Positions 1-53,385 of a DNA stretch of 53,385 nt are shown piece by piece. The notes beneath the pieces were generated by a model. That model saw nothing but the letters and a program-made list of their open reading frames with translations, ran no database searches and had not been told where the DNA came from. The stretch's first letter is position 1, and each line of letters begins with the position of its first letter. The translations under genes and the position numbers were made by a program. Source of the stretch: an uncultured Bacteroidota bacterium (lineage in GTDB: Bacteria; Bacteroidota; Bacteroidia; NS11-12g; UBA9320); the NCBI GenBank assembly GCA_913050005.1, contig CAJXBI010000006.1:1-53385 (forward strand). Reading direction: 5' to 3'.

Positions 1-2
1 GG

Positions 3-1442
3 CCTGAAATCTCAAATTGGACAAATTACGATAAGCTATCATTCTATATAACTGCCAGTTGTGAACTTGCCAAAATTGACAACCTTGAGATCGAATCACC
101 AGGAGAATTAATGCTCTTAAACCCTAATGGTGCTGCCGTTGGTATGATAGCAACAACTCGAGTGGTTTACATTGGTGCTAATACTGATTTAAATTCAAAT
201 TTACTGAATAATAATCTACTTAAACGATCTGATGGACAACTTCCTACACTTGGTGAAGCTTACAGACAAACAAGAAATGCTGACCCCTCTGAAGAAATTA
301 ATAAACGATGTTTCATACTTTTAGCTGACCCCGCAATGAGGCTATTAAGTCCGAAATATAATGTAGTCACAACGCGCATTAACAATAAAGAAGTAGGTCT
401 GTTTAACGATACTCTGGGTGCACTTGAACTTGTGACTATTGAAGGTGATATAAGAGACTTAAATAATCAACGAATTGAAAATTTTAATGGGGAACTTTTT
501 CCAACATTTTACGATAAACCATCCAAATACAATACGCTGGCCCAAGATCCAGAAAGTTTTCCGATATCCTTCGAAGAACAAAATAGAATCATTTATAAAG
601 GAAAGGTTTCTATCACAAATGGCACATTTAAATTTCAATTTGTAGTGCCTAAAGATATTGCTTACAATGTTGGATACGGTAAATTGTCATACTATGCTAA
701 AGACGGTATAGAACATGCTGGTGGTACTGAGATTAATTACAAAATAGGTGGTACTTCCGATAATATTATAGACGATAACTTATTTGATAAATTAGATATG
801 TATATCGATGACGAAAGTTGGGTTTTTGGAGGATTAACATCAACCAAACCTTTATTAATAGCTCGTTTAATGGATAGTAATGGAATTAATACCATTGGTA
901 GTGGTATAGGCAGAGAAATGGAAGCTATTCTAGATCAAGGAACTGATGATGAGCAATCTATTATTCTTAATGATTACTACCAGCCAGAACTGAACAGTTA
1001 TCAAAGAGGTACTATTGAATATCCTTTTGAGAATTTGTCACCTGGAAGGCACACTTTAAAATTAAAAGTTTGGGATGTATATAATAACTCTAAAGAGTCA
1101 TACACTGAATTTGTAGTTAGTGAAGACCAAGCTATATCTGTTGAAAATTTACTGAATTATCCCAATCCATTTACAACCTTTACCGAATTCCATTTTGATC
1201 ATAATAAGTCTGGACAAAATATTACAGCTAATTTGACAATTACCTCAATCTCTGGCAAAATCGTTAAATCTATAACACAAACCATTCCGAATTCTGAAAC
1301 TCATTGTTCTGAAATAAAATGGGATGGGAAAGACGATTATGGTGATCAATTAGCACGTGGAGTTTATCTTTATACAATCAAACTAAAAGCTGAAGATGGT
1401 ACCGATACAAGTAAAAATCAAAAATTATATATCGTAAACTAA
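3..1442 (+). CDS. porU: Type IX secretion system sortase PorU, C25 (gingipain-like) peptidase, 3' part; frame is open to the left window edge
   Basis: Frame is open upstream of the track start (PEISNWTNYDKLSFYITASCELAKIDNLEIESPGELMLLNPNGAAVG...). TASCE resembles the gingipain catalytic Cys region. C-terminal CTD-like YPNPF...GVYLYTIKL. Followed by porV. Confidence 0.9.
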   Translation, partial: PEISNWTNYDKLSFYITASCELAKIDNLEIESPGELMLLNPNGAAVGMIATTRVVYIGANTDLNSNLLNNNLLKRSDGQLPTLGEAYRQTRNADPSEEINKRCFILLADPAMRLLSPKYNVVTTRINNKEVGLFNDTLGALELVTIEGDIRDLNNQRIENFNGELFPTFYDKPSKYNTLAQDPESFPISFEEQNRIIYKGKVSITNGTFKFQFVVPKDIAYNVGYGKLSYYAKDGIEHAGGTEINYKIGGTSDNIIDDNLFDKLDMYIDDESWVFGGLTSTKPLLIARLMDSNGINTIGSGIGREMEAILDQGTDDEQSIILNDYYQPELNSYQRGTIEYPFENLSPGRHTLKLKVWDVYNNSKESYTEFVVSEDQAISVENLLNYPNPFTTFTEFHFDHNKSGQNITANLTITSISGKIVKSITQTIPNSETHCSEIKWDGKDDYGDQLARGVYLYTIKLKAEDGTDTSKNQKLYIVN

Positions 1443-1453
1443 TAAAAAAATTA

Positions 1454-2668
1454 ATGATACATTTGCCTATTATTCAGAAAACATTGAAAAATTTTAAAAC
1501 ACTATCTATTGTCTGTTGTCTGCTTCTGACATCTAAAGTTTATGCCCAAACTGGGCTACAATCAAAAGAGAGCCTTTTGGGTCAAAGAAACGTAATCACA
1601 ACAGCTGCACCATTTCTGCTTATATCCCCTGATTCAAGATCGGCAGCGATGGGCGATTTAGGTGCTGCTACTTCAGCAGATGCAAATTCTATTCATTGGA
1701 ATGCTTCAAAACTTGCCTTTATTGAAGGTGACGGTGGTATATCAATTTCTGCTGCACCATGGTTAAGACAACTCGTTCCGGATATATGGTTTTATTACAT
1801 GTCTGGTTATAAAAAGATTGATAATAAAAGTACTGTTGGTGTATCCTTAAGGTATTTTACATTAGGAGACATCCAATTTACTGACGATCAAGGTACATCT
1901 ACTGGAGATTATGAGCCTAAGGAATTTGCATTGGATGGAGCGTATGCAAGAAAACTATCCGAAAATTTATCCTTGGGAGTTGCTTTAAGATTTGTTTTGT
2001 CTGACCTTGCAAGAGGTCAAGTAGGTTCAAGTGGAACTGAAATTAAAGCTGGCATGGCAGGTGCTGGAGATATCTCTATGACTTACATGAATGATACCAA
2101 ACTAGGTGGTAAAGATTTTGATTACACCATTGGTGGAAACATAAGTAACATCGGAAATAAAATCTCTTACACCAACGAAGCAAATGGAGACTTTATCCCG
2201 ATCAATCTTAGGCTTGGAACTTTTTGGAATACGCAATTAGATGAATACAATGAGATAGGTTTTGGTGTTGACTTCAATAAACTACTTGTACCAACTCCTC
2301 AGTATACATATGACTCTCTTGGAGAAATCTCTGGTAGAGTAATTGCAGATGATCCTTTGATTAATGGAATGTTATCTTCATTTACAGATGCACCTGGAGG
2401 ATTCAAAGAAGAATTAAACGAAATAACTATTTCAGCTGGTGTCGAATACTGGTATGCTAAGCAATTTGCTTTGAGAGCCGGATACTTCTATGAGGCAGAC
2501 ACTAAAGGATCAAGAAAATACATGACATTTGGAGCAGGTCTAAAGTATAATGTTTTTCAAATAGATGCTGCTTATCTTCAACCATTTGCAAGAAGGCATC
2601 CCCTGCAAAATACCATCAGGTTTAGTTTGCAATTTGATTTAGATGCTTTCAAAAACCAAGAAAATTAA
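1454..2668 (+). CDS. porV: Type IX secretion system outer membrane protein PorV (LptO)
   Basis: PFLLISPDSRSAAMGDLGAATSADANSIHWNASKLAF is PorV-characteristic; beta-barrel C-terminus; adjacent to porU. Confidence 0.93.
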   Translation: MIHLPIIQKTLKNFKTLSIVCCLLLTSKVYAQTGLQSKESLLGQRNVITTAAPFLLISPDSRSAAMGDLGAATSADANSIHWNASKLAFIEGDGGISISAAPWLRQLVPDIWFYYMSGYKKIDNKSTVGVSLRYFTLGDIQFTDDQGTSTGDYEPKEFALDGAYARKLSENLSLGVALRFVLSDLARGQVGSSGTEIKAGMAGAGDISMTYMNDTKLGGKDFDYTIGGNISNIGNKISYTNEANGDFIPINLRLGTFWNTQLDEYNEIGFGVDFNKLLVPTPQYTYDSLGEISGRVIADDPLINGMLSSFTDAPGGFKEELNEITISAGVEYWYAKQFALRAGYFYEADTKGSRKYMTFGAGLKYNVFQIDAAYLQPFARRHPLQNTIRFSLQFDLDAFKNQEN

Positions 2669-2686
2669 TTCATTAAAATATTATTT

Positions 2687-2715
2687 AAAAGCCACTCGAA
2701 AGGGTGGCTTTTTTT
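2687..2715. terminator. Bidirectional Rho-independent terminator between convergent porV and MBL hydrolase genes
   Basis: aaaaGCCACTC-GAAA-GGGTGGCttttttt: 7-bp stem with one G.U pair, flanked by A and T tracts. Confidence 0.85.
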
Positions 2716-3355
2716 ATACCTGTAAAAAAGGGTTTGATATTTTTTCTTGACCAACAGTAGTTATCGGACCATGACCTGAGTATACAATAATATCGTCGTC
2801 TAAATTAAGAATTTGCTCTGTTATAGATTTCATAAGCGTATTGTAATCTCCTCCGGGTAAGTCTGTTCTTCCAATACTGCCTTGAAATAGAACATCGCCA
2901 CTAATGATATAACCCTCTTTATCACTCCTAAAACAGACACTTCCTGGAGAATGACCTGGAGTATGAATGATTGTAAAGTCACTTCCACCAAATTTAAAAA
3001 CTTCACCATGAACTAGTGAAATCTTACTTGGTACCAACTCCTTCATATTCAAGCCATATTGTTTGGCTACCACCTCAGCTGACTCGTATACTACCTGATC
3101 CTCTAGGTGTAATTCTGGTGTTAGTTTGTAGGTTTTATTGATCCAATTCACGCCAAAAACATGATCTAGATGTGCGTGAGTTAGAAGTAATCGGCATGGT
3201 TTAAGTTGATTTGAATTCATGAACTCAAAAAAATGTACATTTTCTTCCGGATGATACATACCTGGGTCTATAATTAATGCATTCAAATCATCATCTGCAA
3301 TAACGTATGTATTTTCTGCAAAAGGCCCATATGTGAGTTGATAAACTTTGGTCAT
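2714..3355 (-). CDS. MBL-fold metallo-hydrolase (glyoxalase II-like)
   Basis: THAHLDHVFG (HxHxDH), HTPGHSPGS, SGDVLFQGSIGRTDLPGGD motifs. Confidence 0.9.
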   Translation of the reverse strand: MTKVYQLTYGPFAENTYVIADDDLNALIIDPGMYHPEENVHFFEFMNSNQLKPCRLLLTHAHLDHVFGVNWINKTYKLTPELHLEDQVVYESAEVVAKQYGLNMKELVPSKISLVHGEVFKFGGSDFTIIHTPGHSPGSVCFRSDKEGYIISGDVLFQGSIGRTDLPGGDYNTLMKSITEQILNLDDDIIVYSGHGPITTVGQEKISNPFLQV

Positions 3356-4623
3356 GAAAAAACTGATTCTAAATCTCGATCTCTTGTTGCATCCATTTTT
3401 AAAGCAGTAAATATAAATAACCCAAATGCCAGTATGGAAGATCCTCCATATGATATTAGTGGCAATGGTATTCCTATAACTGGCATAATACCGATTGTCA
3501 TTCCTATATTAACTAAAACATGAAAGAATATGATGGATGCTAAACTACTGATAAAAATTCGTTTGTATTTTTTCTTAGCCCTTGAAGACAAATAATAAAG
3601 TCGAAGAATAAATCCAATATAAAGAGCTATAGTAATACTACTCATTAACCAACCCCCTTCCTCTCCAATGGTACAAAAAATAAAATCTGTTTCTTGTTCA
3701 GGAATAAAGTTTCCCTTTGTGTGCGAACCATTCAAAAAGCCTTTTCCAGAAAACCCACCAGAACCAATTGCAATTTTGGATTGATTAACATTATATCCAG
3801 CTCCCATATTATCCTCAATTAGGTTTAATGTTACTTGAATTCTTTTTTGTTGATGTTCTTTCAGAAAATTATCAAAAAGAAACTGTACACTCATACTAAA
3901 TAAGATTGCAAATCCAACTATTGATAAACTTGGAATGAGTAATTTTTTATTGGTGTATGTAAAGGCGTAAAACAAAAACAACAATAAAATTACTGCAATA
4001 CTGAAATATAAAGCACTATAAACTAGTGTTAATACAAAAACTAAAATCATGAATAAACCAAGTAAAATAATTGTAGGAGTTAGTCCCTCGATATAAAAAA
4101 CAAGAATGAAACTCAAGAAAACAAGTGCAGATCCCATATCACCTTGGATGATAATTAGTCCCATTGGAATGAGTGTTACTGCAGCTAGTTTTAGAATGTC
4201 ATTTTTATTTTGAAATGAAAAACCGATTCTGCTGATAATCGTTGCAACAGCAAAACTTGTCCCATACTTTGCAAATTCTGACGGCTGTAGGCTAAATAAT
4301 CCAATCTTTATCCATGATCTAGCTCCATTAATATCTACACCAATTGCAAGTACAAGAACTAACAATAGCATAAATAGAATATAGAAATAGATACTAAATA
4401 ACTCAAAGAAATTAGCATTTAATAGAAAAATCACAATTCCAAAAAATAAGGAGGCACAAAACCAAACTAATTGCTTACCACTTCTTCCTTCAAAAAAGGT
4501 AAATACCCCTTGATTTGAAGTTGCTGAGTAAACACTTGCAATACCAATAATTGCTATTGATAAAAACAAGATTAATGCGAGTATGTCTATACGAAATCTA
4601 TTTTCCATATAATGACTTATCAA
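3352..4623 (-). CDS. rodA: Rod shape-determining protein RodA (SEDS family)
   Basis: GARSWIKIGLFSLQPSEFAK, ETDFIFCTIGEEGG, LPLISYGGSS SEDS motifs; follows PBP2. Confidence 0.95.
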   Translation of the reverse strand: MISHYMENRFRIDILALILFLSIAIIGIASVYSATSNQGVFTFFEGRSGKQLVWFCASLFFGIVIFLLNANFFELFSIYFYILFMLLLVLVLAIGVDINGARSWIKIGLFSLQPSEFAKYGTSFAVATIISRIGFSFQNKNDILKLAAVTLIPMGLIIIQGDMGSALVFLSFILVFYIEGLTPTIILLGLFMILVFVLTLVYSALYFSIAVILLLFLFYAFTYTNKKLLIPSLSIVGFAILFSMSVQFLFDNFLKEHQQKRIQVTLNLIEDNMGAGYNVNQSKIAIGSGGFSGKGFLNGSHTKGNFIPEQETDFIFCTIGEEGGWLMSSITIALYIGFILRLYYLSSRAKKKYKRIFISSLASIIFFHVLVNIGMTIGIMPVIGIPLPLISYGGSSILAFGLFIFTALKMDATRDRDLESVFS

Positions 4624-6463
4624 TTTTACTCTTGTATTTGTAAGGAATTAAATCAGATTCCATCATTCGCTTTTCTATGTTTTGACGACTTGACTCTTTT
4701 AGGGTGTCAGACGTTAAGTACTTCTCAATCATAAGATGTGCAATTGGTGCTGCCCAAGAGGCTCCATAACCAGACTCTTCAACTACAACAGCTATTGCTA
4801 TTTTGGGATCTTCAACGGGTGCAAATGCCATATATGCTGAGTGATTCTTACCATGAGGGTTTTGGACGGTACCCGTTTTACCCGCAATATTTATATTATC
4901 AATGGCTAAATGAGATGCAGTTCCTGAGATTGTAACCTCTTGCATTCCTTGTATTACTGGCTCAAAATTTGATTGCGAAATAGCAGAATAGTTTTTTACT
5001 AAATATTGCTGAGGAATACTTTTCATTCCCTCTATTTTCTTAATAACATGAGGTGTAAAGTAATAACCTTGATTAGCTATAATTGAGACAGCATTGGCAA
5101 TTTGTATTGGAGTAAGACCTAACTCACCTTGACCAAATGATAACGAAATAATACGTGCATAGTTCCATCGATCTTTCCCATGCATTTTATCATAGTAAGA
5201 GGATTCTTTTAACCAACCCTTGAATTCTCCCGAAATATCAGTTCCTAATTTACTACCTAACCCAAAACTTGTGAGGTAAGATCTCCAGCTTTTATATGCC
5301 TCCTCTGAATTTTTATATTTACTAGACCCCATCATATTTTTAAAAGTATGGCAATAGTATGTGTTACAGCTACTTGCTATACTCTGTTTTAAACTTGTAT
5401 AAGAAGGATGAAAATGGCACTTTATTATTCTCTTTCCTAGCCTATATTGACCATTGCAGTTAAAATGAGTTGAAGAACTTATCGCTTTATCCTCTAACCC
5501 AATTAAGGCCATAATAGGTTTGAACGTACTTCCTGGTGGATATGGAGCACTTACCGCCCTATTGAAGATAGGTTTTGTTGGATCATTAATCGCTCTTGTG
5601 TAATACTTACCCCTATTTTGAATGTTGAAATTTGCTGGATTGTAAAAAGGACTTGAAATAAGGGATAAAATCTCACCGGTTTTAGGTTCAATAGCCACTA
5701 AACTCCCCATTTTATTATTCAATAACTTTTCTCCATATTGCTGAAGGTCTATGTCAATGGATAATGATATATTCTTTCCATCTACAGGATCGTAATCTAG
5801 TTTTTTATCTTTGTATGAGCCTTTATTCACTCCTGTTCTGTCTACATAGAAGTACCTCTCTCCTTTTAAACCTCTGAGCTGTTTTTCGTAAAATCGTTCG
5901 ACCCCTTTTTTCCCAGTAAAGTCACCTTGTTCATAATATCCCTCTTTTTGAAGGCTCAAATCTTTTTTTGTTACTTCACCAAGATACCCAAGCAAATGTG
6001 CCGAACTATTAAATTTATAATTTCGATCTTGACGAATTTCAAAGAAAAAGCCTTTAAACTCATAAAGACGCTCTTGAATCCGAGCATAGGTAACATTTGA
6101 TATATTCTTTTTGAATACTGATTTACCTCGGTATGATCGGCGTTTTGCACGGGATAAAAGCTCATCAAATTTTTCATTATCAATAGCTAACAATTGACAA
6201 AAAGCCAAAGTATCAATTCCCTTTAGTTTAATTGGAACCGAGACCATTAAATCATAAACTGGATCATTATAGACAAGTAATTTATCATTCCGATCAAAAA
6301 TGAGTCCTCTTTGGGGATATACCGTTTGTTTTCTTAGAGAAATCTTTTCAGCAATTAATGCATATTTATCATCAATTACTTGAACTTGAAATAGACAATA
6401 AATATAAATTAACCCCACGAATATTATGGCAGCATAAATATAGTATAGTCTAAAATTTCTCAC
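4598..6463 (-). CDS. mrdA: Penicillin-binding protein 2 (MrdA)
   Basis: YPQRGLIFDRND; PYPPGSTFKP (SxxK), SCNTYYCHTF (SxN), AGKTGTVQNP (KTG). Confidence 0.95.
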   Translation of the reverse strand: MRNFRLYYIYAAIIFVGLIYIYCLFQVQVIDDKYALIAEKISLRKQTVYPQRGLIFDRNDKLLVYNDPVYDLMVSVPIKLKGIDTLAFCQLLAIDNEKFDELLSRAKRRSYRGKSVFKKNISNVTYARIQERLYEFKGFFFEIRQDRNYKFNSSAHLLGYLGEVTKKDLSLQKEGYYEQGDFTGKKGVERFYEKQLRGLKGERYFYVDRTGVNKGSYKDKKLDYDPVDGKNISLSIDIDLQQYGEKLLNNKMGSLVAIEPKTGEILSLISSPFYNPANFNIQNRGKYYTRAINDPTKPIFNRAVSAPYPPGSTFKPIMALIGLEDKAISSSTHFNCNGQYRLGKRIIKCHFHPSYTSLKQSIASSCNTYYCHTFKNMMGSSKYKNSEEAYKSWRSYLTSFGLGSKLGTDISGEFKGWLKESSYYDKMHGKDRWNYARIISLSFGQGELGLTPIQIANAVSIIANQGYYFTPHVIKKIEGMKSIPQQYLVKNYSAISQSNFEPVIQGMQEVTISGTASHLAIDNINIAGKTGTVQNPHGKNHSAYMAFAPVEDPKIAIAVVVEESGYGASWAAPIAHLMIEKYLTSDTLKESSRQNIEKRMMESDLIPYKYKSKIDKSLYGK

Positions 6464-6960
6464 TCGTATTTATTTATGGATAATGCTTGCAATACTCCAA
6501 TGAGTGTGATAGCTAAAAGTGAGCTAGAAAGACCTGTAATTAACATATGTTCTAAGTTTATATTTCCTATTCCGTCAAGCCAAAAAATATAAAAATGATA
6601 AACTATAATCAAGATAAGAGTTGTATAAAAAAATGGAAAAAATCCAGCTGTTTTGATTGAGTAGGTTAATTTATTATTAGCATGCTCTTTCAAATCCTGT
6701 CTATCTAAAATTATCATTCTAATGGCAATTAACCAAAGGCATGCTGACATATGAATACCCGGAGTATAAACGAATAAATCCATAATTAATCCCAAACCAA
6801 ATCCAATTAAAAACTGATAGGTTTTCTTTAGATGTAGTGGAAGCGATATTAGAAGAATAATAAATACTTGTGGATATATATATGAGGAAATATCAAGATG
6901 ATTAAGAACCAAAACTTGAAATCCTACAACTAAAGCCCAGTATGTTGCATATCTAATCAT
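6460..6960 (-). CDS. mreD: Rod shape-determining protein MreD
   Basis: Small multi-TM protein between mreC and mrdA; GLIMDLF motif. Confidence 0.88.
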   Translation of the reverse strand: MIRYATYWALVVGFQVLVLNHLDISSYIYPQVFIILLISLPLHLKKTYQFLIGFGLGLIMDLFVYTPGIHMSACLWLIAIRMIILDRQDLKEHANNKLTYSIKTAGFFPFFYTTLILIIVYHFYIFWLDGIGNINLEHMLITGLSSSLLAITLIGVLQALSINKYE

Positions 6961-7774
6961 CTGACAATAAGTGATTTAAACTAGAATACTCCCTATTAAT
7001 TACTACAAAAACATATTCTAAATCTCTAAAATTTGTGGCTGTTTCAACCTCTAATTTAAAGTACTGACTTTTGGAAGTATTTGAGATTTTTGACACAGAT
7101 CCAATTGGAATTCCTTTTGGAAATAATAAAGAAGAATTACCTGTTGATACAATATCACCAACATTTATCTTCTCAAGCTTATTAATGCCATTAATCGTTA
7201 GACTGTTAAGTTTAGTATTATCCCATTCAATCTCTGTATAGTATTCCTGCCCATTAATGTATGGAATAATTTTCATGTTTGTATTCAGCAAAGACATCGC
7301 AACACTATAATTTTCATTTGAACTTAGTATAATTCCAGCTATTCCCTGTGATGAGATAACACCCATATTTTTCTTTATACCATGATTCCTGCCTTTATTA
7401 ATTATAAATCTATTATTTGTCTTATAACTTGTATTAAAAACTACTTGTGCTGGGATAGCATCAAATAAAGAGCGTTTTGATGTATCTTTCACATTGAAAG
7501 TATCATTCATGTATGAGAGACTTTGAGGGTATGATTCTCTAAATTGTTTAGAAATTTGATCTTGTAACCAAGTATTTTGATTTTTGAGATCCCAATAATT
7601 ATAGATACTCGATGACCAATTATTGATACTCGAGGTAGCATTTAATGCTGATTTTGAAAAAGTAGCTTGTTGGTAGGGATTTAAACTGAAAATCAAAAAA
7701 CCACATATTATTTGTAAAATCACAAACAATATGATGTGAAAATTATACTCTATGAACGCGAATAGGCGTTGCAT
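6953..7774 (-). CDS. mreC: Rod shape-determining protein MreC
   Basis: One TM plus beta domain; NKGRNHGIKKNMGVISSQGIAGII; gene order. Confidence 0.93.
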   Translation of the reverse strand: MQRLFAFIEYNFHIILFVILQIICGFLIFSLNPYQQATFSKSALNATSSINNWSSSIYNYWDLKNQNTWLQDQISKQFRESYPQSLSYMNDTFNVKDTSKRSLFDAIPAQVVFNTSYKTNNRFIINKGRNHGIKKNMGVISSQGIAGIILSSNENYSVAMSLLNTNMKIIPYINGQEYYTEIEWDNTKLNSLTINGINKLEKINVGDIVSTGNSSLLFPKGIPIGSVSKISNTSKSQYFKLEVETATNFRDLEYVFVVINREYSSLNHLLSDD

Positions 7775-8796
7775 TAAGTGAATATTGTTCGATAACTTTT
7801 TAAGTTTTTGAGTGCGACCGATGTGCCCCTCACCACAGCTCTTAATGGATCTTCAGCTACATAAACTGGTAGTTTAGTTTTACTAGATATCCTTCTATCT
7901 AAACCTCTCAATAAAGCTCCACCACCTGTAAGATACAAACCAGTTTGATAAATATCTGCTGATAATTCTGGTGGAGTTAACTCCAAGGCTTTCATAACAG
8001 CTTCTTCAATTTTGGAAATAGATTTATCCAATGCAAGTGCTATTTCGGTATATGATACCATAATCTGTTTTGGAATACCAGTCATCAAGTCTCTACCATT
8101 TACAGGATAATCTTCTGGTGGTGTCTCTAACTCTGGCAGTGCTGCTCCAACTTGAACTTTGATATTTTCGGCAGTTCTCTCTCCAATCATTAAATTGTGC
8201 TGCCTTCTCATGTACTCAATGATATCATTGGTAAAATCGTCTCCAGCAACTCGTATAGATTCATCAGAGACAATACCAGATAAAGCAATTACTGCAATTT
8301 CTGTTGTTCCACCTCCTATGTCAATGATCATATTTCCCATAGGTTCGGCAACATCTACCCCAATACCAATTGCTGCAGCCATAGGCTCGGGTATCATGTA
8401 AACCTCTTTGCCTCCAGATCGTTCAGCACTTTCTTTTACTGCTCTTTTTTCGACTTGAGTAATCCCACTAGGAATGCAAATAACCATCCTCAACTGAGGG
8501 CTACCAAAAGCTCCTTTGGTATTAATCATTTTTATGAATCCACTAATCATTTGCTCTGCAGCCTCAAAATCTGCAATAACACCATCCTTGAGAGGTCTAA
8601 CAGTCTTTATATCCTCATGAGTTTTCCCATGCATTTTTTGAGCCTCTGACCCAATCGCAAGAACTTCTTTACTAGCTCTATTAATCGCAATAATTGAAGG
8701 CTCGTCAACAACTAGTTTATCCTTGTGCATAATTAGTGTGTTGGCTGTACCTAAATCAATAGCTAAGTCTTGTGTAAAAAAGTTGAATATTCCCAT
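7774..8796 (-). CDS. mreB: Rod shape-determining protein MreB
   Basis: DLGTANTLI, IIDIGGGTTEIAVIALSGIV, LTGGGALLRGLD. Confidence 0.98.
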   Translation of the reverse strand: MGIFNFFTQDLAIDLGTANTLIMHKDKLVVDEPSIIAINRASKEVLAIGSEAQKMHGKTHEDIKTVRPLKDGVIADFEAAEQMISGFIKMINTKGAFGSPQLRMVICIPSGITQVEKRAVKESAERSGGKEVYMIPEPMAAAIGIGVDVAEPMGNMIIDIGGGTTEIAVIALSGIVSDESIRVAGDDFTNDIIEYMRRQHNLMIGERTAENIKVQVGAALPELETPPEDYPVNGRDLMTGIPKQIMVSYTEIALALDKSISKIEEAVMKALELTPPELSADIYQTGLYLTGGGALLRGLDRRISSKTKLPVYVAEDPLRAVVRGTSVALKNLKSYRTIFT

Positions 8797-8898
8797 TATT
8801 AGATTAACATTAGCAAAAATATGCTTTTATTTTATGTAATTTACTAAATAAAATTGATAATAATGAACATTTTTAATTGACAATAAAATTATCTTTTA

Positions 8899-8931
8899 TT
8901 TGATAATAATTTAATCTTTTATATATATTTG
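8899..8931 (+). promoter_or_regulatory. Bacteroidota-type promoter for the S24 regulator: TTTG (8899-8902) - N21 - TATATTTG (8924-8931)
   Basis: Matches the TTTG / TAnnTTTG consensus; -7 box ends 7 nt before the ATG at 8939. Confidence 0.7.
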
Positions 8932-8938
8932 CATTACC

Positions 8939-9646
8939 ATGTATTTTGACAAAAACATTAAACTACTACGAACAAAAAAAGGAATCTCTCAACAAGATTT
9001 GGCTGACTCGTTAGATTTAACTCGATCAAAACTAAATAGTTACGAAAGAGGAGTACAACCACCTTTTGATATTCAAATTGAAATCGCAGATTATTTCAAT
9101 GTAACTTTAGACGGATTAGTAAGGCATGATCTATCCAAACTCACTCATTTCAAATTAACACAAATACTTAAGGGTAGTGAAGCTGATTTGAGAGGTCGAA
9201 AGTTACGCCTTCTAACCGTTAGTGTTGATGCTAATGATGAAGAAAATATTGAAGTAGTTAGCATGAAGGCACAAGCCGGATATACCAACGGCTATGCAGA
9301 CCCCGAATTTATTGAAGGATTGCCAAAATTCAGACTACCGTTCTTACCCAAAAATAAAACTTATCGAAGCTTTCAAATTAAAGGAGATAGTATGCCTCCA
9401 ATCAGTGAAGGTTCATGGGTTACTGCAAGTTATTTACAAGACTGGAATGATATAAAAGATGGAGACAACTATGTAGTGGTAACCAAGGATGACGGTGTCG
9501 TTTTTAAGCGACTATACAATAAGATTAAAGAAGACCAAAGCCTTACTTTGGTCAGTACAAACAGTGCATATGCACCCTATCCTATTCATATTAACCAAGT
9601 TCTTGAAATTTGGAAATTTGAGACTTGGAACGGATTTGAATTCTAA
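8939..9646 (+). CDS. XRE HTH plus S24 peptidase (LexA-like) transcriptional regulator
   Basis: N-terminal HTH (KKGISQQDLADSLDLTRSKLNSYERG); KAQAGYTNGY candidate Ala-Gly cleavage site; GDSMPPI Ser and VVFKRLY Lys. Confidence 0.93.
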   Translation: MYFDKNIKLLRTKKGISQQDLADSLDLTRSKLNSYERGVQPPFDIQIEIADYFNVTLDGLVRHDLSKLTHFKLTQILKGSEADLRGRKLRLLTVSVDANDEENIEVVSMKAQAGYTNGYADPEFIEGLPKFRLPFLPKNKTYRSFQIKGDSMPPISEGSWVTASYLQDWNDIKDGDNYVVVTKDDGVVFKRLYNKIKEDQSLTLVSTNSAYAPYPIHINQVLEIWKFETWNGFEF

Positions 9647-9650
9647 ATAA

Positions 9651-9677
9651 AAAAAGGGACGAATCAATTCATCCCTT
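9651..9677. terminator. Bidirectional terminator between S24 regulator and htrA
   Basis: aaAAGGGACGAA-TCAA-TTCATCCCTT (one mismatch), A-rich flank. Confidence 0.7.
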
Positions 9678-9700
9678 CAAATATTAAAATAAAGTTAATT

Positions 9701-11182
9701 TTATTTATCTAAACGAATTGCATATGCTTCCTTGTTACCGTCAGAACTAATTCCTTCAATAAGAATAGCACCTTCTTTTTGATTAAAAGCCTTTTCTGCA
9801 TCTGCGGTTGTGTAAATGGGTGTTTTGTCGATATGAGTAATCACAAAACCTTCGGGAATCCCCTTGTCTTTGAGTTCTCCATTACCAAGCTTAGCTACTT
9901 TTACTCCATTACGAATTTTGAGAGCTATTCGCTCATCTCTGCTAATATTTTCAATTTCAGCACCGAGTATCTTCTTCTCCTCACGCTTGACATCATTTAC
10001 TATTTTATTAGATCCATTCTTTGACAATAGTATCGCTTCAAAAGTTATTTTCTTTTTGTCTCTTAAAACAAAAACGCTAACCTTATCTCCAGGGTGGTAT
10101 TTACTAATATGTTCTTGAAGTTCAGAAGATTTATTTACAAACTCATCATCAATTTTTAAAATAACGTCACCAGCTTTTATACCAGCCTGATCAGCACTAC
10201 CTCCCTCTGAAACTGCTGGAATATAAACACCATTCAAACTATCCAAACCTTTCTCGTCGGCCAACTCTTGAGTGATATCTTGAATTCTAACACCTAAAAT
10301 AGCTCTTTTTACCTCTCCGTAATCCTTCAAATCTGTAATGATTTTTTTAGCTAAATTAATTGGAATAGCAAATGAATAACCTGAGTAAGATCCAGTCTGT
10401 GAAGCAATGGCTGTATTAATACCAATCAATTCTCCTTTGGTATTAACTAACGCTCCGCCGCTATTCCCTGGGTTTACTGCAGCATCTGTTTGAATAAAAT
10501 TTTCAATAGCATATTCCCCCCCACGCTGTCGTAATAAATTGATATTTCTGCCCTTAGCACTTACTATTCCAGCAGTAACAGTACTTGTCAAGTTGAATGG
10601 ATTACCAACCGCAACTACCCATTCACCCACATTTAACTTATCACTATTCCCCAAATTTAGAAAGGGTAAATTCGATTCTTCAATTTTCAATAAAGCCAAA
10701 TCAGTTTCAGGATCTACTCCCATAACCTCAGCTACATAAGATCGCTTGTCATCTAAAACCACTTCTACTTTTTCTGCATTGTCAACTACATGATTGTTCG
10801 TGACAATGTATCCATCACTATTAATAACAACACCAGAGCCAGATGATTGTTGAGGAGCTCCTTGATCAGGAAACCTAAACCCTGGACCAAAAAAATCTTC
10901 AAAAGGACTCATGGATGGACCTCTAGATTTACTTTTTATGAGTGTTTTAATATGTACTACTGCTGGGGTAGCAATTTCAGAAACAGACACAAAATCAAAT
11001 GCAACAGGAGCATCTGACATTTTTTCAGATAATGTAAATTTGGCGTTCTGGTGAAGATTAAAACTATCAGAGGTTTCCTTTTCTAATAATAATTGATTAA
11101 AACCTAACGCTATCAGACCACCTAAAGTACCTATTGCAATTAACACCAATACTTTTTTAAAATTTAGACTATTTATACTCAT
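9701..11182 (-). CDS. Do/DegP/HtrA family serine protease with PDZ domains
   Basis: [33 protein letters not shown] (GNSGG), [25 protein letters not shown] region. Confidence 0.95.
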
Positions 11183-11354
11183 ATCTTTCTTTAATTATAT
11201 ATTTAACAAATTTTATTCCAAAATGATTCTGGCTAATAATTTCATAAATTTGTAAGAGATTCTGATTTACAAAAACCATGTTATCAACGAACAACAAATT
11301 AAAATCTATATTAATTAATTTTCCTTTATCGACTAAAAGGTATAAATAATCCAT
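11169..11354 (-). CDS. Possible small hypothetical protein upstream of and overlapping the htrA start
   Basis: 61-codon ORF ([18 protein letters not shown]...KERYEYK) fills the htrA-sigma intergenic region; no recognizable family; the ORF-track version starts at 11402 inside the sigma gene. Confidence 0.25.
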
Positions 11355-11357
11355 AAA

Positions 11358-11903
11358 ATGTTCTTTTTTAGAAAAATATCGGATGAATACATCGTAGAAC
11401 AAATAAAATCTGGCGATGAAAAAATTCTTTTACATTTATATAAAGAATATCATAGCCTTATTAAAAGTTTCATATTTAAGAATGGAGGTGACGAAAGTAT
11501 TATAAACTATATTGTACAAGATACTATAATATCTTTATGGAAAAATGTTCAAAAACCTACCTTTTTATTGCATGCAAAACTATCAAAACATGCTCTAGCG
11601 ATTGCAAAAAAAAAATGGTTTAAAGAGATAAAGAAACGTAGTAAACTCAGACGTATTGATGCAACGCACTCTAAAACTCTGGAAGCAAATAATAATCCTA
11701 TTAATATTGATCATGATATTATCATAAAATTGATTCAAGAAATGGACGATCCTTGTCGAAGATTACTTGCTTATTTTTACTTTGATGGACTTAATAATAA
11801 AATTATTGCTGAGAAACTAAGCTTTGCAAATGCTAATAATGTAAAAAATAAAAAATATCAGTGTTTTAAAAAATTACAAACCACTGTGCTTAAACAATTT
11901 TAG
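11358..11903 (+). CDS. ECF-type sigma-70 family RNA polymerase sigma factor
   Basis: EQIKSGDEKILLHLYKEYHSLIKSFI (region 2-like), C-terminal LLAYFYFDGLNNKIIAEKLSFANANNVKNKKYQCFKKL (region 4 HTH). Confidence 0.85.
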   Translation: MFFFRKISDEYIVEQIKSGDEKILLHLYKEYHSLIKSFIFKNGGDESIINYIVQDTIISLWKNVQKPTFLLHAKLSKHALAIAKKKWFKEIKKRSKLRRIDATHSKTLEANNNPINIDHDIIIKLIQEMDDPCRRLLAYFYFDGLNNKIIAEKLSFANANNVKNKKYQCFKKLQTTVLKQF

Positions 11904-11917
11904 AAGTATAACTTCAT

Positions 11918-13021
11918 ATGAATATCGATCAAAAAACATATGAACTAATAAATTTATATCTATCTGGAGAATTAAGTGGTCCTTCTCTAGATACTTTTAA
12001 AGCTAGGCTCAAAAAAGATGATGATTTAAAGAAGAAAGTACAACTTCAGAAAGCACTAATTGACGGCATCAACGAAGTCAGATCTCAAGAACTTAAAAAA
12101 TTTATAACTGACAACGTATCTATCAAAAACAAAATTAATAGACCCTTATTTAAAACCGGACTCTCAATTGCAACATCTATAGTACTAATACTTGCCATTT
12201 TTTTTTCCATAAGACCTTTAATCAATAAAAAATCAATACATGTTAGTTCAACGATCAATCAAGATAGCCAAATTTTATCCAATGAAAATAGTACTTTGAA
12301 TCAAAAAATTATTAATGGAGACTCAATCGAAACGCAAGTAAAATTTATAGACACCCAATTAATCGTAAAAATCCCAGCACCAGAAATCATAATTAAAGAA
12401 GATATATTGGGTGATGATTCAATTTCTGACGAAGACGAGATCAAAACAGAAATTGAGGAAGTCGAGGAGAACTCAATACCTAATGAAAAAATCACTTCGG
12501 TTGAATATAATTCTGAAGATTATGATTTACTTGAAAATGACTCTGAAATACCCATTTCGAAAAAATCAGTTGAAAATAATATTTTAACTCACAGTGATGA
12601 AATTAGAGACGACTCTCTAATTCAAAAAGATCTGTTCTTGGATAACTCGAAAGTTAGTGTCAGATTATATTCAAATATTGAATCAAAAGATAGTACACAG
12701 ACTATAGCTCTAGAAACCTATAAAGCGTCAAAAAATTATGAAGTTAAACGTTCGAATTCAACGAAAAGTGCAGCAGTGCAATATTCAACTATGCAAGTAG
12801 AGTATTGGAAAAGTGTTGTTGGTTTTAGAGGATATAAATACGACGGAAATACAATCCAACTATACGGAATCATACCAAATGAAATTATTGAACTATCATC
12901 CCTAGACAACAGATTGTACCTAAAAAAAGGAGGTGAATATTATGAGATTAAAAAAAGTAACAAAACCAATAAATTTTCGGTGATTACTAACCCAATATTA
13001 CTAAAAGTACTCAATGAATAA
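11918..13021 (+). CDS. Single-TM hypothetical protein, putative anti-sigma factor
   Basis: Immediately downstream of the ECF sigma gene; N-terminal cytosolic part, TM GLSIATSIVLILAIFFSI, acidic exported region. Confidence 0.6.
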   Translation: MNIDQKTYELINLYLSGELSGPSLDTFKARLKKDDDLKKKVQLQKALIDGINEVRSQELKKFITDNVSIKNKINRPLFKTGLSIATSIVLILAIFFSIRPLINKKSIHVSSTINQDSQILSNENSTLNQKIINGDSIETQVKFIDTQLIVKIPAPEIIIKEDILGDDSISDEDEIKTEIEEVEENSIPNEKITSVEYNSEDYDLLENDSEIPISKKSVENNILTHSDEIRDDSLIQKDLFLDNSKVSVRLYSNIESKDSTQTIALETYKASKNYEVKRSNSTKSAAVQYSTMQVEYWKSVVGFRGYKYDGNTIQLYGIIPNEIIELSSLDNRLYLKKGGEYYEIKKSNKTNKFSVITNPILLKVLNE

Positions 13022-13799
13022 AAACGAAATACAATTTTATAAATATCAAGGAACCGGTAATGACTTTATTATCATCGATGATCTTCAAGAGTATCTTCCA
13101 ACACAGGATATTACTAAACTATGTGATCGTAAATATGGCATAGGAGCTGATGGAGTTATATTCATGAATAAGGCTGAAAATGTTAATTTTAAAATGATGT
13201 ACTTTAATGCTGATGGATCTGAAAGTTTTTGCGGTAATGGTAGTAGATGTGCTGTAAAACATGCTCAGTATCTAGGTTGGATTTCTAATGAGTGTATATT
13301 TACATCAAATGACGGTGAGCATTATGCTGAAATTGATGAGGAATCTGTTAAACTAAAGATGCATGACGTAGACTTTATTGTTGCCGAGGATATGGGTTAT
13401 ATCCTTAATACTGGTTCACCTCACTACATTGCTTACACTGAAGAAATAAATGAGTTAGATTTAGTTAAGGCCGCACAAGAAATAAGATTCAGTGACAGGT
13501 TTAAAGACGTTGGTATTAATGTCAACTATCTTGAACCAAAAAATGGAATACTTCACATCCGAACTTATGAACGTGGTGTAGAAGACGAGACTTTGAGTTG
13601 TGGTACTGGTGCAACTGCTTCGGCCATAGCTCACTATTTAGAGCAAAATAGCACTCAAAAAAGCTTCAAACAAAAACTTCAAACTAAAGGAGGAAGCCTT
13701 TATGTTAGCTTTGAAAAGACGAAAGAGCGATTTCAGAATATTACATTAAGTGGACCCGTTACCCTAGTATTTCAAGGAAAAATAGCAACTAAAATTTAG
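13014..13799 (+). CDS. dapF: Diaminopimelate epimerase
   Basis: YQGTGNDFIIID, ESFCGNGSRCA, ETLSCGTGATA catalytic cysteine motifs. Confidence 0.97.
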   Translation: MNKNEIQFYKYQGTGNDFIIIDDLQEYLPTQDITKLCDRKYGIGADGVIFMNKAENVNFKMMYFNADGSESFCGNGSRCAVKHAQYLGWISNECIFTSNDGEHYAEIDEESVKLKMHDVDFIVAEDMGYILNTGSPHYIAYTEEINELDLVKAAQEIRFSDRFKDVGINVNYLEPKNGILHIRTYERGVEDETLSCGTGATASAIAHYLEQNSTQKSFKQKLQTKGGSLYVSFEKTKERFQNITLSGPVTLVFQGKIATKI

Positions 13800-13849
13800 C
13801 ATAGCTTCAAGGTCACTTGAATCAAAATACTCACAGTAAATTATATTAT

Positions 13850-14893
13850 TTACTTGAGTTTAACATCTAAGGCGTCCCTTAAAGCATTCCCTAAAAAATT
13901 AAAACTCATTACAAGAAGCATAATACATATACCTGGTATAATGGCTAAATAGGCCGCATCAAACACAATATAATTATAATGTTCTTTGATCATACTCCCC
14001 CAACTTGGTGTTGGTGCTTGTACACCTAGTCCCAAAAAACTTAACCCCGCTTCCAATAATATAGCACTTGCAAAGTTTGCTGCACTGATTACAATAATCG
14101 GAGCCATAATGTTTGGAAGAATGTGTTTAAGCAATATTCTAAAAGTGCTAAACCCAAGGACATTTGCTGCCTGAACATATTCCATTTCTTTAATTTGTAG
14201 TACTTGTCCCCTAACAACTCGAGCAAGTTCAACCCACATACTTAAACCTATGGCTAAAAAAACTTGATAGATTCCTTTTTCTTTAAAAGCAAAGCTAATT
14301 GATATGGCAATTAATAAACTTGGTAAGCTCCAAATAACATTAATTAACCAAAGAATAATTTGATCTACCCAACCCCCAAAATATCCTGCTAATAATCCCA
14401 ATATGGTTCCAATAATCATTGTGATTAATACAGCCATAAACCCTACCAATAAAGATATTCTAGCCCCCAAAATAACACGGCTTAGCATATCTCTTCCATA
14501 GCGATCCGTACCGAGGTAGAAGGTTATATTACTGAGATCATTTTGTTGAATTGGCCTACCTAGTCTTTGCCAAAAATGAACACCTCTTTTATCAAAAACT
14601 GCAAAGCTATCTGTACCACTCAATCCCATTATAGGAACTCTATTTAGCTTGTTCGGAGAACCGAAAAGCCAATGACTCAGCAATGAATTTGATTGCTCTA
14701 TTGGAGGCTGACTAATTGATAAAAAGTCTACTGAAAATCCAGGTTTTTGTAAAGCAATTTCAAGGTGAATATCATTTGCGTTGGTTGAGGAATCAGGTAT
14801 TATAAGATAGCCTAAAAGTGAAACTGTAGTTAAACCAGTAATAAAGACTAACCCAAATAAACCTAATTTATTCTTGTTGATCTTCTTCCACAT
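13850..14893 (-). CDS. ABC transporter permease, DppC/OppC-like
   Basis: FYLGTDRYGRDMLSRVILGARISLLVG; EYVQAANVLGFSTFRILLKHILPN; LLEAGLSFLGLGVQAPTPSWG. Confidence 0.93.
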   Translation of the reverse strand: MWKKINKNKLGLFGLVFITGLTTVSLLGYLIIPDSSTNANDIHLEIALQKPGFSVDFLSISQPPIEQSNSLLSHWLFGSPNKLNRVPIMGLSGTDSFAVFDKRGVHFWQRLGRPIQQNDLSNITFYLGTDRYGRDMLSRVILGARISLLVGFMAVLITMIIGTILGLLAGYFGGWVDQIILWLINVIWSLPSLLIAISISFAFKEKGIYQVFLAIGLSMWVELARVVRGQVLQIKEMEYVQAANVLGFSTFRILLKHILPNIMAPIIVISAANFASAILLEAGLSFLGLGVQAPTPSWGSMIKEHYNYIVFDAAYLAIIPGICIMLLVMSFNFLGNALRDALDVKLK

Positions 14894-16310
14894 TTCTATA
14901 ATTTATCTCTATGGCAGTAATTATAGCCATGAAACTATACAATGGTACTGCTATTTTGTCAAATTCAGAATAATTATTAAGTAATGCGTGAGTGAAATAA
15001 GTGACTAGCCCAAGAAACGCAGCCAAACTTAACACTTTTGGAATACCCACTAAAACCTGATGATGCTTAAAACCTAAGTAGGTAACTGATAAAACAACTA
15101 ATAAAAAAAGAAATGCTCCTATCAAACCACTTTCAGCTAATGGCCTCAAATATTCAGAATGAATTCCTCCTAATTTACCGGCGTTAGTACTAATTATTGT
15201 CATTTGGTGTGGTAGTTGAAATTGTCCATACTTAAAAGTATATGTACCTGGGCCCCAACCCATAATTGGCTTTTCTTCGAACATACGAACTGCACAACTC
15301 CACCTGTTTATACGTTCTAAATTTGAAGGATCAGATGTCACATTACCAACAGATTGTAAATGATTTTCAATATTATCATCTGACTCTTTTTTGTTTCTAG
15401 ATAAATTAGTCTCAATATCATCTAGATTGCTAAAAAGAAAACCTATCAAAACACATCCTAGAAACATTAAATGATGAAAACGAACTTTAAGTAGAAGAAA
15501 GACATATAACAGTAAGCTAACTGCAATACTTACCCATGATGCCCTTGTAAATGATAATGCTACTGCGACAATTAAAAAAAAGAAAAGACACCAACTAATC
15601 ACTCTCACTAAAGGTGAGTATGAAAGATGCTTACCGTGAATTGCAAAAACAAAAAGAACTGGAATAACAAAAGAGATACAAGCTGCATACATCCCGTGAT
15701 CAGGCAAGAAAGGTCTCATTGCAGTGTATGCTGCAGCTCGTCCGAAGCCTTCTTGACTGTGTTGCCAGAGTGTGTAGATCACTAAAATGCTAACTGAGGC
15801 AATAAAAAACCACAAAAATCGCTTAATTATGTCGTAACGTTGAAAATATCTAGATAATAAGAAGTAAAAAACAACTAGATACCAACTTTTCATTAATACA
15901 TATTTTGCTGATATTAAGGGCATTGTACTATTAATGGCTGTAACAACTAACCAACCAAAATCAGCCAATAATAAGATACTCAAGACTACCTTTAAATCCT
16001 TTAAGTTAAGTCTTTTTGAAGTTAAAAGCTTAAGCAAAACACCAATAAAAATAAGTATAATAAGAGGCTCTGTTGGTAAACTTAAATTAACAGTGCTATA
16101 TCTTTCATCGATCAAATGAACAGACAAAGGAGTAGCAAATGCAAGAAAATATAAGGTATACTTAGGTTGTATTATGGTGGACCAAATTGCAAAAAGTCCG
16201 ACAGGTAAGAATATTAACGGATATAACTCTGCGTAAATGCAGAAAAAACAGAAAATAAGACAACTAAGTGCCGTTACATATACCCTATTTGCAGTAAACC
16301 AGGTGCCCAT
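14868..16310 (-). CDS. O-antigen ligase family protein
   Basis: Multi-TM; RWSCAVRMFEEKPIMGWGPGTYTFKY ... HSEYLRPLAESGLIGAFLFL (Wzy_C). Confidence 0.88.
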   Translation of the reverse strand: MGTWFTANRVYVTALSCLIFCFFCIYAELYPLIFLPVGLFAIWSTIIQPKYTLYFLAFATPLSVHLIDERYSTVNLSLPTEPLIILIFIGVLLKLLTSKRLNLKDLKVVLSILLLADFGWLVVTAINSTMPLISAKYVLMKSWYLVVFYFLLSRYFQRYDIIKRFLWFFIASVSILVIYTLWQHSQEGFGRAAAYTAMRPFLPDHGMYAACISFVIPVLFVFAIHGKHLSYSPLVRVISWCLFFFLIVAVALSFTRASWVSIAVSLLLYVFLLLKVRFHHLMFLGCVLIGFLFSNLDDIETNLSRNKKESDDNIENHLQSVGNVTSDPSNLERINRWSCAVRMFEEKPIMGWGPGTYTFKYGQFQLPHQMTIISTNAGKLGGIHSEYLRPLAESGLIGAFLFLLVVLSVTYLGFKHHQVLVGIPKVLSLAAFLGLVTYFTHALLNNYSEFDKIAVPLYSFMAIITAIEINYRNVEEDQQE

Positions 16311-17312
16311 CTACTTGTCGAGCAGATTTTTCTTTCTATTGTTTATTAACAACACAACAATACTTGAGAAAGTGACAACAGCTGTTACCACAAGTACAAT
16401 TAACCATCGAATAGGGTACGATTTCTTTTCTGCTGGTGAAGCACTTGTGAGAACAAATTTTTGGGGAAGCGTCTTTTCTACATCTACCTTTGCTTTATCA
16501 AATCTTTTTCTCAACTTACTTAAACTTTCCAATTCTAAAATCAATGTTTCATTGAGATAAGTAAACTCTCCTGCATATTTTGCCAATTCGTTTTGTTGTT
16601 TCTTTAAAGAATTAATCTTTGCTTGACTAACTGCTTTGTATAACTCTTCTGATATGGCCCTACTTTGTTCTTCATAATTGGTAATACCTTTTTGACCAAG
16701 TTCTTTTAATCTTGTTCTCAAATCCCAAACCTCTGCCTCTTTATTCTTAAACTCATCTTTCACAATTTGAAGTGCTTCCAAAGAAACTTGCTTTTGTATT
16801 TCGGTCTTAACAGAATCATACAAAATTCCTATACCATTAGCTATTTCAGCAGATTTAATTGGATCCTCATCCAGTACAGTTATACTTACGGCTAAATGTC
16901 TTGTTCTCTTAAATTGAATATTTGTAGCCATCTTTTTAGCTAAGTCTGTTAGGGGACTTTTGCTATCAATCCTATAATGGTTCATAAGATCAAAATTTCT
17001 TACTATTCGACCTTGAAGTGCAGATGAATTCAACAACTGCAATGCGTTTTCTGCCTCTTCTTCCTCACCAAATGCTAATGGATCTGCTTGTCTCTGAGTC
17101 AAATCTGTAAACATGGCATTACCGATTGAATTTATAGTGGTTGGATAAAAAATAACTTCAGACTTAAACTTAGGTTTTATGAAAAATGGACCCGAGAATA
17201 TAGAGGATAGAATCACTGTAATAATACTGACGATAATAAGAGGTCTCCTCTTTAACCAAATAATAGATGTAATATCTAAAAAATTAAGTTCAAACTCCTT
17301 GTTCTGTTTCAT
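16311..17312 (-). CDS. Wzz/chain-length determinant-like polysaccharide biosynthesis protein
   Basis: N- and C-terminal TMs flanking a coiled coil; KPKFKSEVIFYP; SASPAEKKSYPIRW. Confidence 0.85.
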   Translation of the reverse strand: MKQNKEFELNFLDITSIIWLKRRPLIIVSIITVILSSIFSGPFFIKPKFKSEVIFYPTTINSIGNAMFTDLTQRQADPLAFGEEEEAENALQLLNSSALQGRIVRNFDLMNHYRIDSKSPLTDLAKKMATNIQFKRTRHLAVSITVLDEDPIKSAEIANGIGILYDSVKTEIQKQVSLEALQIVKDEFKNKEAEVWDLRTRLKELGQKGITNYEEQSRAISEELYKAVSQAKINSLKKQQNELAKYAGEFTYLNETLILELESLSKLRKRFDKAKVDVEKTLPQKFVLTSASPAEKKSYPIRWLIVLVVTAVVTFSSIVVLLINNRKKNLLDK

Positions 17313-17368
17313 TTAGTTTTTTTGATTTACAAAAGTATGTTATTTGGTGAATTACTTTTATTCCTAGT

Positions 17369-18790
17369 CTAACTATTCAAGTGTTTTACACTGAACAACT
17401 TAAGTAAATATGCAACTAGGAATACTACAACTGCTATTAACACAAAATGAACGATAGGATTATCAAAATATTGTTTAAAACCTACAATTACAATCAATAA
17501 CATCAATACCCCTAATATCTGCCTAAATGTATCAGTCCTTTTAAGCTTAAAACTAAACTTCAGATAGCTTAAAATAAGACATACACCTCCAAATATTAAT
17601 TGACTCGAAAGAGTAGCTATTGCGGCACCGCTTGCCCCATACAATGGTATTAACTTAATATTTAATATCAAATTGATCACAAGAGTAATAAGTGCCGCTA
17701 GATTGAGATATTTTAATGCTAATGCCGCAGTTAATAAAGTGCCATAAACTAAAATTAATGCTGAACCAATAAAACCAAACATTAAAATAATAAATGCATT
17801 TGAACTTGCATCTGAAACTTTATCAGGATAAAGCAACTGCATAATGTCAGTACCATAAGAATAACTAAAAAATACCGCTGTAAAACCAACTAGTAAGAGC
17901 AACTTAGATGTATAACCACTTACCTCTCTAAGGATATTGACATCATTAATATTTTTGCTAAAAAAAGGCAATAAAACACCACTAAATATTTGAGCAAACA
18001 TTAACAAAGCGTAAAATAATCGATATCCCAAAGCATAGACTCCAGCCTCTTCATCACCAACTAAAAGTTTAAGCATTACACTATCCATATAATTATATAA
18101 ACCCATTAACATTATCAATAATGCAAATGGCCAAGACTGCTTAAGTATTGGAATAATCTTGTGAAATTGAAATGAGATTCTAATTTTATATAACTGCTTT
18201 CTCAAGAAAAAAACCAACAAAATTGATACTACGATTACTCCTATTAATTGTGCATATATAAAACGGTTGATCGTTAACCCCCAGTCCAAAATACCTCCCC
18301 AAATTAAAACACTACATATTGATATAATAATAATTCTATCCAATACCATAAAAATTCCATCCCATTTGAATTTTTGTAAGCTTGAAACTATTGATCTTAG
18401 ATATTGATTAAATGACGTTATGATTTGTAAAATACACAAGATTAATAATAGATTAAACTCCAATCGATTATATCCCAATAGACTCCCTACACTAAAAGCT
18501 GCAAGTAGATATACAAACATTAATAAAATCTTTAGCCCAATAATGTTCCCAGCAATTGAGACTATTTTATTAGTATCTCTTGAAATCTCAGTAGTATTAT
18601 ATCCATTCAAGCCGAGATCAAGCACAATAAAAAACATAAGACTAAAATTAAATAATGCAAAATAATTACCATAGATTTCTTGAGTAAGAGCATTTTGAAC
18701 AGCTCTATCAATCACTAAAATCCAGACCGGTTTTATAAGTAAATTTAAAACCTGCATAAAAGCGATATCTGACAGGTACTTTTTTAGCAT
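17369..18790 (-). CDS. Oligosaccharide flippase family protein (Wzx-like)
   Basis: Multi-TM MATE/PST fold; LGLNGYNTTEISRD, GVYALGYRLFYALLMFAQIFSGVLLPFFSK. Confidence 0.88.
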   Translation of the reverse strand: MLKKYLSDIAFMQVLNLLIKPVWILVIDRAVQNALTQEIYGNYFALFNFSLMFFIVLDLGLNGYNTTEISRDTNKIVSIAGNIIGLKILLMFVYLLAAFSVGSLLGYNRLEFNLLLILCILQIITSFNQYLRSIVSSLQKFKWDGIFMVLDRIIIISICSVLIWGGILDWGLTINRFIYAQLIGVIVVSILLVFFLRKQLYKIRISFQFHKIIPILKQSWPFALLIMLMGLYNYMDSVMLKLLVGDEEAGVYALGYRLFYALLMFAQIFSGVLLPFFSKNINDVNILREVSGYTSKLLLLVGFTAVFFSYSYGTDIMQLLYPDKVSDASSNAFIILMFGFIGSALILVYGTLLTAALALKYLNLAALITLVINLILNIKLIPLYGASGAAIATLSSQLIFGGVCLILSYLKFSFKLKRTDTFRQILGVLMLLIVIVGFKQYFDNPIVHFVLIAVVVFLVAYLLKLFSVKHLNS

Positions 18791-18791
18791 T

Positions 18792-20150
18792 CTAGTTTTT
18801 TGGAGCTACTGTTTTGTTCTCAATAATTCGAGTATAGTTCAGTAAAAGGAATCCTAAAACGAAGAAAACCATCATCATTAATACTGACATTCGCATGTTA
18901 CCAAATGTACCCTCAAGAAGTCCAAATAAGAATGGACCAATGATTAAACCTACTTTTTCCATGACATCATAAAAACTAAAATAAGAAGCTGAATCGTCTG
19001 TTTTTGGTAACATTTTACTGTAGGTTGACCTACTCAAAGATTGAGTTCCTCCCATAATAAATCCTACTATAATTGCTAATAAGTAAAATTCGAGTGGTAA
19101 ATCAATAAAATAGGCAACTATAGTACATATGACCCAAATAAAAGTCGATAACATTAATGTTTTCAAATTACCAATTCGTCTCGATAAACTTGATAGAACA
19201 TAGGCCCCAGCTACTGCGATTAGTTGAATCAGTATAATACTAACGATTAGCCCAATCTTACTAGATTGCCACCATTCACCATCATCAATCCAGTTAATCT
19301 CTTTACTTGCAAATAAGACAGCAAGTAACATGACAGTCTGCACACCCATATTATAAGTGAAATAACTGACTAAAAACCATTTTACTTTTCTATAGTTTTT
19401 TAACTCTCTCCATACCTTAATCAACTCCCTATAACCGTTCCATATAAAATTATCTTTTTTCTCTCTAGTGATATAATGACTAGAGTTTGGGAGATAATAA
19501 TACGTATACTGAGCAAAACCTATCCACCAAGCACCCACGATAATAAAAGCAAAACGAATGGGCATTATCCCTAATACTTGAGTTAACAATAAAATAGTAA
19601 CCAATAATAAAACACTTCCAATATAACCTAAGGCAAACCCCCTTGCACTAATCTGATCATGTTGATCCTTATCTGCAATTTCTAATAAAAAAGAATTATA
19701 AAAAACCAAACTTCCCCAAAAACCGATACTAGCAAAAAACAAGGGCAGCATACTCATCTCAATATTTTCTACATCGAAAAAATATAAAGACATGCAACCA
19801 GCTGCACCCAAATAACAGAAAAACTGCATAAATCGCTTCTTAGTTCCAGAATAGTCTGCAATTCCAGATAAAATTGGAACTAAAATGACCACAGTCAGGA
19901 ATGACAGTGAATACACGTATGAATACAATTCTGTATTTACAAATTCTCTACCAAAGAATACTATCATGTCAACACTATCACCATTAATCTCGCGAACTAA
20001 ACCGTTTTCTGCGGCATGACTTTTGGTAACTGCTTGATAAAAAATAGGAAAAATCGCAGTGGATATAATGAGATTATAAACCGAATTGGCCCAATCATAA
20101 AATGTCCATGCTCTAATTACTTTGGGATCGTTTTTTTTAAATACTCGCAC
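18792..20150 (-). CDS. MFS transporter (UMF1/Atg22-like)
   Basis: KVIRAWTFYDWANSVYNLIISTAIFPIFY; GGTQSLSRSTYSKMLPK. Confidence 0.92.
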   Translation of the reverse strand: MRVFKKNDPKVIRAWTFYDWANSVYNLIISTAIFPIFYQAVTKSHAAENGLVREINGDSVDMIVFFGREFVNTELYSYVYSLSFLTVVILVPILSGIADYSGTKKRFMQFFCYLGAAGCMSLYFFDVENIEMSMLPLFFASIGFWGSLVFYNSFLLEIADKDQHDQISARGFALGYIGSVLLLVTILLLTQVLGIMPIRFAFIIVGAWWIGFAQYTYYYLPNSSHYITREKKDNFIWNGYRELIKVWRELKNYRKVKWFLVSYFTYNMGVQTVMLLAVLFASKEINWIDDGEWWQSSKIGLIVSIILIQLIAVAGAYVLSSLSRRIGNLKTLMLSTFIWVICTIVAYFIDLPLEFYLLAIIVGFIMGGTQSLSRSTYSKMLPKTDDSASYFSFYDVMEKVGLIIGPFLFGLLEGTFGNMRMSVLMMMVFFVLGFLLLNYTRIIENKTVAPKN

Positions 20151-20203
20151 AATTATTTCAAAGCAAGCAAAAAAATCAAGACAACAAGAACTTATTTATG
20201 CAC

Positions 20204-21415
20204 CTATGCTGCCTTTAGTCTTAATTTATCGATGACTTTCTTGGCATCTTTTATCTCAATACTGATTTTCTTGACAGAATCTTCTGACGGAGTATCATAC
20301 ATATAATCGCTTAAAATTTCTTCGCAAATAGAACGCAATCCTCTCGCACCAAGTTTAAACTCAAGGGCTTTTTCAACAATGTAATCAATAACTTTTTCTG
20401 AGATTTCTAATTCAACTCCATCCATCTTAAAAAGTGCCTCATATTGCTTTATTAAGGCATTTTTAGGTTTCATAAGAATTGATTTTAGTGTCTCTGCATC
20501 AAGTGGTTTTAATGCTGTTAAAATTGGAATCCTACCAATTATCTCTGGTATAAGTCCAAATTGTTTAACATCAGACTGCATGATATACTCAAGGTATTGG
20601 TCCTTATTAATCTCTTCCTTAAAGTTTGATTTATAACCTAACGCACCTGCTTGAAGTCTTTTATTAATAATTTTATCAATACCATCAAAAGCACCTCCAC
20701 AAATGAATAGAATATTTCTTGTGTCAATCTTTATCATTTTCTGGTCAGGATGCTTTCTCCCCCCTTGTGGAGCAACATTAGCAACAGTACCCTCTAAGAT
20801 TTTAAGTAAACCTTGTTGAACACCCTCTCCGCTAACATCACGAGTAATACTTGGATTATCAGACTTTCTTGCAATCTTATCAATCTCATCAATATAAATT
20901 ATACCTCGTTCGGTAGCTTCTTTATCATAATCTGAAGCTTGGTAGAGTCTAGAGATAATACTTTCTACATCCTCTCCTACATAGCCGGCCTCTGTTAATA
21001 CAGTTGCATCTGCAATACAAAATGGAACATCAAGGCACCTTGCCAAGGTACGTGCTAAGAGTGTTTTACCTGTACCTGTTTCTCCAATAAGCAAGACATT
21101 GGATTTTTCTAATTCGACATCATACTTTTCAGATTCGAATGATAATCGCTTATAGTGATTATATACAGCAACACTTAAGGTTTTTTTTGCTTTTTCTTGA
21201 CCTATGACGTACTCATCCAAAAGAGATTTTATTGCTTTTGGTTTTTTTAAATCAAAAAGCAACTCTTTTTTCTGGAGTGATTTTGCTCTGGACTCACTGA
21301 GGATTATCTCATTGCCTTGGTGAACACAATCTTCACAGATATGTGCATCAATACCAGAAATTAGGAGACCCACCTCTCCTTTACTTCTCCCACAAAAAGA
21401 ACATATTAACTGCAT
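20204..21415 (-). CDS. clpX: ATP-dependent Clp protease ATP-binding subunit ClpX
   Basis: [11 protein letters not shown] zinc finger, [31 protein letters not shown]. Confidence 0.98.
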
Positions 21416-21424
21416 AAATGGAAT

Positions 21425-22105
21425 TTATTTTCTGATGAGAACTTCATCTATCATACCATATTCTTTGGCTTCTTGAGCTGTCATCCAGTAATCACGCTCA
21501 CTGTCTTTTTCGACCTTATTGAATTTTTGACCAGAATGTTGGGCTATAATTTCATATAATTCTTTCTTCAACTTTATAATTTCTTTAACCGTAATTTCCA
21601 TATCAGTTGCCTGACCTTGGGCTCCACCCAAAGGTTGATGAATCATTACTCGACTATGTTTCAAAGCTGTTCTCTTTCCATTTGTTCCTGCACACATTAA
21701 AACAGCACCCATACTTGCTGCCATACCTGTACAAATTGTTGCTACATCTGGAGCTATATATTGCATTGTGTCGTATATTCCGAGTCCTGCGTAAACTGAT
21801 CCACCTGGACTATTTATGTAAATCTGTATATCTCGCTTTGCATCAGAACTCTCAAGAAAAAGCAATTGTGCTTGAATCACATTTGCTATATAATCATCGA
21901 TACCTGTACCCAAAAATATAATACGATCTGCCATTAATCTTGAGAAAACATCAACCTCTCTGAATGGCATTTGCCTCTCCTCAATTACCGTTCTTGTCAT
22001 ATCTTGAGGAGATTGAATGGAGCTTGAAATGTAGTGGTCTACTTTCGAGCTGCTGATTCCCATATGTTTAGTTGCGTACTTTTTAAATTCTTTCCCGTAA
22101 TCCAT
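21425..22105 (-). CDS. clpP: ATP-dependent Clp protease proteolytic subunit ClpP
   Basis: [61 protein letters not shown]. Confidence 0.98.
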
Positions 22106-22240
22106 TAGTTACATATATAATTTTCAAATTTAAACATTTAGCTCATTAGTTGTCATCAAAAACAACTTCAAGTGCGTTAATTATGTCAAAAATTAGAACA
22201 AACTGATCTTTTTAATATAATTTGGTTTCTGAAAAAAGGT

Positions 22241-23617
22241 TTAATTTTTATCATTAAACTTTTTTATCACATCATAAAATTTTTCTACAGTTATTTTTTT
22301 TATTTTGAGAGTAATCATATCCTTAACCTTATCAATTACCTTTTTTTCAACTACTACATCTCTTATTCTAAGTAGGTAATTCTTTTCTTCTCTATTTTTA
22401 GCTTCAAAATTTTGAATCATTTTAGGATCAGGATTATTTAAACCATATTGCCTTAGCATTTGAGCTGTATATGCAAATGAGGTTTGATTAATATCTTCGT
22501 CCGAAACTTCTACATTTTCTTGTTCGGCAATTTTTTCTCTTATCAGTTGCTTTTTCAATACATTTGACTCATTGGCAAAGAGTTCATCTACATTATCTTT
22601 ATTGTAGGTATCTGGTTTTGTACCCTTAAGCCATCTTTTAAGAAAATCATCCGGCAACGTAAGTTTATGATTTTTTTCTAAAACTTTATTTATCTCAGCC
22701 TCCAATTGCTTTTCGGATTCAGCAACATAATATGAACCTAGATTTTCTTCAATTTTTTTGTTGAATTCTTCTTCATTGGTTACAGCACCAGGTCCCATAA
22801 CTAGATCATAAAACTCTTGATTGAGCTCTGCAGGTATAACTCGTTTTATTTCCTTAACTTTACCTGTAAAATTCTTACTTAGAGACCCTACCGCCTCTTT
22901 TTCTATACCTAATGAATGAGAAATTACCATTTCATTATCGTTGAATAAATCAATAACATTGAGTTTGATTTCATCATTGACACTAACATTCAGTAATTGT
23001 TTTTTAACTTTCTTACTTTTTACCACCTCAGGTAATACTGTAACCTCTTGTTCAAATACTCCTCCATCTTTGAGCTCTCCTTTTGAGTTGGTTTCAGTCA
23101 TTATCAAAACAATAGAATCATTTTCAGTTTCAGATTTATCAATATTTTCTAATTTTCCGTTTTGTCTCCTCAAATTCTTAATTTCAGTCTCAACCTCTTT
23201 ACCATCTAATTCAATTTCATAACGGGTAAGTTTATCCTTGGCAGAAATCTTTAAATCAAATACTGGTGCTAATCCTAAATCAAAATGAAATGTAAAATCG
23301 CCGTAATTTTCGAAGTCTGTTTCACTTTCTTGAGTATCACTAGTCATTGGCTGACCTAAAATATCAATTTTATTATCCTGAAGATATTTATATAACTCTT
23401 CAGATGTTAGTCGATTAACTTCCTCAAATAATACACTTTTACCAATCATCTGTTTTACCATTCCCAAGGGAACAGTTCCTGGTCTAAAGCCCGGAATTTT
23501 TGCTTTTTTTCGATAATCTTTAAATTGTTTATTTAAATTACCTTGATAATCTTCATTCTTAACTTCAATGCTAATTATAGCATTTAAATCATCTAATTTT
23601 TTGAAAGTTGCATTCAT
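22241..23617 (-). CDS. tig: Trigger factor
   Basis: YRKKAKIPGFRPGTVPLGMVKQMIGKSVLFEEVNR; C-terminal chaperone domain; upstream of clpPX. Confidence 0.95.
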   Translation of the reverse strand: MNATFKKLDDLNAIISIEVKNEDYQGNLNKQFKDYRKKAKIPGFRPGTVPLGMVKQMIGKSVLFEEVNRLTSEELYKYLQDNKIDILGQPMTSDTQESETDFENYGDFTFHFDLGLAPVFDLKISAKDKLTRYEIELDGKEVETEIKNLRRQNGKLENIDKSETENDSIVLIMTETNSKGELKDGGVFEQEVTVLPEVVKSKKVKKQLLNVSVNDEIKLNVIDLFNDNEMVISHSLGIEKEAVGSLSKNFTGKVKEIKRVIPAELNQEFYDLVMGPGAVTNEEEFNKKIEENLGSYYVAESEKQLEAEINKVLEKNHKLTLPDDFLKRWLKGTKPDTYNKDNVDELFANESNVLKKQLIREKIAEQENVEVSDEDINQTSFAYTAQMLRQYGLNNPDPKMIQNFEAKNREEKNYLLRIRDVVVEKKVIDKVKDMITLKIKKITVEKFYDVIKKFNDKN

Positions 23618-23696
23618 AACGTTAGTGTTTTAAGTAGGATTATAATGACTGAGTCTATTTTTTATTAAACTTTTCAAGAGAAATAAAAAAATAAAA

Positions 23697-23712
23697 CCCT
23701 GTTATGACAGGG
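23697..23712 (-). terminator. Terminator hairpin downstream of tRNA-Leu
   Basis: CCCTGT-TATG-ACAGGG; on the minus strand followed by ttttatttttttattt. Confidence 0.8.
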
Positions 23713-23728
23713 CTTTATCTTTTTGGTG

Positions 23729-23810
23729 TGCGGGCGAAAGGACTCGAACCTTCACACCGTGAGGCACTAGATCCTAAGTCTAGCGTGTCTACCAATTTCA
23801 CCACGCCCGC
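23729..23810 (-). tRNA. tRNA-Leu (anticodon UAG); CCA not encoded
   Basis: Reverse complement GCGGGCGTGGTGAAATTGGTAGACACGCTAGACTTAGGATCTAGTG...GGTTCGAGTCCTTTCGCCCGCA: acceptor, anticodon (CTAGA CTTAGGA TCTAG) and T arms fold; long variable arm. Confidence 0.96.
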
Positions 23811-23878
23811 ATGTGATTCCTCATAAAGGGCTGCAAATGTATAATAATATCTATTCAAGTTTAAAGTTTAGTCCAAAA

Positions 23879-23908
23879 AAAATCCGTCATGTAAATATGA
23901 CGGATTTT
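23879..23908 (-). terminator. Terminator downstream of the T9SS cargo gene
   Basis: AAAATCCGTCAT-GTAAAT-ATGACGGATTTT perfect 12-bp stem. Confidence 0.85.
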
Positions 23909-23926
23909 AAAATTTATATATGAATT

Positions 23927-25894
23927 TTATTTCACCTGCATTCTTTTAGTTACTTGGTGTTCTGGAGTAGCTATTGTGTAGAAATACATCCCACTAGATA
24001 GACCATTTGCATCAATTGAAAGTTTATGATTACCCGCATTCATGACACCCAAATCTCCTTGATTTAATACATTACCAAGAATGTCTGTAACCGTAAGCGA
24101 AACTTTTGAGCTAGTTCTTAAGTATACTAAAACTTCAGAAGTTCCTTGGAAAGGATTGGGTTGATTTTGACTGACCACAAAAACTTCTGCTGTCTTTAGG
24201 TTATCGACACTTGCAGTTCTTACATCATTTCCTATTACGTTGTTGATAATATCAGCAACAGGAACTGCAGCATATTTCATAGTGTTAATTTCGTTAGGAT
24301 GAGAACCAGCACTAGCTGAGTGATTTTGTAGGAATGTACCAGGAGTAGCATCTTGTTGCCACATTACATGAAGATAATCATTTGCAACTTTAGCAGCAGA
24401 TGGAAAATTACATTCCTGTGTCCCATCCTGTGTTAAATTCTGTGGTCCCATCCATGTCTCGCCACCATCGGTAGAATATGAAACCATAATATCTCTGTAA
24501 TTAGCATTCAAAAAATGTAATTGATTTTCAACTGGAGCTGAATAAACTACAAATAGATTGCCATTTTCGTCTGCACTTGATGAAGGCATAGTTACTAGCG
24601 ATGTATTTCCTGTTCTAGTAGCAGATAATAAATTAGCAGGTACATTTTGATTTGCATCAAGACTACTGTAAGTTTCTGCGGTCACATTAAATTGACCATC
24701 TTGGTCTAAATCAAAACCTGAACCAGCAATACGACTTGTTACATCTCCTTCTTTCCAATGTCTAATTTGGGATGTTCCTGGAAAAAATGAGAAACCTGTT
24801 GTGTCTGCACCATCAGGCTCAGCACCTAATACTCTTCCTAAACCCCAAAAAGCATGAACTTTTCCAGAAGGATCTATCATAACATCCATAGAACCATCAT
24901 TAGAAAGAGCAGTATCACCTGATAGTAATAATCGAGCTGCAGATCGTTGTCCTTTGAATGGAAAACTATCAACATCGGTATAAGTCCAACTATCACCATT
25001 ATCAGTTGATTTCCAAAGGGATACAGGATCACCTAAACCACCAAGCAAAATTGCTACAATTGAGTCTCTGACATCAATAGCATAGCTATCACCGCCACCT
25101 GCAGCAAATAGCGTACTGTCATAACCCGGCAAAAGGACATGAGCAATATCAGCAGAATCTCCATTGACATCCCATCTACTATATGTTGTTGGACTATTAA
25201 CACCCTTTCGAGTTACTACAGGTACTCCATTGGCTTCACTTGCCCAATAGTTTGATATGATATGTATTTTACCATTTGAAGCAGCACTTCTATTCCAAAT
25301 AGGAACACGATTAGAGTTAGGTTCTGTAAGATCGTCTAAAATAGCATTTGAACTATTGAATGACGTATTACCTTTGGCACTGTTTTTTGAGGTTATAAAG
25401 CCACCAGTGTTGGACTCATGAGCAATAGTCATTTCTGATCCATCATCTATAAGCATAATTGTTGGCCATCCGGTTCTACCTGCAGATTCAATTTTAGAAT
25501 CTCTACCCATCAACCAATTGGCTCCATCATAATGGTTGTACCCACTTCCTCTGTTAGGATAACCTGTTCCTGCATCTGGACTAGTTGTCCACACAGCCGA
25601 GACTGTTCCATCAGCGTGAAGAATAATTCTTCTTCCTGGACTAGAGTTGGTTTGCAAATCGTAGTAGGTATCACCTAAGTCTATATAATCGTAGTTAACA
25701 GCTTTTTTTCTTTTAATAACGGTATTTTTAATTGTAATAACTTCACCAGGTGTGTACTCATTATCGATAGCTTTTACTAATGATGCATATGCTTTTACTT
25801 GAAGGGCATCTGGGACATTAAGCTCTTGTACTCTTGTTTGAGAAAAGGATAGTATTGACGTGAACATCAATCCAATAAGTAGTGCTTTTTTCAT
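23927..25894 (-). CDS. Secreted T9SS type A sorting-domain protein with sialidase/BNR-like repeats
   Basis: Signal peptide MKKALLIGLMFTSILSFSQ (preferred start over track start 25918); SWKSTDNGDSWTYTD and SYSTDGGETWMGP BNR boxes; C-terminal NQPNPFQGTSEV...GMYFYTIATPEHQVTKRMQVK. Confidence 0.9.
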   Translation of the reverse strand: MKKALLIGLMFTSILSFSQTRVQELNVPDALQVKAYASLVKAIDNEYTPGEVITIKNTVIKRKKAVNYDYIDLGDTYYDLQTNSSPGRRIILHADGTVSAVWTTSPDAGTGYPNRGSGYNHYDGANWLMGRDSKIESAGRTGWPTIMLIDDGSEMTIAHESNTGGFITSKNSAKGNTSFNSSNAILDDLTEPNSNRVPIWNRSAASNGKIHIISNYWASEANGVPVVTRKGVNSPTTYSRWDVNGDSADIAHVLLPGYDSTLFAAGGGDSYAIDVRDSIVAILLGGLGDPVSLWKSTDNGDSWTYTDVDSFPFKGQRSAARLLLSGDTALSNDGSMDVMIDPSGKVHAFWGLGRVLGAEPDGADTTGFSFFPGTSQIRHWKEGDVTSRIAGSGFDLDQDGQFNVTAETYSSLDANQNVPANLLSATRTGNTSLVTMPSSSADENGNLFVVYSAPVENQLHFLNANYRDIMVSYSTDGGETWMGPQNLTQDGTQECNFPSAAKVANDYLHVMWQQDATPGTFLQNHSASAGSHPNEINTMKYAAVPVADIINNVIGNDVRTASVDNLKTAEVFVVSQNQPNPFQGTSEVLVYLRTSSKVSLTVTDILGNVLNQGDLGVMNAGNHKLSIDANGLSSGMYFYTIATPEHQVTKRMQVK

Positions 25895-25952
25895 ATTATT
25901 TATTATGTTGATTATCATTAATTTATATTTTTAACTTTAGTTAAAAAACAAC

Positions 25953-25960
25953 CAAATATA
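25953..25960 (-). promoter_or_regulatory. -7 box TATATTTG (minus strand) upstream of the T9SS cargo gene
   Basis: Plus-strand CAAATATA; about 59 nt upstream of the preferred ATG; imperfect -33 (CTTG). Confidence 0.5.
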
Positions 25961-25972
25961 GTATTCTTAATC

Positions 25973-26998
25973 CTATATGCCAAGGATTTTGAGAACGGTT
26001 TCCTCGAAAAGTAATTCAGGTTCTTTTGAGGATTGAGTTATTCCTTTAAATTTCAAATCACAATCGTTTATAAAACCAATTACATCAACAATTTTCTTTC
26101 CTGAATAATTCCTTGCAGCCTCTCTATATTCGCCAATTGCAAAAAATGGAATTCCCACACTTGACATCACTTCTTTATCTGTTTTTTGAATCATACTTTG
26201 CACCAAAGCCACTTTTTTGAAATAACTGAAGATTGAAGCATTGAGCATGACAATAGGATGATTATGAATATTTGCCTTAAAAAAGTTTAGAATCTCAACA
26301 GCCTGACTTTTCTGTTTTTTGGCTAACGCTTTTTGTAATGCAAATATATTGTACAGCTTATTAATGCCAACATACCTCTCAATCTGATCCTCTCTTAATT
26401 TGTTGCCCTGCTCTACATTTGAAAAAACCTTATCCAACTCTTTAACTATAGTGGAAAATTTAAACCCACAATTTTCAACTAATAAGTGCAAAGTTTTTGG
26501 TTCAATATCATAGCCTTTATTTTGTATATAAGATGCTGTAACCGTTGATACTTCCCTCTCTGGTATGGGTTCTGCTGTAAATATTACAGCATGTTTTTTC
26601 ATTGCCATTCCTAGTTTTCTATTCATTAGCAGTTTTTTACTCGGATGGTACCAGACTAAAACGGTGCTTTTAACAGGATTCTCTATATATGGAATAATAG
26701 CATCTGGCGTCTTACAAAATTGTGCTTCTTTGAATACAACTAATTGTTTATCCGCCATCATTGGAAAACGTCGAGCAATATTCATAATATCCGAAACTTG
26801 TGTTTCCTTTCCATAGAATACATGGTTGTTAAAACTAGCTGTTGCTTTATCAACAACAACCTCCTCAATCTTAGTTATTAATTTTTCTAGAAAATAGTAT
26901 TCCTCTCCATGTAATAGGTAAATAGGTAAAATCTCTTTCTTATCAAGTTGATTTATCAAATTGTTGAATTCTGTATATGAACTACTACCTTTGGGCAT
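25973..26998 (-). CDS. holA: DNA polymerase III subunit delta
   Basis: LPIYLLHGEEYYFLEKLITKIE; NHVFYGKETQVSDIMNIARRFPMMADKQLVVFKEAQ. Confidence 0.93.
   Translation of the reverse strand: MPKGSSSYTEFNNLINQLDKKEILPIYLLHGEEYYFLEKLITKIEEVVVDKATASFNNHVFYGKETQVSDIMNIARRFPMMADKQLVVFKEAQFCKTPDAIIPYIENPVKSTVLVWYHPSKKLLMNRKLGMAMKKHAVIFTAEPIPEREVSTVTASYIQNKGYDIEPKTLHLLVENCGFKFSTIVKELDKVFSNVEQGNKLREDQIERYVGINKLYNIFALQKALAKKQKSQAVEILNFFKANIHNHPIVMLNASIFSYFKKVALVQSMIQKTDKEVMSSVGIPFFAIGEYREAARNYSGKKIVDVIGFINDCDLKFKGITQSSKEPELLFEETVLKILGI
26986..26993 (+). promoter_or_regulatory. -7 box TACCTTTG for the HsdR-N-like gene, lying inside the first codons of holA
   Basis: TAnnTTTG match 21 nt before the GTG start at 27015; imperfect -33 (GTTG at 26963-26966). 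Confidence 0.45.
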
Positions 26999-27014
26999 AG
27001 GTTATTAAAAACTA

Positions 27015-27467
27015 GTGCAATTAAACTTCGAAAATTTTAACTTTCAACTAAAATCTGACAATAATGGTCAAAAATTAATCTTTGACCCTATTCGACAAAA
27101 GTATGTTACTCTGACTCCCGAAGAATGGGTTAGACAACATATTATTAAACAGCTTATAAAGAATGGTTTCCCAGCAGGAAGAATTAGTATTGAAAGAGCG
27201 CTTCCCAAGACCAAAAAAAGATACGATATTGTATTCTACAACTCAAATGGTCAACCAACATTACTTGTAGAATGCAAGGCTCCATCCGTTCGATTAGATA
27301 AAAAAACATTAGAACAGGTGTCATCTTATATTCAGTATTTAGATTCTTCGATGATTCTTCTATCAAATGGTTTGCAACACATATTGATACAGAGGGATGA
27401 GATGAACTTTAAAATTGTACAAAATTTTCCCCATTTTAGTGAAGAAAAAAATGTTTTTTTGCCCTAG
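27015..27467 (+). CDS. Stand-alone type I restriction enzyme HsdR N-terminal-domain-like protein (PD-(D/E)XK-like)
   Basis: RYDIVFYNSNGQPTLLVECKAPSVRLDKKTLEQVSSYI (D...ExK); GTG start with an in-frame TAA just upstream (27006-27008). Confidence 0.85.
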   Translation: MQLNFENFNFQLKSDNNGQKLIFDPIRQKYVTLTPEEWVRQHIIKQLIKNGFPAGRISIERALPKTKKRYDIVFYNSNGQPTLLVECKAPSVRLDKKTLEQVSSYIQYLDSSMILLSNGLQHILIQRDEMNFKIVQNFPHFSEEKNVFLP

Positions 27468-27479
27468 ATTTATAATAAT

Positions 27480-28802
27480 ATGGCTACACTCATTTTAATA
27501 GTATTTGTTCTCGGATACATTGGAATTGCTCTTGAGCACACAATAAAAATTGATAAAGCTGCTAGTGCTCTAGTTACTGGTATGTTATGTTGGACCATTT
27601 ATGTTTTCTCTCTAAATGAAGGGCATGACTTTATCCATATTATAGAACATGGCTTAAACGGCAATGGTGGTTTGTATCATCACATGTTCGATATAGCCAA
27701 TATTTTATTTTTTTTACTTGGTGCTATGACAATTGTCGAACTTATCGATGCTCACGAGGGTTTTGCAGTAATCACAGATCGAATAAAAACTGAAAATACT
27801 AGTAAGTTGCTATGGATTATATGCGTTCTTACATTCTTTTTCTCTGCTGCACTTGACAATCTTACTACCACAATTGTAATGGTTTCGCTTCTCAGAAAAC
27901 TAATTGAAGATGTCAAAACACGTTGGATTTTCGTAGGTATGGTAGTTATTTCTGCTAATGCAGGAGGAGCTTGGTCACCTATTGGTGATGTAACTACAAC
28001 GATGTTATGGATAAAAGGTCAGTTACCAAATGTTCCTCAAATTATCACCGAGCTATTCATACCTAGCCTTGTATCAATGATTGTCCCTTTGACTATACTA
28101 AGTTTAACTATTAAAGGCGAAATATCTCGCCCTATCAAACAAGAAAACTTAGATCATTACACTAACCCAACTACATCAGGAGAAAGAACATTTGTATTTT
28201 TCTTAGGAATTGCAGGTTTGATATTCGTACCAATTTTTAAAACATACACTCACCTACCTCCTTTTATGGGAATGATGTTGAGTCTTGGAATCTTATGGAC
28301 AGTTACAGAAATCATGCACAAAGGAAAAAGTAAAGCACAAAAACATCCACTTTCTGTAATTGGCGTGCTTCAAAAAATTGATACAGCAAGTGTTCTTTTT
28401 TTCTTGGGTATATTATTAGCTGTGGGTGCCCTTCAAGAATTTGGTCACTTACGAACTGCAGCAGAGAAATTAGATGTTTTTTTTAATGGTAATATTTTTT
28501 CTATTAATATCATTATTGGACTTTTATCAAGTATTGTAGATAATGTTCCTTTAGTAGCAGCAGCTCAAGGAATGTATGATATATCAGCAACTGGAGATTT
28601 TGCTGCAAACGGTCGATTTTGGCAATTTCTGGCTTTTTGTGCAGGAACCGGAGGTAGTTCATTAATAATTGGTTCTGCAGCCGGAGTAGCAGCTATGGGG
28701 CTTGAAAAAATTGATTTTTTATGGTACCTAAAAAAAATAAGTTGGTTAGCTGTAATTGGTTATTTATCAGGTGCACTCGTCTTTTATTTAATGTTCGCAT
28801 AG
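27480..28802 (+). CDS. nhaD: Sodium:proton antiporter NhaD
   Basis: DNLTTTIVMVSLLRKL, ANAGGAWSPIGDVTTTMLWIKGQ, SSIVDNVPLVAAAQGMYD. Confidence 0.93.
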   Translation: MATLILIVFVLGYIGIALEHTIKIDKAASALVTGMLCWTIYVFSLNEGHDFIHIIEHGLNGNGGLYHHMFDIANILFFLLGAMTIVELIDAHEGFAVITDRIKTENTSKLLWIICVLTFFFSAALDNLTTTIVMVSLLRKLIEDVKTRWIFVGMVVISANAGGAWSPIGDVTTTMLWIKGQLPNVPQIITELFIPSLVSMIVPLTILSLTIKGEISRPIKQENLDHYTNPTTSGERTFVFFLGIAGLIFVPIFKTYTHLPPFMGMMLSLGILWTVTEIMHKGKSKAQKHPLSVIGVLQKIDTASVLFFLGILLAVGALQEFGHLRTAAEKLDVFFNGNIFSINIIIGLLSSIVDNVPLVAAAQGMYDISATGDFAANGRFWQFLAFCAGTGGSSLIIGSAAGVAAMGLEKIDFLWYLKKISWLAVIGYLSGALVFYLMFA

Positions 28803-28805
28803 CTT

Positions 28806-29561
28806 ATGATAGACGGGAAAAAGGTAGTTGTTGTGTTTCCGGCATATAATGCCGCTAAAACACTTGAAAGGACTTATAATGAATTACCCTTTGACATTGT
28901 GGATGAAACCATTCTTGTAGATGATGCTAGTAAGGACGATACTGCAGCTCTTGCAAAGAGAATTGGAATCAATCATGTTATAATCCATGATAAAAATAGA
29001 GGATATGGTGGTAATCAGAAAAGCTGTTATAATAAAGCCGTAAATATCGGTGCAGACATTGCTATTATGGTTCATCCCGATTATCAATATACACCTCTGC
29101 TTGTTAAAAGTATGTGTAGCATTATTGCAAACGGGGTTTTCCCCGTTGTTTATGCATCACGAATACTCGGAAAAGGAGCACTCAAAGGTGGAATGCCTTG
29201 GTATAAGTATGTTGCTAACCGAATTCTAACACTGGTACAAAATATTTTAATTGATCAAAAACTGAGTGAATATCACACAGGCTATCGTGCCTTTGACACT
29301 TCCATTTTCGATAAGATTGATATCATGAAAAACAGCAACGATTTTGTTTTCGATAATCAAATGACAGCTCAAATATTCTATGCAGGTTACGAGATTGGTG
29401 AAGTTACATGTCCGACAAAATATTTCGAAGACGCCAGCTCAATAAATCTTAAACGAAGTGCCATATACGGCTTAGGAGTTTTACTCGTATCAATCCAATA
29501 CCGCCTTTCAAAATGGGGGCTAGGTAAATTTGGAATTTATGACCTCAAAGGTAATAAGTAA
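28806..29561 (+). CDS. Glycosyltransferase family 2 (DPM/DPG synthase-like)
   Basis: VVVVFPAYNAAKTLERTYNELP, ETILVDDASKDDT, DKNRGYGGNQKSCY. Confidence 0.92.
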   Translation: MIDGKKVVVVFPAYNAAKTLERTYNELPFDIVDETILVDDASKDDTAALAKRIGINHVIIHDKNRGYGGNQKSCYNKAVNIGADIAIMVHPDYQYTPLLVKSMCSIIANGVFPVVYASRILGKGALKGGMPWYKYVANRILTLVQNILIDQKLSEYHTGYRAFDTSIFDKIDIMKNSNDFVFDNQMTAQIFYAGYEIGEVTCPTKYFEDASSINLKRSAIYGLGVLLVSIQYRLSKWGLGKFGIYDLKGNK

Positions 29562-29562
29562 C

Positions 29563-30567
29563 CTATTTACAGTACTTGTTGATATAATCCATCCCCATAT
29601 TTTCTGACTTTCTCCATTGTTCGCAGGCTTCGTCTTTCTGTCCAAGACGATAAGATGAAATCCCTAAATTAAAATAGGCCAGTCGAATATCCTGATGATC
29701 ATATGCAATTGCCTTGATAAAATCCTTTTGCGCATTTTCATATGCTTGAAGTTGGAGGTTAAAAAAACCTCGATCAAAATAATAAGTTGGATTCTTGTCA
29801 TTAATACTTATTGCTTTAGTGTAATCACTAATTGCTATTGAAAATTCATCCTGACGAGCATAGCACTCTCCTCTTATGACAAAAGCCTCTGCATCATTAG
29901 TATTCGTAAGTAAGTAGATATTCAAATCTTGAATGGCTAAATTATTATTGCCAAATTCATAATGATATTTACCCCTTAAATAATAAGCTTCAATAAACGA
30001 AGGAGATTGAGAAATACAATCATTCAAATCTTTAAGACAGCCGATTGTGTCATTCATTAAATATCTTATTCTTGAGCGTTGTAAAAATTCCGAAGAATTG
30101 GAAGCCCTCAATTTAGCGGCTTTTTCCATGTCTGCGTATGCCTCACTTCTCATCCCAAATTTCACTAAAATGTCTAAACGTGATAAATAACCATTGATAT
30201 CATCAGGATTTAACATGACATACATATTCAAATCATTCAATGCCTTTTGAGGCTCATCCATAGCCGTAAATACAAAGGCACGATTGTAAAATGCATCTCC
30301 AACGCCTGGATTTATTTTAATGCACGTATTTAAATCTTTTAAAGCAGGTTCAAATTCTTCCATTTCAGCATAGACACTACCTCTACCCCAGTATGCTTCA
30401 GCCATTTTCGGATCAAGTTTAATTGCCGCATTAAAATCTTTTATTGCTCCCAAAACATTCCCCTCTTCAAACTTATCAATACCTGAGTTGTAACAAGAAA
30501 TTGCGTCCTGAGCCAATACAGACAAACAACTTAATAACATCCAAAGACAAAAAATATATTTCAACAT
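29563..30567 (-). CDS. Secreted tetratricopeptide repeat protein
   Basis: Signal peptide MLKYIFCLWMLLSCLSVLAQ and multiple TPRs (A-x-W-GRGSVYAEMEEFEPALKDLN...). Confidence 0.92.
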   Translation of the reverse strand: MLKYIFCLWMLLSCLSVLAQDAISCYNSGIDKFEEGNVLGAIKDFNAAIKLDPKMAEAYWGRGSVYAEMEEFEPALKDLNTCIKINPGVGDAFYNRAFVFTAMDEPQKALNDLNMYVMLNPDDINGYLSRLDILVKFGMRSEAYADMEKAAKLRASNSSEFLQRSRIRYLMNDTIGCLKDLNDCISQSPSFIEAYYLRGKYHYEFGNNNLAIQDLNIYLLTNTNDAEAFVIRGECYARQDEFSIAISDYTKAISINDKNPTYYFDRGFFNLQLQAYENAQKDFIKAIAYDHQDIRLAYFNLGISSYRLGQKDEACEQWRKSENMGMDYINKYCK

Positions 30568-30644
30568 ATCAAATCACAATAATAATATTGTTGTTGATAA
30601 GGATTGTGCCTATATTTCCACACATCGTTTTATACTACTATTAA

Positions 30645-31412
30645 ATGAACATTTTAAAGAAAAAAGAAAATAAATTATTCTTAATTCTTGGTGGTTTTTT
30701 TATTTCCAATGCCATAATTGCTGAATTTATTGGTATAAAAATATTCTCTCTAGAAAGAACACTGGGTATTTATCCATACTATTATTCATTTTTTGGAGAA
30801 AAAATTAGTTTCAATCTGACTGCAGGAGTACTCTTATGGCCCATTGTTTTTGTTCTAACAGACATTATAAATGAGTATTTTGGTATCAAAGGTGTTCGTT
30901 TCCTATCTTTTTTGACAGTAGCTCTTATTAGCTATGCATTTATTGGAGTATACTTTGCTATTCACTTAACTCCTGCATCTTGGTGGGTAAAAAGTGCGAC
31001 GTCTGAAGGTATTCCAAATTTTCAAAACGCATTTGAAAAAATATTTGGACAGGGTTTATGGATTATTGGAGGTTCACTTATTGCTTTTTTAATTGGACAA
31101 ATAGTAGACGTACGTGTATTTCAAAAACTAAAGTCAATTACTGGAGAGAACAAAATATGGTTAAGAGCTACGGGAAGCACTTTAATTAGTCAACTAATTG
31201 ACAGTTTTGTGGTTTTATTCATAGCCTTTAAAATAGGAGCTGATTGGACTTGGAGTCTTTTTTTAGCAGTTGGAATATGCAACTACATATTCAAATTTAT
31301 TGTTGCAATAATTATGACTCCGTTCATTTATTTGGCACATATGGCTATCGACAGGTTTCTTGGCCCTATACTCTCTAAAGAAATGAAAGAAGAAGCTCTA
31401 AATATCAACTAA
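30645..31412 (+). CDS. Queuosine precursor transporter (YhhQ/QPTR)
   Basis: VLLWPIVFVLTDIINEYFGIKGVRFLSF; RATGSTLISQLIDSFVVLFIAF. Confidence 0.92.
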   Translation: MNILKKKENKLFLILGGFFISNAIIAEFIGIKIFSLERTLGIYPYYYSFFGEKISFNLTAGVLLWPIVFVLTDIINEYFGIKGVRFLSFLTVALISYAFIGVYFAIHLTPASWWVKSATSEGIPNFQNAFEKIFGQGLWIIGGSLIAFLIGQIVDVRVFQKLKSITGENKIWLRATGSTLISQLIDSFVVLFIAFKIGADWTWSLFLAVGICNYIFKFIVAIIMTPFIYLAHMAIDRFLGPILSKEMKEEALNIN

Positions 31413-32065
31413 TTATTGAATACGTATTGAATGATGTTAGCACCCATTTTAAGAGCCATCAATCTTTTTTCTGGACTATCGTCATAAATCCCCTCGTCTT
31501 CCCAGCCATTTCCTAAATCACATTCATAATCATAGAAACACAATAATCTTCCCTTGTAAATAATTCCAAACCCCTTTGGTGGCTTTCTATCATGCTCATG
31601 TATTTTGGGTAAGCCATTTGAAAATTTATATTTCTGATTGTAAATGGGGTGATTAAAAGGCAACTCAATAAAATCAAGTTCAGGAAATACTTTTTTCATT
31701 TCCGCCCTAACAAACTTATCTAAACCGTAATTGTCATCAATATGAAGAAACCCTCCTGCCAAAAGATAATTCCTCAAATTTTCAGCATCTGTTGCACTAA
31801 ATACAACATTTCCGTGACCTGTCATATACACATAAGGGTAATTAAAAATATCCTTACTTCCTACCTCAACAACTTCATCAGCAGGATTGATTGAAGTATT
31901 CAATGATGAATTGCAAAAATTAGCTAAGTTGGAGAGAGCAGTTCGATTAGCATACCAATCACCACCACCATCATACTTTAATTTTGCAATTTTGACTGAA
32001 AATTCTGAGGTGAATCCTAAAAAAACCAAACATAGTAGAGCAATATAGAATCTACTTAAATTCAT
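31409..32065 (-). CDS. DUF4159 domain-containing protein
   Basis: IAKLKYDGGGDWYANRTALSNL; GHGNVVFSATDAENLRNYLLAGGFLHIDDNYG. Confidence 0.85.
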   Translation of the reverse strand: MNLSRFYIALLCLVFLGFTSEFSVKIAKLKYDGGGDWYANRTALSNLANFCNSSLNTSINPADEVVEVGSKDIFNYPYVYMTGHGNVVFSATDAENLRNYLLAGGFLHIDDNYGLDKFVRAEMKKVFPELDFIELPFNHPIYNQKYKFSNGLPKIHEHDRKPPKGFGIIYKGRLLCFYDYECDLGNGWEDEGIYDDSPEKRLMALKMGANIIQYVFNN

Positions 32066-32739
32066 TGAAATCTAGATAAAGCCACAATAGCCGCTGTTTC
32101 AGTTCTTAACCTGTACCTTCCTAAATTTAATCCTTTGAAGTCATGGTTTGATGCGGATTCAACTTCTTTTCTTGAGAAATCTCCTTCAGGACCAATTAAA
32201 ACTAATTGTTTGATAGATGTATTTGAATTTTGATCCACTTTTATGAGATCAGCATAACAATGTGCAATAAATTTTGATTGGAAGTCTAACTTTAAAACAT
32301 CATTAAATTCCATCTCAGAAATGCTAGGTAAATAAAATCTTAAACTTTGTTTTACAGCTGATATAATTTTTTTTTCGAGTCGCTCAAAATTAGTTCGAGT
32401 ACGCTCCGTATTTGTTGTATGCATAAGAATGATTTCGTCGGAACCAATTTCTACAAGTTTCTCAATCATCCATTCTAACCTGTCTCTATTTTTGGTTGGT
32501 GAAACTGCTATAGTAACTCGTTCAGATTTTTCATGATACTCAGAATCAAGTATGGTGCACTCCACACTCCTTTTGTTCATTCTGTCAATTCCGCATTTAT
32601 ATAGGTTCCCTTTCCCATCAATAACGCGAATTACTTCACCTACTTTTTTTCTTAAAACTAACGAGCAGTGAATTGCTTCTTGATCTTTGAGTTTTATATT
32701 CCCTTCATTGATATCAGTGGTATAGAATAAATTATTCAA
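32062..32739 (-). CDS. rsmE: 16S rRNA (uracil(1498)-N(3))-methyltransferase RsmE
   Basis: HCSLVLRKKVGEVIRVIDGKG; VLIGPEGDFSRKEVE; LGRYRLRTETAAIVALS. Confidence 0.95.
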   Translation of the reverse strand: MNNLFYTTDINEGNIKLKDQEAIHCSLVLRKKVGEVIRVIDGKGNLYKCGIDRMNKRSVECTILDSEYHEKSERVTIAVSPTKNRDRLEWMIEKLVEIGSDEIILMHTTNTERTRTNFERLEKKIISAVKQSLRFYLPSISEMEFNDVLKLDFQSKFIAHCYADLIKVDQNSNTSIKQLVLIGPEGDFSRKEVESASNHDFKGLNLGRYRLRTETAAIVALSRFQ

Positions 32740-32754
32740 GACAGAATCATTTTT

Positions 32755-34143
32755 TTAATCCAAGGCTTTCAATTCATTAACCAATTCAGTTAATACCTTT
32801 TTGGCATCGCCAAATAGCATATTCGTCTTATCCCTGAAAAATAATTCATTTTGAATTCCTGCGTATCCTGCATTCATACTTCGCTTGTTAACCACTATGT
32901 GTTTTGAATTTTCAACCTCTAATATTGGCATACCATAAATAGGACTAGTCGGATCTGTTTTTGCCGCTGGATTTACAACATCATTTGCACCAACAACAAG
33001 TACTAAATCTGTTTGAGAAAACTCCGGATTTACATCTTCCATTTCCTTAAGTTTATCGTAATCAACATTACTCTCTGCCAACAAGACATTCATATGTCCA
33101 GGCATTCTTCCTGCAACTGGATGAATTGCATAAGCTACTTCAACGCCACGATCTTCAAGTAGTTGTTCTAATTCTTTTATCACATGTTGAGCTTGAGCAA
33201 CAGCCAATCCATATCCTGGCACGATCAATATTTTATTGCTGTAGTTCATTTGAACTGCAAGATCGCTAGGACCCACTTCTTTAACTGTTCCTTGAGATGC
33301 ACCTCCCATAGATTTTGTGGTATCTCCATCTCCAAAAGCTCCGAAGATTACATTGAATAATGGTCTGTTCATAGCCTCACACATTACAAGTGTAAGTAAT
33401 GTACCGGCACTACCTACAAGAATACCACCTGTAAGCATAACCTGATTTCCATATAGGAATCCTCCAAATGCAGCAGCTAAGCCAGTGAATGAATTAAGTA
33501 GTGATATAACTACGGGCATATCTGCTCCTCCAATTGGAATAACAAAAAGAATTCCATAAATAATTGCTGCAGTGAAAAGTCCATACAAATGAGCCTCACT
33601 ATGCGTACCCGTCCAAACAATAAAAATAGAATAGACAGCTAAACCAATCAGTATAATTGTGTTCAGGATATTATATTTAGGCAATCGAATTGCATTTCTT
33701 AGGGTACCATTCAATTTTGCCCAGGCGATTATACTTCCACTAAAGGATACAGAACCTATGATCATACCCGCGAGAATGATTGCAATATTTGTAGAATTAT
33801 CTAGGTTGTGGTGAAACTCTACTAACCCAATCAAAGCAGCACAAGCACCCCCCATTCCATTGAATAAGGATACTAGTTCAGGCATTTTAGTCATTTGAAC
33901 GCGTTTGGCCGTTAACCATCCGACAATAGTTCCTAGAGCTATTGCTCCAAAAATAAGACCATAAATAATGGTATTGACCTCACCTTCGTGAAGAAAGATA
34001 GTAGCTAAAATTGCAGCTACCATTCCAACAGCAGCAAAAATATTCCCATTCCTGGCTGTTTTAGGATTACTCAACATTTTGAGTCCTAAAATAAAGGTAA
34101 CTGAAGCAAATAAGTAGATGATGTGTATGATGTTTAAACTCAT
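32755..34143 (-). CDS. pntB: NAD(P) transhydrogenase subunit beta
   Basis: SLFNGMGGACAALIGL; VPGYGLAVAQAQHVIKEL; HPVAGRMPGHMNVLLAE; VVGANDVVNPAAKTD. Confidence 0.97.
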   Translation of the reverse strand: MSLNIIHIIYLFASVTFILGLKMLSNPKTARNGNIFAAVGMVAAILATIFLHEGEVNTIIYGLIFGAIALGTIVGWLTAKRVQMTKMPELVSLFNGMGGACAALIGLVEFHHNLDNSTNIAIILAGMIIGSVSFSGSIIAWAKLNGTLRNAIRLPKYNILNTIILIGLAVYSIFIVWTGTHSEAHLYGLFTAAIIYGILFVIPIGGADMPVVISLLNSFTGLAAAFGGFLYGNQVMLTGGILVGSAGTLLTLVMCEAMNRPLFNVIFGAFGDGDTTKSMGGASQGTVKEVGPSDLAVQMNYSNKILIVPGYGLAVAQAQHVIKELEQLLEDRGVEVAYAIHPVAGRMPGHMNVLLAESNVDYDKLKEMEDVNPEFSQTDLVLVVGANDVVNPAAKTDPTSPIYGMPILEVENSKHIVVNKRSMNAGYAGIQNELFFRDKTNMLFGDAKKVLTELVNELKALD

Positions 34144-34451
34144 TATTTCTTCTTTTTAAACATTTCTAACATTCTATCAGTAACAACAAAACCTCCAACA
34201 ACATTGAGGGTCCCAAGAAATACTGCAATAAAACCAAGTATCATTGAAACATAATTTGTTGGCTCTGAGTTGAGCATTACAATAATTGCTCCTACTACCA
34301 CTACACCGTGTATCGCATTTGCACCTGACATTAGTGGTGTATGTAATACCGCTGGCACTTTACCAATAACTTCTACCCCCACAAAAACCATCAAGACTAC
34401 GATAAATATCATGTCTTTATTTTGGCTGAAAAATTCTATTATTTCATTCAT
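34143..34451 (-). CDS. NAD(P) transhydrogenase subunit alpha part 2 (membrane)
   Basis: VGVEVIGKVPAVLHTPLMSGANAIHGVVVVGAI; between pntB and pntAA. Confidence 0.95.
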   Translation of the reverse strand: MNEIIEFFSQNKDMIFIVVLMVFVGVEVIGKVPAVLHTPLMSGANAIHGVVVVGAIIVMLNSEPTNYVSMILGFIAVFLGTLNVVGGFVVTDRMLEMFKKKK

Positions 34452-34468
34452 TCTCTTTATTCCTTTAA

Positions 34469-35557
34469 TTAAATATTATTTACTATGAGTGTTTCTCTCG
34501 TAATCTCATCTTCCATATCCCATTTAAACTTCCCTTCTTCGACTAAATGAGTCAAAAAAGTATCAATATTTCTACTCAATAACTCACTCGCATTGGTAGG
34601 TAATTGAGCTGGAAAATTACTCACCCCAACTATTTTTACCCCTTGATGAAAAACAGTTTCATCTGGCTTACTAAATTCCGTATTGCCGCCTTTGGCTACA
34701 GCCATATCTACTATAATAGATCCGTTTTTCATCATTTCAATTTGTTCTTTTGTAATTAAAATTGGGGCCTTAGCACCTTGTACTAAAGCAGTTGTTATCA
34801 CAATATCAGCTTGAGAAAGTGATTTATTAACCACTTCTTTTTGTTTAGCAAAATATTCTTCTGTTACCTCTTGAGCATATCCTCCCTCTACTTTAACGCC
34901 GTCATCTTCTACGGTTAAGAATTTAGCACCTAATGATTCGGTCTGTTCTTTACATTCAAGCCTTACATCAGTAGCCTCAACAATAGCTCCCAATCTTTTT
35001 GCAGTAGCAATTGCTTGAAGTCCAGCAACTCCAACACCAAATATTAATACTTTACTCGGAGATATGGTTCCTGCAGCTGTCATAAGCATTGGAAATATTT
35101 TCCCAGCATTATCGGCTCCACAAATTACCGCTTTGTAGCCGGATAGATTACTTTGAGAACTTAACACATCCATACTTTGTGCACGACTAATTCTAGGCAT
35201 CGCATCCAGACTAAGAGCAGACACCCCTTTTTCGTTAAGTTCAGAAATCAGGTCTTCATTTAATCGATGAAATAATTGCGACAGCCAAATTTGTCCTTTC
35301 TTAAGATGCTTTAAGTCAACTGTAGATGGTGGGTTAATCTTTATAATAACATCTGAATCTGTAATAGCCTCCTTGAGTGTTTTTGCAATTGAAGCTCCTG
35401 AGTCTATGTAATCCTCATCAGTAAATGATGCATTTGCCCCAGCACCCAATTCTATAAGTACCTCAAAACCTAGTTTGATTAATTTTTGGACAGACTTCGG
35501 CACTATAGCCACTCGTGTCTCTCCATCATCTGTTTCTCTTAATATTGATAGTTTCAA
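34469..35557 (-). CDS. pntA: NAD(P) transhydrogenase subunit alpha part 1 (TTG start)
   Basis: ETRVAIVPKSVQKLIKLGFEVLIELGAG; VLIFGVGVAGLQAIATAKRLGAIVEATDVR; start codon at 35557-35555 is TTG with an upstream in-frame TAA. Confidence 0.93.
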   Translation of the reverse strand: MKLSILRETDDGETRVAIVPKSVQKLIKLGFEVLIELGAGANASFTDEDYIDSGASIAKTLKEAITDSDVIIKINPPSTVDLKHLKKGQIWLSQLFHRLNEDLISELNEKGVSALSLDAMPRISRAQSMDVLSSQSNLSGYKAVICGADNAGKIFPMLMTAAGTISPSKVLIFGVGVAGLQAIATAKRLGAIVEATDVRLECKEQTESLGAKFLTVEDDGVKVEGGYAQEVTEEYFAKQKEVVNKSLSQADIVITTALVQGAKAPILITKEQIEMMKNGSIIVDMAVAKGGNTEFSKPDETVFHQGVKIVGVSNFPAQLPTNASELLSRNIDTFLTHLVEEGKFKWDMEDEITRETLIVNNI

Positions 35558-35682
35558 AAGAATAGTTTTTTAAGGGTGTAAAAATAGGTTAAGTCCTCTT
35601 TATGTGGAAATATATTGCGCAAAATTAATGATAGAGTTGATCTATAACTTTAATAATATAAGATATTGACTCTTAAACTAAA

Positions 35683-35712
35683 AAAGAACCCTCTGTTAGC
35701 AGAGGGTTCTTT
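35683..35712 (-). terminator. Terminator downstream of dnaK
   Basis: AAAGAACCCTCTG-TTAG-CAGAGGGTTCTTT perfect 13-bp stem. Confidence 0.9.
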
Positions 35713-35742
35713 AGTTCATTTAATTTATTATAATGTTAGCAG

Positions 35743-37668
35743 TTATTTAACTTCCTCAAAATCAACATCCTCAACATCTTTAGAGTCTTCTGCAGTTGAA
35801 GACGAATCTTCTGCAGATCCTCCACCTGAGGCGTCAGCACTACCTTCTGCTCCGGCTTCTTGCTGTGCTGCATATATATCTTGTGATGCTGCTTCCCATG
35901 CCTTATTCAAGGTTTCCATTTGAGCGTCTATCCCGTCTAAATCTCCTGCAGCATGAGCTTTTTTAAGCTCTTCTTTAGCTGATTCAATTACTGATTTTTT
36001 ATCTTCAGGAATCTTATCTCCGTATTCAGATAATTGCTTTTCAGTGGAAAAAACCAAGTTATCAGCCGAATTCAATTTATCTATTTTTTCTTTTTCAGCT
36101 TTGTCAGCATCAGCATTTGCTTCTGCTTCTTTTCTCATCTTTTCGATTTCTTCATCACTCAATCCAGAACTGGCTTCAATTCGAATATTTTGTTCTTTAC
36201 CAGTACCTTTATCCTTAGCACTAACATTTAATATCCCGTTGGCATCAATGTCAAAGGTTACCTCAATTTGAGGGACTCCTCTTGGTGCTGGTGGCATTCC
36301 GTCCAAGTGGAATTTTCCAATGGTACGGTTATCTTTAGCCATACTTCTTTCACCCTGAAGTACATGAATCTCAACACTTGGCTGATTATCTGCTGCAGTT
36401 GAGAATACCTGTGATTTTTTAGAAGGTATTGTTGTATTTGATTCTATTAAAGTTGTAAACACACCTCCCATTGTCTCAATACCAAGAGATAATGGGGTAA
36501 CATCTAATAGAAGAACATCTTTCACTTCTCCTGTCAATACACCACCTTGAATAGCTGCACCAATTGCAACAACTTCGTCAGGGTTCACTCCTTTTGATGG
36601 TGTTTTACCAAAGTATTTTTTCACTTCTTCTTGAATCCTTGGGATACGAGTACTACCTCCCACTAAAATCACTTCATCAATATCCGATGGAGAATAACCC
36701 GCATCTTTTAATGCTTGTTTACATGGATCCATACTTCTTCGAATAAGTTTATCAGCAAGTTGCTCAAATTTTGCTCTGCTGAATGATCTAACTAGGTGTT
36801 TTGGACCACTGTCAGTGGCTGTGACATATGGCAGATTAATTTCTGTTTGTGTTGAACTTGACAATTCAATCTTGGCTTTTTCTGCAGCTTCTTTTAATCG
36901 TTGAAGAGCCATGGGATCTTTCCGAAGATCCATATTCTCATCAGCCATGAATTCATCAGCCAACCAATCAATAATCACTCTATCAAAGTCATCACCTCCA
37001 AGATGTGTATCTCCATTCGTTGATTTTACCTCAAATACTCCATCTCCTAATTCAAGGATTGAAATATCAAACGTACCACCCCCTAAATCGTATACTGCAA
37101 TTTTTTGATCAACATCTTTCTTGTCCAAACCGTATGCTAATGCAGCTGCGGTTGGTTCGTTAACAACACGCTCTACTTTTAAACCCGCAATTTCACCTGC
37201 TTCTTTTGTTGCTTGTCTTTGGCTATCATTAAAGTACGCAGGTACTGTAATAACTGCTCTATCCACAGTAGTTCCAAGATAATCTTCTGCTGTTTTCTTC
37301 ATTTTTTGAAGTGTTATAGCAGATATTTCTTGTGGGGTGTATTTTCGGTCACCAATGACAACACGAGGAGTATTATTATCTCCTTTAACAACTTTATACG
37401 GCATTTGACCTGCTTCTTTTTCTACTTCTGTAAAAGTAGATCCCATAAATCGTTTGATCGAACTGATAGTGTTTTGCGGATTAGTAATCGCTTGTCTTTT
37501 TGCTGGATCACCTACTTTTCGCTCACCATTTCCATTGTCCATAAATGCAACAATTGACGGGGTTGTTCTTCTTCCTTCACTGTTTGGGATAACTACTGGT
37601 TCATTACCCTCCATTACAGATACGCACGAATTTGTAGTTCCTAAATCAATTCCAATTACTTTACTCAT
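35743..37668 (-). CDS. dnaK: Molecular chaperone DnaK
   Basis: [56 protein letters not shown]-terminal EDVDFEEVK. Confidence 0.99.
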
Positions 37669-37774
37669 TCTAATTTGATTTTTTAATTAACATCCAATTA
37701 ACAACTACAATGCCATTTCGCAAAAGGATAATAATGTCAGTTTTTGGATAAATAATCTATGACAAAACGACACA

Positions 37775-38803
37775 CTATTCTATAAATCCAAGATTTCTGG
37801 TTTTGTCGTTCGTTTGAATTAGACCTGTTGTACTTGAGTGAAAATTAAGATTAGTAAATGAAGTTATGTTCCTTGAAGCAAACAAGCCGATGCCATTTTC
37901 AATATTTGAATATTCAGGTTTTTTCTGTACAATTCCTATGGAGGGTTTGTTAACGCTTAAATAAGTGTTAAAGTCGTCTGATATGCCATAAAACGTCAAA
38001 TCAAAGTTGAGTAATCTTCTTTCAAGGCTTTCATTTTCTGGGATAACCGAGGCTAAAGTGGCAAAAAATCCTGATGATGCAACTAAATATCTACCCAATT
38101 CAAATCCTCGTAAACTTTGTGTTTTTCCTAAATTAACTAACGTCCATTTGTAGTATTTAATTTGTTCGATAGATGGATCATCCTTCCGAGTTTCCTTAAC
38201 TCTAAAATCCAATTCTACCTTATAAGCTCTTGCATGCTTACCTTCTTGAAAGGTAACAGGAATTGACTCATTCAAAAAATAAATAGTTCCCCCATTATTA
38301 CTAACTGGACCTTTAATTTCTGCTTGACCGACACTCATTGTACTCGATTGACACACATACCCTGATTGAGGATTGCGTACCACTATTCTATATTTATAGT
38401 CTGTTGCAAACTGAGAAGGTTTTAAAGGGTCTGATAATTCATAAAGGTAATTATCGTCATTATAAAAAAGTCCAGAGTCTTTTTCCATATCAATGTTATT
38501 ACCATTTATCTTTTTAAACGAATAAGTTTGGCTATAAGAATCATTTACAAACTCATCTAGGGTAACAACCAATGTATCAAAATACAAAGAATCAATATTA
38601 TTTGAAAAAGCAACTGCGGCCTGATCTTGATCGAGATAAGCCCGTTGAATTCTTATATAGTTTTTAGTCTGATTAGGATTAAGTGCACCATAAATTACTG
38701 CTGTCTCCTTCCAATCTGCTGCTATATTTATTTCATTATCACATCCCCAAAAAAAAGTAGATGCAACTAAAAGCATTACAATATTCCAAATCGTTTTTTG
38801 CAT
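37775..38803 (-). CDS. DUF4249-like lipoprotein
   Basis: Lipobox STFFWGC; EINIAADWKETAVIYGALNPNQTKNYIRIQRAYLD. Confidence 0.7.
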   Translation of the reverse strand: MQKTIWNIVMLLVASTFFWGCDNEINIAADWKETAVIYGALNPNQTKNYIRIQRAYLDQDQAAVAFSNNIDSLYFDTLVVTLDEFVNDSYSQTYSFKKINGNNIDMEKDSGLFYNDDNYLYELSDPLKPSQFATDYKYRIVVRNPQSGYVCQSSTMSVGQAEIKGPVSNNGGTIYFLNESIPVTFQEGKHARAYKVELDFRVKETRKDDPSIEQIKYYKWTLVNLGKTQSLRGFELGRYLVASSGFFATLASVIPENESLERRLLNFDLTFYGISDDFNTYLSVNKPSIGIVQKKPEYSNIENGIGLFASRNITSFTNLNFHSSTTGLIQTNDKTRNLGFIE

Positions 38804-38839
38804 ATTTTTAGTTTAGCTTTGCAAAGCTTTATAAATATA

Positions 38840-39973
38840 ATGAGATTTCTAGTATTTGTTTTCACATTTAGTACATTTATTTTAACGCATGGTCAAAATG
38901 TATTTAACGAATTTAAGGATACATTTTGCTATGAAGACTTTCATAATAACTCAACTAATAAGTTTCCGCAAAAATTTAACAGTTTAGAATTATCAATTGT
39001 TGAAAATGGTGGTTATCGCATCAACCGCATAAAATCTTCAGGCCAATCAATAGCCTATTTCAAGGAAAATGAAAATATTGAAAATTTTGAGTTAATCACA
39101 ACGCTTAAATTTCCTAAAAGTAAGAGTATATCAAGCGGTGGTATAATTTTCCATAGCCAGTCTAGTCCGATGGGTGCAATTTTATTTGAGTTAAATAGTG
39201 AAAATAAATATAGAATTACAAAACTCATTAATCATCAGTCAAAGATCTTGAGCGGTGAACCAAAATTTGATGGTTGGGTTAAAAACTCATTACAAGAAAA
39301 ATCAGGAAATAATGTCATCACAATTCGAACAAATGATGGATTTACTGATTTCTACATTAATGGCAGCTTTGTGAATACTTTTTTTGACTTGCAATTAAAA
39401 AAAGGTAAAGTTGGACTTTTTGCAGGAGCAGAAAGCCAGATAATATTTGATGACTTTTTACTTAAAACTAAGCAAAAAGAAAATGCCTCAATAGAATTTT
39501 TATCCGATAAACAAGAAACCACAAATGAACCCAATGTGGAATTTCAAGAGGTAATTTTAATCTTTAAAACTAAAATTGATAACCAACAAGCTATTATAAA
39601 AAAGCTTAAGAAACAGGTTGATAAATATCGAAGCATGTTGAATTATGATACAACAATAATTGCTAGAGTCTCATTACTTGAAGTTGAAAATAAGATATTA
39701 TCATATAAACTCGATTCAACGACTCGTGTTCTTAATCAAAACCAAAAAAGATTAGTCTATTTAGAATCTATTAAAGATGATGTTGAGAATGGTTCTAATG
39801 GTGATCTTGTTTTGAACTTAACATCAATTCTCGCAGATTTAAAGAGAGAAAATAAATTATTAAAAAAGAATCAAGTAGACTATTCAAATATCAAGAAACA
39901 ACTTAAGGAGGACAATAAGATTTTATTACGAGAAATAGATCGATTGAAATCTCTTGTTAAATCACAAAATTAA
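38840..39973 (+). CDS. Secreted protein with LamG/3-keto-disaccharide-hydrolase-like N-terminal domain and coiled-coil C-terminus
   Basis: Signal peptide MRFLVFVFTFSTFILTHGQ (start preferred over track 38798); DFYINGSFVNTFFDLQLKKGKVGLFAGAESQIIFDDF; heptad-rich C-terminus. Confidence 0.7.
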   Translation: MRFLVFVFTFSTFILTHGQNVFNEFKDTFCYEDFHNNSTNKFPQKFNSLELSIVENGGYRINRIKSSGQSIAYFKENENIENFELITTLKFPKSKSISSGGIIFHSQSSPMGAILFELNSENKYRITKLINHQSKILSGEPKFDGWVKNSLQEKSGNNVITIRTNDGFTDFYINGSFVNTFFDLQLKKGKVGLFAGAESQIIFDDFLLKTKQKENASIEFLSDKQETTNEPNVEFQEVILIFKTKIDNQQAIIKKLKKQVDKYRSMLNYDTTIIARVSLLEVENKILSYKLDSTTRVLNQNQKRLVYLESIKDDVENGSNGDLVLNLTSILADLKRENKLLKKNQVDYSNIKKQLKEDNKILLREIDRLKSLVKSQN

Positions 39974-39979
39974 ACCACG

Positions 39980-40798
39980 ATGAGCACTGCAAAAAAAGAC
40001 ATCAAAAAGATGACTACTCACCAACTTCAGGAGATGAAAACTAGCGGAGAAAAAATATCGATGCTTACAGCATATGACTACTCTTTTGCCAAAATTTTAG
40101 ACGATGCGGGTATTGATGTGATTCTTGTAGGTGATTCTGCAAGTAATGTGATGGCTGGCCATGATAGCACTTTACCAATCACGTTGGACCAAATGATATA
40201 TCATGCACAGTCTGTAATACGCGCGGTTGATCGAGCCTTAGTTGTAGTTGACTTACCCTTTGGTAGTTATCAAGCTAACAGTTCTGAAGCATTGAGAAGC
40301 GCAATAAGAATTATGAAAGAAAGTGGAGCTCATTCTGTTAAATTAGAGGGGGGTGAAGAAGTAATCGAGTCTGCAAAACGAATTTTATCTGCTGGCATAC
40401 CTGTAATGGGTCATCTTGGCTTAATGCCACAGAGTATTTATAAGTTTGGGACATACACTGTTCGAGCAAAGCAAAAAGAAGAGGCTGAAAAGTTAATTGC
40501 AGACGCTAAGTTGTTAGAGGAAGCTGGATGTTTTGCTATTGTATTAGAAAAAATTCCTGCCAAATTAGCCACTCAAGTTGCTCAAAGTATCTCTATTCCT
40601 GTAATTGGAATTGGTGCAGGTTCTGGAGTTGACGGACAAGTATTGGTTATTCACGATTTACTTGGAATAACAAAACAGTTTTCACCACGTTTTTTGAGAA
40701 GGTATTTAAATCTATACCAAGATATAAAAGATGCTGTTAGCAACTATATCAAAGATGTTAAATCGGTAGATTTTCCAAACGAAAAAGAGCAATACTAA
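39980..40798 (+). CDS. panB: 3-methyl-2-oxobutanoate hydroxymethyltransferase
   Basis: [75 protein letters not shown]. Confidence 0.98.
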
Positions 40799-41082
40799 AA
40801 CTCTTCTATTACAGCACTTAACCCTTTATCTAAAAGTGCTTTACAGATTGGCTTTAATTCTACTTCAGCACCATTTTTAACCTGGCATTTTCCTTTGTAA
40901 TGAACAATCATAGCACACTGTTCAGCTTGTTCATCATTGTGTTTGCAGTATTTAATTAGGCAATGAATAACGTGGTCAAAGGTGTTGACATCATCGTTAT
41001 ATAAGATTATAGCAAAACCTTTATCGACAACTGTCAACAAGGAAATATCCTCAAGCTCTTGTGTATCTGTATTCCAAATCAT
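40795..41082 (-). CDS. clpS: ATP-dependent Clp protease adaptor ClpS
   Basis: [26 protein letters not shown]...[18 protein letters not shown]. Confidence 0.9.
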
Positions 41083-41714
41083 GAATTACTTTTGAATAAA
41101 TTAGTTTTAGACTCTTCACCATTCAAAATTCTGATAATATTCTTTTTATGAGTAATTACTACCATTAAAGCCGCTGCTATTCCAAAAGCAATTAAAAGAG
41201 GTTCATCTCTATGAAAAATATAAATTGTAAAAATTGGAAATGATATAGTTGCTAAAATGCTGCTTAGTGATACATATCGTGTTAGCAACAAGACAATAAT
41301 AAATAGAGCAACACAAGCGACCGCTAGGATATAATGTATACCAATTAACATTCCAAATAGTGTTGCAATTCCCTTTCCACCATTAAAATGTTCGAAAACA
41401 GGAAAGATATGACCGATTACAGCAAATATACCAAACAACAATTGAAGATTAACATACTGATCTGTTCCATGAGAAACACTAGGCATGTAAAGAATCAAAC
41501 TAGCAGCAGTTACTCCTTTCAAAATATCAAGCATTAAGACTATTATACCTGCTCGTTTTCCTAAAACCCTAAATGTATTTGTAGCACCAGCATTGCCACT
41601 TCCAAAATATCTAACATCTTTGCCAAAATAGGACTTCCCGATCCAAATACTACTTGGAATACTTCCTATAATGTATGCTATTATTACCAAAAATATGACT
41701 GATGAAAGTTGCAT
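41079..41714 (-). CDS. plsY: Glycerol-3-phosphate 1-O-acyltransferase PlsY
   Basis: GSIPSSIWIGKSYFGKDVRYFGSGNAGATNTFRVLGKRAG; HFNGGKGIATLFG. Confidence 0.96.
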   Translation of the reverse strand: MQLSSVIFLVIIAYIIGSIPSSIWIGKSYFGKDVRYFGSGNAGATNTFRVLGKRAGIIVLMLDILKGVTAASLILYMPSVSHGTDQYVNLQLLFGIFAVIGHIFPVFEHFNGGKGIATLFGMLIGIHYILAVACVALFIIVLLLTRYVSLSSILATISFPIFTIYIFHRDEPLLIAFGIAAALMVVITHKKNIIRILNGEESKTNLFKSNS

Positions 41715-41740
41715 TTTTGTTTTACAAGGTTAAGTGTTTA

Positions 41741-42790
41741 TTATTTGATAAGAAGTGCGTCACCATAGCAAAGAAAATTATAGCCTTTCTTGAGTGCAGT
41801 TTCATATACTTTCATAGCAAGTTTGTGATCATCTAAATAAGCAGAAGTTAACATCATTAGCGTTGATTGTGGTTGATGGAAATTTGTCAAATAACAATTA
41901 GCAATTCTTGGTTCGTATGGGGGAAAAATAAACTTATCTGTCCAATTATCATCTGGGTTAAGTAATCCAAATGCAGAAACTGAACTCTCCATAGCTCTCA
42001 TAACACTTGAACCTACAGCTAAAACTCTTTTCTTTTTTTCCTTAGCATTATTAATAATATCCGCCGCTTCTTGACCAATACTAAAGTGCTCGCTATCCAT
42101 TTTGTGTTTTGTCAAATCTTCAACTTCAACTGGTCTAAATGAACCCAATCCAATATTTAGGTTAACTTTAGCAAACTCTATTCCTTTAATCTCAAGTCGC
42201 ATCATAAGGGCTTTAGTAAAATGTAATCCAGCTGCTGGAGGAGCTATTGCACCTTCTTTTTCTGCAAAAATTGTCTGGTACATCTCTTCATCTTCTTTTG
42301 TGGCCTCACGTTCTAGATATTTTGGTATGGGTGTGTGACCCAATTTATCTACAACACTTTTAAATTCTTTATTAGATCCATCAAATAAAAACCGGATTGT
42401 TCTTCCTCTTGATGTAGTATTATCTATAACCTCTGCTACGAGTTCATCTTCTCCAAAGAAAAGTTTATTACCAACTCTTATTTTTCGTGCTGGATCAACT
42501 AAAACGTCCCATAATCTTAAATCCTCATTAAGTTCTCTTAACAAAAATACTTCAATTTTAGCCCCTGTTTTTTCTTTATTTCCGTAAAGCCTTGCTGGGA
42601 AAACTTTCGCATTATTAAGAACCATGACATCACCTTCGTCAAATTCATCCAGTATATCTTTAAACATCTTGTGTTCAATAGTTTTTTTGACTTTATCAAC
42701 AATCATCAACTTACATTCGTCTCGGTTGTATGGTGAAGTTGAAGCAATTTTTTTCTGATCTAATTCAAAAAGGAATTCTGATAATTTCAT
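41741..42790 (-). CDS. queA: tRNA preQ1(34) S-adenosylmethionine ribosyltransferase-isomerase
   Basis: [39 protein letters not shown]-like ([17 protein letters not shown]); [17 protein letters not shown]. Confidence 0.96.
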
Positions 42791-43014
42791 GTATAATTAT
42801 TTGGTATTTAAATGCAAAAATTTGGTGCAAAAATAACCTTTTTAAGAGGCGAAGTCAAGATGTCAATTATATAGCTCTTTTATGTGGTCTATAATCGTCT
42901 TTTAATAAATATAAATTATTAATTTAAAAGAGGTGTAATGAGTGGACTAAAAAAGGTGTTTAATCGAAATAATTTTCAGAATTAATCCCAAGTTACTACT
43001 CTTGTAGATTATAT

Positions 43015-44265
43015 ATGAAGATTACCTCATTATTCAGTGAATCTACGGCCTTAACTATTCGATTTTTAAAGGCAAATAAGCTTCGTAGTTTCCTGTCTGT
43101 GTTAGGTATAACCATTGGTATATCTTGTATTGTAGCTATTTTTACTGCTACTTATTCTCTAGAAAAAAATATTCGTAACAATGTTGATAAATTAGGTGAT
43201 AAGATTATATATATCAATAAATGGCCTTGGTCATTCGGAAGAGGTTATAAATGGTGGGAATACATGAACAGACCTAAACCAAGTATAAAAGAGTATGAAC
43301 GATTAAGAAAAGACTCTAATCGAGAAATTATAAAAAATACGGCCTATTACTATGAATTTAGCAGGAATAAGATCAAATCAATTTATGAGGAACTTTCAGA
43401 TGTTAAAATTATTGGTGTTTCTGGTGATTTCTTTGATATAAATCAATGGGAAATATACAGTGGAAGAGTATTTAATGACTTTGAACTAAACACAGGAAAA
43501 AATTCTGCTATTGTTGGATATAATATTGCATTAAATTTATTTCAGGGTAAGAATCCCACAGGTAAAAATGCAGTCATCAATGGTATCAAGGTTACAATTA
43601 TTGGTGTATTTGATTATCAAGGTTCTGCAATTGGAGGACCACAATATGACGATATTATAGTATTACCTACTAAATTTGCTCAAAGATTTGCTAAACCCTT
43701 AGGTTCTAATTCATCACCATCTATAGTAATTAGTGGTTATGAAAATGTTGATATAAAGTCATTATCTTATGAAGTAACACGAATTATGCGTTCCATTCGA
43801 AAACTCAAGCCCAAAGAGAAAGACGATTTTGCAATAAATAAACTAACTATGGTATCCGATAGCTTAAGTCAAACTTTTGGGATGATTGATATCGCTGCAG
43901 GTATTATAGGTTTTTTCTCTTTATTAGTTGGAGGATTTGGAATTGCTAATATCATGTTTGTGTCTGTCAAAGAACGCACCTCAATTATTGGACTTCAAAA
44001 AGCATTAGGTGCTAAACGGATTTTTATACTATCACAATTTTTATTTGAATCTATTCTGTTGTGTTTTATTGGGGCTGTGATAGGAATTCTGTTTGTGATT
44101 GGACTTGGAATTTTAGCATCACATCTAACATCTTTTCAGATATTTTTCAGTGCATCTATCTTCACATTTGGTATTTCTATTGCTATAGGAATAGGAATTA
44201 TAGCAGGAATTTCACCTGCTATCTTAGCCTCTAAAATGGACCCAGTCATAGCACTTCGTAAATAA
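43015..44265 (+). CDS. MacB-like ABC transporter permease (FtsX family)
   Basis: LKANKLRSFLSVLGITIGISCIVAI; MFVSVKERTSIIGLQKALGAKRIFILSQFLFESILL; ISPAILASKMDPVIALR. Confidence 0.92.
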   Translation: MKITSLFSESTALTIRFLKANKLRSFLSVLGITIGISCIVAIFTATYSLEKNIRNNVDKLGDKIIYINKWPWSFGRGYKWWEYMNRPKPSIKEYERLRKDSNREIIKNTAYYYEFSRNKIKSIYEELSDVKIIGVSGDFFDINQWEIYSGRVFNDFELNTGKNSAIVGYNIALNLFQGKNPTGKNAVINGIKVTIIGVFDYQGSAIGGPQYDDIIVLPTKFAQRFAKPLGSNSSPSIVISGYENVDIKSLSYEVTRIMRSIRKLKPKEKDDFAINKLTMVSDSLSQTFGMIDIAAGIIGFFSLLVGGFGIANIMFVSVKERTSIIGLQKALGAKRIFILSQFLFESILLCFIGAVIGILFVIGLGILASHLTSFQIFFSASIFTFGISIAIGIGIIAGISPAILASKMDPVIALRK

Positions 44266-44290
44266 AAAAAGGGCCTTTAAGGCTCTTTTT
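44266..44290. terminator. Bidirectional terminator between MacB-like permease and mdh
   Basis: AAAAAGGGCC-TTTAA-GGCTCTTTTT. Confidence 0.8.
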
Positions 44291-44311
44291 AAATTAAATA
44301 TATTCTATTGG

Positions 44312-45235
44312 TTAATCCAACAACATATTTGTTTTAGTGACACCATCTGCACTTTCTCTAAGTTTATTTTTTTCTGATTCGCTTAAAGAAACTTCAACAA
44401 TTTTTTCAATTCCATTTTTACCGATGATGCAAGGAACACCAATCGATAGTCCATCAATTCCATACTCACCATCTAACAATGCAGAGCAAGGAATCATTTT
44501 ATGAGAGTCTAATGCAATTGCTTTAACAATTTCTGAAACAGCTGCACCTGGAGCATACCAAGCACTCGTACCTAATAACCCTGTTAATGTTGCACCACCT
44601 ATTTTGGTATCATTAACAATTTGATCCATTCTTTCTTCAGATAGGAATTCAGAAACGTTTAAACTATTTCTTGTAGCATTTTCAATTAAAGGCACCATAC
44701 CTTTATCACTATGGCCACCAATTACCATTCCATCAACATCAGAAGAGGGACACGATAATGCTTCTGCAATTCTGTATTTGAAACGTGCACTATCTAGAGC
44801 TCCACCCATGCCTATAATTCTATTTTTAGGTAAATCTGTATTTTTATGAACAAGATAGGTCATAGTATCCATTGGATTACTAACAACAATAATGATTGTA
44901 TTTGGAGAATATTTTAGTAAACTATTGCTTACAGACTTAACTATTCCAGCGTTTATACCAATCAACTCTTCACGAGTCATTCCTGGTTTACGAGGAATTC
45001 CACTTGTTATGACAGCAACATCACTATTTGCAGTTTTTGAATAATCATTGGTTGCCCCAAAAATGTTCGTATCAAAACCATTTAGCGATGCACATTGCAT
45101 CAAATCCATAGCTTTACCCTCTGCAAAACCTTCTTTAATATCAATTAGACATACCTCTGACGCAAAATTTTTAATTGCAATGTACTCTGCACAACTTGCA
45201 CCTACGGCACCTGCTCCAACAACTGTTACTTTCAT
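44312..45235 (-). CDS. mdh: Malate dehydrogenase
   Basis: VTVVGAGAVGASCAEYIA; SGIPRKPGMTREELIGINAGIVK; VVSNPMDTMTYLVHK. Confidence 0.95.
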   Translation of the reverse strand: MKVTVVGAGAVGASCAEYIAIKNFASEVCLIDIKEGFAEGKAMDLMQCASLNGFDTNIFGATNDYSKTANSDVAVITSGIPRKPGMTREELIGINAGIVKSVSNSLLKYSPNTIIIVVSNPMDTMTYLVHKNTDLPKNRIIGMGGALDSARFKYRIAEALSCPSSDVDGMVIGGHSDKGMVPLIENATRNSLNVSEFLSEERMDQIVNDTKIGGATLTGLLGTSAWYAPGAAVSEIVKAIALDSHKMIPCSALLDGEYGIDGLSIGVPCIIGKNGIEKIVEVSLSESEKNKLRESADGVTKTNMLLD

Positions 45236-45240
45236 CGTTG

Positions 45241-45248
45241 CAAAAGTA
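45241..45248 (-). promoter_or_regulatory. -7 box TACTTTTG (minus strand) 5 nt upstream of the mdh ATG
   Basis: Plus-strand CAAAAGTA; matches TAnnTTTG; no clear -33 TTTG. Confidence 0.5.
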
Positions 45249-45307
45249 ATTCATGACAAGACATAATCCTCATGTCTTTAAATCATTTTTTATTTTAATA
45301 AATTAAC

Positions 45308-45961
45308 TTAAAACTGAATTTCAGGGATAACTCCTTCAACAACTAATTTTCCCTCAGTTGCGTTTTGAACATCTTCAACAGAAATACCATGAGCTAGTTC
45401 TTTGAGTTCGAATCCGCTTGAGGTAACATCAATAACGCACAAATTAGTTACAATTTTTTTGACACACCCTAAACCAGTTACAGGAAGTGTTAAACTTGAG
45501 AGTAGTTTACTATCACCTGACCTGTTGGTGTGTTGCATAGCAACTATTATATTTTTAGCAGATGCTACTAAATCCATTGCTCCTCCCATACCTTTAACCA
45601 TTTTACCTGGAATTTTCCAATTCGCAATATCACCTTTGTCATTTACTTCCATAGCTCCAAGGACCGTCAAATCAACTCGTCCGGATCGAATCATCGCAAA
45701 ACTTGTAGCACTATCAAAAAAAACAGACCCAGCTTCAGTGGTTACAGTTTGTTTACCTGCATTAATTAAGTCAGCATCTATTTCGTCCTCGGTTGGGAAA
45801 GGCCCCATACCCAAAAGTCCATTTTCTGACTGTAGGGTAACATTAATCCCTGTTGGAACATAGTTTGCAACGAGAGTAGGTATACCTATGCCTAAATTTA
45901 CATAATAACCGTCTTGAAGCTCTTGTGCTATTCTTTGTGCGATTTGCTCTTTAGTTAACAT
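45308..45961 (-). CDS. scoB: 3-oxoacid CoA-transferase subunit B
   Basis: YYVNLGIGIPTLVANYVP; QSENGLLGMGPFP; GAMDLVASAKNIIVAMQHTNRSGDSKLL. Confidence 0.95.
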   Translation of the reverse strand: MLTKEQIAQRIAQELQDGYYVNLGIGIPTLVANYVPTGINVTLQSENGLLGMGPFPTEDEIDADLINAGKQTVTTEAGSVFFDSATSFAMIRSGRVDLTVLGAMEVNDKGDIANWKIPGKMVKGMGGAMDLVASAKNIIVAMQHTNRSGDSKLLSSLTLPVTGLGCVKKIVTNLCVIDVTSSGFELKELAHGISVEDVQNATEGKLVVEGVIPEIQF

Positions 45962-45967
45962 GTTTTT

Positions 45968-46666
45968 TTATTGCTTATTGCTGATGGTTCTCTGTTCAAT
46001 TCGTTTTTCGTAATCTACACCTTGGAAAATTCGATTCACAAAAATACTTGGTGTGTGAATAAAATTAGGATCAAGCTCACCAGGCTCAACCAATTCTTCT
46101 ACTTCTGCTATCGTTATTTTTCCGGCCATTGCCATCATTGGGTTGAAATTTCTGGCAGTTGATTTAAATATTAAATTACCATCAGTATCACCCTTCCAAG
46201 CCTTAACAATTGCAAAGTCCGATTCAAAGGCTTTTTCCATAATAAACTGCTTTCCCTCAAATTCTCGTATTTCTTTTCCTTCCGCTATTTCTGTTCCATA
46301 ACCAGCAGGAGTATAAAAAGCCGGAATGCCAGAACCAGCTGCACGACATCTTTCTGCTAAAGTACCCTGAGGTAACAATTCTACTTCAAGTTCACCCGAT
46401 AAAAGTTGTCTTTCAAATTCTGCATTCTCTCCTACGTATGAAGATATCATCTTTTTTACTAGCTTAGCTTGTAGCATTAAACCAATACCAAAATCGTCTA
46501 CACCTGCATTGTTTGAAATACAAGTTAAGTCTTTAATTCCTTCTTTAACTATAGAGGAAATTGAATTTTCAGGTATACCACACAGCCCAAATCCACCCAA
46601 CATGATGGTCATACCATCTTGGATGCCATAAATTGCCTCATCAGCATTTTTTACTACTTTATTCAT
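45968..46666 (-). CDS. scoA: 3-oxoacid CoA-transferase subunit A
   Basis: IQDGMTIMLGGFGLCGIPENSI; FYTPAGYGTEIAEGKE; ARNFNPMMAMAGKITIAEVEELV. Confidence 0.95.
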   Translation of the reverse strand: MNKVVKNADEAIYGIQDGMTIMLGGFGLCGIPENSISSIVKEGIKDLTCISNNAGVDDFGIGLMLQAKLVKKMISSYVGENAEFERQLLSGELEVELLPQGTLAERCRAAGSGIPAFYTPAGYGTEIAEGKEIREFEGKQFIMEKAFESDFAIVKAWKGDTDGNLIFKSTARNFNPMMAMAGKITIAEVEELVEPGELDPNFIHTPSIFVNRIFQGVDYEKRIEQRTISNKQ

Positions 46667-46821
46667 AGGATTAAGTGTTACAAAGTTACATTTTCTATAA
46701 TTCTAAGACCATATATTTAACTTAAACATATGTATTGATTAGAGCTAATTACTAATTTTAAGTATTATCTTTTAATTTTGAATATCGAAGTTATCAATGT
46801 GCTCTAGATTTATTAAAATAA

Positions 46822-47610
46822 ATGCTTAATAAAAATCAACTTGAGCAAATAGACCGTTTAGTTAAAAAAGTAGGCGATTTTCAAATACACAAGCAATTGA
46901 AAGTTGTTTCCTCCGATATCAAAGAAAAAAGCCTCAACCAATTGGTCAGTTTTGTAGATATTGATAGTGAAAATATGCTGGTAGATGGGCTAAGTAAAAT
47001 AACACCATCAGCAGGATTTTTAACAGAAGAAAATACCATAACTCAACAAAATGATGAGCTCTACTGGATTATTGATCCATTAGATGGAACTACCAATTAT
47101 TTATTTGGACACTCAAAATATTCCATTTCATTAGCTCTTTATCAAAATAAAAAACCAGTATATGCACATGTTTTTGTACCTCCTGATAATGAATCATTCG
47201 TAGGAAAACCCGATGGAGCATTTTTGAATGGCAAAAAAATTACAGTTTCTACTCGAAATGAAATTACTGATACACTAATTGCAACTGGATTCCCATATTA
47301 CAAATTTGACGAAATGGAGGCCTTTACAAACTGTCTCAAAAAATTAATGAGAGAAACTAAAGGAATCAGACGCATGGGAAGTGCTGCAATTGATTTGGTC
47401 TATACTGCATGCGGAAGATTTGATGCCTTTTATGAACTATATTTAAGTCCATGGGATGTAGCAGGTGGATCTTATATCGTGCAACAAGCCGGTGGATTAG
47501 TGTCAGATTTTGATAATAAAAACAATTACGTGTTTGGAAATTCAATATTAGCGGGCAACCCTAATATTCATTCTAAAATGATTGAATTAGTTCGGAAGGA
47601 ATTTAATTAG
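46822..47610 (+). CDS. Inositol monophosphatase family protein
   Basis: LTEENT...YWIIDPLDGTTNYLFGHSKYSISLAL; SPWDVAGGSYIVQQAGG. Confidence 0.93.
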   Translation: MLNKNQLEQIDRLVKKVGDFQIHKQLKVVSSDIKEKSLNQLVSFVDIDSENMLVDGLSKITPSAGFLTEENTITQQNDELYWIIDPLDGTTNYLFGHSKYSISLALYQNKKPVYAHVFVPPDNESFVGKPDGAFLNGKKITVSTRNEITDTLIATGFPYYKFDEMEAFTNCLKKLMRETKGIRRMGSAAIDLVYTACGRFDAFYELYLSPWDVAGGSYIVQQAGGLVSDFDNKNNYVFGNSILAGNPNIHSKMIELVRKEFN

Positions 47611-47616
47611 TCTTTC

Positions 47617-47901
47617 TTATTTTTTTAGAACGAAAATATCTTCGTCATCTTTTTTGAAATAATAGTTTTCACGGGCATAGGTCTCAAGTTTATCATCATC
47701 TGAAAATAAGTTATTTTTTTGTTCTTTCATTTCAAGTATTTCATTGGATAGAAATTCTTCTTGAACTCTAAGATTTTTTAGCTCATTATACTGTTTATAG
47801 ATAAATACAGCACTATTACCATCAAATAATAACACCCACACCAAAAATAATGATAGCGTAATTGGATACTTATTAATAATGAAACGTTGCAGAAATTTCA
47901 T
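47617..47901 (-). CDS. FtsB/DivIC-like septum formation initiator
   Basis: One TM plus short coiled coil; DDKLETYARENYYFKKDDEDIFVL. Confidence 0.85.
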   Translation of the reverse strand: MKFLQRFIINKYPITLSLFLVWVLLFDGNSAVFIYKQYNELKNLRVQEEFLSNEILEMKEQKNNLFSDDDKLETYARENYYFKKDDEDIFVLKK

Positions 47902-47961
47902 ATTACAAAAGAAATATGTTTAATAAACTTATATTAATAAAGAAATGTACATATGTAGAAA

Positions 47962-48477
47962 TTACCATACAGAATGGTCTGAATTTTCCCACTTATCTTG
48001 TAGGGTAAGCACTTTTTCAATTATCTCTCTAGCTGCGCCATAACCTCCTTTGGCCTTAGTAATAACGTCTGCTTCTTGCTGAACTTGCCATGCGGCATCT
48101 GCAGGACATGTTTTGACGCCGCACATTCGCATGGAGGAGATATCAGGGAAATCGTCCCCCATGTAGAGCGTATTGTTTAACTCTAGATCATGCTTCTTAA
48201 TTAACTTTTCAAAAAGGACTCTTTTATCAGAAACTCCAGTATATACGTCTTGTATACCTAATCTTTGTAGCCGATTAATAACACCTTCTGAACTTCCTCC
48301 ACTGATTACAATAAGTCTATAATTTTGTTTCACTGCAAATTGAATCGCAAAACCATCTTTAATATTAAAGTCCCGAATTAATGACCCGTCATCTTGAGCC
48401 TGAACTTTTCCAGTGGTAAGAACACCGTCTACATCAAAAATAAATGTATTGATTGTTTTAAAGGTATCGTAAATCAT
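47962..48477 (-). CDS. HAD hydrolase, KdsC-like (KDO-8-P phosphatase)
   Basis: TFIFDVDGVLTTGKV; FNIKDGFAIQFA; YMGDDFPDISSMRMCGVKTCPADA. Confidence 0.92.
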   Translation of the reverse strand: MIYDTFKTINTFIFDVDGVLTTGKVQAQDDGSLIRDFNIKDGFAIQFAVKQNYRLIVISGGSSEGVINRLQRLGIQDVYTGVSDKRVLFEKLIKKHDLELNNTLYMGDDFPDISSMRMCGVKTCPADAAWQVQQEADVITKAKGGYGAAREIIEKVLTLQDKWENSDHSVW

Positions 48478-48481
48478 AATT

Positions 48482-48739
48482 TTACTGATTATCCCTCCAT
48501 TCGTATACCCAGCTACTTTGAATCATCTCTAAATGGCCTTCATTACTATCCTGACGCTTACCATCAAAGTTAGGTAGGGATAAAACCCAATCGAGTAAAT
48601 CAGTGAAGCGAATTCTGTAAATTTTAGATTCATCAAAATCATCTCCAAACTTTTCGTAAAGAGCTAGAGCTATGTCCTCATAATCTTTCCAATTAATTGG
48701 GGGTTCGTAAAATTTATTTTTATCCATTTTAATGTCCAA
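48482..48739 (-). CDS. iscX: Fe-S cluster assembly protein IscX
   Basis: INWKDYEDIALALYEKFGDDFDESKIYRIRFTDLLDWVLSLPNFDG. Confidence 0.92.
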   Translation of the reverse strand: MDIKMDKNKFYEPPINWKDYEDIALALYEKFGDDFDESKIYRIRFTDLLDWVLSLPNFDGKRQDSNEGHLEMIQSSWVYEWRDNQ

Positions 48740-49058
48740 TTATACTACTTTGATCTGGAATTGTAACTTCAATATTAGAACTTATTATACATTGACATGC
48801 TAATCTAGAATTGATTCTTGGATTTTCAGCTCTGTCAATAAAATCTTCCTCTTTATCTGATATTTCTGGCAAGTCATTCATACCTTTATCAATGTACACA
48901 TGACAAGTACTACAAGCACATACAGCACCACAGTTATGGTTTAAATGAAGGTTATTATCTAATGCTGCATCGAGTATAGTATCTCTATTTTCAACTTCTA
49001 CTTCAACCTGTTTATCGGGATCTTCCTCAAATCTAAAAAGTACTTTATGGTTACTCAT
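48729..49058 (-). CDS. 2Fe-2S ferredoxin (adrenodoxin-type)
   Basis: HNCGAVCACSTCHVYIDKGMNDL...DRAENPRINSRLACQC. Confidence 0.94.
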   Translation of the reverse strand: MSNHKVLFRFEEDPDKQVEVEVENRDTILDAALDNNLHLNHNCGAVCACSTCHVYIDKGMNDLPEISDKEEDFIDRAENPRINSRLACQCIISSNIEVTIPDQSSIIGH

Positions 49059-49208
49059 TAATTATACATACGAAATTAAAACACAAAAGCTTCAAAGCAA
49101 CTTATTTATATTACAAATCATCTATTGTTTAAATTAATGCAACTTTAATATAATCAAATTATGCTATCTAACATATAGCAAATACATTTGTTCATCGTTA
49201 TATAAATC

Positions 49209-50366
49209 ATGCGAATAAGACCAACTAAATTAATCTTACTAATTCTATTAGGCCTTTCGAGTAGTTATGCCATCGCTGAATCTCCTGAAAAATTATTGGG
49301 TAAACCTTACACATATGCATCTGTCTATAAATATATCCAAAACCTTAAAAATGATAGTCCAGTAGAATCTTTTCTTCCCTATTTGAGAATACTTAAATTA
49401 GATTATTTGAAGTCTGGAGTAAGTATGGAATTCAACACAGATATTGTGCTCTCAAAAATTTCATTATTTGATAGTGGCTATTCCTACGAAAAATATGTTG
49501 GGAAAATGCCTTTTAACGTTACTTGGGGGATGAGTGTTGATCAAATTCAAGATAAAGCTGGAGGATTAGACTTTGTCTCTGACAATAAGTATGTCAGAAG
49601 AATGAGCACAGATGATTTCCAAATGGATTTTTATTTTGAGAATAGCAAACTATACCATATTAGGATTTTAGCTACGCTCAAAACACTCCAAAACTTCCCC
49701 AACGAAATAATGGAAGCAACGGGTATTCGATTAATACCCGATGGCAAAAAAATAGATGGTAATATCATAGATGGTCAAGGGTCCATGATTTGGGGTGACG
49801 GAGTAGCTGTCTACAAAGGTGAATGGACTTACGGAGTTCCACACGGAGAAGGACAATACATAGATTCCTTTGGAAATAAATATGAAGGTAATTTTAAGCT
49901 AGGATTTTTTTGGGGACAAGGAAAATTTTACTCGAAATACTATAAATATTCATATTCAGGAAGTTTTGCCATGAGTAAAAAACATGGTGAAGGCAGAATT
50001 GGTTACTCAAACAGAACTTCATACCAAGGAGAATGGAAACAAAATAAGATGGAAGGGCAAGGAACTTATTCTATCAGTAATCGCTATTCATATAAAGGTA
50101 GAATGGTTAATAATACATTTAATGGTCGCGGGATTCTTAAAACACCAGATGGTGTTATCGATGGTTATTTTAAAAATGGTAAACCTCACGGAAAATGCAC
50201 TCAATCATCATCGGATGGAGCCCAAATAATAACAGGAAAATTTATTAATGGAAAGAAAAATGGAGATTTTGATGTAACGATTCTGGGCAATAAAAGTACC
50301 ATTACCTACAAAGATGATATTAAGATCAAACAAATACCAGTTGATGGAAGCCTAATCGACAAGTAA
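49209..50366 (+). CDS. Secreted MORN-repeat protein
   Basis: N-terminal signal peptide; YKGEWTYGVPHGEGQYIDSFGNKYEGNFKLGFFWGQGKFYS... repeated MORN units. Confidence 0.88.
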   Translation: MRIRPTKLILLILLGLSSSYAIAESPEKLLGKPYTYASVYKYIQNLKNDSPVESFLPYLRILKLDYLKSGVSMEFNTDIVLSKISLFDSGYSYEKYVGKMPFNVTWGMSVDQIQDKAGGLDFVSDNKYVRRMSTDDFQMDFYFENSKLYHIRILATLKTLQNFPNEIMEATGIRLIPDGKKIDGNIIDGQGSMIWGDGVAVYKGEWTYGVPHGEGQYIDSFGNKYEGNFKLGFFWGQGKFYSKYYKYSYSGSFAMSKKHGEGRIGYSNRTSYQGEWKQNKMEGQGTYSISNRYSYKGRMVNNTFNGRGILKTPDGVIDGYFKNGKPHGKCTQSSSDGAQIITGKFINGKKNGDFDVTILGNKSTITYKDDIKIKQIPVDGSLIDK

Positions 50367-51623
50367 AAGTTGTAACGCAGAATTTGATTTTTGTTCTAAT
50401 GCAATCTCACGTTTATTAATAATTTTCTCAAGTTGGGTATTTGAATCATTGTAATTAAATACGGTTAGTAATGTGTAAGCCGACTGAATATTCACCCTAA
50501 ACTTATCTTTTAGCTCATTTAGTAAAGCCGATGTTTTGGTATCGTTAGCATTGAAACAGGACATGAAACTAATAGCAGAGTTTTGCATCAAATTTAGTTG
50601 AATGCCAACTTCATTAAACTTACTGAAAATGAGTTCCAAATTATCCTCCACAATGAACGAAAAATCACGAGAAGCAATCGTAATTAGTGACTGGTTATTT
50701 TTGATAATGTAACACTGCGTATCATTCAACGTTCGACTATCATTCTCAATCACTTCTGTTCCAGATAAAAATGGTTCAACAAATGATCTAACAAAAAGTG
50801 GGATTGACTTATTTTTAAGTGGTTGAATAGTTTTAGGATGAATCACTGAAGCACCATAATATGCTAATTCAATCGCCTCATTATATGAAACTTTTGGAAT
50901 AAGTTCAGCCCCTGAAAATTGTTTTGGATCAGCATTCATAATGCCCTCAACATCTTTCCATATCGTAACAGACTCAGCATCTAAACCAAATGCAAAAATA
51001 GCTGCAGAATAATCCGAACCTTCTCTTCCAAGTGTAGTACTTTTGTGATTAATATCCCTTCCAATAAATCCTTGTGTAATGATTGGCTGTCTTTCTGCAA
51101 GAGGCCTCAAACTATTTTGAATAAAAGGGACAGATTCTTCCCATATAACGCTAGCAGATCTATGTTTAGAATTAGTTATCACAAAATTTCTAGCATCTAT
51201 CCATCTATTTTTAACCCCATATTTATTAAGATATGTGCTGACAATTTTAGTAGATATTAATTCTCCGAAAGGTACGATTCTATCATACTCCATATCATAG
51301 GTTGAGGATTCTTCTCTTCTCTTTTCGATGATACATTCTAATTCAATCAATAGGTTATCTACTTGATAATATTCATTTTCATCCTTAATTATAGCATCTG
51401 TAATATTATGGTGAAAGGTCTTAATCTCCTGGAAGATCACTTTTTTATTTTCCTTATTGTGGTAATATGCATCAACCAATTCCTCTAGCTTATTAGTAGT
51501 TTTTCCCATCGCAGAAATAACAACCAATAAGGGTCCTTTACCATACTCTTGAACAACAGAAGCAACATTTTTTACAGCCTCTGCATCTCTCACACTTGCA
51601 CCACCAAATTTGAATACCCTCAT
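50352..51623 (-). CDS. lysC: Aspartate kinase (monofunctional)
   Basis: VFKFGGASVRDAEAVKNVA; TTLGREGSDYSAAIFAFGL; WKDVEGIMNADPK. Confidence 0.95.
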   Translation of the reverse strand: MRVFKFGGASVRDAEAVKNVASVVQEYGKGPLLVVISAMGKTTNKLEELVDAYYHNKENKKVIFQEIKTFHHNITDAIIKDENEYYQVDNLLIELECIIEKRREESSTYDMEYDRIVPFGELISTKIVSTYLNKYGVKNRWIDARNFVITNSKHRSASVIWEESVPFIQNSLRPLAERQPIITQGFIGRDINHKSTTLGREGSDYSAAIFAFGLDAESVTIWKDVEGIMNADPKQFSGAELIPKVSYNEAIELAYYGASVIHPKTIQPLKNKSIPLFVRSFVEPFLSGTEVIENDSRTLNDTQCYIIKNNQSLITIASRDFSFIVEDNLELIFSKFNEVGIQLNLMQNSAISFMSCFNANDTKTSALLNELKDKFRVNIQSAYTLLTVFNYNDSNTQLEKIINKREIALEQKSNSALQLLLVD

Positions 51624-51638
51624 TAAAGACTAAATTTG
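51609..51638 (+). promoter_or_regulatory. Promoter for fbp: TTTG (51609-51612) - N18 - TAAATTTG (51631-51638)
   Basis: Bacteroidota consensus; -33 lies in the lysC 5' end. Confidence 0.6.
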
Positions 51639-51665
51639 TAGCAATATTACCAAATAATAACTTTA

Positions 51666-52661
51666 ATGAGAACTAAAAAAGTAATAAGTCTTAGTCAATT
51701 TATCGCAGACCAACAAAATAAATTTCCAGATGCAAACGGCGATCTTTCCAAAATTTTCAGAGATCTGAAATTCGCTGCTAAAATCGTCAATAAAGATGTT
51801 CGAAAAGCTGGACTTGTAGACGTACTTGGTGCTTTTGGAACAGTAAATGTTCAAGGTGAAGAAGTAAAAAAATTAGATATTATAGCTAACGAAGAATTTA
51901 AATCCTCACTAACACTAGGAGGCGATTGCTGTGCAATTATTTCTGAAGAAGAAGAAGATATTCATCAAATAGAAACCACGTTAAATCTAGACAGTAAATA
52001 TATTATATCCATAGACCCATTAGACGGAAGTAGTAATATTGATGTAAATGCATCAATTGGAACTATCTTTTCAGTTTATAAGCGTAAAAGTCCTTTAGGC
52101 GGACCTGTAACTATGGAAGATGTTCTTCAAAAAGGTGTCAATCAAGTATCTGCAGGTTATATTATTTATGGAAGTAGCACTATGCTTGTATTTACAACCG
52201 GACAAGGTGTAAATGCGTTTACATTAGATTCTTCAATCGGTGATTTTTGTCTCAGTCATCCAAATATTAAAATACCATCAAATGGAAGTATTTATTCCGT
52301 AAATGAAGGAAATTATGACCAGTTTAATCAAAATATAAAAGACTACATTGATTATTGCAGAAACTCTATTGACAAAAAGGTGTATAGTGCCCGATACATA
52401 GGTAGTATGGTTGCAGATTTTCACAGGAATCTACTCAAAGGAGGAATTTTTATGTATCCATCCACTACAAATTCACCTGAAGGAAAACTGAGGCTTATGT
52501 TTGAGAGTAATCCAATGGCATTTATCACTGAACAAGCAGGTGGAATAGCTACTACTGGCCAAGATAGGATACTTGAATTACAACCCACCGAAATCCATGA
52601 GAGAAATCCAGTAATTATGGGTAGTTCGAACATGGTAAAAAAGGCTTTATCGTTTAAATGA
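51666..52661 (+). CDS. fbp: Class 1 fructose-1,6-bisphosphatase
   Basis: YIISIDPLDGSSNIDVNASIGTIFSVYK; ARYIGSMVADFHRNLLKGGIFMYP. Confidence 0.97.
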   Translation: MRTKKVISLSQFIADQQNKFPDANGDLSKIFRDLKFAAKIVNKDVRKAGLVDVLGAFGTVNVQGEEVKKLDIIANEEFKSSLTLGGDCCAIISEEEEDIHQIETTLNLDSKYIISIDPLDGSSNIDVNASIGTIFSVYKRKSPLGGPVTMEDVLQKGVNQVSAGYIIYGSSTMLVFTTGQGVNAFTLDSSIGDFCLSHPNIKIPSNGSIYSVNEGNYDQFNQNIKDYIDYCRNSIDKKVYSARYIGSMVADFHRNLLKGGIFMYPSTTNSPEGKLRLMFESNPMAFITEQAGGIATTGQDRILELQPTEIHERNPVIMGSSNMVKKALSFK

Positions 52662-52915
52662 ATATCAAATTTGTAAGAATATTAATACTCGCAGGGTCAA
52701 TAATTTCATTGATATCTAGCTGCAAAAAAGAGTGCATTAAAAATACAAAATGTAATGAGAACCATGAAAATGACTCAACATTATGTACAGCATATTTTGA
52801 ATCTTAGATATATTATGCTGATGAAAATAAATGTAAATACGAAGGATACAGTGGGTGTTCTCTAATTGGCTTTGAAACACAATCAGAATGTGAAAAATGC
52901 GATTGTAATCGCTAA
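52658..52915 (+). pseudogene. Small Cys-rich lipoprotein with Kunitz/BPTI-like spacing, interrupted by one in-frame TAG (52805-52807)
   Basis: Translation: MNIKFVRILILAGSIISLISSCKKECIKNTKCNENHENDSTLCTAYFES*IYYADENKCKYEGYSGCSLIGFETQSECEKCDCNR*. ATG overlaps the fbp TGA. Signal peptide with lipobox SLISSC. C-x15-C-x7-C crosses the stop codon in frame. Confidence 0.7.
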
Positions 52916-52924
52916 AAGATAAAA

Positions 52925-53385
52925 TTAGGAGTTAGATTTTTTAGCTTTTCGTTTGAATGCATGGTATCGCTTATTATTCGATTTTTTATTTTGAGATGAG
53001 TTGGATGAGCCTCTAGCGTGCTGTTTCGATCGTTTTTTTCCGCCTTCAACAGGGCCTTTTGTTGGCTCAAAACCCTCAACTGTTCCACTTTGAATAGGCA
53101 TCCCTAATAATTTTTCAATGGATTTTAAATAATCATTCTCTTCCACACTTACCAATGAAATAGCAATTCCACTTGCACCTGCCCTACCTGTCCTTCCAAT
53201 TCGATGTACATAATCTTCTGGCACATTTGGCAACTCATAATTGATTACATAAGGTAATAAAGGAATATCCAATCCTCTAGCGGCAATATCAGTAGCTACT
53301 AAAACACTCACCTCGCCACTTTTAAAATTGGCTAAAGCTTTTGTTCGAGCGGATTGTGATTTGTTTCCATGAATTGCAGCTGCTG
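52925..53385 (-). CDS. DEAD/DEAH-box RNA helicase, C-terminal part (5' end outside window)
   Basis: Frame open to the right edge: [69 protein letters not shown]; basic C-terminal tail. Confidence 0.95.

Follow-up and report, generated by a model that had tools for sequence, protein, structure and literature searches.

An 85-codon lipoprotein gene lying directly after fbp is interrupted by a single in-frame TAG at codon 50. Most probably this TAG reflects a very recent loss of function, or else an assembly base error, and not a new reading of the code. We consider it probable that the TAG is real and that the window carries a recent TGG-to-TAG nonsense allele of a small envelope Kunitz lipoprotein gene. 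The sequence-only reading of this DNA had left the choice open between a very recent pseudogene, a sequence error, a strain polymorphism and genuine readthrough. A recent nonsense change or an error was favoured by the comparisons described here, and readthrough was conceivable but unsupported.

An interrupted lipoprotein frame begins in the fbp stop codon

The window, meaning the whole stretch of DNA analysed, is one contig of 53,385 bases, and the TAG lies 578 bases inside it. The features at this locus were as follows.

51666..52661 (+): upstream gene, which we take to be fbp (fructose-1,6-bisphosphatase); its stop TGA (52659-52661) overlaps the lipoprotein ATG, and orthologs with 93% identity are present in genomes G003, G007 and G010
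52658..52915 (+): Kunitz-type lipoprotein gene, 85 codons plus TAA, broken at codon 50 and beginning within the fbp stop (ATGA)
52658..52723 (+): putative signal peptide and lipobox (I-S-S-C) ending at Cys22, which is presumed to be lipidated; assigned by eye, with Cys22 invariant in 35 of 35 family members
52658..52807 (+): predicted standard-code product, truncated at 49 aa, with Cys22, 26, 32 and 43 only; the other five cysteines and the larger part of the Kunitz hairpin and helix are absent
52751..52900 (+): Kunitz core, Cys32 to Cys81, corresponding to BPTI C5, C14, C30, C38, C51 and C55 by alignment (PF00014 on homologs; PDB)
52805..52807 (+): in-frame TAG, codon 50; TGG in 4 of 4 same-genus orthologs and Trp or Tyr in all other members
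52808..52915 (+): part of the frame after the TAG, 35 codons plus TAA, strongly conserved by dN/dS against the orthologs

The frame translates as MNIKFVRILILAGSIISLISSCKKECIKNTKCNENHENDSTLCTAYFES*IYYADENKCKYEGYSGCSLIGFETQSECEKCDCNR*, where the first asterisk is the TAG at 52805-52807 and the last is the TAA at 52913-52915. The peptide YEGYSGCSLIGFETQSECEK falls after codon 50. A hydrophobic stretch followed by I-S-S-C22 was evident by eye, as expected of a bacterial lipoprotein, and the read-through protein contains nine cysteines with the lipobox Cys22 counted, five of them past the TAG. The start, the position of the interruption, the natural end, the lipobox and the richness in cysteine were all as the sequence-only reading had described them. 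Apart from the TAG, the frame contained no further lesion, either frameshift or stop.

The end of fbp (52645-52661) differed in length by one base from the orthologs (TTATCGTTTAAATG here, TTATCCTACTAAATG in L002). As a result, the fbp stop is a TGA that overlaps the ATG instead of a TAA just before it, and the protein has different last residues (LSFK vs LSY).

The gene belongs to a divergent Kunitz lipoprotein family

When searched against Pfam Kunitz_BPTI (PF00014) the window protein scored 8.6 bits and its close orthologs 14.9-16.4 bits, below the cut-off of 21, while homologs L006-L010 scored 23.8-47.7 bits and 34 of the 35 aligned family members matched at E < 0.05. Judged by these alignments, PF00014 membership is reached through the family and not by the window copy alone. 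Kunitz inhibitors also dominated the phmmer matches in the PDB (best E 0.0009). An AlphaFold2 model built from 35 sequences (pLDDT 79) placed hairpin strands at 45-53 and 58-66 and a helix at 75-79, and the 50 PDB matches listed in a fold search of this model were all Kunitz domains, with TM by target mostly 0.5-0.6; the highest probability was 0.99, whereas the best E was only 0.016. The model therefore predicts the twisted hairpin and C-terminal helix of the Kunitz fold. Taken together, sequence and model support the Kunitz assignment first proposed from cysteine spacing, and the gene is a real, divergent Kunitz lipoprotein gene.

Residues C22, C32, C43, C59, G66, C67, C78 and C81 were invariant across the 35 members, which includes all six core cysteines (C32, 43, 59, 67, 78 and 81). 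These occur in the same order as in Kunitz/BPTI proteins (PF00014, MEROPS family I2), and the spacing C43-x15-C59-x7-C67 is exactly that of BPTI C14-x15-C30-x7-C38, as had been proposed. The other core spacings are off the canonical pattern by one or two residues. Further likenesses are an Ala at P1' (33/35 members), Y-x-G-C before Cys38, aromatic residues at the Tyr21 and Phe45 positions and the predicted hairpin plus C-terminal helix. Unlike canonical Kunitz/BPTI proteins, the members described here are bacterial lipoproteins, the loop after Cys38 is two residues shorter (a departure already noticed in the window sequence), Cys51 and Cys55 are separated by two residues instead of three, and the window copy has a stop codon within it. 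P1 is most often Gln in the family in place of Lys or Arg, so the target protease is not predictable. The family also has a cysteine pair beyond the canonical six, C26 and C83, outside the core. Both were present in 30 members, neither in three and C83 alone in two, and this tendency to be gained or lost together suggests that C26 and C83 may form a fourth disulfide. Intact members are probably lipid-anchored inhibitors or binders of serine proteases at the cell surface. Within the literature that was searched, nothing relevant on bacterial Kunitz lipoproteins was found.

Same-genus orthologs are unbroken and encode Trp at codon 50

Related genomes (197) were searched using the read-through protein as query with the TAG written as W. 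Four genomes of the same genus (G003, G007, G010 and G015) encoded orthologs of 85 unbroken codons with 76-79% identity (E 8e-43 to 5.5e-44), each positioned directly after fbp; the G015 sequence is identical to that of G007 over the lipoprotein gene. The convergent helicase gene that comes next in the window also comes after the ortholog in G010. Conservation of the whole 85-residue protein at the same place in four genomes is far beyond chance for a spurious frame. Codon 50 was TGG in all four orthologs, so the UAG is not conserved, and across the 34 other aligned members this column was Trp in 27 and Tyr in seven. The sequence-only reading had placed the TAG at the aromatic position of the fold (Tyr21 of BPTI) and guessed at a one-base change from TGG, and both suggestions held. 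Homologs with the same cysteine spacing exist, and neither the orthologs nor the distant homologs end at the TAG position.

Comparison of the two parts of the frame with the orthologs gave dN of 0.10-0.17 for the part from Cys22 to the TAG and dN of 0.023-0.048 with dS of 0.78-0.96 for the part after it. Of the differences after the TAG, seven were private to the window genome, and six of these were synonymous. Had the whole path been neutral, at most one non-synonymous change in seven would have a probability of about 0.0002-0.003. As dN after the TAG is low relative to dS and the private changes are mostly synonymous, purifying selection acted on this part through most of its past, until recently or still. 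The single private non-synonymous change is Pro69 to Leu; every other genus member, G002 among them, has Pro there. If the frame has been neutral since the stop arose, the TAG has existed for at most about 13% of the branch, a rough bound that comes from small numbers and a simple counting method and takes the stop as the onset of neutrality.

These results are consistent with the following course of events. One G-to-A change would have converted Trp50 from TGG to TAG in the window genome, and ribosomes should halt there, leaving a 49-residue lipoprotein stub. Such a stub, without the C-terminal half of its Kunitz fold, would presumably not inhibit a protease. The change would be too recent for the downstream frame to have decayed, and because that frame is undecayed the window copy is probably either a newly arisen null allele or a polymorphism within the population. 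Trp codons belong to the small set from which one transition makes a stop. The G010 ortholog offers five such single-transition routes, TGG-to-TAG being one, and its only Trp codon accounts for two. Against a nonsense allele stand the conservation of the downstream frame, equally expected under readthrough, the chance that a suppressor tRNA was missed, with 18 tRNAs read from a genome 86% complete, and a TAG at another Trp position of the same gene in a second member of the genus, G002.

A second interrupted copy occurs in G002

The G002 homolog (L006, G002:C1:190966-191205) is 49% identical to the window protein and lies 48 kb from its fbp, at another place in the genome. Its own TAG, three codons upstream of the window position, is at codon 47, which encodes Trp in the homologs nearest to it (L078 and L079). 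As the codons differ, a TAG shared by descent was rejected. In 247 kb of G002, single stops interrupted at least six further conserved genes, with TAA, TAG and TGA all represented. These were noted at the following positions.

L064: 13040
L068: 8279 and 9915
L065: 5170
L072: 2246
L074: 2509

The genes affected are OmpA-like, AlgH-like, ECF sigma, histidine kinase, CBM and FIST. Because these other genes are cut, and by all three stops, general sequence error or gene decay is the simpler account of the G002 TAG, and we discounted this copy as independent support for readthrough. Only an RF2-like match was found in G002 in place of release factor 1 (RF1); completeness of this genome is 71%.

Sequence error, readthrough and selected truncation as alternatives

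The TAG could instead be a consensus or assembly error, in which case the living cell would have TGG and make a normal Kunitz lipoprotein. The assembly is of metagenome type (58 contigs, 86% complete), the TAG is near a contig end with a one-base length difference from the orthologs just upstream at the end of fbp, and a single base separates it from the codon of the orthologs. Against this, the base is still 578 bases inside the contig, and the gene carries another private change, Pro69 to Leu, where the rest of the genus has Pro. Furthermore, a codon-usage scan of 548 kb of the genome, which has little power for short genes and missed the lipoprotein gene itself, found no other convincing interrupted gene, whether by TAG (as the sequence-only reading had raised) or by another in-frame stop, suggesting that the assembly is not noisy. 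We regard an error as unlikely, although it is the foremost of the alternatives.

We judged it distinctly improbable that a near-cognate or suppressor tRNA decodes the UAG and so gives a low level of full-length Kunitz lipoprotein. The conserved downstream frame would fit such a mechanism, as would the G002 TAG at a codon that is Trp in L078 and L079. According to Belinky et al. (2021, PMC7918605), in-frame stops with dN/dS < 1 are widespread in bacterial genes and readthrough may occur at them, and the window gene resembles those cases in having a single nonsense codon in an otherwise intact, conserved frame. However, that large-scale study centres on stops common to orthologs of at least two species, and the window gene fails a shared-stop test as its four nearest relatives have TGG. 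The G002 TAG is likewise at a different codon, in a metagenome-assembled genome (MAG) where at least six more conserved genes contain internal stops. The translation machinery of the window genome also argued against readthrough. RF1 is intact (492.7 bits), and TAG terminated 53 of the 236 ORFs of at least 300 codons (22%) in the sampled 548 kb, which led us to reject genome-wide UAG reassignment. A CUA-anticodon tRNA was not seen among the 18 tRNAs recovered, and at 86% completeness one could be missing. Neither an Rfam family at the stop nor an unusual RNA fold near it (z-score 0.39) was detected, and a structured readthrough element or known RNA family was rejected on these grounds.

A-to-I editing of UAG to UGG, which would restore Trp, was considered separately. 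Bacterial TadA edits in a TACG context. Neither site (TCT TAG ATA; TAT TAG GAA) has such a context, and editing seems unlikely.

A broader form of readthrough, in which decoding of UAG at Trp positions throughout the genus sets a low inhibitor dose and the TAGs were acquired independently in two species, seemed to us very improbable. Least probable of all was selection for the truncated 49-residue lipoprotein as a product in its own right, as the intact signal peptide and lipobox and four remaining cysteines would allow; all other aligned members are full length save the interrupted G002 copy, and selection for truncation leaves the downstream conservation unexplained. A recent nonsense allele therefore remained our preferred reading. 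The gene gives a clear case in which one stop within a conserved frame of a MAG resembles recoding, yet a recent nonsense change or a base error explains it better.

The family is scattered through Bacteroidia

Among 395 sampled Bacteroidia genomes, a profile of the family detected the gene in 34 at E < 0.001, and in about 30 of these it was full length and convincing. On inspection these were all unbroken apart from the window copy. Stops in homologs L082, L084 and L099 were considered as interruptions and rejected, being the normal terminal stops of those genes. A six-frame search with PF00014 found matches in five of 396 genomes compared to about 30 of 395 with the family profile, the two samples overlapping but being different. 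The Kunitz/BPTI lipoprotein family is thus scattered through Bacteroidia and mostly missed by the standard Pfam model. The stop codon itself is for now of minor interest, and it is the family that deserves attention with respect to protease inhibition.

Within the genus the gene is held patchily, as a convincing member was present in 6 of 19 genomes, the window genome counted, compared to fbp at least in part in 16 of 19. A plasmid search gave no match. Inspection by eye revealed no conserved gene neighbourhood outside the genus, and the family was seen in unrelated neighbourhoods across Bacteroidia (L078, L080, L083, L090, L093, L097 and others).
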